NCBI RefSeq assembly: GCF_022376445.1
Contig: NW_025955089.1
Location: forward strand, 57,082 to 121,081
Direction: 5' to 3'
Length of the DNA stretch: 64,000 bases
Source of the DNA: Fomitopsis serialis
Taxonomy: Eukaryota; Basidiomycota; Agaricomycetes; Polyporales; Fomitopsidaceae
Below the pieces are notes generated by a model. It made no database searches. It saw only the letters and a list, made by a program, of their open reading frames with translations, and was not told the origin of the DNA. This document shows positions 1 through 64,000 of this stretch, in pieces. Position 1 is the stretch's first letter. Each line of letters begins with the position of its first letter. The position numbers and the translations under genes were made by a program.

Positions 1-5889
<5,889 letters not shown>

Positions 5890-6374
5890 AATAGAGTCGG
5901 CGCACGTCGATAGGGCTTGCTGTACTGATTAGGGGAAGCGAACTAATACATATCATGATTGTCTCCGTGCTTTGTGCGACGCTAGTACAATACGTGAGGA
6001 CTGATGCATACAGTGTATGTGCCATGCAATGCATCCTTGTGGTCAGCAACGGGGTGGAAATCCTCCCTGAAACGACTAAGTACGGACCCCAGTGCAATAC
6101 ATCTATGTCGTGAAGGATACATACATCAGCCTCCAGCCTCACCTCCGTGCAGCCGTTCGGCGACGCTTACTTACATGACAGCGTGAAAGGCAACGCTAGC
6201 GGCAGCTTCAAGCTCCAAGTTACAATCTACAGCGCCTTCATTGTACGGAGTCTGGGTCATGATACAATACAGATACACGATACATTCCTGTTCCGACCCG
6301 TCCGATATTCGCGTCCACGCCGACCAGCGCATCACCAGCACGGGTGCAAGAAGACCGTGCCGAAAGCAGGAGGC

Positions 6375-7828
6375 TCACCGCTCGCAGTCCGCGAAGCCGA
6401 TGCCGCCGTAGCCCGCCCAGAACGGCTTGTAGATACGGATAGAGCCCTCCTTCTCGATATCGAACAGTTGCTGGACCTCCTCCGGCGACAGGTCAACGAT
6501 CTGCATGTTTTCGATGATCCGCGCGGGCGTGACCGACTTCGGGATGGCTGCATACGACGTCAACATTATACCAGCACCAACATGGGAGTGGTTGAAAGCG
6601 TCGCCTACGTACTGTTCACGCCAGGGCGGTTCGCGTGGAAGGAGATGAGGATGTTCTGCGGCGTCACGCCGTGCTTCGCCGCGATCTCCTGCACGACGAG
6701 GTTGTCGGTGAGGGGCACGTCGTCCCCCCCAAGTGGGGAATACGCCGTGACCGCGACGCCCTTCTCCCTGCACAGTTCCACAAGCTCTTCCTGCGCCAGG
6801 CTCGGGTGGCTCTCGAGCTGATTCACCGCTGGCACGACGGACGCGACCTTCAAGAGCTCTTCGAGGAACGGCGCGCTGACGTTGCTCACGCCGATCGCGC
6901 GCACCTTGTCCGGGTGCGCCTCGAACACGGCTTCCATGCCCTTCCACGTGTCGAGCCAGGTCAGCGTGCGGTCGGGCTTGCCGGCCTTCATCGGGCACGG
7001 CCAGTGCATCAGCCAGAGGTCGAGGTACGGCGTCTCGAGCGCGGCCAGCGACTTGTGCAGGGCTGCGAGTGGGTCGGCGTGATCGGGGTTGTTGAGCTTG
7101 GTCGTGAGGAATATCTCCTCGCGCGGCACACCAGAGCGCTTGATGCCCTCGCCGACCTGCCTCTCGTTCGCTGGGCCGGGAGTAACGTCAGGCGAGGGGA
7201 CGAGAGGATACAAGCAGGACGAGCGCACAGTATGCTTGCGCGGTGTCAAGGAGCCTGTAGCCGTGCTTGAGTGCAACCTCAACAGCCTGCTCTACGGTGC
7301 CTGGGCCTCCAGGATTCCACGTGCCTATAGTGAGAACTACCCATCAGTATGTACCTCAAAACTTCAGTATGTAACGGCATGAACTCGGAAAGGCAGTATT
7401 CGGTGCACGATGGTATCCTCATCTCGCACTGTATCCGGTCAGTCATGTCTCTGAGCGCGACTCGAGGTGACCTTCTACCGCTCCCAATGACTGAGACACT
7501 TTGCCAGCTGGTCCGGCGCATGTCCCTACGACATGCCTATGCACGCTGACCTGTGCGTGAGCGGAACCTGGGACAACAGCACCTAACAACACTGCGATGT
7601 CGACAGCATATTCAGTTCAGGTTCCCACATTTGCCGTGTTGAGGCTACCAAAGTACCTGTACTAGCTGCTTGCGCTTTTCCCTTCGAAGAGCGGAAGACT
7701 CGGGACGAGGTACGCGCCGCGTCTACATCTCGTTCGGGCCTGACCTGAGAGGCTGAGACCCACGTACCGAGACCAAGGGTGGGCAACCGAGCGCCGGTGT
7801 TCAAGGTGACATACTTCGAAGCAGGCAT
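6375..7828 (-). CDS. Aldo/keto reductase, AKR1
   Basis: NAD(P)H-dependent aldo/keto reductase of the (beta/alpha)8-barrel type, reducing aldehydes or ketones to alcohols in the cytosol. Exons on the minus strand are 7768-7828, 7229-7324, 6613-7170 and 6375-6547; they sum to 888 nt (295 aa), a normal AKR length. The tetrad is Asp47, Tyr52, Lys77 and His108, within LDTAQAY, LTTKLN and LMHWPCP. The start [12 protein letters not shown] is shared with AKR2 and AKR3. Intron 1 is unusually long (443 nt); introns 2 and 3 are 58 and 65 nt. It runs convergently towards ABC copy A. It is closest to AKR3 (41361-42811), sharing the enlarged intron. The family is close to yeast GCY1/YPR1-like reductases; the exact substrate is unknown. 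Confidence 0.9.
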
Positions 7829-8299
7829 TGTGCGGACGAGCAAGTGCCGGACGTAGATGGCCCTGAGCGGGGAAAGTAGACGGGAGTGGCAATCAGGGCT
7901 TTCGTCTAGATGGACGAGATGTATGGGGAGATTCCCCTTCATTCCTCGCGGGGGTAGCACCTAGCCGTTCGAGTCAATGGCCGCTGACGATGGCAGTGAT
8001 TCCCGACCAACCGGGGGAGGGAGGGCTTTGTCACTGCACAAAAGTGGCTCATTATTAAGATTGTTGGTCAGCATCCGCAGCGTCTCGCACCTTCTCTCGA
8101 GTTACCGTGACGTCGATTGAAGGCCTAAAAACACTCGAAGTCTTGAACCACGTCGTGATCTTGATAGGCTCTATACGAATCTTGGGCACTGCCAACGCCC
8201 GTGAGCGGAAGCGCATACCTGTTCACGGCCGCACTGTCTCTCGTCGTAACGAGGTCCCCTGTATGAACTGCTTGCTCAGTCGAGGAGTTGGGTGTTAGA

Positions 8300-9650
8300 T
8301 ACGAGCCGCGAAACGCCGTGTTCTCGAATGGAGCAACATGGACAAATGATCCAGCATACAGCTCGAGCTTCCTAGTTTCCCGGGTTGACGGTGTTTGGTA
8401 GATGAATGGGAGGTAGCCACCACACGCTGCCCGACGTCATAGCGACTTCCTCTTGCTCGAATACTATAGCATGGATCTTGCGCCAGTCGGCCCTTACTAT
8501 CCTCGCGAGAATGACCTGTACCTCCGAGTATCGCGGCAGCACAAATTGCGTAGCTGTCGACCACAGAACGAGGGCATCCATGAAACAGAGGTCGGTGACT
8601 CGGAGCTCGAAGCATAGCGCTAGTGGCGGCGGACTCGGGAAGTGCGCAAGAAGCGCACACAGGGTTACGAAAGCGGCTCGCACCCGAGGATGAGTCGAAC
8701 TCATGACCATGTCAAGTACTGTCCACTCGGTGTCGCAACTGGAATCGGGTTTAGTCCAGCAGGCAACATCACTCACCTTCGATGCCAGTGCATGGTCCGC
8801 GGGTAGCATTGAACTCTACCACACTGCAGGTCAAGCCCTGGATCGACGCGTCTCTTCTAGGTCATCGCACAATTGCTTCTTCTGCTGCGGATTCTGTGGT
8901 TGCTACCGCAAGTTCAGGCTGGTCCGATCAAGCTCGAAGTCGCTATACATGGGACACTGCTGATCAGCTCACACATTATGCTACAGCACATCGCTTGCAC
9001 TGCTTACACTCCAAATTTTGAAGACGTCCGCGGACAGCCAGCTGTATTAGGGTAGTCTTGCTGTGAGAGTGGAACTGAGCCGCATTAGCATCAACTCTGG
9101 AACTGTAAGCCAGCAACCAATAGGCGAGAACAAGTACCCACCACTCGAAGGCAACTCACGGCAGGCGCAACTTTGAGACAGCTCATTAGAAGTGCCTCGG
9201 GTCCATCATGTCGCCGTCAAATGCAAAGTACAATTGTGTCGCTGGGATAGTTGTGGTCCAGTTCATCCGAACTCATGGTGCAATGCCCTTCACAAGAGCC
9301 ACCACCGACTACACGGGCTGCTTCTTGCTATGTGCCGGGTCCCTGCGCATCGAGGGCACTGCTGGACCCGAGAGGGTTGACTGGGCCTCTGGGATACAGC
9401 ATCCCGCTTTACTCACCGTCGTACACTGGGTCGCGCTGCAAGACCAAGGATTCCGCCACCCTGACATATGGACACCGGCCGTCGAATAGAAGGTCCAGAG
9501 ACGACCGTGAACAGCGCGAAGACCACGAGTTTCATCTGCAACACATACTCAACTGTCGGGCACGAACATGTCGAACGCAAGCAGTATCGACGACACTGCG
9601 CCCAAGGTCATACTGAACAAATTCGAGCGTGTCAGCGATACTGTGGGCTG
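8300..9650. repeat. Duplicated block, copy A, with a broken small secreted-protein-like gene
   Basis: This stretch is repeated in inverted orientation at about 39565-40600, with a shorter related piece at 11820-11945. On the minus strand a reading begins at 9535 with a signal-peptide-like start (MKLVVFALFTVVSG), followed by a GTGAGT donor near 9395. The matching acceptor, CTTTCAG in the other copy, reads CTCTCGG here, so the AG is lost. The next segment also gains an in-frame stop (CCCGTGTAG against CCCATTTGG). I read this as a decayed gene duplicated together with the AKR. A plus-strand reading over 8782-9055 is possible but not recognisable. Nothing else is visible between AKR1 and AKR2. 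Confidence 0.5.
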
Positions 9651-10461
9651 TATAGTGTCGACTTCGTACCTTTGTGTTACAGTACCCATTATTGCGGCAG
9701 TGGGGGTTGGAGAACCCGGTCGAGTAGGTTCATGGGCAGCTGAACCGCGATTTGGCGTTTGGCCACGTGTAGCCCCATCGCATTGGCATCACGTAGGTAT
9801 GGCGAATCCTGTCATTTGCAGACTTCAGTAGATCGGGTCCTTCTGCCATGATGAAGGACGTCGCGGATGTGTCGCCGACTTGCAGCCACATCATGATTGC
9901 AGTCCCCGTGATTTTGCGTGGTTCGGTACGCAACATTGCGAGTATAAGGCACTACTTTCCATACAGGAGAAGAATCCAATGCCGTCGCCACCCAGCGATG
10001 CATCGATGAGTTTGAAGAGAGGTGAGGAGGGGGCCTTGAGCTTGAGGGGGCAAGAGCTCGTGTTATTGCTGGCGTGACCGTGACATAATCGCGTTGTGTA
10101 ACGCCCAAGTGACGCCTAGTCGCAACGGATCCCTCCTCCCTGAGGCCTGAGTCCCTCCTCCTGATGGTGAGACCCGAATGATCTCTCCACTGAGTACTAA
10201 ATATTACTGAACGCTGCATGCTGATCACCGTATATGCGCCATTTTAATCGCCTACCTCGCACCTACTACTCGAAGGCACCATACCGGGCCTGAAGGCCAG
10301 ACCTCCAGTCAACGGCTCGGACCCATACTTCCTACCATACACGCTGCAGCTTTGTTTACATACAGAGGACTCGGCACTCGCAGGCAATAACAGGATTAAA
10401 TTAAAACCCTACAGAAGCACCAAGAAGACCACGCCGCCAGCAGGAGCAGGAGCGCGGCTCA
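9651..10461. other. Intergenic stretch upstream of the AKR2 3' end
   Basis: No gene can be supported here. Short open frames on both strands lack splice logic and recognisable motifs. I see no tRNA and no repeat shared with the rest of the window. Confidence 0.4.
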
Positions 10462-11686
10462 CTACTTGCAGTCCGCGAAGCCGATGTCGCCGTAGCCCGT
10501 CCAGAACGGCTTGCACACGCGGCGCAGGCCCTCCTTCTCGATGTCGAACAGCGTCTGGACCTCCTCCGGCGCGAGGTCGACGATCTTCATGTTCGCGACG
10601 ATCCGCTCGGGCGTCACCGACTTCGGGATCACTGCACACACACAGCGTCACGTCAGAACAAACCGGAGGGTACAGGGAAGGGACACTGCACGCACCGTTC
10701 ACACCGGGGCGGTTCGCGTGGAAGGAGACGAGGATGTTGTGCGGCGTGACGCCGTGCTTCGCCGCGATCTCGTTCACGACGGGGTGCGCGCCGAGCGGGG
10801 CGTTGTCCGAGCCGAGCGGGGAGTACGCCGTGACCACGATGCCCTTCTCCCTGCACAGAGCGACGAGCGGCTCCTGCGTCAGGCTCGGGTGGCTTTCGAG
10901 CTGGTTGACCGCGGGCACGACGGACGCGACCTTCAAGAGCTCCCCGAGGAACGGCGCGCTCACGTTGCTCACGCCGATCGCGCGCACCTTGTCCGGGTGC
11001 GCTTTGAACACGGCCTCCATGCCCTTCCACGTGTCGAGCCAGTTGAGCGTGCGGTCGGGCTTGCCGCCCTTCATCGGGCACGGCCAGTGCATCAGCCAGA
11101 GGTCGAGGTACGGCGTCTCGAGCGCGGCGAGCGACTTGTGGAGCCCCGCGAGCGGGTCGGCGTGCTCGGAGTTGTTGAGTTTCGTCGTGAGGAAGATCTC
11201 CTCGCGCGGTACGCCGGAGCGCTTGATGCCCTCGCCGACTTCGCGCTCGTTGGCTGGTCCGGGTGTGCGGTTAGACGGGTCGCAGGCAGATGAGCGGGAG
11301 GAGCGCACCGTATGCTTGCGCGGTGTCGATGTGCCTGTAGCCGTTTTTGAGCGCGACCTCAACAGCCTTCTCTACCGCACCCGGAGCAGATTTCCATGTC
11401 CCTGTTACGGAGATCGCGCGTTAGTCTTCGCATTGACTTGGGGAGGCTCTGTAAGCGAGGCGCGGACGCGTCTCGCACTCCGTCTGCCTGGGTTTTCGTT
11501 CACTGGGACTTTTCACCACGCCTACGCGGACAACGCGACCTGGATATATGCGGTGCTCGTCGGACGAAGCGCGACACGCGTCTGTGTCTCGTCCTGCGAG
11601 CGGGCCGGGCCTGAGAGACACATACCGAGACCAAAGGTGGGCATCTGAGCACCAGTGTTGAGCGTGACATACTTTGAGGCAGGCAT
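10462..11686 (-). CDS. Aldo/keto reductase, AKR2
   Basis: Second member of the local aldo/keto reductase family. Exons are 11626-11686, 11309-11401, 10696-11253 and 10462-10631, totalling 882 nt (293 aa). Catalytic residues are Asp46 and Tyr51 (IDTAQAY), Lys76 (LTTKLN) and His107 (LMHWPCP). Intron positions and phases are the same as in AKR1 and AKR3, which shows gene duplication rather than retroposition. Intron 1 is 224 nt, about half of the AKR1/AKR3 version. GC is visibly higher in exon 3, with third positions nearly all G or C. The stop TAG at 10462-10464 follows GFADCK. It is the most divergent and apparently intact copy, so it may be the parental locus. Substrate unknown. Confidence 0.9.
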
Positions 11687-11799
11687 TTTGTGGATTGGAC
11701 AATTTCAGAGGTAGATAGAGTCGAGCGAGGCGAGTGTGCGGGAGTAACGGCGGGGAGGTCGAGGAGGTCGAGGAGATTTATAGGAGGACGGAGGCCGGG

Positions 11800-11945
11800 C
11801 CTCCGTATCTCGTACCTAGCCGAATGGAGCAAGTATGGGCAGATTATCCAGCACAGTACTCAGCTATCCAAGTTCCGCAGGTCCGAGTCGATGGTGGCAG
11901 CGATAAACGGGAGGCCCATCCGACGTCATAGTACTTACTTCGGCT
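11800..11945. repeat. Third partial copy of the AKR-upstream block
   Basis: The sequence upstream of AKR2 resembles 8330-8460: CGAATGGAGCAA near the start, CAGATTATCCAGCA against CAAATGATCCAGCA, and GACGTCATAG at the end. Part of the flanking block was therefore duplicated with each AKR gene. No coding content is recognised. Confidence 0.45.
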
Positions 11946-12289
11946 GGAACCAATGTCATGAAGCCGCGACTTAACCAGTTGCATTCTCACCGAGTAGGCT
12001 TGATCAGAGTGCCAGCCAGCAGCGCAGGAAGTGTAGCTTTCTCGGGACGGAGGACTCGGACTTGAGAGGAGGCCGAGTCAGGCACTGGGTCGGGAACGGG
12101 AGAGAGACGAGCAGGCCGCGGCTTGTGATCTGCAGATAAACGCGGTGAATCTCCGCGACGCCCAGATTACTCCGGCAAACGCCCGAACAGCGATCATCAC
12201 TGTTACGTAAGTATCACTATGTTTGACTTGCATACATATAAGTAGTACCACCTCACAGGCAGGTACTGATTACCACTCGTCATTGTCTT

Positions 12290-12856
12290 TCAATTAGTGC
12301 GGCGGGCCGCGTACTCGCATTTGTCTACAGACCTGGTTATGTTCACGAAAATCCAGATATCTGAGCACATTGGCGACCTCAGCGGGATCCTACGGATCTG
12401 GGCTGCACAACTTGAACACATTCTCAAGCGCGGTGGCGCATCCATAACCTTCGCTGCGATAACCAGCACCTCGCCGTGGGACGCGTTCGAGGTGCGGTAC
12501 AACGAACCCAGCGCGCCTCGGACACTGGCCATCCTCCATTGATATTGATGCGCGAACTCCACGCCATGTTCCACGGTCGCGATACCGCCCGCGCAACCTT
12601 GCAGGCAACGATCGGGCACGTTGCCTTCGACAGCCAGTTCGACTCCGCGCCTTTCGTGGAGAAGCGCACGGTGGTGCGCCACAGCGGCCGCCACTAACGC
12701 AAAGTCCAAGTCCGCCGGTCCTCCACTCTCATGTCGGCGTGCTGGGCATACAAACGGGCCGTGAGTCTGCCCATGTCCCGCAGCTGGTCGTTGCCCCGTT
12801 GACGTCGGCCCCGACTGCAGAGCCAGCCAGCAGAGCAGGACCCCGATAACGCGCAC
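12290..12856 (-). CDS. Doubtful ORF with signal-like N-terminus
   Basis: An open frame of 188 codons starts MRVIGVLLCWLALQSGP, which resembles a short signal peptide, and ends at 12290. No family is recognised, and the composition (Arg, Ala and His rich) is what a random frame in GC-rich DNA gives. A plus-strand frame over 12297-12542 is equally open. I list it only because nothing better explains the interval. It may be non-coding. Confidence 0.15.
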   Translation of the reverse strand: MRVIGVLLCWLALQSGPTSTGQRPAAGHGQTHGPFVCPARRHESGGPADLDFALVAAAVAHHRALLHERRGVELAVEGNVPDRCLQGCAGGIATVEHGVEFAHQYQWRMASVRGALGSLYRTSNASHGEVLVIAAKVMDAPPRLRMCSSCAAQIRRIPLRSPMCSDIWIFVNITRSVDKCEYAARRTN

Positions 12857-12859
12857 GGC

Positions 12860-14430
12860 GCCATGCTCGCCCCTGTCGTTCTTACTGTGGGCGATCGAGC
12901 GGTATCTATGGGCCCAGGGCGCACCGACTTTCGTCCTATCTATATGTATGGCTCTCGGGACCTCGCATCACGCGAAGCAGGGCCCCCACCCGGCGGCCAT
13001 CCTGCCCCTCGCGTTTCTTGCATTCTCAGACGTCGACGGTGCGCGCCCACCGTTCCGCAGCGTCATCACTCTCATGGATTACTGTTACAGTGTCGCAGGG
13101 AACACAGCACGTCGACACAGGAGAACGAGTAGACCCCTGCGGGACTCGCATGCGCGCGGTCACATCCGTATTGTGACCGCCCGCGTCTGGCCCGCCGGCG
13201 GTCACGATCGCATTGTGACCGCGACGCTGCCCCCGAAGCGCCCAGAGGGTGGCCCGGGAGGTTCAACCGCGCCGCCTGTCTCCCTCCCCGCTCGTTCGCC
13301 CCTAGACTAGACTATCGCCGTCTGTAATTCTGTTCGACTTATTCTACGCTTGTTTATTTTATTCTATGCCGGTTTGCCCGTATTGATCCTGCAAGGCCTC
13401 GAGCACCGACTTTCCCGATGGAGGAAGTGCCAGTACCGGACGAGCAAATCATCGACCCGATCAGGAAACCCCCCTATCCGAATTCGGGCTAATTCGCTCG
13501 AATTTCACCAAATTTTGCTGAGGAGCCATTTGCGTGACCCCCCAAAAGAATTTGCTCGAATTCTGGTGAATTTACCCCAAATCACTTGCCCAATGATGCC
13601 ATTGTAGTTCCTCAATTCACACGAATTCGCAATGCTTTAGAACATCAATACCCCTCGATTTCGACATGCTACATGGACCAGGTATACTTGGGATCACAGA
13701 ACACCAGCTATTGAAGTATTATCTACACAGCGAGGCTGGAAGTGGCCAATAGAGAAGGGCGAGAGAGGGTATCGAGCTGAGCTGGCTCGCAGGGCCTCGA
13801 GAGACGGACTCTGGTGCGTGTATTGGCCACAGTCCTGCTATGCGATCCTGACTCGTACATTCGCCCAGGCGTCCGTTCGCATGCACGCGCCCCGTCCCTC
13901 AGCCATTACCACTGCCCGTGTGAAGTCCCCGATGAAGGACTGAGTTGTTAACCATCTTGGTGTCCTCGTTGCGGTGGCACATCCTCCTCTGGCTTGTTGC
14001 GAGACGCATGCTTCGGTTATGCCGGGTGACCGCGTTTGCGGCCGAGAAGACGATGTGGGAGGCGAAACCAGGCACGATAAGTAGGTAACACTCGAGTTCT
14101 GAAAGTTCGCGCCCATCACCTAGTATGCTGGCCATGCCATATACCCTCATTCCCTGACCTCGCCTACGTCGCCCACTCGCAAGTGCTCACGGATAATTGG
14201 CCCCTGCAGACTCGCGTTGATGTACGCGTTGGGGATCGGCCCGGGTGACGCATCCGCGGTCTGCAGGCCAGTCTCTTCGCACGTCGTGAGCGGGCGGCCC
14301 CAGTTCAGTCTATCCCCGATGCTCCTTTTCATCCTCGTTAAATATATAGCACTCATTTCGTTTAATTTTTAGTTCATATCTCCATATCCTCGCCTCGTGA
14401 GATGCGCAGACGCGGGGTCATCTATCCCGC
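12860..14430. other. Gene-free interval with palindromic GTGACCGC motifs
   Basis: No supportable gene. Near 13154-13228 the motif GTGACCGC and its complement GCGGTCAC recur four times, forming short palindromes. The same motif recurs at 17235-17390, just outside the mobile element. From 13490 to 13620 there is an AT-rich patch of AATTCG/GAATT palindromes. From 13840 to 14360 short frames occur on the minus strand without recognisable products. Confidence 0.5.
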
Positions 14431-15223
14431 TCATCCTGCCGCCCTCGTCGTCCTGCCGCCCTCGTCGTCCTGCCGCCCTCGTCGTCCTGCCGCCCTCGTC
14501 GTCCTGCCGCCCTCGTCGTCCTGCCGCCCGCCTCCCGTGTCGCCCCTCCACGTACCGATTCCGTAGCCGCCGCGAGTGCAGGACGAGCCGGCTGAGCACG
14601 AGCGCCCAAAACGCGGCTAGGCTCCCTCTGCGCCGCCTCGACCGCCTCTCCCACACCTCCGGGTCAACACCCGCCATGCTGTCGGCGGCCAGCGTACTGC
14701 ACACGGTAGTCATCCGCGGTTCGACCTTTTTGCACGCCGACAAGACCTTCAATCCACTGCCCAACCCGCTGCGCAGCTCCGTACATCCCACATCGCGTCC
14801 TCCTTGCCTCGCGTCACTCCTCAGCTCGCATCGCCACTGTTCCCCTTCGCGCTCGCGCTCGTGCCCCTCGATCAGCCGCATGAGCAGGTCGACGTTGGCA
14901 GTCGCCCACCTGCCGTAGTCGCCGTGCCGCATCTCCGTGCGCACGTGGTGGAGCCCCCCGTGGTACAGCAGGACGACCGCCAAGTGGTGCTCCTCCGAGA
15001 GCGTTGCCAGCTGCGCGAGGTACTGCGTGCTCGCGGACGTGATCGCCAGCACGACCGTCCGGGCGTCGATGAGGCCGGCTTCGTCCACCTCGCCAGCTCC
15101 GTCGGCCCTCTCAACGGCAGCAGCGCGACGCCGAGCCCTGCCAGCTCTCCGGACACAAGCCGGTCGTCGCTCTCCCACCACGTCTTGGCTCGTCCGATTC
15201 GGCAGCGATATCCACAGCCCCAT
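14369..15223 (-). CDS. Uncertain minus-strand ORF over the minisatellite
   Basis: The frame contains a protein-like part (residues about 55-125, with TVVLAITSAST and DLLMRLIEGHE) and then a low-complexity tail from the 17-bp repeat. Upstream similarity-like text continues in a different minus-strand frame (LVSGELAGLGVALLPLRG, near 15150), suggesting a frameshift or a missed intron near 15080. No domain is recognised. It conflicts with the plus-strand reading of 15229-15948 only at its 5' side. It could be a decayed gene. Confidence 0.2.
   Translation of the reverse strand: MGLWISLPNRTSQDVVGERRPACVRRAGRARRRAAAVERADGAGEVDEAGLIDARTVVLAITSASTQYLAQLATLSEEHHLAVVLLYHGGLHHVRTEMRHGDYGRWATANVDLLMRLIEGHEREREGEQWRCELRSDARQGGRDVGCTELRSGLGSGLKVLSACKKVEPRMTTVCSTLAADSMAGVDPEVWERRSRRRRGSLAAFWALVLSRLVLHSRRLRNRYVEGRHGRRAAGRRGRQDDEGGRTTRAAGRRGRQDDEGGRMSGIDDPASAHLTRRGYGDMN
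14435..14528. repeat. 17-bp minisatellite, about 5.5 copies
   Basis: The unit CCTGCCGCCCTCGTCGT is repeated perfectly five times (14435-14519), followed by a 9-nt partial copy. Because 17 is not a multiple of three, any frame through it cycles through all three codon phases and gives a 17-residue peptide period. On the minus strand it falls within a long open frame (14369-15223) whose Arg/Gly/Asp-rich tail is only this repeat. Confidence 0.9.
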
Positions 15224-15228
15224 CTATC

Positions 15229-15948
15229 GTGCCGTCCAGGTCGATGCCGCTCTCGATGACGAGTGTCACCTCCCCCGAGGAATGGCATGCACTGGAGAAG
15301 CGCAAGGACCACGAGCGCGACACGTCCGAGATACTCCCCGAATATCCGTTCCCACGGACACTGCCCTCGCTGAGCAGCCGGACGCCAGACTCGTCGAGGG
15401 TCGCCAGTGCGCACTCGAGCGGGGACGACTCGCCCGAGCTGTCGAGCAACGCTGCGCGGAACGGGCGATCAACGAAGCCCAATATCCGCACGAAGGACAA
15501 GGACCGCGAGGAGCGCAAGGACGACCGGATTGCGGGCCTCCTCGCGGAATGCACGCAGGGACACTTGAACATGTCCGCACACGCCCGGCCGGACGCGCAC
15601 GTCGTGCAGCACCACGCGTGGGCGGCGGAGGACACGCATGTGCCGAGTTTCGCGGAGCTGCACGAGCCTGGGTTCGCGTGGACAATGACGAACATCAATA
15701 TGTTCATGCCTGCGCTGGGTGCGCGGAGACGGGGTGTGACGCCAAACCCGCTGGAACAAGATAGCAAGCTCGGGAAGGAAGAGGAGGAGGAGGAGCAGCC
15801 GATGGAGGTCAAGGAGGCTCTCGCGGCTGCGAATGTCGTTGGAGCTGCAACTGAAGTCGAGGGTGCCCGAGGCCGAGGAACGCGGGCGCATATCACCCAA
15901 GTGCAGCGGGTGGACGAGCCCGAAGGAGAAGGAGCACCGGGAGCATGA
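15229..15948 (+). CDS. Putative disordered, charged protein
   Basis: An open frame of 239 codons runs to TGA at 15946-15948. It has a lysine/aspartate-rich middle (TKDKDREERKDDR), a hydrophobic patch (TMTNINMFMPALGARRRG) and a Glu run (KEEEEEEQPMEV). This looks more coding-like than the opposing frames. The true start may lie upstream, joined by splicing to plus-strand sequence before 15229. No family recognised; likely intrinsically disordered. About 240 nt of AT-richer sequence without coding signal follows. Confidence 0.35.
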   Translation: MPSRSMPLSMTSVTSPEEWHALEKRKDHERDTSEILPEYPFPRTLPSLSSRTPDSSRVASAHSSGDDSPELSSNAARNGRSTKPNIRTKDKDREERKDDRIAGLLAECTQGHLNMSAHARPDAHVVQHHAWAAEDTHVPSFAELHEPGFAWTMTNINMFMPALGARRRGVTPNPLEQDSKLGKEEEEEEQPMEVKEALAAANVVGAATEVEGARGRGTRAHITQVQRVDEPEGEGAPGA

Positions 15949-16480
15949 CAAGGACCGGACGTTTCCAGGACACAAAGAGCGCAAATCGGTGCGTGTTTCG
16001 AGCTTGGTTTATGGGTGTACACTGGGTTTGCTGATCACCTGCGTTGGAGCAGAACCCTCCCAAGTTTGCGGTGCACAAGGCGAAGAGCATCATGTCGGGC
16101 GCGTGAGCTCAGATTGGCACGCTCGCCATCGGTGGAGGCGATCCTTACTGGTCGATATGAACATGTGTTTCAATGATAGTAGTAGTTTGATTACAATACA
16201 TGATAAGTACTCCTGAGACTGGGAACTGCTATAGTGCTAGCTACATGATGGCCTGGTACGAGTCAGTGTCCGCTACAGCTTGCAACATTAAGTGTGTAAA
16301 GCCAGGTACTAGTAAGTTGCTCGGTGATTTTAGTAAGTTCACGCCGCCAGCTTGTTCAGAAGGTGTTTACGAGCTGTTTGCACCGATTTGGAAGCCATTT
16401 ACACGGGAGGTCGCGCCGGACCGATTTGGCGCTGATTCGCGCCACATTCGCGCAGGGGGGGTTTCCTGATGGAGTCTGCG

Positions 16481-17088
16481 CTCGCAGGCCCCACTCGCCA
16501 TTCCTCTGTCGAACATCGCAAACCCGCCCGAACGTCTGCCAGATGGCCGGTTTGTCCCTCGTGAGACTTACCAGGAATACCTGTGAGTAGTATAGCTACG
16601 AGGAAAAGAAAGTGGTGATTCCTCTCAAAGACCTCCGCAAAGCGACACTGTCGAAATTGCGCAATCTGCGTAGGGAGACTGCCAAGAACACTGTAGGCAG
16701 TACTAGTGAACAGCCGAAGGATGTCATCTCAGTCTGGCTTCCCACTGAGCTATTAGAGTCCACAGGAGCGGTGGACCGTGACAGCCCAATTTTGGCAGTA
16801 AGTCCACTTATGTTTCCCCGAAGGAATGCTTCTGACTCGAAACAGCCACCCATGTCGCCAAGCAACACAAGGCAGACACGCTCACGCAAGCGTCGCTATG
16901 ATGAGACTGGAATAATTGACCTTACATCCGGTGATTGTGCAACTGGCGAAGCACCTAGCCACGCCTCGAGCCATGCCTCGGCGTCGACGTCGACAGCAGC
17001 AACACGACGCCGGAAGTCAGCAAAAGAGATGGTGATCAAGACGAAGATGATGATAGGGACGGAGGAGACGGTGATAGACTTGACTTGA
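16481..17088 (+). CDS. Putative protein with two SUMO-interaction-like motifs (N-terminus unresolved)
   Basis: The clean part is 16612-17088, ending in TGA. It encodes a basic protein with two motifs of SIM type, GIIDLTSGD and, at the very end, ETVIDLT. Upstream sequence from 16500 also reads like protein (ANPPERLPDGRFVPRETY) but stops at 16583 and resumes in another frame at YEEKKVVIPLKDL. The break is 13 nt, too short for an intron, so this is either a damaged gene or contains a sequencing indel. The position just outside the mobile element suggests a remnant. Function unknown; nuclear or chromatin association is only a guess from the SIM-like ends. Confidence 0.35.
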
Positions 17089-17233
17089 GAAGGATGCAGA
17101 CTCGAGTTCCTAGTGTTGTGCCATACATCGTCTCATTTATATAACAACTTGTGACTACGAGGCGGTTGACTTCTACTACAAGGCGGCAGACCGGGAACGC
17201 CCGATGGGCGGAAGCGCACGGTTCATGGTAGAA

Positions 17234-17392
17234 GGGCGGTGACCGCGCCCGCCAAAGACGTTGTGACCTGGGTCGAGCGGAGCGCGGAAAGGGCGGTGAC
17301 CGCGCGCGAGGAGGGCGGTGGCTGAGGCATAGCGGAGTGTGAAAGTGGTGACCGCGCGCGGTGACCGGGGCTTAGCGCCCGCGGCGGTCACG
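17234..17392. repeat. Cluster of GTGACCGC palindromic motifs
   Basis: GGTGACCGC or its complement occurs at about 17237, 17292, 17345, 17358 and 17384. The central pair reads GTGACCGCGCGCGGTGACC, close to a perfect palindrome. The same motif is found at 13154-13228. It may be part of a different element's end or a satellite. No protein is encoded here. Confidence 0.5.
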
Positions 17393-17418
17393 ACGAATCC
17401 GCCTGAGAACCTGCACAT

Positions 17419-17427
17419 GGGGAGGGG
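17419..17427. repeat. Left target-site duplication, GGGGAGGGG
   Basis: Nine bases, GGGGAGGGG, abut the outer end of the left terminal inverted repeat (TAGGCTCGT...). The identical nine bases lie directly outside the right repeat at 24495-24503. Low complexity lowers the weight of the match, but both copies abut the repeat ends exactly. Confidence 0.8.
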
Positions 17428-17552
17428 TAGGCTCGTGACCAGCCGTTCAATTCGAACTCCGATGCGTCGTTCGCAGAACGGCTGGTACAACTGGAAGGGC
17501 GCTTAAGGGGGGTCCCGATTTGGGGCCCCGTGTGAAACGGGACTTAGTGAAA
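17428..17552 (+). repeat. Left terminal inverted repeat with internal hairpin
   Basis: About 125 bp. The outer part TAGGCTCGTGACCAG matches the right end. Next comes a palindrome, CCAGCCGTTC (17439-17448) against GAACGGCTGG (17476-17485), with a nested CGAAC/GTTCG. The inner part AACTGGAAGG... and GCCCCGTGTGAAACGGGACTTAG matches the right repeat with small gaps; GTTTCACACGG in the right copy is its complement. Confidence 0.8.
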
Positions 17553-17697
17553 TCGTGCGCGTCGTGTTCATGCAGCGCGGGAGCCGGGCGAACTGCCTCG
17601 ACCTACTTAGGGTACTCTCGTTTCCAGTTAGACTAGGCTTCGCTTGTATTCATTACTGCATGGGCTACTACGAAGTAATACAAAAACTTCGCTTGCA

Positions 17698-20376
17698 TCA
17701 TGTTCGCCGCCCTAAGGCCTGCGATCCGAAGGATGACCAGAAAGCCTCGTAGGTGGTAATGCGCGCGTGTCCATCCTCTGACTCGCCTACCGATCCCGCC
17801 GCTGTATCATACTGCGACACTGTCGATGATGGCTGTCTATCCCCGCCATCTCCGCTACTGCGCGCACGTTTTGCTGGCCGTGGGTTGACATCCTGGACCT
17901 GGGTTGGATCGAAGGGATCCACTGGGCCACTGGGGCCGACGCACGGGTGATCATCCGAGTCTCTGGACTCCGCGGCGCGTTTCGTTCGTGTTGGGGTCGA
18001 AGAGGGAGCATGGGCTGCTGTGCGATCACCTTGCGGCACCATTCCCGAGGTGAGGTGAGTTGTACTCGGGCCTGGGGGAGGTGATGCATGAACAGCGAGC
18101 TCGGAAGTCGCACTCGCGGCGTGCGGCGTGCGGCGACTTGAAGGGGTACCGACAGGAAGGGCGGCTGGTGGATTGGAGGACTTCGAGACGGCGCCGGTGG
18201 TTGAAGCGGAAGGAGTCTTCTTCGGCTTCGTCGGTTTCTTTGGCTTGGGCGTGAAGGCAATGTTCAGCGATGTGATGTGAGTAATCAATTCTGCACCGTG
18301 TTTGTCCCACCAGATCCAGGACGGCTTCAGGATTGCTGTAACACTGTTGCGAGACACATTGCCCATACTAGCCAGGTGCTCGATCACGGTGTCCTCGAGG
18401 ACTGCGCTCGAATCATACATCGTGTTTGCATGATCGCGCTCATAGACATCGTCTCGCCATTGATACAGGCTCAGTTGTGCCTCAGTGTCCGGGAGACCAC
18501 GAGTGACTCGCTTCGGCTGGGACAGTTGCGAGAGTGCACTAGGTCGAGTTTGACGAAGCAGGTCAGGATTGCAGATATCACAGCAGGCTCCCGAGGGTTC
18601 TGCGGGACACACTGATCAGCTTGCAGGCTACTAAGTACGAGAGAGCACAAATGACGAACTGTTGTAGGGGCTCTCAAAGGCGTCGGCCCACACACGACGT
18701 CGACAGCGTGTACTCTGAACGAAGGCAAGAAGCCCTTCATCAAGGGCTTCCGCATCCAGTCCTGGCTGCTTCCCGCTCGGGGCACTGTCCTGGTGCGATG
18801 TGCCCCCACGGTTCACTCCATGCTCCTCGGCATACTGCTTGTTTGCTTTGACCTGCGGTGTGGTCTTTCTCTTCCTTCCTCGGGTGACAGGCTTCGTCTT
18901 GGTTTTATCTAGGTTCCTTGTCGGGCCATCTGGCTGCGCCGCCTTGGACGGAGTCGCGCTCTGAGTCGAGTCCTCGCCGGACTGTGCTGTCAAGTCAATC
19001 GAGTATGCAGACCGTTCAACAATCAACACTGCGAGGCCTGTACGCCCCCGTCCTCTTGCGACTCGTCCGGCACGCTGAATGAAGTTCGAGAACGTCGAAG
19101 GCAGCTTCCACTGGACCACGACATCTATATCGGGTATATCGCAACCCTGTGAAAGGTCAGTTCTTGATGAACGAGCGACTCCCAGCGAGAAAATACTCAC
19201 CATTCCCGCCGCCTCAGTGCAAACCATTATGCGAATGCTACCTTTGCGGAAGGCGTCCATCGCGGCTGTTCGGTATTCCGAAGACAACACTGCATTGAAA
19301 GGACGAATTAAATTCGCTGGCTGAGGTATATCTGTACGACTGGCGGTGCGTGTTTCGAGTAGGGTGGCGAGGTGGTCAATGATCTCGGTGCCTGTGTTGA
19401 TGTTGTCCACATAGATCCACGTCTTCGGGATATCCTCGACACGGCTGATTGAGCTCGGCACGATGAAGTCGAGGTCTTTGTAGGTGTTTTGTGGATGCTC
19501 GGCAGCACGGACGACCAGGGCAACATTCGGGCGGTCGTTACCAACATTTACAAAGCGGCTCCCGCCTTTCGGGAAATGCAGCGCGCGGTGGATGTCACGC
19601 CGGACACGCGCTGTCAACGTCGCTGTCAATGCGATGACAGGTGTGCCACGGGGAAGGAAGGCTCGTACAACACCGAGGGATGCGTATTTCTTTCGGAAAT
19701 CTGCCCCCCAGTGTGACACGCAATGAGCTTCATCAACCACCATTGAGAGTATGTGTCTAGCGAAGGATGAATTACGGAGGATCTTCTGGATGAAGGTTTG
19801 TGATTGCAGCATCTCTGGTGATGCGAGGATGACTTGATACTTTAGGGCGAGTATATTCTACGGGGAAATGGAGATCTAGGTAGCCGTGTAATTGGCTGGT
19901 TACGAACCTTCACGACAATAGGTGAGCACGAGCCATTCTGACTGTTGACAGCTACGGCATCGAGGCCATACTTTTCTTTGAATGTTTTCACCTGCAGGCA
20001 GCAATCTGTCAGCTATCGACAGAAGGCAATGCGACGGACACACCATCTCGTCTTCAAGAGACAGTAGTGGCGAGACCATAATGGTGACCTTCGGTTGCTC
20101 GTGCGGCCACAAGTGTGCGCCCGCAACTATAGCGGTCTTCCCTGCTCCGGTGGGGGCCTGGAGTGCCATGTCGACTCCCTCAAGCTGCGCCTGAATACCT
20201 GCAAGCTGGAACGACTGTGGAGTCCATCCGTATTTCTCCTCCATAAGCCGACTCAAATTGCTGACATCTTCGTCTGTCAGTTTTCGTGGTCCTCGGTTGG
20301 TCGGTGTGTCCTTCCGGATGGCCCATTTGCGCCGAATCGGGGAGCCTGAGGGTGAAGAAGGTCTGGAAGGAGGCAT
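17698..20376 (-). CDS. RecQ-family DNA helicase within the mobile element
   Basis: ATP-dependent 3'-5' DNA helicase of the RecQ superfamily-2 type. Exons are 20044-20376, 19908-19991, 19201-19857, 18660-19146 and 17698-18611, summing to 2475 nt (824 aa). Motif I is APTGAGKT (about residues 74-81), the DEAH box is VVDEAHCVSHWG (about 181), motif III is ALTATLT, and motif VI is FIQRAGRVARGRGRTG, with QRAGR-VARG in place of the classical IGRAGRDG. A Cys cluster (CCDIC about residue 530, after an RCRRR stretch) resembles a RecQ zinc-binding subdomain placed late. A long Pro/Ser-rich, disordered C-terminus follows. The last intron, needed to join AFESPYN to MCPAEP, starts GTTCGT. Such helicases are multicopy in agaricomycetes and resemble telomere-linked RecQ genes. 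Role in unwinding transposon ends or replication intermediates is inferred. Confidence 0.88.
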
Positions 20377-20556
20377 GTTGATGGAAGACAATTTCAGGAA
20401 AGGCGAGCAGGAGAGAGGGTGAATGCACGATGGCAGTGGCGGTGGCAACGCGATCGAGCGAGGGAGGCTTGCACTATGAGCATGCCACACAAATATATTT
20501 GTTCGTCTCAGCAACACTACATCTCTCGTCACCATCTGTATGGACTACCGACTACC
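20377..20556. promoter_or_regulatory. Bidirectional promoter between helicase and DUF6589 gene
   Basis: Only 180 bp separate the chosen start codons of the two divergent genes. The region holds a TATA-like stretch AAATATATTT near 20490. In-frame upstream ATGs at 20419 and 20476 would extend the DUF6589 protein; I did not use them because they would consume the promoter. Confidence 0.5.
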
Positions 20557-23500
20557 ATGCAGCCGTCGAATCTGGATGAGTCCCCATTGCGAGGGCTACT
20601 GGCCATGTCACCCTTGCCTTCTTCGTCTCCCCTGTCGAGTCTATCAGCACTTTCTCCCATAAATCAGCTCTCGAAGCGAGATGCCCAGGATCCAAGCAGT
20701 GCTGAGTCCTCACCTATGGAGCTCAATGCAGATCTTCCGAGCGCAGCTGGTGCAGATGCTGCAAACCTGCCCTCACTGTGCTCCCCTATTCCTGCGGGCC
20801 ATGGGGCCGACCTGGAGCCCACGACTCCTATTGCATTGGGTTCTGCTGCTCAGTTGCATCTCAGTAGCAGTGGACCTTTTAGGTCGACACCTGTTGTCGG
20901 AACTCCACAAACAAAACTCAAAATCATTCGAAAGAAGGCGCAAAAGAAACGGGTCGGTACCCTTGCACGCCTGCGAGAGGATCGCGAGCTCAGAGATGTT
21001 GCCGCCGCAAACGCTGCTTATCAAGCCGCAATTGCTGCAGAGGTCGAAGAACGTACTCTCGGAAACATCAACAGTGACAGTTTCGCGGAGGCAGTGGCCG
21101 ATCCTCAGCCTGTATGTCCTGTCAGCCCTATTCCACGTCCTCGCAATGAGGTACTCGATGAGACTCTCGCCCTCCTCAAGAGGCATGATTTAACTTGGGG
21201 AGACCTCGTGCTCTATGTGTCGGACCCCGCATCCAAACGCGGAACCGAGCGGTACAAGGGGATGTTCGATGTCCCTGGACGAGTAGAAGATGTACTTGCC
21301 TTCTGGACATCTTCACGTAACAGTCGCACCGGTCGCGAGGCAATCCATTCCTGGATCATGGGCTACATCAAGAAGCTCATCGGACGTGAGGCCTCTCGCA
21401 CAACCAAGGGCGGAATGCTGCAGTCGCGCAAGATGCAACTCGACGAAGCTTTCGTCTTGAACTTCAGCCTGACGAAGATACACGAGAGCCTGAGACGGCT
21501 GTGTCCAATTATGACCGAGCTGTTGTGGGAGTTCGCATCGACGACGAGACAGAGGAATATGCCAAGTGAGGCTTCGATAGCTCGTAAGGATATGGTATGT
21601 TTTCCTGACCTTATAGTGGTATGATATGCCCGTCCTGACGCTACACTTAGCGTATTGGAGCTACCTTGATGGGTCTCCTGGGCGAGCACAGTCAGAACAA
21701 TAGCTATGGCAAGCATGTTGTCGGACTGTACCTCTATGCCACCGGTGCGCAGCGACAGACAATCAGTGTCCTCTCACGACTCGGTGTCTGCAGTAGTTAT
21801 ACCACTGTTGCCGGGAAGTCAGGGTCGAAGTCTGCCAATGTATCACGTCAAGTTGTCGAGCAAGGAAGCCAGCATTCGGACGCCGTGCAGTCACCAACAC
21901 AGGCCATCGACCCTGAAGACGCTGGAATCGAGGACAGCTCTGACGATGATAGCACAGATGAGGATCACAGCTCGGCCAGTGGAGATGAAGACGATGAAGC
22001 CAGTGGAGACGAGGGAGAGATGAATACTCTGGATGCTATTGACGAAGAGGTGCCCGACGAGCCTGGACCAGGAGACATCGTTGCGCTCGAATCAGACTTG
22101 GAGCGATGCGCAGGCCTACTTCGGCGTCTGTCCCAATCCTGTCGAGGCAGCGCCCGAGCTCAGGCTCGCATCCACGAGCTAGCGCATGTGTACGACAACA
22201 TTAATTGGATTCTTCGTCATGCAGAGCAGATCCTAGGACGCAAGGACTCCATCGAAAACGGGACGTGCGCCACCGTTTTCCCACTATTCAATGCTGCTCG
22301 CGAGGACATGTCGACCTCTGATCTCTTGGACTCCTTCAACACTGCGCCTCCCCTTACACGCGACCACGTACTCCTGGATCCCTCCGAATCGACTCTACTC
22401 ACCACAATGCTCGTGCACAACATTCTCCGCATCATCACATCGCACGGCGGGGCTAGCTTTGCTCGGTTTGCGCCCAATGTCGAGCGTTCATTACCGCGTT
22501 CCACAGAATGCATTCCACTTCACAAGACGGAGGTGTACCCTCTCCGGGCGATGAACATCGAGGAGGCCAGCATTAAGGGCAATGCGGAGGTCCCGGAGAC
22601 CATGTTTGGTGAGCTTGGCCATGACCTCGACTCCACGACCTTCACGGACACCGTCAAGATCGTCTTCGGTGATCAGCTTTCTGTTGCACGAATTCGCGCC
22701 GTAATCAACAACCGTGCGGGGCACGATTCCCTTTCGAAATCACTCCTTTATGCCGCTTTTGCCCCAGGATTATTCCACTACCAGATGGCTGCGACATACG
22801 GTGTCCTCGAGACGCACTGGGGCAATCCGAGCCTCGGACATCACGATCCGGCGTGTCTTTCGTGGCACAACACAGTTCTGGATCGCAAGCCCTTTGTCTT
22901 GACCAACAAGCCACCGTATCGCGTTGCGCGTGATCTCATATTTCACTCGTTGTATGCCCGGCTGATACACTGCCTCGAGCTCGTCACAGCATGCGATGAT
23001 CTGGAAGACTACGCCCAGAATGTGTCTTTCGACGAACTACAAGAGCATGTGCACGAGATCGTTGCTAGGTTTGTGAACCCGAGCTCGGTCTCTAAGCTGC
23101 GCAGTGCTCGTTCTCGTGAGACGACCTTGCATGCTCGCGAGGACCCTCTCCCGGCGCCAGCGCAGGGTGACATGGTCTTCGAGAATGCATGTCTGTTCCT
23201 GCGAGATGCCCTCATACTGCGAGAGCTCACAGACTCTATCAAGGCCGGTGATTCAGGCCGGCTTGTCATAATCCTCAAGACAATGGCTTTGAGCTATCGA
23301 GGGAGCGGACGTACGAAGTATGCTCAGGAGACCCTCTTCGTTATCCACAACCTCGCACATGTCTGGCCGAAACCATTGCGGTGAGCGTCTATACTCTCGT
23401 CTCGCCCACTAATTCTCACACACACGTCACCGGAACAGAGCCATAATGATCAACAACTGGCTCGTGAATACGACGGGTAAGCCAGATCATTGGTATCCAG

Positions 23501-24199
23501 TCGACCTACTGCAAGAACACAACATATTTTGGACGAAGGTCCGTTCTCGATTCCTTCTGTTCTCACATCACTTTGACCCTTAACAATATACTACAGACCA
23601 TTTACAATGCGCAGGGGAGCGGCGCATCGTGGGATTGGTTGGAGATGATCTCGCCATGTATCAACATACTTCGCCGCCTCGTGACATCCGTGAATGATAC
23701 CCTGGGTTCAAGACAAGGTACCAAGCATGCGGCACCGGATATCAAACGCGACATGGAAGAGTTACGACGGTCACTTGCGGGTGCCAATGTATACAAGATC
23801 GAGAAGGGACGAGTCATTGATGGTACGAAAGCCGTGGTTCCGAACGTCATCAGTGTTGGGCTCTTGCACCTAGCAGGATCTCTCGGCGAGTACAACAAGA
23901 TGTTCACACGTCTCAAGAAACGCCGCGTGCGAACGTCACCACTCATCGGGGGCGCGATTGTCGGCGGGTCAACATCGCGCGCAGTCGCATCGCCGCGACC
24001 TTCGAGTGACAGCTCATTGACGGATGTCCCGTCAAATGGTGGTGGCTATATAGAGCCTAGTGTGGAAGCCTCGGAGCTGCAGGAAGGCTCGGATGATGAA
24101 GAGCAAGACGAGGGAGACGAGGAGATCGAGAGCTGGCTGGAACCTGAGCAGTTATTCTCATTGGATGACGAGGGCGACGTAGAGCTTTATGTCGACTAA
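20557..24199 (+). CDS. DUF6589 protein, candidate transposase of the element
   Basis: Exons are 20557-21594, 21651-23380, 23439-23538 and 23597-24199, totalling 3471 nt (1156 aa). The N-terminal 130 residues are Ser/Pro rich. Residues about 200-380 include a basic segment and the conserved pattern leading to LSRLGVCSSYTTV. An acidic linker follows (DDDSTDEDHSSASGDEDDE). The DUF6589 core has FGDQLSVARIRAV (Asp about 686), PGLFHYQM, THWGNPSLG and LLQEHNIFWTK. The C-terminus is strongly acidic. DUF6589 proteins are abundant in agaricomycetes and have no established activity. The invariant-looking GDQ and other acidic residues would suit an RNase-H-like nuclease, but this is speculation. Start chosen at MQPSNLDES to keep a promoter. 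No break found. Confidence 0.85.
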
Positions 24200-24335
24200 T
24201 ATAGGTTCGAGATGGTCTTTAAAACTTGACGGCCTGAGCTAGCATGTAATGCGACGACAGAGGAAAGCCCTGTATTGTGCATGCTACTTCGATGTCTCGG
24301 CCACCTCAGAGTCAGCCATTCGCGTTTCGCGCGAT

Positions 24336-24494
24336 TTCTCTAAGTCCCGTTTCACACGGGGGCCCAAATATGGCAGTGCCTTGGGTACCCCCGTAAACGC
24401 CTTCCAGTTGGCCCAGTCGTTAGAGTGCTGCTCGCCCATTCAAACTCCGTCAAAGCGAGCACGTGCACTCTAACGTGACTGGTTTACGAGTCTA
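24336..24494 (-). repeat. Right terminal inverted repeat with long hairpin
   Basis: About 159 bp, longer than the left copy because of a 13-nt insertion in the inner part and a longer hairpin. The hairpin arms CCAGTCGTTAGAGTGC (24413-24428) and GCACTCTAACGTGACTGG (24465-24482) pair, with a nested GCTCGC/GCGAGC. The loop ATTCAAACTCCG resembles ATTCGAACTCCG in the left loop, in direct orientation. Confidence 0.8.
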
Positions 24495-24503
24495 GGGGAG
24501 GGG
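24495..24503. repeat. Right target-site duplication, GGGGAGGGG
   Basis: Exact partner of 17419-17427, abutting the right inverted repeat end ...ACGAGTCTA. Confidence 0.8.
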
Positions 24504-25137
24504 CAACGCCCGCAAGGGCGAATCTGTTTGTTCGTGTTTGGAATTAGTGGCATTGGTCGCGAGAGTGGTAGAAGCACTGTATCACAAACATGAGCTCCCT
24601 CAGATGCTTTGGTGTCCGCGGATGCAACGGGATTGAGAGCCATGAGGCCATAGAAGGTTTTGTTAGGTTACATGGACGAGAATTCCGATTTAATGAGTGT
24701 GGCTCATGTGTGTTTCCTCAATCATGGAGTGAAAGACAAATATCCACACAATGAAACCACTAATGAAACACTCATACGTACTCTCGCAATATATTTGTCA
24801 CCAATGACCAGGCATGAATGCCTTTGCTTCAGGTTAGATACACGGTATACTGATAGGCACGAAGACGCGCGAGATGTCTCCGCCACAAACGCGTCGTACG
24901 GTCACGTGAGCAACAACAACGCGGTTACCCGTTCATCTCCATGCGCGTAACAATGTCCGTTCTCTCTCAAACATATCTCCTTTCGATAGGTGAGTTGAGG
25001 TATAAATGTACCATGGTCCCTGAATTTAATCGGGAGTTTCCTAGATTTATTCTGCGCTTAATTCGTGCCCTGAAGTTCAGCTACAGCATAATACACCAAT
25101 AATCATCCTCGGAGACGCATACATCATTAGCACGAGT
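24504..25137. other. Intergenic, AT-richer
   Basis: No gene supported. Short frames only. The sequence is less GC-rich than its surroundings. No repeat shared with other parts of the window was noticed. Confidence 0.4.
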
Positions 25138-26395
25138 ATGGTGGCCAAAGGAACATATAAATCATGTACTAGACCGAGGCGGAAGGGACGCTCTTCAGCA
25201 CAGAAGGCAGCTGCAGCCAAGGGAGCTCTGGCTAGTAGAGCTCAGTATCATGGAGACTCAGACTCAGACTCGGCACTGGCGAGAGAGAACATACCTGTAA
25301 TGGGTCCACAGTCATCTGGGATGGCTATTTTTTCGGAGTGGAGTGTCAGTGATATAGGTTACTTCCTTGCCAAGTGACAAACAAAACTCACTGTCATGTA
25401 GAAAGCTGAGATGGAGGACTTGCCGGCGCATGATGGGACTCAGCACTGGCATAAGCTTGCCGAATCGAGGAGACAACTGCACAACAGTCAGCGACGAGAA
25501 GCACGTATGAAGAAACGAATGAATGTACTCAAGGACAAGCTTCGAGTCAAGACAAATCTTCATGCATCTGTTGAGAAGCACAACACCGAGTTAGAGGGCA
25601 AGATCGTGCATCTTCAGCAGGAGGGGCACGAACTTCGCACGACCCTGGTCGGAACACGCAGCGCAATGGTCGATAAGCTACGTGGTTGTCAAAATACTAT
25701 TCGAAAGCTTCGCAAACGCAGCGAGCGTGCACCCCGTGTTCTCGCGAACGCGATTGAGAGGGCGAAGTCACGGCCAGCGATCTTTCGTTTGAAGCGGAAG
25801 GGTGTTTACACGCCAGCCGCGCGGTCGCTTGCGCGCATGTTGGTGCGAGGTGGATGTTCACAGAAGAAGGTCGGAGACGCCATGCAAGGCGTTGCGGGAG
25901 CGTTAGATGTTCGACGACACCTGTCACGAACATATTCGCCGCGAAGCACGTACCTTCGACAGCAGTGGCCACGAGGCCGAGCGCCGCAGACGTCAAGTCG
26001 AGCACGATCTGGCAACTGCTCAGCAGAGATCAGCAGAGGCCGCGGAGAAGAAGCGCAAGGAAAATGAACGGGAGGCCAAGCTGCGTGCAGTCAAGTTCGT
26101 AGTTGACGAGGAGGGCCTGGCGAAATTACGCAGACCTGACATTGATCAGCAGCTTCAAGTCTATCGGCTCGACGATAAGGAGACCCCCGCACCTTCGTCT
26201 TTGCACAAGAAAAAGGTCAAAAAGCCCGAGGCATTACTAGAGCTGAGGAAGGCGATTGCGCGTGCAGAGGCCCGCCGTACACTGGCTCTTTCGAATACTG
26301 CTACATCTGAGTCAGACAGCATTACAGCGAGTTTGACACAACGAGCAGGGGAATCCCACATAGACTATGATAATGACTCGGACCTAGATTGTTAG
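25138..26395 (+). pseudogene. Remnant of a multicopy agaricomycete coiled-coil (transposon-like) gene
   Basis: The upstream piece (25138-25374) encodes a basic Ser-rich start. From 25399 there is a long coiled coil (RREARMKKRMNVLKDKLR...) followed by the segment KRKGVYTPAARSLARMLV and RGGCSQKKVGDAMQGVAG. The frame then collapses near 25920, and a different frame (25907-26395) gives the family's C-terminal part: EARTFDSSGHEAERRRRQ, then FVVDEEGLAKLRRPDI and a final acidic tail. Intact relatives, as I recall them, carry several hundred residues between these parts, including an SGDGT-type motif. Here that centre is missing. I therefore call an internal deletion with frameshift. The family looks transposon-derived, but that is inference. 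Confidence 0.5.
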
Positions 26396-26589
26396 ACTAT
26401 AACATACATTTTAGTATAACGTACTCGTAATTTACTCTGGATAGATGTCTTGCCTGTAGAGCTTGAACGCGATCAGTGCGATGTATACGCCACACCAGCG
26501 CCACACGATCGAGGTCTGACCAAGTTTGCAGTGGCGCGTCGCTGACTAAGCGGCCACGGGCGTCGCAGGGCTTGCCCCTCCCCACTGCA

Positions 26590-26833
26590 CACCTTCCGGG
26601 CGCAGCTCTGCCACGCGTCTCTCGCGATGCTCCTCGCGCCCCTCGAGGCAGCCATACAGCGCCGGGAATCCGACGTCGCGCGATGTGCCGACGGCCACAT
26701 CCGGCGTGCTTTCTACCAGATTGGGCCTGTGATCGTTGACTCGCCGTCCGCGTCAGCACTGGGTGATGTGGGTGATGCTAACAGCGAGGGCGATTTCGAG
26801 ATGATGCCTGAGTTGGTTGCCAGTGCCATGTAG
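26590..26833 (+). pseudogene. Plavaka-like transposase fragment
   Basis: The plus strand reads CHASLAMLLAPLEAAIQRR, then VARCADGHIRRAFYQIG, ending in a stop at 26833. This resembles the stretch of Plavaka-family (CACTA-like, basidiomycete) transposases in which a His-Ala-x-Met-x(4)-Leu-x-Pro-Ile block precedes a Gly-Asp-Gly-x-x-Arg-Arg block. Only about 60 residues survive; catalytic parts are absent. Recognition is from memory of the family and should be treated as tentative. Confidence 0.4.
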
Positions 26834-28205
26834 TTGCCATGTAGTACTGTACCGTTACGGCCGTTCCGTGCGGTGGCGTACAGTGCATGACGTGTCACGG
26901 TCAAGTGGATGCGTCTGGGCCTGCCGCACTGCTCCCTTGCCCTGTGACTCTGTTTTGTCCCATTTACTCTGCTGAGTCGCGCGTACTTCAAAGGTTCCCA
27001 CTTCAGTAACACCGACATCGACAGATCGCACAAGAATCCGCCTGCGGAAACCCCCGGAGCCGCCTAAGTAAAGTAAGGAGTACTGTCCCCGTTCTGAGCG
27101 TTGTGGTGGAAGCGTTGGGCTTTGACTGCGTGGCGTTGGGCGTATCACGGTGAGCATGTCTGTATATGCCCTTCAAATGAGACTGCTAACGAACATTTCA
27201 GGCAGACTCACGCCAGGTCTGGTCTTCTTCTCAAACATGTCAGGAATATTTTTATGTATCACCAGGGGACCACTCCTCCCTCCGTCTAAGGTGTCTTAGC
27301 GTCTGCCTAGCCTGAGAAGCCTCCAATGCTTTCAGGAACCGCGAGAACAACAAAACATGCACAATGAAACCATCCTGGTAGGACTGACTCGTATCCTGGG
27401 TAGGCTACGCGGCCATGTAATCATCTTCCATCCTTGACTCATACCTATCCGACACCCAGACTCAGAGGTATGCGCTCTTCCTCATTGTGATAGTAGGATA
27501 TGGTTTCTGGTTGCAGAAATGATAGCCCCGAAACAGGCGTGGTTGCGGCACCGTGAGGGTGAGGCGACTCCGTAGCCTTGCCGCTTGGAGGTCAGAGATG
27601 GAGAGAAGCCAAGGGAGCACATATCGGGTTCAGGTACGGCTCGACATTCTGTGTTGCGGAACATTGCCAACCTTATCCACGGCGCCCGCAACTGCAGCTG
27701 ATTCAAGACTCATGGTAGCCTCGTGCGGCATTGGACAACATGGCCTGAAAGTTGACATGGAAGCCAGAACATGCGGTGTAGCTTCAAATCATGAACCATG
27801 TGAACACACAAGGCCTTGCGCAGGTAACGATACCTCAGGGTTGGCCCGTACAGTCAGGCACTGAGGAAGGTCATGGCAGAAAGCACGCCCGTGTTGGCAG
27901 GAGTCTAGGCTGGACATGGGCTAATAGAACTTTTATGTGCAACGGCGTACGTATATGTAGGCTATGTGGCTGCTGACAGGTTTCGAAGCACTTGCATTTC
28001 CAAGACTGTCGCTCCGACGGACACGCGTAGTAGGAAGGTTTGATTGCTCCATGACATCGCTCCAGAGAAGTGGTTCTCTTGTCTGATGGGCATTCATATA
28101 TATTGAACTGCCTTGGGACACGCGGGGTACTGGCATGGCAGGCGAGGATACTACCTGTATATATACTGGCAATGAGACAGGGCTTGCTCCAAACCTACCG
28201 CGGCA
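26834..28205. other. Gene-free interval
   Basis: No frame longer than about 100 codons looks like protein, and no splice-consistent model emerged on either strand. A TATA-like ATATATATACTGG lies at about 28157, some 45 bp before the next gene's start. Confidence 0.4.
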
Positions 28206-30336
28206 ATGCCAACTCACAAGTGGAATCGTGCCACCACATCACGCCTCCAACAGCCTGAGTATGTCCTATCTCTTCTGACGGCAACCCTTCTCGCTGCCAT
28301 TCTCCCAGCTGCCAGTGGTGCGCCGGCCGTCTTACTTGAACGCATCGTTGCTACCAGGTCTTCGGGTGCATGCCCCGAAGATGCCGCTATCATCTACAGC
28401 CTGGCCAGCTACCTCGTCAGCAACTATGCTATCCATGTCGGCACCGTCTTCCTTGGTGCAGACACCGGACAGGATACAGAATGGGTGACACGTCGTGACG
28501 CATGGGTCTATAGTCTGTGGCTGGCGGCGATTTCACTCTTCCTGCCTTATTTTTCGCTCGCCAGGACGCTCATCCTCATTGTGCAGAAGTCGAGATGTGG
28601 CAGCAATGGCCTTCTCGCGGCACTTTACCACGGCGCACTCCTCGTCGTCGTCAGAGACCCGCAGTGGGAGCCTGCTGCAGATGAGCCTAGCGTGGTTTAC
28701 ACTCGGCTACCTCAAGGTTTTACATTCGACGAGTGAGTCCCTCGGTTGAAACGCAGTTTACTTGAGACATGTCAGAATTGGCTAACCGTGACTTGTCGGC
28801 GCTAGGGGCGACAGCACAAGGGTGACGACACAGACGGCCACCATCGTGCTTGATGCACACGAAACGCACGCTTACCGGCCCGTGGACCACGATGAGCATT
28901 ATCTGCACGGTATGGCACGCCCCACGGTTGGTTATAGGCTCGCGGTACCGCAGCGCAAGAGCTACACCCAGATCTTGATCCGCAATCATCTCGAGGACAC
29001 GACAGAACTACGCGTGCATCATCGCACGGGTACCGTCGGCGCAACGCTGTCAATCATCCAGATCGTTGCTGGATCCTACAGCCTATACATCTCGTGGTTG
29101 AGCCAGGTTCCCACCTGGGGATACGCATCATACGGCCTAACCGTACTCCCGTATGTTGTCATGTCCATCATCAACCTCGTTTGCGCAATCTGTGTCGACA
29201 GCTATGCATGCGCTCAGCTTCTCCGGACGCCCATTCTGGAGGAGTCTCTCCTGCGACGGGAGCGCACCGAATCTCAGCCTTCGGCTTACGATGGGACCAT
29301 TGGTACGGTGCGAGAAGAAAGCCGTCCCGCCGTCCTGAAGGGGTCCCTGCGACAGAGGGGCTCCGATGCTCTGGATTCGGAGAACGACACTGGGCTGAAC
29401 AGTTGTACGTTGCGAGAAGCAAGCGTTCAGGCCGCCGACGTCGAATCCCCCTATGTTGCAGTTGGGATGCACGTAGAAACTCGGGACGATGTTGATGGAC
29501 AACCACAGAAATACATCGTCGTGACTCCTGCCAGTGGGCAAGACCGGTACGACGAGCCTCCTAGGAGGAAAGAGTACCGTCTCATCCGAGAGAAGAAGAT
29601 AGAGAGTTTCAACAGGTTCAGCCACGTGCCTGTGCTCAGCGAACTCAGGCTACTGGCCGGACCAATGGAGCCTTCTCTACGGGGCTGGATGTTGTATTAT
29701 GGTTTGTACTGAACTCGTGATACGTCGGTTCATATAATTTGTACTGAATTCTCGTTCACAGACTTGAACGGAACATATTTTGGTGCCTTGGCTCGATGGC
29801 TGCATCGACGCACTGGCTGGGACCTCCTCTCAGCTACAGACGAGCCTGAGGTCATCGAGGCCCCGGGCATGGGCCGCTCGGACGGCTCGCCCCCTGTGCA
29901 GTTCATACTATCTGCAATGAGCCACACCGGTGTTCCACTGGAAGATGAATTGAGGGAGGTGGAGCTGCGCACAATGCCTACCTCAGCGATCCGTTGGATA
30001 TACGCCTTTCAGGCAGCTGCCATAGCCTTGCCTACCGCGGTGATTGGCGCTTTGACCGGCTTTCATCCTCAGCAAAGCACCAAGACCCAAAGGGCATGGA
30101 TAATAGCGTGGATGGTGGCTGACGTTTTGGCGTCCTTATTCACCTCGATCTACTGGACCGTATGGATTCGCTGGAACCCGGTCGAGGTGTTAGGTCGGGG
30201 CAAACCGTTCGCGTGGTCAACTATGCGCTACTCGGCCTATATCAATATGGTGGTGGCGGGGATAGGCGGCTTTGTGATGGTAGTGAAGATGTTTCTACAG
30301 GACCATGAATATGGGCATCAGACATGTTCCCTGTAG
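28206..30336 (+). CDS. Multi-pass membrane protein of unknown function
   Basis: Exons are 28206-28732, 28806-29701 and 29762-30336, totalling 1998 nt (665 aa). Hydrophobic segments lie near residues 20-40 (YVLSLLTATLLAAILPAASG), 60-80, 98-120, about 275-330 (three segments, including VMSIINLVCAICVDSYACAQ) and in the C-terminal 150 residues (IYAFQAAAIALPTAVIGALT and two more). The middle (about 335-430) is hydrophilic and probably cytosolic. The N-terminal hydrophobic stretch ending SGAP could be a signal peptide or anchor. The layout resembles agaricomycete-specific orphan membrane proteins often seen beside transporters; no domain name can be given. Frames and phases fit at both introns. Confidence 0.75.
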
Positions 30337-30656
30337 ATATACTCTGGAGTCTGCAAGGGACGCAAGGACTCGATGCCACATGTCTCCTGGGGCCGTGCTG
30401 TTAACGCAAGATCTTGGATACTAGCTGCTAAGTACACACTCGAGCTCAGGCATGGATGCTCCTGAAGATGCTGAAACAGATCTGCCGCGTGTACGACTGC
30501 CTATGGAGAGTGCTCGATTGTCAATGCGCGACAACGTGATCGGTTCCATGCTCTAGCGACTTAGCACCACAGACAGGAACAATATGTAGCTTGCTCTACT
30601 CTAGTCAATCAGTACACCGAGCGTCATCAATCTACCATGAGTGCGGCGACCCTCTT
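30337..30656. other. Intergenic between two convergent genes
   Basis: Holds the 3' flanks of the membrane-protein gene and of ABC copy B. Similarity to the 3' flank of ABC copy A persists only for a few tens of bases beyond the stop, marking one edge of the ABC duplication. Confidence 0.5.
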
Positions 30657-37191
<6,535 letters not shown>

Positions 37192-37683
37192 GGGGAAAGA
37201 GTGAAGCCTTGCAGTCCGGGCGCAAATTGAGTTTACCAGTGAATATGAATGTCGGCTCCGGCGGCTCGCAGTCAGGCTGAGGAAGAGTCAGGGGCGGCAA
37301 GAAAATGGCCACTACGACCGCATGGGCACCCGCATTGAACTAAGATAAGCAATGCGCAAATTACGAGACGATGAATTCGGAAGACCCACCACCTTTCAGA
37401 GAGTCGAGAAATATAAGCAAATGTGTCCAGAACAGCAGTCAAAACGTTTGGGAGGATGGCGTTTCCGCTGGCCGACTCGGACTCCTCGCAGTCCAGTCGC
37501 AGGGAGTCCAGAGGGAGTCCCAGAACATAATTTCCCCGATCTCATCTCCCATCAGCTCACGTGTATGTACATACGACGCGTCCGGTCACAGTGTGACACA
37601 ACGCGTCCAGTTCGGAGGCGCCGCTGCGAGCTCAGTTACTGCAAACTCCCTTCGAGCAGTACGTCTTTGTGATAACTCGCACT
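37192..37683. promoter_or_regulatory. Shared upstream region of ABC copy B and PRI1
   Basis: A 492-bp interval between divergent start codons. It contains pyrimidine/AC-rich stretches and short direct repeats (CGCAGTCCAGTCGCAGGGAGTCC near 37487). Palindromic ACGCGTC occurs near 37577 and 37603. An MluI-box-like ACGCGT ahead of a primase gene would fit G1/S control (MBF-type), but this is only suggestive. Confidence 0.4.
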
Positions 37684-39177
37684 ATGACCCAGGAAGAGGT
37701 GTCTCCAGAGATCATGCTCGCTTTCTATAAGCGGCTCTATCCCTACAAGTCTATCTTCGGGTGGCTGAACCACGAACACGTCCCGACAAAACGCTTCACG
37801 CATCGCGAATGGGCCTTCACTCTGCCGCCAGACACCTACGTCCGGTACCAGTCTTTTGCAGATGCTGACGACCTCAAGAAGCAAGTCTGTCAGTTGAATC
37901 CGACGCGGTTTGAGATAGGGCCCGTCTACAGTGCCAAGGTATGTTCAGCGACGCGTCTTCCCCCTCTCGAGCTCACCGATTACCACAGCCCCGAGACCGA
38001 AAGACCGTCCGCGCTGCCAACTTTACGCCCCAGCTCCGCGAGCTCGTCTTTGATATCGATATGACCGACTACGACGAGATCCGTACATGCTGCTCCGGCG
38101 CCGACATCTGCAAACGCTGCTGGGCCTTCATCGCCGCCGCCGTGGGCGTGCTAGATCGCGCCGTACGTGACCAATTTGGCTACAAGCACCTGCTTTGGGT
38201 CTATTCTGGTCGGCGTGGTATCCACTTGTGGATCTCGGACAAGGAGGCGATGGATTTGACCGATGAGCAACGGCGGGCACTAGTGGGCTGGCTGACGGTG
38301 ATACAAGGGGGGAAGGAAATGCGTAAGAAGGTGAACGTGCGTCAGGGAACAAAGGCGCTTCCGCCGGGCATCCAGTGAGTGCTCTCGACTTGCACGCTGC
38401 TTGTAGTGATGACACCAGTACAGGATGGCGCTGGAGCCCCTAAGACATTTGTTTAACGATCTCGTCCTCGAGGATCAAGACTGCTTTGCCCAAGAAGAAG
38501 GCTGGGAGACACTCCTACAACTCATTCCCGACTCCGGTGTTGTCGAACGGTTACGTGCCAAATGGGAGGCCAAGCCCGGACTCTCGTCGGAAGCGAAGTG
38601 GGACGACCTCAAGAAAGAGGCAAGGGCAGAAAAAGGAAAGGGAAAAGTGAGTTGCTCTTTTCCATTCGCAGCACGATGCGTTTTAACAGACTCTAGGAAG
38701 CCTTGGTAGCCGCAATGGAAGACATCGTACTGCAGTATACCTACCCACGGCTCGATGCTGAAGTCTCGAAGCATCGCAACCATTTGCTCAAGGCACCCTT
38801 CTGTGTGCACCCCAAGACAGGCCGGGTCTGCGTTCCCGTCGACCCCAGCGCGATCGACAGCTTCAGGCCCGAGCGCGTGCCCACTGTGAGTCAGCTGCTG
38901 CGCGAGCTCGACGAGCTCGGGGCGAGCGCTGGAGGCGATACTGCGGAACATCACTCTGGTATGTTAATGAGCTGCACACTGATCGGACTGTGCTTGACGG
39001 CTGCCCATAGATTGGCAGAAAACGTCGATGAAGCCGTACGTTGAGATGCTCGACAGGCACGTCGCTGCGCTCATGGAAGAGGTGAGGCGCGCAAAGCGGG
39101 AGGCTGGTCCAGGTACGTTGGCAGGTGATCTCACAGACCCCTTCCTCACATTGTTCTTTGCAGATCGAACGTGGTGA
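37684..39177 (+). CDS. PRI1: DNA primase small (catalytic) subunit
   Basis: Catalytic subunit of the eukaryotic primase, making RNA primers in the polymerase alpha-primase complex in the nucleus. Exons are 37684-37938, 37989-38374, 38424-38646, 38697-38958, 39011-39112 and 39164-39177, summing to 1242 nt (413 aa), a normal length. The metal-binding catalytic pair is in LVFDIDMTDYDEIR (about residue 106). The small-subunit zinc motif is CCSGADICKRCW (about 119-130). The nucleotide-binding SGRRGIHLW follows at about 158. All intron junctions are GT-AG and in phase. The last exon codes only for the final codons (DRTW). This single-copy housekeeping gene separates two duplicated segments, so the duplications moved around it. 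No defect is visible. Confidence 0.95.
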
Positions 39178-39564
39178 AGCTTGAAATACTCCTATGGAGT
39201 TGTATTTATATCACTGTTGTAGTGTTTTGTCAGCACGTTGTATTCCTCGCTGTCTAGCTGTCCGGTCGGTCTTCCCACATATTGTATCTGACGCATTTGC
39301 ATTTGTACCAGTGCATGTCCCGCTGCCCAGTGGTACATAGACGGCTGCCTCGGACACCGGGTGAATTGTCCACGCATCCTACCCAGAACGAGATTGTCAT
39401 CTTGAAACCGCGCATCCGAAACTCTCGGGTATGTACAACTGCGGTTCGGGTGCAACTACGGTGGGCTCTGACTTAGCGGAGAATAGTCTCCGTTGCAGAC
39501 TTAGTCTCGTACCAACCTCTCACAGACACCATAATATTAAACTTTATGCCCATTTATAGAGACG

Positions 39565-40600
39565 ATATCATCGACACGCTCGAATGAAGGCAGTACGACC
39601 TTGGATGCAGTGTCGTCGATATTGCTCTGCGTGCGACATGTTCGTGCTCGGCACCTGGGGTTCGTTGCAAGTGAAACTCGTGGTCTTCGCCCTGTTCACG
39701 ATCGTCTCTGGACACCTTCTATTCGACGGTGTCCTCATTTGTCAGGGCGGTGGGATCCTTGCTGTGCAGACAAAGCGGTCCGGAGTGCGACCCGTGTACA
39801 TAGGTGAGTAAAGCGGGATGCTGTATCCCAGAGGCTCAATCCATCCTTTCAGGTCCAGCAGTGCCCTCGATGCGCAGGGACCCGGTACATAGCAAGAAGC
39901 AGCCCATTTGGTCAGTGGTGGCTGTTGTGAAGGGCATTGCACCATGAGTTCGGATGAACTGGACCACAACTATCCCAGCGACACAATTGTACTTTGCATT
40001 TGACGGCGACATGATGGACCCGAGGCACTTCTAATGAGCTGTCTCAAAGTTGCGCCTGCCGTGAGTTGCCTTCGAGTGGTGGGTACTTGTTCTCGCCTAT
40101 TGGTTGCTGGCTTACAGTTCCAGAGTTGATGCTAATGCGGCGTAGTTCCACTCTCACAGCAAGACTACCCTAATACAGCTGGTTGTCCGCGGACGTCTTC
40201 AAAATTTGGAGTGTAAGCTGTGCAAGCGATGTGCTGTAGCATAATGTGTGAGCTGACCAGCGGTGTCCCATGTATAGCGACTTCGAGCTTGATCGGACCA
40301 GCCTGAACTTGCGGTAGCAACCACAGAATCCGCAGCAGAAGAAGCAATTGTGCAATGGCCTAGAAGAGACGCGTCGATCCAGGGCTTGAGCTGCAGTGTA
40401 GTAGAGTCAATACTACCCGTGGCCCATGCACTGGCATCGAAGGTGAGTAATGTCGCCTGCTGGACTAAACCCGACTCTAGTCGTCGGGCAACGCGTGGTG
40501 GCTACATCCCATTCATCTGTCAAACACCGTCAACGGAACTTAGATGTTCGAGCGGTATGCTGGATCATTTGCCTATGTTGCTTTATTTGGCTGGGCTCCA
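39565..40600. repeat. Duplicated block, copy B (inverted relative to 8300-9650)
   Basis: Inverted counterpart of the block beside AKR1. A plus-strand frame (39584-39811) contains LQVKLVVFALFTIVSG and ends at a GTGAGT donor near 39808; the acceptor CTTTCAG is intact near 39853. The continuation PAVPSMRRDPVHSKKQP reads to a stop at 39948. The initiator ATG of copy A (ATGAAACTC) is GTG here (GTGAAACTC), so this copy would need another start. Both copies therefore look damaged in different ways. Possible relic of a small secreted protein gene; no family recognised. Confidence 0.5.
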
Positions 40601-40689
40601 CCCTACGATCAACGGAAGTCCGGCTTCCGTCCCTCTATGCGTCTTGTCGACCTCATCGATAGTCCTCACCGCTCATCCCGTCTACTTAC

Positions 40690-40765
40690 CTCGTCTCATT
40701 TGAAAATCGCAAAGGTATGTCGCGCTCAACACTGGCGTCCAGATGCCCATTTTGACATGTATTTT
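40690..40765 (+). pseudogene. Relic of an AKR first exon
   Basis: The sequence reads AAGGTATGTCGCGCTCAACACTGGCGTCCAGATGCCCA, matching AKR exon 1 (AAGTATGTCACCTTGAACACCGGCGCTCAGATGCCCA in AKR3) apart from one extra G and several substitutions. The conserved LGLG end and donor are missing. No further AKR exon follows before AKR3 begins at 41361. This marks a fourth, mostly deleted AKR copy. Confidence 0.5.
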
Positions 40766-41360
40766 AGGTCCGGCCCCATTTGGAGAACGAGACTTAGGTG
40801 CGTCTCTCGGCTCGTATCGAGCATCTGGCTCCTCGAGCAAGCGAGCGAAAGTAGCTCATAGGTAGCCTCGCGATGAGAGGCACTGCGTCTGTCAACAGGT
40901 ATCCGCTTCCACTCACAGACGTCTACAGTGCTCAAGAGTTGTAGAGAGCTACGGCGGCACCAGTGGTCACTAGAGCCGTTCAAGATCACGGCGTCGTTCA
41001 AGTGTCACTGTGCAATCAATCAACGTCACGGCATTTCGAGACAAGGCGCGAGACGCGTCTGTGCTTCGCTTACCGCAGTACCTGCGGATGCTGACGAACA
41101 ATCTCATCTCTTTATCAAATAAGCACTGGTGAGTCGTAACGTTGGTCCCGTGTGAGCACTTCGTATGAGGCGCTTTTGTGCAGTGACGAAGCACTCACTG
41201 TCACCGTCAACAGCCATTGACTCGAACAGCTAGGCGCTACTCCCTGCGAGGGACAAAAGGCCATATAAATATCGTTCACCTAGACGATAGCCCTGATTGT
41301 CGCTCTCAGCTACTTTCTCCCCTCAGAGCTTTCCACGTCTACCACTTGCTCGTCCGCGAA

Positions 41361-42811
41361 ATGCCTGCTTCGAAGTATGTCACCTTGAACACCGGCGCTC
41401 AGATGCCCACCCTTGGTCTCGGTACGTGTGTCAGGTTAGGTCCACTTTGGTGAACGAGCTGTAGACGCTACGCGTACCTCGTCTCGAGTCTTCCGCTCTT
41501 CGAAGGGCAAGGCGCAAGCAGCTAGCACAGGTGCCCTTGGTAGCCTCATCACGGCAAATGAGGGAACCTGAACTGAAAATGCTGTCGACATCGCAGTGTT
41601 GTCGGGCGCTGGTTGGGCTGTCTCAGGTCCCGCTCATGCACAGGTCAGCGCGCATAGGCATGTCGTAGGGACATGTGCCGGGCCAGCTGGCAAGGTGTCC
41701 CAGCCATTCGGAGCCATAGAAAGTCACCTCGAGCCGCGCTCGGAGACAAGACTGACTGGATACAGTGCGAGATGAAGACACCATCGTGCACCGAGCACTC
41801 TTCCCGAGTTCAGGCAGTTACATACTGAAGTTTTGAGGTACTGACGGGTGATTTTCACTATAGGAACGTGGCATCCTGGAGGTCCAGGCACCGTAGAGCA
41901 GGCTGTTGAGGTTGCACTCAAGCACGGCTACAGGCATCTTGACACCGCGCAAGCATACTGTGCGCCCGTCCTGTTTGTATCCTCTCGTCCCTTGTCTGAC
42001 GTTACTCCCGGCCCAGCTAACGAGAGGCAGGTCGGTGAGGGCATCAAGCGCTCTGGCGTGCCGCGCGAGGAGATCTTCCTCACGACCAAGCTAAATAACA
42101 CCGAGCACGCCGACCCGCTCGCGGCCCTGCAAAAGTCGCTTGCCGCGCTTGACACGCCGTACGTCGACCTCTGGCTGATGCACTGGCCGTGCCCGGTGAA
42201 GGACCGCAAGCCGGACCGGTCGCTCAACTGGCTCGACACCTGGAAGGTCATGGAGGCTGTCCTCGAGGCGCACCCGGACAAGGTGCACGCGATCGGCGTG
42301 AGCAACGTGAGCGCGCCGTTCCTCGGGAGCTCTTGAAGGTCGCGTCCATCGTGCCCGCGGTCAACCAGATCGAGAGCCATCCGAGCCTGGCGCAGGAGGA
42401 GCTCGTCGAGCTGTGTAGGGAGAAGGGCGTCGCGGTCACGGCGTATTGCCCGCTTGGGTCGGGCGATGTGCCCCTCGCCGACCACGTCGTCGTGAAGGAG
42501 ATCGCGACGAAGCACGGCGTCACGCCGCACAACGTCCTCATCTCCTTCCACGCGAACCGTCCTGGCGTGAACGGTACGTGGGCAGCGCTTTTAGCCACTT
42601 CCATATTAGTACTGGTATGATGTTGACGTCGTATGCAGCCATCCCAAAGTCGGAGACGCCCGCCCGGATCATCGCGAACATGCAGATCGTTGACCTGTCA
42701 AGGGAGGAGGTCCAGAAACTGTTTGATATCGAGAAGGAGGGCTCTATCCGTATCTGCAAGCCGTTTTGGACGGGTTACGGCGACATCGGCTTCGCAGACT
42801 GCAAGCGGTGA
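41361..42811 (+). pseudogene. Aldo/keto reductase AKR3, 1-nt deletion in exon 3
   Basis: Exons by homology are 41361-41421, 41864-41959, 42017-42573 and 42639-42811. Exon 3 is 557 nt against exactly 558 in both AKR1 and AKR2. The missing base is in the G run at 42325-42327 (CCTCGGGAGC here, CCTCGGGGAGC in AKR2). The frame breaks after SAPFLG and stops within three codons, removing the C-terminal 40% of the barrel and the substrate loops. Asp, Tyr, Lys and His of the tetrad all lie before the break. Otherwise the gene is well preserved, so the lesion is recent, or an assembly error in a homopolymer. Intron 1 is 442 nt, as in AKR1. Inverted relative to AKR1. Confidence 0.85.
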
Positions 42812-43547
42812 GCCTTGCCCCTGCTTCGAGAGCAGTCTACTTGGAGTTCTCGTGTTGGAGTTATGCTGAACGGCGTAGACGCCAATATCGGAGCAATGTG
42901 TATAAACAGAAGAGGGGAAGTTGTGAGATGTAATGTATGCTTATGCCATCATATCACATGGACTGCATGAAGCCTCAGGTACTTTGGATTCCTTGGTAGA
43001 CGTCGACAGTGCCGTCCGTCCGCGTCACCCTTCTCGGAGCTGGGACCTCAGAATGACATTGTCTTACCTGGAAGCCTCAATCATTGCGGTTCCGCCCACT
43101 TGTAGCTTCGGCTCCCTCCTCCCCTCGGTGGCCTCAACTGCTGCGAAGTCGTACTGAGTAGCATGTGATGTGCATCGTGCTATAGTGCCTCCATCGCAAG
43201 CTCAGGCCCCTCCCAGCGTAGCTGCTTGGATTCTCTCGTTTAGTGCATGCATATATTCACCACGGAACGAAGCACCACAATACATGTGACCAGAAAGGCC
43301 AATGAGAGTGTATCTGGTGATAATTACTGCACTGCGAGTCCCGATTATGACGCACACTGTCCTGGGCCAAAGTTGTTATCTGCGAGAAACATCATCGACA
43401 CCGTCACTATACCCCCGACTCCGGGAACAATGAGGACGTCAAAGCACGTGTAGTGGAACCAATCCGGTATGAGCGTATGACGCTTGCCACGTCACGCTGC
43501 ACTGTATGTTCACGAAGTGAACGTTTTGATACTGAAACCGTGCCTAT
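42812..43547. other. Intergenic between AKR3 and the decarboxylase gene
   Basis: Two convergent 3' ends. No additional gene or RNA was recognised; short frames only. Confidence 0.4.
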
Positions 43548-44977
43548 CTACGCAACCACAGCGATTTGGCCACGTACAGGGACGTTCTCCTTACTTCCTG
43601 GCTCCGGGAATCCCTGCACGTCCACGCCCTTCCTGAACATCAAGCAATGGGTCGAGCCGCCAAAGTGGAACATCCCGATCTCGTCCCCCTTCTTCACATG
43701 GTCGCCCTCGCGCACGGTGATCTCGCACGTCGACACCTCCGCCATGCCGACGCCCAGGAAGGCCATGAGGCCGATCGCGGGGTTGTCCGCCTCGATGAAG
43801 ATGATCGCGCGCGTCGCGACGGCGGTCAGGTATACCTGCGAGTCGGTCTCGCCCCCCTTGTCGATCTCATCCCCGTCTTTGGCGCTCCCCCGCCGTTCGG
43901 GGTCGCCCACGCCGCTGAAAAGCGGCTCGGAGTAGTATGTGCCCTCCTTGACGTACGCCCGGACAACGCGTCCGTTGACGGGCGCGTGCCAGCGATGGTA
44001 CGAGAGCGCGGAGAGGAACGCCTGGTAGACCGTCCCGCCGACGAAGAGTGGCGCGCGCTCGTCGTGGGCGAGCATGTCGAGCACGGAGTACAGCTGGCCC
44101 TTGATCCAGAACGCGTCGCGCAGCGCGACGTTGTGCGCGATGTTGTACGCCTTCGACTCGCATGCGTTCGCGATAATGTTGTCGTCATCCGGTGAAGCGA
44201 TGGGGCGCGCATGCTCCCTGTACTTGCGTGTGAAGAACGCGTCCCAGGACGCGAAGCCGTGATAGGACTTTGAGGGGTCGCACTCGAAGAGATCCTCAAA
44301 CGCGTGTGAGGTGCCCGCAGCGCCGTTCGCAACGGCGGAGAGGTCGGACTTGCCGTGCGCGCTGAACCAGCCGCTCGGGCCGTCGTGGAGCGCCTGCTTG
44401 GCCGAATCCTCGGAGCAAAGGAACGCACCCCACGCGTCGAGGACCTTCTTCAGCATCTGGTTGACATCGGGGTCGAGGAAGAACGCGAAGCCGCTGGGGG
44501 TACCCATAGGCCAGTCGAGGACGGCGTTGATGGGCACGCCGACCATGCCGACGCGGTGCGAACTGTCACTCCAGTGCGGTGCAGTGGTCATGAGGTGGTT
44601 AAGCAGTTGAAGCATGTGCTTGTGGTCCCTAATCTGCTTGTGGCCGGTCGGGTCGGACGAATAGGGCTTCTTGGAAGGGATCTGCTCGAACATGGACTGC
44701 ACGAGCATGTAAACGCGCGTGTTGGTCTCGATGAGCGTCTTGAACTCTTGTATAACGGGTTGAATGTCTTTCGGGTTCTTGTCGACATGCTCAATGACGC
44801 CGTTCAGCCATTCCTTGTGGACGCGATGGTCTCCAGGAAGCCAGTCACCAGTTCTGTGAAAAGGCATGCATCGGCACATATGTCTTCAGTCGAGTCGAAG
44901 GCGTGAGCTCACCTGTGTACATGATGTTCCTTCGGAACGTCCTCATGTCGAGCATGGATCTTCGTCTGTTTGCTCAT
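43548..44977 (-). CDS. PSD-like decarboxylase of the PsiD/CsTDC type
   Basis: Member of the phosphatidylserine-decarboxylase-like family that includes fungal aromatic amino acid decarboxylases. Exons are 44913-44977 and 43548-44853, totalling 1371 nt (456 aa); PsiD is about 440 aa. The N-terminal half carries the PSDC-like domain ahead of the catalytic domain (IQPVIQEFKTLIE, DAWGAFLCSEDS). The catalytic half has AYNIAHNV, SYHRWHAPVNG, IFIEADNPAIGLMAFL and the self-cleavage site FHFGGST (Ser about 422), which generates the pyruvoyl cofactor. No transmembrane or mitochondrial targeting segment is seen, unlike true PSD1. The start MSKQTKIHARHEDVP comes from exon 1. Tryptophan or another amino acid may be the substrate; no biosynthetic cluster partners are visible nearby. 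Confidence 0.85.
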
Positions 44978-46092
44978 TATACTACTAGATGAAGAAGTTG
45001 TGGTAGGGAAGGATCAGTACGAATGCCAGGAGTTGGAAAGTAGGATGGTGAACCGAGAAGTTTATGAGGGCGACGGTTTGCATACACCGGCCAGTCTGGC
45101 ACCTCGTCACTGGAGTACTGACCACCGAACTACGTCACACTGGTCACACGGCCCGACAGATTTACTAGTACCACTCTACGGGTCAGCCCGTTTCTTTTCT
45201 GTGAAGCAGCGGCTACGAGTTGGAACGTCATATTTACGATCCACGAACTGGGGCGGTCAAAACACGGCAATCAAGTCAGTAAAGAGTAGACATCGACATA
45301 AGCGACCCATAACAATGGCACTTAGCATCCGGATAAGCCGCTGGGCCGTTGACCTTGAGCTGTGTATTTGTCTGCGAAGGACATACACCGCAAATCAGTG
45401 GGCAACACGAGGGCATTCTTTCATGCCTGCGATTGAAAGTTTGGACCACGTTGAGGCGAGGTGGCGAGGAAGCTCCCAAGCCAAATTCGACACTGGAGGT
45501 CCAATTTGTATTTCGGCGCTTAGATTGCGATCTGCGCGCCGTGCCGCGGCCCGCCACAGCCCGCCACCCTCGGCGTTCAACGTTGCGCAGGACGGGCGTG
45601 TCGACGAGGGCCGGACTCGCGCCGACGTCGAAGGCCGGACTCGCGCTCAGGCTTCAACGTTTCAACGTTCAAGTTCGCATTCTCTTGCCCACCTAAGGTC
45701 GACTCGGACGCTAGTGTATAGCATCGAGACATAGCCAGGCTGTTAGTATGTACGTCTAAATTTCCCATCTCAAAACGAGGCTCACATTTGAGGACAGATC
45801 TCTTATATCTACTATATAGGTACAGCCCTCAGGCTGCATATTCTTGCCAGGCGCAGTGCGTGGTAAGACGAGCGAGGTGCTAAGTGTGTTTCGAGCTGCC
45901 TAAGTACTATGTCACTGAATACGGCCTCGCATCATCCAAATTCCAGTTTGGCTCGACGGCTCAAGGGCGGCGACAGGACACAGGTAGTACACCAGGTGAG
46001 TACCTGATGTTTCGCAGACATATTTGGTCGCGCACTCTGAGCTGACAAGGCGCGTGAAAGATGCTTCGCGATCTCGATAACACAATTGTCCG
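44978..46092. other. Intergenic with a spurious long frame
   Basis: A 254-codon plus frame (44970-45734) overlaps the decarboxylase 5' end and has no recognisable content. The interval 45595-45650 repeats GGCCGGACTCGCGC twice. Nothing else seen. Confidence 0.4.
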
Positions 46093-46882
46093 CTACGACT
46101 CGACTAGAATGCTGCTTTCTGTATACGCGGTGACTTGCGATGGCGGCGAATCGATCGCTGCCTCTCCCGCTACGCCAAACTGCAGATCATAGGCCTCCAA
46201 ACCGTGGCGCTCAGAGGCTTCACGAACGGCTTGGATTCGCGTCAGTGCGCCGATTATCGACAGTATAAAAACACTTACATATGTCGTCAACAACAGGCAT
46301 CCCGAATTGTATAGTTCCTCCTGTTCTATTGAGCGCGAAGTGGATGATGGTCAGCACCAGCAGTACTGTCAGTATCCGTTGGAAGAGACTTGGCATACCC
46401 TGGAAAATGCCAGTGGCGATCCACGAGCGCGTTGGTGTAGCCTCTGATCCGAAGAGAGGTGCGTGAGTATGACGTTCATACTTGACGTAATTTGATAGAA
46501 CGCACTTGTCAGGTATGGGAGCGGCGACAACCACGTTCGCAGCGACTAGTGCGCTGACAACAGCGGCAAAGAACAGCGTGGACAAGTTGAACATCCTAGC
46601 GTCGAATGTGCACTTCAAAAAGCGAGGGTTATGGACGACTCGGAAACGGAGGCTGGTCCATGGTCAGTCGTAACTCGGAAACACGCCTGCAGGGTTCACT
46701 CACTGCTCTACACCAAGTATGAAAGGTAAGGTGGCCGCCCAGGCGAACTGGGGACCAGAGCGGTCGCCATGCTTGCTTACATAGGTAGCCCCTTCGTTGT
46801 TGCGATCTCGAGTGGCAGGGCAACATCTCCATTCTGTTGATATCCTGTCAGCCTCCGACGAATTCGTCGTCGTGTTGATCAT
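46093..46882 (-). CDS. Small membrane protein of unknown function
   Basis: Exons 46704-46882, 46279-46595 and 46093-46229 sum to 633 nt (210 aa), with all phases consistent and GTGAGT and GTAAGT donors at introns 1 and 2. The protein starts MINTTTNSSEADRIS. It has a strong hydrophobic segment around residues 60-85 (LSTLFFAAVVSALVAANVVV) and a second around 120-140 (ILTVLLVLTIIHFALN). The C-terminus is hydrophilic. Spacing and hydrophobicity recall the C-terminal half of DUF6533/DUF6534-type proteins that are common next door (49-53 kb), but no signature is present. Further 5' exons are possible. Confidence 0.5.
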
Positions 46883-47459
46883 CGCGCCTGAGTTGGACTT
46901 CGTGTTCTGTAGATGGTATCTCGGCGCGGCATCCCCTCATTGCACAGGCGATTTATTAGAATGTACATCTCGGTTTGACAATCATGTGTCATGTGGACCG
47001 CGACTTTTGAGATGACGGTGCGGAAGGCGATGTTCATTGTAATAGTAGTCATGGTAGTTAGGCGGCGTACGTGTCTACGTCGTGATCTGACAGTTCAAGT
47101 GGACGAGGGCGTGGACACGTCCGCTGCGAACGAGTGGGAATGTGTATTCTAAGCAAAGTCCTCGCACGAGCGACAGACAGCGCCCCTTATGATGGGTCTC
47201 AATGTAGCACGCAAGGGTGTAACAGTCCCAAGCTTCAGTATGACACCGTATCATATGCTAAGTACTATAATTCTACGTCACATCCCATCGCGCGCCGTTG
47301 GTGTCCGAGGATGGGAGCGTCTGGTTCTTGCCTTGACCGGACCAACTCCTGGGCTACGAACTCCGCGACCGACGGTCTGTATGATCAGGCAAACATCAGC
47401 AAAGCCTGCGCATCATCTAGCCTCTTGCGTGTGTATGGTTGAGTGCTGCGGGGTGCGGA

Positions 47460-48060
47460 CAATTAGGTCCTTTCACAGCTCGCCAGTTTCTCAGGGAGCC
47501 ATACATCGCATACAGGATGCTCTCGCCATTTAGGCCATGCCCACATGCCCCCAAAACAGCACCCCATCCCCCAGGTGACACCACTACAGTTGAAGACCAC
47601 GTGTGAGCACAAAATTGACACCACAACAACCGCGAGATGTGAGATGTAAGACATACTTTGGCACATATCCCCGCTCCTCAACGAGTGTCACATAGTCTGA
47701 GGACCTGAAAGCGAACGATTTACATCAGCTTCTCACTCGCATAACGCACTGTGACAGGTATCGAACCTTGAGTCGATTGGAACTGAGAGTATCCCGATGG
47801 CGTTCAAAAGCAACAAGAACAGAGCTAGCGTGTTCATCTGAGTCGTTGTCGGTGGTATTGCGGCTATGATGAGTCTTTGCAGACGAAAGTGCTGCGATAC
47901 GAACACCTCGTGAGAAGAGATACGTATAGGCACAATATCAAGCTAACTTACTGTCCAGCATCGGCGGGAAAGATAAGTGTATGGAGGGTGAAAGTCGCCA
48001 GGACTAACAAAGCGACACTGTTCTGACGGGGCCTTATATGGAGCAGGCCCGCGGGACTAC
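47460..48060 (-). CDS. Unresolved coding fragment with membrane segment
   Basis: Minus-strand pieces such as QMNTLALFLLLLNAIGIL (about 47780-47840) and DYVTLVEERGYVPKY (about 47660-47700) look like protein separated by a plausible intron (GTGAGAAGC...TTTCAG, near 47722-47749). The hydrophobic piece resembles the corresponding segment of the 46.1-46.9 kb gene. I could not build a complete in-phase model or find the start. Probably a further membrane-protein gene or relic. Confidence 0.3.
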
Positions 48061-49011
48061 ATGCCAGTGGACGATATGCTGCTCGAGCAAACTTTTCGAA
48101 AGATTTCCGGCATCTGCTTCACCGTCACGTCTGTCGCAGGTACACCGTCCCCTGTTTCAGCTCTGTGAATTGATGTCAGTGACACGACAGCCATCTCGAA
48201 CCAAAGAGCTTATTTTGCAACGTCTTTGGATGTCGAACATGATTGTAGTGCGTTCCAGCCAGTGCGTTCGGATGAGGATACGAAACTCGGGGAGTAATGA
48301 TTCAATGTTACCTGGGCTACCGACGTATGCCGATTTTGTGACGCGGATATGCAGATATATGACCATTGAACGCAGACACTTACCTGTGCCCCTAGTTTTG
48401 TGTTAAGAACAGTTCATCTTCCATTGACCTGTGCTTCTCGGTCTTGTCACGAGTATACCGTAGGGCCCTATGCAGTTACCGTGCTGTTACGTGGCGCAAT
48501 GATGAGTCATCCACACAGTAGGACAGATACGTCTAGGTAACCTCACGTACTTCGACAGTAAATTTTGCGCCGCCCATGATATGACAGGCTAGGGCGGCGG
48601 TGTTCTATCAGCAGACTTTACCTGGCTGCCGCGTTGTAGCAACGTGAATCACCGAGGATGCGACGGTCAAGTTGTCTGTCGACGGCGTCCGTTGTGCAGT
48701 GCGCCGTCATGATGGGAACCGCGGTCTACTCGAGGATATCGCCCACAGTGAAAGTGGAACGCTGCATGCTGCGTGATAGTTGTGAGGCGCGATCGATTAG
48801 TACAGGATTCAGGAAATATTGAATTACGCACTCAGTCTTCCGTTGATCCGGAGGGGACCGACGCGTCCGCCGGAGGTGGAAGGGTGTCATCGCCTTCCAT
48901 CCTGAGTTGTGTCGTTAGAGTTCCTTCTGAGTGAACCATTGTGTATGCAGAAGATTGAATTGTACAGGCTACATGCATAAAACCATAACACTGGCTCCGT
49001 GGCTGAATTTG
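48061..49011. other. Intergenic
   Basis: No gene supported. From about 48840 the sequence is the 3' flank of the tandem duplication (GTGGAAGGGTGTCATCGCCTTCCATCCTGAG), recurring at about 51270. Confidence 0.4.
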
Positions 49012-50625
49012 TTACGGTACGAAGTCGAAGACCGATCCAGTCGGGTCTTGCACTCCACTTGCGGGCTCAAAGATCATTTCATCGGCATCACTTTCCGAGT
49101 CGCTGTCCCAATCGCTGTCCCAATCATCATCCAAGTATTCTCCCATATTGCCCAAAAGGTCATTGTCGTAACGGGTAGTCTGCACAACGGTCCACTTGCT
49201 GTGTGTGGTTTGTCGGAGGTAGAGCATGAAGCGCGACATCATGATGGCGGCCAACCTGTTTGTGAAATACTGAGATTGGGGTCATCAGAGGAAGGACTGC
49301 ATGACATACGCGACAAGGTCAGAGGTGTTGATCGTGACGTCCGTAGCCTTGAACCATAGAATTAGTCAATATTCCGACCGGCACCCATTCCGGGCAACTC
49401 ACCAATGTAAGCAGGAGCAAAGAGGTGTTAAACAGTACCACCGCACTTGATAACAGTGATTAGAGTCTATATTTGCAGCGTTCGGAGGGACCTACGCGAA
49501 GTATTGGATTCCTGGAGATGTAGTCAGTTTCCCCCGTTATAGCATTTTAGCATGACATTTCGTACCGGTTCGTAACAATGCTCTCGGCAATAATGCAACG
49601 ACACCAGCTGCTCGTGCGGAGGCCATCAGCCCATATGCTTTCGTCCATGTGAACACCACAACCAGGATGTCGGGCACAATGCTTATCGAGCGAGCGATGA
49701 AATATACCGCATAAGCTGTTGTGCGATGGGTCAGCGCAAGACACTCAGCGGGGGTAAAATAGACGGACTGCTTGTCCTAGATGAAACCCGACTATAAGTG
49801 AATACTGAACATGTATGACGAGTAGAGGTGCCATACCCTGCCTGCAGGCCTGCATTGCAAGTGATATAGTTACTGAGAGCCGCCTTCACAGTAAACTTCA
49901 TGATAGCCTGATCGTGGTTTAGCCGATTGAGAAGACGACATAAGGAGTGATTGCCCTCTTACTATGCTGAAAACCGGAAGCACCAGCCCGGATATAATGA
50001 CAAGTAGCGAGGGCCAAATGGTTCCATACCACAGCGTGTAGACTCTGGCGGCAGATAGCACTGGTACGCGGGTTCACTGATGATCGTCCAAGTTAAGGAG
50101 TTGTTGGCAAGGCTCACATGTGATCACAAGAAGACCAATGACTGCGTAAACCTCTGCACACCAAACTAAAACCGAGCATCTGAGATTGTCATTGACTGTC
50201 AATGCAAATATAATGCTTCGAACGGGGGATCGTCGCACCTCTTCCACGCCGACACACATAGATCAGCATGAAAATAGTCGAGCGTATAAAATTATAACCT
50301 TACACGCACCGCGTCTGATGGTCCCGCAAACATGGCTGACAACACGACGGCTCTGCTGATCAAGCATAGGTACCGGTTGGCAAAGAACACCGCGCTAGGG
50401 ATGTCGAAGCGGTGACCCCAGTATTGTCGCACTTCCCGCGCCAACGTCAGGCCATACTCATAGAATACAGCAGCTACCGAACGGCACTTGAGGACTGGGA
50501 CACGGCAGGGTGCGCCTCATGACTTACTCGTAACTGCAAGAGAGACCAAGCTTGAACTGGGTAAGTCGACACTGTGCAGCCTTGTGGGGCAATGCGACGT
50601 ACTCAGCTGTACCCAGCAGTGACAT
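49012..50625 (-). CDS. DUF6533 seven-helix membrane protein, tandem copy 1
   Basis: Agaricomycete-specific DUF6533 family, polytopic membrane proteins of unknown role. The diagnostic block AVFYEYGLTLAREVRQYWG, followed by NRYLCLISRAV, lies at about 50330-50460. Later exons give CSVLVWCAEVYAVIGLLV, then SAARVYTLWYG (about 50050), a transmembrane stretch, and the end IMMSRFMLYLRQ with an acidic tail (WDSDWDSDSESDADE) to the stop TAA at 49012-49014. At least seven exons are needed. The likely initiator is MSLLGTAEY at 50625, shared with copy 2 (MSLLGNHAE). The joining of that first exon to the DUF6533 block is unresolved because the obvious reading is one base out of frame. Internal domains are clear; the N-terminal model is not. 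Confidence 0.7.
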
Positions 50626-51400
50626 CAGAAAAGAGTGGTCAAGGCTCTGCCTGACAGGAAAGCCGGCGACGATGAGGGCAAGTAGACAAGGCGCTGGCGC
50701 GGAAAGATACTTATGTTTGTTCTGCTTATGTTGCCTCGATCTCAAGATACGCGGTTGCGTGCGCACGCAATAAGCGCGTTCCTCGGCGACGTCGACCGCG
50801 ACTATATGCAGCCATCAGCTCAACATGGTCGCGTACTACAAGGTCTGCCTACGGGAGACTGCCTTGAATTCCTCTTCCTGTACTCACCACGTCTGAGTTG
50901 AGTGTTACACCCGCGACGCTCATGATCACTACATATTGAATAAGCACCCAGCATGCACACGATCATTGGCAATAGCTATGATCAAGATCAGAACCACACA
51001 ACAGATCCAGAAAACGCGCGCCCCGGCGCGTGAGAAATTCAAAAGTTCGCGGGAATGCGGAGAAGTCTAAGAATCGCGGTCCACACGCGTACGCCGTATC
51101 CACTGTAAAACACCGTGCACGTCCTGTTACAAGGTCGCGGCGTATTCGGCGTGTCTATCGAGAGCTGTCGAGGGTGATTAATTGATTCTTGAGGTTGTAC
51201 GATGATTGACGTAGCGGGAAAGGGGAGCATCTTTGAGGGGGAGTGCGGGGCTGCGCGCCACCCACGGTGGAAGGGTACCGTCGCCTTCCATCCTGAGTTG
51301 TGTCGCCATGGAGTTCCTCTGAGAGTGAACTATGCATATTGTAGTTGCTACACGCATCAACCAATAAACAACGTTGGCTCTTCTGCAGTAAGTTACTTGA

Positions 51401-53008
51401 TCATGGTACGAAGTCCGAGTCGGAGATTGATCTAGTCGGGTCTTGCACTCCACCTGCGGTCTCAAATATCAGTTCGTCTTCCGAGTCGTTGTCCGAGTCA
51501 TCATCCAGGTATTCTCCCATATTTCCCATCAAGGAATTGCTGGAACGAGTAGTCTGCACAAGAGTCCGCTTGCTGTATATGGTTTGTCGGAGATGGAGCA
51601 TGAAGCGCGACATGAGTATGGCGGCCAACCTGTTTGGGAGGTACGATATCAGAACTAATTCAATGGAAGAACTTGTCATCATACGCGACAAGATCGGACG
51701 TGTTGATCGTGACGTCCGAAGCCTAGCAGTCAAAGATACAGTCAAGAGTCTGAGCATAGCCATATTTCGAGTAATTCACCAATGTCAGGACGAGCAGAGA
51801 GACATTGAAGAACGCCACCACTCTGTACGATCCTAGTTTTGAGTCCATATACTGTGGCTGCTGAAGTAACTCACGCGAAGTACTGAATCCCTGGCAACTT
51901 GGTCAGTCTGCGCTGTTATAACCTTCGAGCAGGAGATCTCGTACCAGTACGCAACAGTGCCCTGGGTATGAACGCAACGAAACCAATTGCGTGTGCAGAG
52001 GTCATGAGCGGGTATGTCTTCACCCATGTGAACGCTGCAACCAGGATATCCGGTACGAGATTGACTGAGCGAGCAGCAAAATAGACCTTATAAGCTGTTG
52101 AGACGCGGGTCAGTGCTAGAATTTGAGACATGAAGAATGAAACCGACCAGACGTCCTAAAGGAAGGTATACACGAGTAAATGACAAGCATGTGTGTGTAA
52201 CGATTGACAACTTGAAATGTCGTACCCCGCCTGCAGGCTAGAATCGCAAACGACAGGGTTGCGGAGAGCTGTCTCGACTGATGACCGCATCATGGCCTGT
52301 GTGGATTTAGACGGTCCCCGAGAAGGAAGTGAATGGCCTCTTACTATGCTGACAAAGGGAAGTACCAGCCCGAATAGAGCGACAACCAGACTGGGCCGGA
52401 TATCTCCATACCATAGAGCGTAAACTCTGGCAGCAGACATCACTATGATATCTCAGTAAGGATCGTTCGAGTCAAATGGTATATTGGGAAGACTCACATG
52501 TGATCACAAGAAGAGCAGTGACTGCGTAGACACCTGAACACCAGACCAGAACCGAGCATCTAAAATCCGGCATCGACTATCAATGCATATACTGCACTTC
52601 AAATGGCAGATCGGCGCACCTCTTCCATGCATTCGCAGATATGAAACCGTCAAGCACGTGGATCAATGACTATACACACTTACCACCTCTGAAGGTTCTG
52701 CAAACATTGCAGACAACAGTACGATTCTGCTGATCAAGCACATATACCGGTTGGCGAAGAATAAGGCGCTAGGGACGTTCAAGGGCCGGCCCCAATATTG
52801 CCGCACTTCACGCGCCGATGTCAGGCCATACTCATAGAAGACAGCAGCTACCGAATGGCATCGTTGAAGCTTGGAGAGTGGACGCTGCAGGGTGTATAGG
52901 TGACTCACTCGAAACTGTGAGAGAAATTGAACTTGATAGAGGTCAATCGGCATCGTGCAATCCCTGGGGCAATGTAACGCACTCAGCATGGTTTCCCAAC
53001 AGTGACAT
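51401..53008 (-). CDS. DUF6533 seven-helix membrane protein, tandem copy 2
   Basis: Paralogue of the gene at 49012-50625. The DUF6533 block reads AVFYEYGLTSAREVRQYWG and FFANRYMCLISRIVLLS (about 52710-52860). Next come CSVLVWCSGVYAVTALLV (about 52520), ARVYALWYGDIRPSLVVA (about 52400), LVPDILVAAFTWVKTY (about 52000), VVAFFNVSLLVLTLVNYS (about 51790) and SRFMLHLRQ with an acidic tail ending at TGA (51401-51403). The spacing to copy 1 is a constant 2.39 kb and includes the 3' flanks. MSLLGNHAE at 53008 is the shared start, but that frame meets TGA at the position where copy 1 has TTA. An alternative start, MPIDLYQVQF, runs directly into the domain. N-terminus uncertain. Confidence 0.7.
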
Positions 53009-53100
53009 CGGAGAGGATCAAGCACAGCTCGAGATTCGGCGACTGATGAGGTCGAGGGGATGAGGTCGCTGGCGCGAAATGACGGGTCGCCTCGACCTAA

Positions 53101-53787
53101 GTACCCCAGCATGCGCACGATCCAACACAGCTGCGATCACTGTGAGAACAATGTGTCAAACTTTGTTACGACGTGAATGGGATGCCTTCCGTGGCGGAGT
53201 GAGTATCACCAGCGCAGCAGTTTCACCGGGCAGGAGACTTCCTCAAGATTGACAGAGGCTGTGTGCATTAGACAGCGCGGGCTCTACAAGAGGTCACAAG
53301 AGTTAAGATGTGCCACATCGTACTGCGCGAAAGGACGATCATACTTACCTATTGACCGAGTAGTCGTCGTATCGCGAAGGATACAGCCTGTCGGCAGCCG
53401 ACGAGCGATCTGGTTGATCACGTCCGTGGCGCGGCGTCTTCAAAGTTGACGGGCTCATTTCTGCAGGCACCGCTGTCGACCAACCGCAGCGGTAAGCCTG
53501 ACCCCATGCCCAGGATGTAATCTCTGAGAACCGTCTTGTTAGGTCGTCGTTCACGTGCGCACGCACACGAAAACGAAAATGGAGAAGCAGGAATAAACTG
53601 AACATGCGGAGAGCTTGAAGCTTTCATGACCGATGTGACTACACAACCTGTACGGTCGGAATGGGGTCGAATCAAGATGGGCGAGCGGATATGGGATACA
53701 GTTGTGAGATTCCGTAGGCGATACAGATGCAGAGCATTAATGACGACGGGTGGCAAATAGCAGTCGAAAGCAATGTGAACGTTAACG
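53101..53787. other. Intergenic
   Basis: No supportable gene; short frames on both strands without motifs. It contains the 3' flank of the gene at 53788-54618. Confidence 0.4.
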
Positions 53788-54618
53788 TTACTGCGGCTGG
53801 AGATCTCGACCATCGACAAGAGTTGCGACGTTTGCGGTGTCGAGGACAGCCATATCATGATTCCAGGAGAGTTGGGTCAGTCCCAGAGTGAAGTCAAGTC
53901 CCAGGGGCTCAGCGTCAACGGGCGCTGGCATAGCGACCACAACGGCGACTTGCACCGTTTGCCGAGTTGGTGTAGGTGATGGATGAGTTGGGCCAGGAGG
54001 CCAATGGAAGAATCCCAAGGCGTCGAAGTGCCACCGACGATGGCCACCTTGAGCGATGTCCTCACTTTCTGATCGGCGTATATGCGGCGTACTGTGAGAT
54101 ATTGATTTGGCAGATAGAGGCTGTGGATTGCAGCGGCATGCGTCTCCTCAGACACTTTGTCGAACAATGTGTCACAGCGAACTCACAAGTACGTCCTGCC
54201 AGAATGCGGACTCGATGCCTTTCGCAGGGGCGTATATGTCGTACAACTTGGGTGGCGTGCCTACGTCTTTCTTCTTCTTTCTACGAGCTCTGCTTCGCAC
54301 ATCATCCTCAGCGTCCGAGCCCATGGGCGACCACACGGGGCTCGGCTCCTCGTTCATCATCCAGCGCTGCGCGCGCCCAAGAGCCCGCCTGCGCAGACCA
54401 ATCATGGCAAGCATCCCGCCGACGAACAGGCCGATGGCGAGGAAAGCAAGGATGAGCGCAGCGGTGCCATTTGCGGAGAAGGACGGAGCGCCGCCAGATC
54501 CCGACGAGGAGGAGGAAGAGGAGGAGGAAGAGGCAGAACTTGAAGTCGTGCTCGTCGTTGCGGATGTCGTGACCGCCGTCGACATTGCGGACCTAGTTGC
54601 GGACGGGCCAACCGCCAT
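53788..54618 (-). CDS. Single-pass membrane protein with Ser/Thr-rich ectodomain
   Basis: Exons 54187-54618 and 53788-54120 sum to 765 nt (254 aa); the 66-nt intron has GTGAGT and CCACAG ends. Residues about 10-50 are Ser/Thr rich, including a run of 10 Ser, likely O-glycosylated. A transmembrane helix follows at about 53-75 (AALILAFLAIGLFVGGMLAM). Then comes a basic cytosolic segment (RSRARRKKKKD) and a conserved-looking C-terminus with VQVAVVVAMPAP and LGLTQLS. This layout (mucin-like outside, one helix, then an AMP-containing hydrophobic strand) matches a widespread but unnamed basidiomycete family. No classical signal peptide, so probably a signal-anchor. Divergent from the glycoprotein gene 217 bp away. 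Confidence 0.8.
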
Positions 54619-54835
54619 GGTTGTCCAGGCTAGTCCAGATTAGATGTGGTAAGTACGACATTCGCGGGATGGGAAATTGCCGGATGGCCACATCCCGTTT
54701 TGGCAAGTCTCGTTGAACGTCGGTTCATTGTCGCGTCGCCGCTCTGTCACGGTGCCTCTCATCTTCCCGTCCCGACCTCCCGTCTGTCTCGCTCCTTTTC
54801 CACAGTCGTTCCTTTCTTTTCCTATATCAGTAATA
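54619..54835. promoter_or_regulatory. Bidirectional promoter, 217 bp
   Basis: Separates divergent start codons at 54618 and 54836. Pyrimidine-rich tracts (TCTCGCTCCTTTTCC, CCTTTCTTTTCC) precede the plus-strand start, as is common in fungal promoters. No clear TATA box. Confidence 0.45.
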
Positions 54836-56131
54836 ATGGTAGCGCTCTCTCTCGTACTTCTGAGCATTCTTGCTGCTCGCGGCCACGCACAGACGTATTC
54901 AGCGACGTATCTGCCGTCTAACGCGCCCGACCACACGCAGGACGGTCAGTATGGCACCAACCAATGCGGAACTCAGTCAAGCCAGGACTCTCTCTGCCAG
55001 AACGCGTACCGTGAGTGGCTTCTCATACATGACGATGAGATATGGCTGATGGGGCTGCGCTCTTAGTAAACTCGGTGGACGACTTCTGCGTCTACGCACC
55101 TCCATATTCGGGTTCAAACGCAACTATCGGGGATACAGAACGCGTTGAAGTCTCCTGGTGCTTACGGGATGGCTACGGGACGCGTTTGATTCCGGATGGC
55201 ACCATCACCGGCGCGCACTTCGTCCAGACACCCGACTACATTCAGATCACCGGCGTCGGCGACCTGACGAAGCTGAACATCCCCGCGGGCGACAGTGGTG
55301 GCGAGCTGGATCCTCATGGCGCTGACGGGAACGGAAACCCTATCGGAGGTCTCGTGTTCTCGAACGCGTTCGGGCAACTCCAGCAGTTGCATGAATGGAC
55401 AGTAAGAGGACGAGTGTCGTCCCTCCTTGCCACGCTGACTGGCTTCCCTTGCACACAGAACTACATGTCTTCCACGGAGTTCTGCTTCCGGGCGTGCAAA
55501 CCGGGTCCGGACGCGACGACGTACTGTCAACACATCTACGACGTCATGGGCTGCGAGTGGAACATGCCTAGCGACTACGATGCTGGTGTCTTCGATCGCT
55601 GCGCGGGCGACAGCGGGGAGGTAAGAAGTCCATCATTCACTCAATCCTTCTCCGATGCAAACGTGACTCGGTAGCCCATGGGAGTGTACGGCACGTCAAC
55701 CTGGAGGCAAGGCCGGTCGACGACTCCTTCAGCTCACCCGGCGCCTGCCACGTCAATGTGCACCACGTACTCGTCCGTGAACAACAGCGTTCTCATGGCG
55801 CGCAACCTCTCTGCGAACGCGACCTATGCAAGTGCGACCGCTACGAACAGCTCTGCGACGCCCACCCTGACGCCGGTGACGAACTCGACGCAAGTATCCG
55901 CAACGCCGGTATGTCTTTGTTCGCCTCTAAAACCGTTGCTCCCGGACTTAGCGTTTGCTGGCATAGCTACCCACCGCAACACACATGACCATCCCGGCGA
56001 GCAGCACCCCAAGCGCGACTGGCTACTCGAGGAAAGCAAGTGGGACTATCGGCCGTGCTCACGTCGACGCTCTCTGGCAACTGCTCGTGGTCCTCGTGGC
56101 TGCTCTCGTCGGCATGTCGTTCTGCTTCTGA
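54836..56131 (+). CDS. Secreted macrofage-activating-glycoprotein-like protein
   Basis: Secreted, Cys-rich basidiomycete glycoprotein of the family annotated as 'macrofage activating glycoprotein'; role unknown, probably cell wall or extracellular. Exons 54836-55010, 55067-55401, 55459-55620, 55675-55908 and 55967-56131 sum to 1071 nt (356 aa). Signal peptide: MVALSLVLLSILAARGHAQ. Core motifs are DDFCVYAPP, VEVSWCLRDGYGTRLIPDG, HFVQTPDYIQITGVGDLTKL, ELDPHGADGNGNPIGG and NYMSSTEFCFRACKPG, with evenly spaced cysteines and MGCEWNMP. A Ser/Thr/Asn-rich stalk follows (many NAT/NSS sites). The C-terminus ends with a hydrophobic tail (LLVVLVAALVGMSFCF), which suggests a GPI anchor or membrane retention. 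Frames and lengths are normal. Confidence 0.88.
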
Positions 56132-56544
56132 GCTGGCTCGGGCTGGGACTTGGAATAGATCGGCTGGAGGCTCTGGACTGGACTCACTACTTAGCGCTGG
56201 CGCTGGCTTCACGGGCTCTATCTGGGCAAGATGTCGATGAACAACCTACGACCACAACCCGCACTGCTCGGGACATACTACGAAGAACAGGACTCACGGT
56301 GGACACGAGGGCATTGACATGACTATAAGCATGCATAGGAATGTTCTTGACTGTACACTCATAACTCGTTACGGGACGCACTGCGCTGCATGATCATCGT
56401 TGTATACATTGCTATTCCTCGATATCTGCTCATAGTCTCGTGCACCTTGTGAACGCGGGACAGTGTGAAGGGAAGTATTGATACAAAGCAAGCAACTACG
56501 GGTTCCTTGTGTTCCTTCATGACCTATGGATACAGATACTTGCC

Positions 56545-57856
56545 TTAAGCTTCGAGAGGCAGGATGTCGGGGATTGGCCCGACAGGGATGACTCTGTGCG
56601 GGTTGATCTGCGCATCCACGTCGTCAGCACACGCTTCGCCGGAGAGGACACCCAGCCACTCACCATTGGGTGGGACCAGTAATAATGTGTCTTTATATGC
56701 TCGAAGTTGCACGTCTCCTTGAACGCGGGGAAGTTCCAGTACAGCTTGCGGAGCCAGAGGTGGATGGCGGGATAGCCGCCGCGGATCGTGCGGATGTTGC
56801 ACTTGAAGTGCCCGACGTAGACGGGATCGAAGCGGACGATGGTGACGAAGAGCCGGATGTCGGCCTCCGTGAGCTGGTCGCCGATGAGGTAGTCCTTGCC
56901 CTGGAGCATCTTCTCGAGCCGGTCGAGCGAGGCGAAGAGGGGGAGGACGGCCTTTTCATAGGCGGCTTGCGAACTCGCGAAGCCGGACTTGTATACGCCG
57001 TCTGCGCACCCTGCCGTTAGTCATCTTTGTCTCGCATACACGCGTGGTCTACGCACTGTTCACGGTGTCATACACCCAGTCGTTCACCTCGTCGATCTCC
57101 TTCCTCAGCCCTCGGGGTAGAAATCCAGCTTCGCCTTCTCCTCGGGCAAGAGGTGGTTGAACGACGCGTTGAATATCCGGATGATCTCCGAGCTCTCGTT
57201 GTTCACGACGGTGCTGTGCTTCTTGTCCCACAGCACGGGCACGGTGAAGCGGCCCTCGTAGTTGGGCGCCGCGCGAAGGTAGAGATCCTTGACGTGCTGT
57301 GCGCCGTGCAACGGATCCGCGTCCGCGCCCGGGAAGGTGTCCGCGCTCGCGAAGGGCCAGCCGTGCTCGCCCATGTGCGGGGAGACGACGCTGACGTCGA
57401 TGAAGTCCTCGAGCCCCTTGAGCTTGCGCATGATCAAGGCGCGCGTCGCCCATGCTGGATATAGGTCGAGTTAGTAGGGCGCGTCGCACAGTCTGCGGCA
57501 CGACTCACGGCATGCGTAGGATACGTAGAGGTGGTACCGGCCTGCACTGCACGTCAGTGATACATCCCTGGCGCGATGGACGAGCTGTCTCGCTCACCCT
57601 TCTCGGGCTCGAACTTCCCGCCCTTCTCGAGCCAGTCCCTGAACTGGGACGGCTTGCGCTTGAACGTGCCGTCGTCCTCCGTCTTCATCTTGCCGATGTC
57701 GGTGTGGTGCGAGACGTCTCTAGTGGTCATGTTGTATCGCGGTACGTACGCGTGAGTCGGTGCAGATGCTCGATAGGCTGAGCGTAGGCCTGGTCTGGAG
57801 GAGCGGAGGGCGCGAGAGGTAAGGGGGAGAAGGCGAGCGAGGGGTACTGAGGTCAT
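56545..57856 (-). CDS. ECM4: Glutathionyl-hydroquinone reductase (Xi-class GST), with a 1-nt frameshift
   Basis: Omega-like/Xi-class glutathione transferase that removes glutathione from glutathionyl-hydroquinones, relevant to aromatic breakdown. Exons by homology: 57598-57856, 57509-57541, 57057-57454, 56664-57001 and 56545-56607. They total 1091 nt, one short of a multiple of three. The catalytic Cys97 is in SYACPWATRA, formed across an intron. Also present: NNESSEIIRIFN, LDFYPE and YLIGDQLTEADIRLF. The N-terminus (Arg/Ser rich, no acidic residue for 45 positions) looks like a mitochondrial presequence; an internal MTTRDVSHH would give a cytosolic form. The break is at about 57109-57113: the frame reads PEG-stop, and LRKEIDEVNDW resumes one base later. 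Either a recent lesion or an assembly error. Confidence 0.85.
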
Positions 57857-58375
57857 GCTTCTGCGAACCGCTCGTCTTTATCAGGTCCGGCGTTGGGTCC
57901 GAGGGCGAACGCCTAACCAACTATACGTAGAGGATTGGTGATAGACATTGCAAAGAGACGGGTAGGACTTTATAGTGTGACGACCGGTTGACGAGGCTTG
58001 CCTTGGAGCGTTGGATGGAGTACCTGGAGGCTGAGAGTGGGTTTCCGTTCCCTGGTTGCTGACTGGGCCCGGCGTTGGGCCCATCTGCAGACGTCCAATA
58101 GTGTCGTAACAGAAAGAACATAACGGGATTGAGTAGCTCATCGCGCCACGTAGTCAGGCCCATCCAGCTGCGCAGCCCGACGAACTAAGGCAAAGTGTCT
58201 CATACATATACAATGGCTTCACGGCCGTGCTAAGTCGCCGACTGCCAGAAGCCCGAACGAAGGTTTGGATGAGATCAAATGTGCCTCCGAAGTCCATTAC
58301 AGCATTATGAATGAGAGATATGACCATGAAGCCCTTGAAGATTACGATGAGCACAACCTGAACCTGAACCCAACT
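57857..58375. other. Intergenic
   Basis: Contains the GHR promoter and the GET5 3' flank. The phrase GGGCCCGGCGTTGGGCCC at 58066-58083 is a short palindrome-like patch. No gene supported. Confidence 0.4.
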
Positions 58376-59414
58376 TCAGCTGCCCGCCATCCCCGTTACA
58401 CCAACACGATCACGGATCTTCGCGATCTCGGAGACACTGAGAGAGCCCTTGCTTGCGCAGAAGAAGTCCTCCCAAGCCTGCGCCGCGTCGCTGCCGTTGG
58501 GAAACTCAACCCTGGATGGACTTTGTGAGTACGGCATGATGAACAAACGAAACACGAGGTGCTCACTTCAAGAAGGCATACAGATGCTCCCAAAACGCAG
58601 GCTGCGCAACGGTCGTGTGGTAGGGCGTGTTCGACGCGCCAGACTGGGAAAGCTCGGGTATGTTGGACGTGTCCAACACGAGGGGTATGTCGATCAACAC
58701 CTCCCCTGGAGACGGCGATAGCGACGGGGAAGGAGAGAGGACAATGGACGGCGTGCGCCCGTGCCCTCCACGGGTTCGTGAAGGCTGCTCCGGAAGCAAC
58801 GTGATGGACCCTGCTCTCGCCTTCTGTGGCGTCGGTGCAGTGACGGGTGCGAGCGACGTAGACATCTTGGATGGGTCCCAGTCGAAGCCGGGCTTGACCA
58901 TAAGCGTGACGGTGTCTCCTTCCTTAATGCTGTATTCCTGCAGAAGCTTGCTGTCCGCGAGAGCCTTGCCTTTGAGCAGCAGTCTCTGTGCGTCGGCGGG
59001 CGGTGCGCCTGGTTCTGACGCGAGCTGCGCCTTGATGTCAGAGACGGGGTCGGTGGGCTGTACGGAGAGAGAGTAGCTCTTTGGAGGCTTGATAGACTTG
59101 AAGGTGATGCTCAGGGAGCCTGTGCGCGGGCTCGTACTTATAACAGCTGCGGGAGTGGGGCAGGGGAGCTCACCTGTGGGCGCAACCTGTGTCACCTTGC
59201 GTTCGGGAGGAGGAGGCAGGTCTACCTAAGCGAGGCGGCGCGCGATTGGCCTACAGGCTAAATGATGATCAAGAATTTCACATACCGGTAGCACCGGGAC
59301 CTTCCTTAGAGACCTCTCGGATGGTTGCTGGAAGTCGTCTGCGTACGTGACGGGCTGCGACGAGAGGTTGTTGACGAACGTCTTCACAAACGCCAGTTCT
59401 GCTTGCTCGCTCAT
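58376..59414 (-). CDS. GET5: Get5/Mdy2-like ubiquitin-like protein of the GET pathway
   Basis: Partner of Get4 and Sgt2 in delivering tail-anchored proteins to the ER, in the cytosol. Exons are 59286-59414, 59174-59225, 58567-59119 and 58376-58511, totalling 870 nt (289 aa). The Get4-binding N-terminus reads ELAFVKTFVNNLSSQPVTY with SERSLRKVPVLP. The ubiquitin-like domain follows (SLSITFKSIKPPKSYSL... DAQRLLLKGKAL ... IKEGDTVTLMV, about residues 62-125). A Ser/Pro-rich linker leads to the C-terminal dimerisation helix region (AWEDFFCASKGSLSVSEI). The third intron (59120-59173, 54 nt) has GT-AG ends but no stop and is a multiple of three, so retaining it would add 18 residues (307 aa). Divergent from NDUFS5, 268 bp apart. 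Confidence 0.85.
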
Positions 59415-59682
59415 TGTGATGAGCCTGGTTAAACGGTGATTATACTGAGATGTTCAGACTGGATGCGCTCGAGGAGTAGAAAGACAGATCAGCGAAGGAA
59501 ACACAGCTTTAAGGGGACTTTCAATTGCAACTGCGACTTGGCGACTGCACAGGCCGCGATCCGCCTCTGCGGGGCGGTAGGCGGAGTGTGACGTGCGCGT
59601 GTCGTCACAGTCACCAGCCCGTCACGCCGGAAAGCCCGGGTGACTGCAAGCGACCTCTCAGCATCGCTCACGACATACCAGG

Positions 59683-60213
59683 ATGGCGGTAAGTGCTCGA
59701 TATACATTGTTTGAATCTTTACTGAACGTGTTTGCTAGTCTGGCTTTGGTTTCAACGGAGGTATGGCCAGACACTACCGATTTGCGTTCTACCATAACCC
59801 ATGGACTTGTTAGGCGTACCACGTTGTTTCCCGTACTGGCAGGAGTTCCAGAAGGTGCGTAGTTACTCTGTCATGTTCGTGCGCCCCCTCTAAACACAGC
59901 ATCCTTGCCAGTGCTATGCTCAGACAGATGTGCCAGCCAAGTGCCGGCCGCCGCTAGACGACTACGTAGAGTGCTTGCACCATACGAACGAGGCACGTCA
60001 TTCCATCTCCCCACCTTCACTCTCACCTCATCCAACCCATGTCTTGCTTGACACACGCAGATTGCTCGCGCGAAGACCATCAAGGCCGAGTTCATCCGCA
60101 AGGCCGAGCACGAGGCGACGGAAGGTCGGAAAGCGGCAGACATTATCGCGGATGGAGCCATCGTTGGTGTGGGTTTGATCAAGCGAAGTCAGGAGGAAGG
60201 AGAGTCAAAGTAG
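59683..60213 (+). CDS. NDUFS5: Mitochondrial complex I 15-kDa subunit (NDUFS5-like)
   Basis: Accessory twin-Cx9C subunit on the intermembrane-space side of respiratory complex I. Exons: 59683-59688, 59739-59760, 59814-59854, 59912-59992 and 60061-60213, summing to 303 nt (100 aa), the usual size. The protein starts MASGFGFNG; the key pattern is CFPYWQEFQKCYAQTDV followed by CRPPLDDYVECLHH, giving two Cx9C pairs. A basic helix and C-terminal tail follow (TIKAEFIRKAEHEATEGRK). The first coding exon has only two codons. The fourth intron seems to start with GC (GAG/GCACGT), a rare GC-AG intron, because only this keeps the conserved HHTNE-IARAK junction. No targeting presequence, as expected for Mia40 substrates. 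Confidence 0.88.
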
Positions 60214-60653
60214 TCCCCCGGGCAGCTCAATACATTGCTTTGGACATCTGAGCCCCTTGTCCATTGCGGATTGTTGTGTGCCGACGGTACCCAGGTTCAT
60301 GCATTTCCGATTCAGACCTGAGTTCTTACAAGAGCAAACTTGCGCAAGGATGCGCTATTTCACCTATGGGCGGAACTGTATGTGTGAGTGCATAGATTCG
60401 TCAGTACGCTGTAAATACAATTTCTCAGTTAGCCCAGTAGTTTCTCTGCAATCGCTGGGTTGGACGTTGATGCAGTCATAACAGACTCTGACCTAGATTA
60501 TACCTGATATGGAAGAATGATCGGACCTGGTCGGAGTTGCAACTATCTCGATCCGCATCGCGAACGTCGCTCGCTCTCGAATTTGAGTCTTGTCTCTCGA
60601 CAGTGACCGCCCTTCCTCCCACTCATCTCTCTCGCTGTGTCTTGGGTACAGAA
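60214..60653. other. Intergenic and promoter of the next gene
   Basis: AT-richer 3' flank of NDUFS5 and a pyrimidine-rich stretch (CGCCCTTCCTCCCACTCATCTCTCTCGC, about 60608-60635) ahead of the ATG at 60654. Confidence 0.4.
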
Positions 60654-63600
60654 ATGGCGGCAAATGGTAACGGATCGCTCAGCTCGCCCATTGTCATCTC
60701 AGACGACGAGGACGCCGCATTCGTGGAACAGGAACTGGGAGGGTTTGAAGCAAGACTGTCCGACCCCGAGCCGGCCTTCGAACGTCAAATGGTCGACGTG
60801 CCCATGTATGACTGGGGACAGCAGGCCCATGCATCGTCGAGCAGAATGCTGATGCAGAATAATTCCAGTAATGGTGGGTCGTTCCATCTCTTTCAAGATA
60901 ATTTGAGGGTGATGTCCCCTAGCCATGCAAGCGCCCGCGCCTTTAGCTGGCCAGAAACGCAAGCGAAAACAGTATGCGCAGGACGCGGTCCCTAATGAAC
61001 AGCAGGAGACAAAATCTCAGCGAAAGAAGAGGCGACGGGCAGAGCGGTTGGCGGCTAAGGGGGCGGAACTGGCCACGGAGCAGGACGTGGACATGCAGGA
61101 CGCCTCCCCTGCTGCCTCTCGTATGCCTGCTAGGATGGCCCCTCTCCCTGACCGTCCGGTTGGTACCTATCGTGACGCCCAACACAGCGGAATCCTGCCT
61201 CCTATGTCGTGGTCTGCCTCTTTCTCCGCACATACAGCCGTCATGCCTCAATCCTTTATCCCCTCGCTACCTCTCAAACCACCTCCCTCCATGTCACCCG
61301 TCGCGCCACCTCCCCCGGACTCTTTTTCTCCGTTCTCCGCTCCAGCGTATATCCCACATACACCTGAGCGTCGCCAGCAACCTCCTCACATACCCGTTCC
61401 CGCGCCTGCTCCCCATATTCCTCTTCCAAAGCCTCTCCCCCCAGCACCCGATGCCACCAGCACCACCCAAATCTCCGTCCCCCAGAAGAAATTGCTCGGA
61501 ATGCCGCGGGAGTCTGACAGGAGCGGGCTTGGCTTGTTCCCCTCCGAGCTCTTACGCCAGCCACTGCCAGATCCCTCACGCACCCTCGTCCTTGCCCCCA
61601 TCCCCAAGAAGTTCCGCAACCCCGACTTCCTCAGGCACTGGGCGAAGCGGTTCGCTCGCCCGCTGCCGCTTCGCGCCGAAGTGGACAAGGCCGGCAAGGC
61701 GCTCGTAGAGTTTCAGAGCGTTGCGCTGGCGGAGATGGCGTTCGGCAGCCAGCGAATGGCGGGCGAGGGCAAGGAGCACATCCGCGCGTGGTGGTACCGC
61801 GGAGCGGCGAAAAACCCGGCAGACTTGGAAGAGGGGGAGATCGAGGAGGGCGTCGTGGAAGCGCCAGTGGCTCCTCAGGCGGCGAACAAGAAGATGAGCA
61901 AGAAGGACAAGAAGGCGGAGAAGAGGAAAGCTCAGGCCCTCCAGCCGAAACAAAACAAGCCAAGGGCGCCGCCCGCTCTTCCTAAACTGCCTCCCGCGAA
62001 TGGATCCCGCGCTTTTCCCAACTATAATCGACAACAATCTGTTGCTAGCACGTATTCTGGGGTCCCAATGTCCGTGCCCCTACCTCTACCTCAGCCTCCT
62101 CCTATCGCTTCATCGTCCGGTCCGTCGAACTACGTTCCCAAGACTTCACCACCAGCACAGCCGCCTCAACCTGCAGCGCAACCGCCTTCGAGTCCATACG
62201 GTTATCGTGGCTGGGCCGACCATCTAGAGCAAGTAGAAAAGTACGGGGTCATGTCATCTGACGATGGTTCCGAATACGAGGGGCCCAGTGCCGAGGCGGA
62301 GCGCAGTTGGTACTATTCCGCGGGTCCGAGACGCAGGGACCCGAGCTACCTTGAAGAAGAGCAGGCGATGGACCTCGAATCTGACGACGAGGACTTGCCC
62401 GATCCTAAGGAGGAACACTTCATCCAGGAGTCACGATATGGTGTTTGGGGCGAGCCGGCGACGGGTGCGGATGTCACTGCGGCTGATAGCGCATCAATTG
62501 CCTCTTCCAGGGAGGCCTCTGCCGAACGTGGGCAAGAAGAGAGGATGCGCGTCGACGACGCTAGCCCAGCAACCACCCGCACTCCTCCAGCAACCGAACA
62601 CGCGGTCACGGTGCCACAATCATTGCCATCGTCTAGCCGACCTAAACCGGAGGTCACCATTCCCGACTTGCCAGTCCAGACGAGCCGACCCCAGCCACTC
62701 TCGCCATCTGCATACACTATGGTGGAGCCTCCGGCTGCATCGGTGCCTGCTAGTGCGTTGACGATCGTCCCAACCGCCCCATCAACATCCGCCACAGAAC
62801 CGACACATCCGATTGCTGTTGCTTCTCCTTCCACTCTTACGAGTCCAGTCTCGGCCCTGAAACCTCTACCGGCTGCTCCTCTGTTACATCTCTGAAGGAT
62901 CCTTCGCTGGAACTGCCGAAGGTCCCCCTGCCACAGCCAGTCGTCTCCCAAAGGTCGGAGTCGGCCGCACCAGCTCTCGCAGAGTCTGTGCCGGTGGTGA
63001 GTGCCAAGCGTACACTGCAGGAGAAGCAGAGGGAGCTTGAGGAGCGAATCGCCCGCGCGAAGGAGGAATTAGCGCAGAAGAACATGATATCGAGGGCTGG
63101 CAGCAGTAGGCATACGTCACCGGAGGAGGAGAATGACAAGCCGGCGGCCACGAGCAGCCGTGCTGGCGAGGAAGCAATCTCCAGCCCGACGGAGATACTC
63201 TCGACCCAAGAGTTGCGCCGCTCGGCTCTGCAGAGCAGGAAGAAAGCCGGGATCGCGTCTATCCCTTCTGCAGGGATTACGCAGGAGAAGGAATCCACAG
63301 TGGCCTTGAGCGACACGTCCACAGTCGTGGGTGACGACGCACCTAGCGCTGCCGCAGTTCCGAAAGGCAGCGCTATCAACTTCGACGAGCTTGCGGTTTC
63401 ATTTATCACTGAGACGCTCCAGACGATGCAGCCATCGCCTCGGTCCGACTCACCTCCCGCGGCTGCAGCGCCTGTACATGTGTCGCAACCTGCGCCTCCG
63501 ACCGCACCCGCAACGCCACAACCACGTACGTTTACGCAGTCTCATACGCTAGCCAAGTCCAGTCAAGCAGCAGAGAAAGTGCTCTTGGCCGCAAGACAGA

Positions 63601-63958
63601 AACGACTGGAGCAGCACATCGCGGAGACGAAGGTGCTCATGGCGAAGCTTACCACGGCACGGTCGAAGGCGGAGAAGGAGAACATTCTCGGCATGCTGCG
63701 AGAGCGGCAACGGTAAGCCGCCCATTCACGCCCCTCTCCTGCGGACATCGCTGAGTGTTTCACAGCGCGATGGACGGGGACATGAAGGCAGATGCGCCGT
63801 TGAAGCCTGTGTCGTCTTCGCCCCCTTCATCGTTCGCCACGAACGGATATAGCCAACCTTTCAAGTCGCAAGCGACGCACGCGTGGAAGACTCACTGGCC
63901 TGAGCCCAGCAGAGACGCTATGATACTTGTCATCAGCGACGATGAAGATGACGACTGA
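60654..63958 (+). CDS. Large proline-rich protein with RRM-like fold and SIM-like ends
   Basis: Exons 60654-60873, 60923-62847, 62898-63712 and 63766-63958 give 3153 nt (1050 aa). The N-terminus carries a SUMO-interaction-like PIVISDDEDAAF; the C-terminus ends MILVISDDEDDD. A basic NLS-like KRKRKQ and KSQRKKRRRAER lie at about 85-115, followed by a long Pro-rich region. An RRM-like unit is seen at about residues 290-375 (RTLVLAPIPKKFRNPDFL ... GKALVEFQSVALAEMAF), similar to the RRM in RBM26/27-type proteins. Coiled coils occur near the end (EKQRELEERIARAKEEL, RLEQHIAETKVLMAKL). The 50-nt intron at 62848-62897 starts GTCTCG, a poor donor; it is needed to keep frame, so a frameshift is the alternative. 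A role in nuclear RNA processing is likely by architecture only. Confidence 0.75.
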
Positions 63959-64000
63959 GTCGACGGGACAACCGGTAGGTATTAGCATTGGGTTTTTCTC

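What the first reader, a model, noticed from the sequence alone, without database searches (positions are those of the whole stretch)
17419..24503. A complete 7.07-kb TIR transposon with 9-bp TSD, built from a RecQ-like helicase and a DUF6589 gene
Seen directly: inverted repeats at both ends (TAGGCTCGT... and TAGACTCGT...), identical GGGGAGGGG on both outer sides, and two divergent multi-exon genes in between with all exon phases consistent. Known: RecQ helicases and DUF6589 proteins are each multicopy in agaricomycetes, and no DNA transposon class is defined by this pair to my knowledge. Inference: DUF6589 is the transposase and the helicase assists excision or replication. That would make this a new superfamily or an overlooked autonomous element.
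Basis: partly seen in the sequence, partly recalled or inferred. Interest (0 to 1): 0.92.

Follow-up and report, generated by a model that had tools for sequence, protein, structure and literature searches.

The report
AcademH-type transposon with RecQ helicase
This is a complete jumping gene of a wood-rotting fungus that carries its own cut-and-paste enzyme and its own DNA-unwinding helicase; relatives in the same genome moved recently, and it fits an already described kind of element (AcademH), but it shows that a protein family so far labelled 'unknown function' is the cutting enzyme.

Summary
Window 17428-24494 (7,067 bp) is a DNA transposon with short inverted termini (TAGGCTCGT/TAGACTCGT) and a 9-bp target duplication (GGGGAGGGG). 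It carries two open divergent genes: a RecQ-like helicase (820 aa) and a DUF6589 protein (1,156 aa). In the same assembly (Fomitopsis serialis, inferred), nine copies with such ends have both ends in hand: six have a 9-bp duplication, two 8 bp, one none. Four of five tested insertions have an empty counterpart in the assembly; the window copy has none found. Of 45 DUF6589 gene clusters, 32 have the helicase within 10 kb, never on the same strand. A confident model of a DUF6589 relative matches P-element, Hermes, ISCth4, Transib and RAG1 recombinases (first 28 rows), with a conserved D-D-E triad (window D528, D687, E906). DUF6589 is therefore very probably the DDE transposase. I file it as a probable AcademH member (0.85); homology to a reference Academ transposase could not be tested. 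Added here: fold and triad of DUF6589, two gene arrangements, hairpin-forming ends, polymorphic insertions.

The parts
17419..17427 (.). left copy of the 9-bp target site duplication GGGGAGGGG
   Evidence: origin from the target repeat shown
17428..17437 (+). left outer terminus TAGGCTCGTG
   Evidence: the same ten bases in the C124, C632 and C162 copies
17438..17486 (+). left subterminal hairpin (arms ACCAGCCGTTC / GAACGGCTGGT)
   Evidence: (z -3.4)
17477..17559 (+). inner inverted repeat, left arm
17698..20376 (-). RecQ-like SF2 helicase gene; exons 20376-20044, 19991-19908, 19857-19201, 19146-18660, 18599-17698; 820 aa (splice sites by eye)
   Evidence: deposited partial protein P0121, 99% identical, on a contig of the same length as C34
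20377..20556 (.). 180-bp stretch between the divergent genes (shared promoter region by inference)
20557..24199 (+). DDE transposase gene (Pfam DUF6589); exons 20557-21594, 21651-23380, 23439-23538, 23597-24199; 1156 aa (splice sites by eye)
22194..22196 (+). codon of catalytic-triad D528 (upstream of the Pfam DUF6589 match, residues 576-1000)
22671..22673 (+). codon of catalytic-triad D687
23328..23330 (+). codon of catalytic-triad E906
24328..24421 (-). inner inverted repeat, right arm
24413..24482 (-). right subterminal hairpin (arms include CGTTAGAGTGC / GCACTCTAACG)
   Evidence: (z -5.0)
24485..24494 (-). right outer terminus TAGACTCGTA
24495..24503 (.). right copy of the 9-bp target site duplication; also bases 2-10 of the repeat that was hit

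Best explanation
The 7,067-bp unit is an autonomous-looking, probably cut-and-paste DNA transposon of the AcademH type. Shown: its ends, its 9-bp target duplication, two open genes, sister copies at other sites and empty sites for some of these. Well supported: the DUF6589 protein is an RNase-H-fold DDE transposase with a helical insertion between the last strand and the glutamate helix, of the same general build as the P-element, hAT and RAG1 enzymes. Inferred: the transposase binds the termini with their subterminal hairpins, excises the element and joins it to target DNA with a 9-bp stagger. The RecQ-like helicase may open or resolve the hairpin-forming ends, or drive repair synthesis at the donor gap and the 9-nt target gaps.
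Confidence: 0.85

Rival explanations
1. A separate, unnamed DDE superfamily: DUF6589 transposases are unrelated to Academ transposases by descent, and the shared RecQ helicase and 9-bp TSD arose independently.
For: No paper in the held library mentions DUF6589. No Academ sequence was at hand to test. TSDs here are 8-9 bp, against the 9-10 reported for AcademH.
Against: RecQ helicase plus about 9-bp TSD plus a fungal DDE element is what the passages on Academ/AcademH describe. Such pairing twice over would be a coincidence.
Confidence: 0.12
2. KolobokH: a fungal Kolobok element encoding a RecQ helicase.
For: KolobokH encodes a RecQ helicase and is found only in fungi (PMC9587614 passages).
Against: Kolobok makes TTAA 4-bp TSDs; the TSDs read here are 8-9 bp and none is TTAA. 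[quoted passage not shown] here it is a gene on the other strand, divergent or convergent, in 32 of 32 pairs. At the place of the C/DxxH motif stands GxxH.
Confidence: 0.02
3. Two ordinary host genes lie side by side, and the flanking repeats are chance.
For: RecQ helicases and DUF6589 proteins are multicopy, and fungal Academ genes are frequently annotated as host genes.
Against: Empty sites, TSDs and shared ends at unrelated sites.
Confidence: 0.01

Closest known systems
AcademH lineage of the Academ superfamily (Kojima 2020, seen only as a citation; described in passages of PMC10045372, PMC10799480, PMC3627910 and PMC6416283)
   Same: DDE transposase, RecQ/SF2 helicase, 9-bp TSD, reported as low-copy in Basidiomycota; terminal inverted repeats (recalled for Academ)
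   Different: Some TSDs here are 8 bp; homology to the reference transposase was not tested; two gene arrangements and the hairpin-forming ends are described here from sequence, and whether earlier papers note them is unknown to me
AcademX lineage of Academ
   Same: Same superfamily, if AcademH is right
   Different: AcademX encodes a nuclease and makes 3-4 bp TSDs (PMC10045372 passage); here a helicase and 8-9 bp
P element, hAT (Hermes), Transib and RAG1 recombinases
   Same: Predicted fold: RNase-H core with a helical insertion, D-D-E order; hAT and P make 8-bp TSDs (recalled)
   Different: No helicase in those elements (recalled); GxxH in place of C/DxxH; only about 5-12% identity in the structural alignments of rows 1-28
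KolobokH
   Same: Fungal transposon with a RecQ helicase
   Different: TTAA 4-bp TSD; [quoted passage not shown]

Membership tests
AcademH (Academ superfamily) | encodes a DDD/E transposase | tested here: met
   Model and structural matches; triad conserved but for one gap in 106 rows; in a 48-row alignment of both lineages D 45 (3 gaps), D 47 (1 gap), E 46 (2 K). By prediction, not by assay
AcademH (Academ superfamily) | transposase homologous to known Academ transposases | not testable with these tools
   No Academ reference sequence at hand; Kojima 2020 not held
AcademH (Academ superfamily) | encodes a RecQ/SF2 helicase | tested here: met
   TIGR00614 recQ_fam is the best NCBIfam match, E 3e-44, but under its cut-off; PDB best matches for the C124 homologue P0122 are RecQ and RECQ5; a weak RecQ_Zn_bind match, under cut-off
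AcademH (Academ superfamily) | 9 or 10-bp target site duplication | tested here: met
   9 bp in the window; over nine copies with both ends, 9 bp in six (window included), 8 bp in two, none in one: met for most, not all
AcademH (Academ superfamily) | found in fungi incl. Basidiomycota as a low-copy element | tested here: met
   Distribution as stated in a passage of PMC10799480; here 13 left-end matches in 66 Mb, two of them the window element's own ends; host a basidiomycete
AcademX | 3-4 bp target site duplication | tested here: not met
   8-9 bp
KolobokH | TTAA target site duplication | tested here: not met
   None of the TSDs read is TTAA
KolobokH | C/DxxH motif between second D and E | tested here: not met
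   GxxH: G 47 and H 47 of 48 rows; motif definition from a passage of PMC9587614
hAT / P element | C/DxxH motif between second D and E | tested here: not met
   GxxH at that place, although the fold is like theirs
hAT / P element | 8-bp target site duplication | tested here: not met
   9 bp in the window and in six of nine copies; two of nine have 8 bp; the 8-bp rule is recalled

The most novel reading that the evidence does not exclude
The ends are recognised partly by shape rather than by sequence. Left and right ends carry different stem sequences, yet 12 of 13 ends tested fold far better than shuffles, with a stem that starts at CCAGY near base 12, and the element's own RecQ helicase works on those hairpins during excision or gap repair. 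DUF6589/RecQ elements would then be a helicase-assisted class of cut-and-paste transposons, possibly separate from Academ by descent.
Probability: 0.15. Interest if true: 0.65.

Novelty: new member of a known kind. Interest (0 to 1): 0.38.

Why it matters
It gives a large 'unknown function' Pfam family (DUF6589), found here in many Agaricomycetes, a probable role, a fold and a catalytic triad whose first residue lies outside the Pfam match. It shows that genes annotated as hypothetical proteins or as 'P-loop containing NTPase' are parts of transposons. The empty counterparts of sister insertions mean that some of these elements moved recently, so helicase-assisted cut-and-paste transposition could be tested directly.

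Tried and rejected
Rejected: new superfamily on gene content alone. Rejected: KolobokH. Rejected: chance TSD.

One row (C64, 81593-85744, 8-bp CGCGCTGC) was a chance pairing of weak termini; the true C64 ends were found later and that row was dropped. In one search the left ends of C64, C1, C48, C156 and C77 were not yet in hand, and the TSD candidates it printed are taken as chance. C1 has only a right end in hand; no left end was found in the DNA held. C90, C254 and C279 were not resolved at both ends. Of the convergent lineage only C52, C805 and C390 were found with both ends, by a scan of DNA already held.

The scan of viral contigs with the transposase alignment found no relative. The sequence profile of the transposase against PDB gave only chance matches (best E 0.59). 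Foldseek gave nothing under E 0.001. PMC12730594, PMC12210899, PMC9674265 and PMC4905642 gave no description of such an element in the passages seen. Searches for a description of this gene pair.

Samples used: 106 of the 120 listed relatives (of 283 found) in the alignment behind the model; 42 relatives of the convergent-type query plus 6 of the window-type list in the 48-row alignment; 57 of 59 shared contig lengths in the distance test, two with repeated lengths left out.

Full report
1. The element. The window holds a unit of 7,067 bp at 17428-24494 between two copies of GGGGAGGGG (17419-17427 and 24495-24503). The termini read TAGGCTCGTGACC and TAGACTCGTAAACC. Behind them lies a longer imperfect inverted repeat, 17477-17559 against 24328-24421.

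The TSD was checked independently. The DNA right of the element is a repeat with five other copies that match all of the queried 2 kb at 99-100%. In each of the four whose start was fetched, the repeat begins TGGGGAGGGGCAACGCCC after unrelated DNA. In the window, TGGGGAGGGG stands left of the element and GGGGAGGGGCAACGCCC right of it. The element thus landed one base inside the end of another repeat and duplicated nine bases of it.

2. The genes. On the plus strand, four exons (20557-24199) give 1,156 aa; Pfam DUF6589 matches residues 576-1000, E 4e-141. On the minus strand, five exons (20376-17698) give 820 aa. This protein has DEAD and Helicase_C domains, a weak RecQ zinc-binding match (E 0.015, under cut-off), and TIGR00614 recQ_fam as best NCBIfam match (3e-44, under cut-off). 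The homologue on C124 matches RecQ and RECQ5 best among solved structures. Splice sites were chosen by eye and are predictions.

3. The host. The own assembly has 66.2 Mb in 806 contigs. Contig lengths 472110, 17720 and 121081 agree with those of Fomitopsis serialis proteins, so that species is inferred. Empty and filled versions of sites coexist, which suggests that two nuclear haplotypes were assembled (inference).

4. Other copies. The left end has 13 matches, the window element's own two ends included, and the right end 10. For nine copies with such ends both ends are in hand. TSDs of nine bp: C34 (window) GGGGAGGGG, C124 CCTTGTCAG, C162 GATGTCTAA, C64 CCGGCCTGT, C48 GCCTACAGG, C156 AGTATCCGT. 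Of eight bp: C632 GAGACACT, C94 CATTTCTG. C77 has both ends and no matching TSD. Eight of the nine have both genes in divergent order; C94 keeps the helicase but gave no DUF6589 match. C162 is 11.4 kb between its ends. Three elements of the convergent type also have matching ends and TSDs: C52 (8 bp), C805 (9) and C390 (9); only those with both ends in DNA already held could be found.

5. Empty sites. Joined flanks with one TSD copy were searched for five insertions. C156 and C162 give full-length matches on other contigs (99% and 100%), C48 a full-length match at 98%, and C124 a 100% match over query bases 106-400, across the junction at 200. The three sites fetched (C48, C156, C124) hold one TSD copy, in C48 with one base different and read by eye from the printed sequence. 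C52 has none. The window's left flank has no near-identical second copy over its length, so its own empty site was not found.

6. The pair. The DUF6589 search gave 93 matches and the helicase search 62; clustering gives 45 and 44. Of 45 DUF6589 clusters, 32 have the helicase within 10 kb: 9 divergent, 23 convergent, 0 on the same strand. Thirteen have none; five of these lie within 3 kb of a contig start (C49, C150, C264, C444, C674). Contig pairs that look allelic inflate these numbers. Twelve of 44 helicase clusters are not the nearest helicase of any DUF6589 cluster; one of the twelve (C573:10-270) still lies 8.8 kb from one, and some weak ones may be host helicases.

In other fungi, 59 of 117 distinct contig lengths of the 120 listed transposase relatives recur among the 120 listed helicase relatives, taking equal length as the same contig. 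Some have consecutive gene numbers, such as EVJ58_g10195/g10196 on a 9,263-base contig. Distances of 57 such pairs correlate at r 0.85; 0 of 2,000 permutations reached that, largest 0.17. Transposase exon 2 gives dN/dS 0.09-0.20 in six of eight comparisons; in the helicase exon three of eight gave values (0.04-0.13). dS is above 1.9 wherever defined, and undefined in the others.

D335 lies in the first strand, D494 just after a later strand, and E716 in a helix after a long helical stretch. They are conserved in 105 (one gap), 106 and 106 of 106 rows, and in the 48-row alignment of both lineages in 45 (3 gaps), 47 (1 gap) and 46 (2 K). The window has D528, D687 and E906. The Pfam DUF6589 match starts after the first D.

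8. The ends. Folded as single DNA strands, 12 of 13 ends tested in the window's lineage have z -3.4 or lower; C632 left has -0.67. The one convergent end tested (C52 left) has -2.4. Left and right stems differ in sequence, but all 13 begin CCAGY at base 12-13 (my reading). By longest perfect stem, 7 of 13 ends beat all of 100 plain shuffles, five were reached by one or two shuffles, and C632 left by 32. I infer a role in transposase binding or in processing by the helicase.

9. What is known. PMC3627910: 'RecQ Helicase in Academ' (passage). PMC10045372: AcademH makes 9 or 10-bp and AcademX 3 or 4-bp TSDs, linked to helicase and nuclease (passage). PMC10799480: AcademH low-copy in Basidiomycota, Ascomycota and Mucoromycota (passage). 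PMC6416283: 81% (1,568 of 1,938) of the Academ copies in that study's fungal genomes carry recognizable domains, such as PF00270 and recQ_fam, and Academs are frequently annotated as host genes (passage). Kojima 2020 was seen only as a citation. No held paper contains 'DUF6589'.

10. Verdict. A real, autonomous-looking AcademH-type transposon; not a new superfamily on this evidence. The extra content is the fold and triad of DUF6589, the two gene arrangements, the hairpin-forming ends and the polymorphic insertions of sister copies. Whether earlier authors reported these is unknown to me, as the founding paper was not readable here.

Noticed in passing
window 24495-26500: The right flank is another repeat starting TGGGGAGGGGCAACGCCC, with five further near-identical copies of the queried 2 kb in the assembly and an ORF at 25402-26067 with only weak coiled-coil matches; its class was not determined.
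   Followed up: partly
G000:C113:269991-281149: Two convergent-type DUF6589/helicase pairs lie in mirror-image orientation, their DUF6589 genes about 2.8 kb apart with identical family scores, like an inverted duplication.
   Followed up: no
G000 C390/C523, C445/C446, C235/C556, C4/C573: Pairs of contigs carry DUF6589 elements with identical or nearly identical scores, probably allelic contigs or recent copies of the convergent lineage.
   Followed up: no
G000:C94:39258-45728: A 6.5-kb element with both ends and an 8-bp TSD that keeps the helicase; no DUF6589 match was found in it.
   Followed up: partly
window 14434-14545: A 17-bp tandem repeat (TCCTGCCGCCCTCGTCG, 5.6 perfect copies at 14434-14529) that goes on as a 51-bp repeat to 14545.
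   Followed up: no
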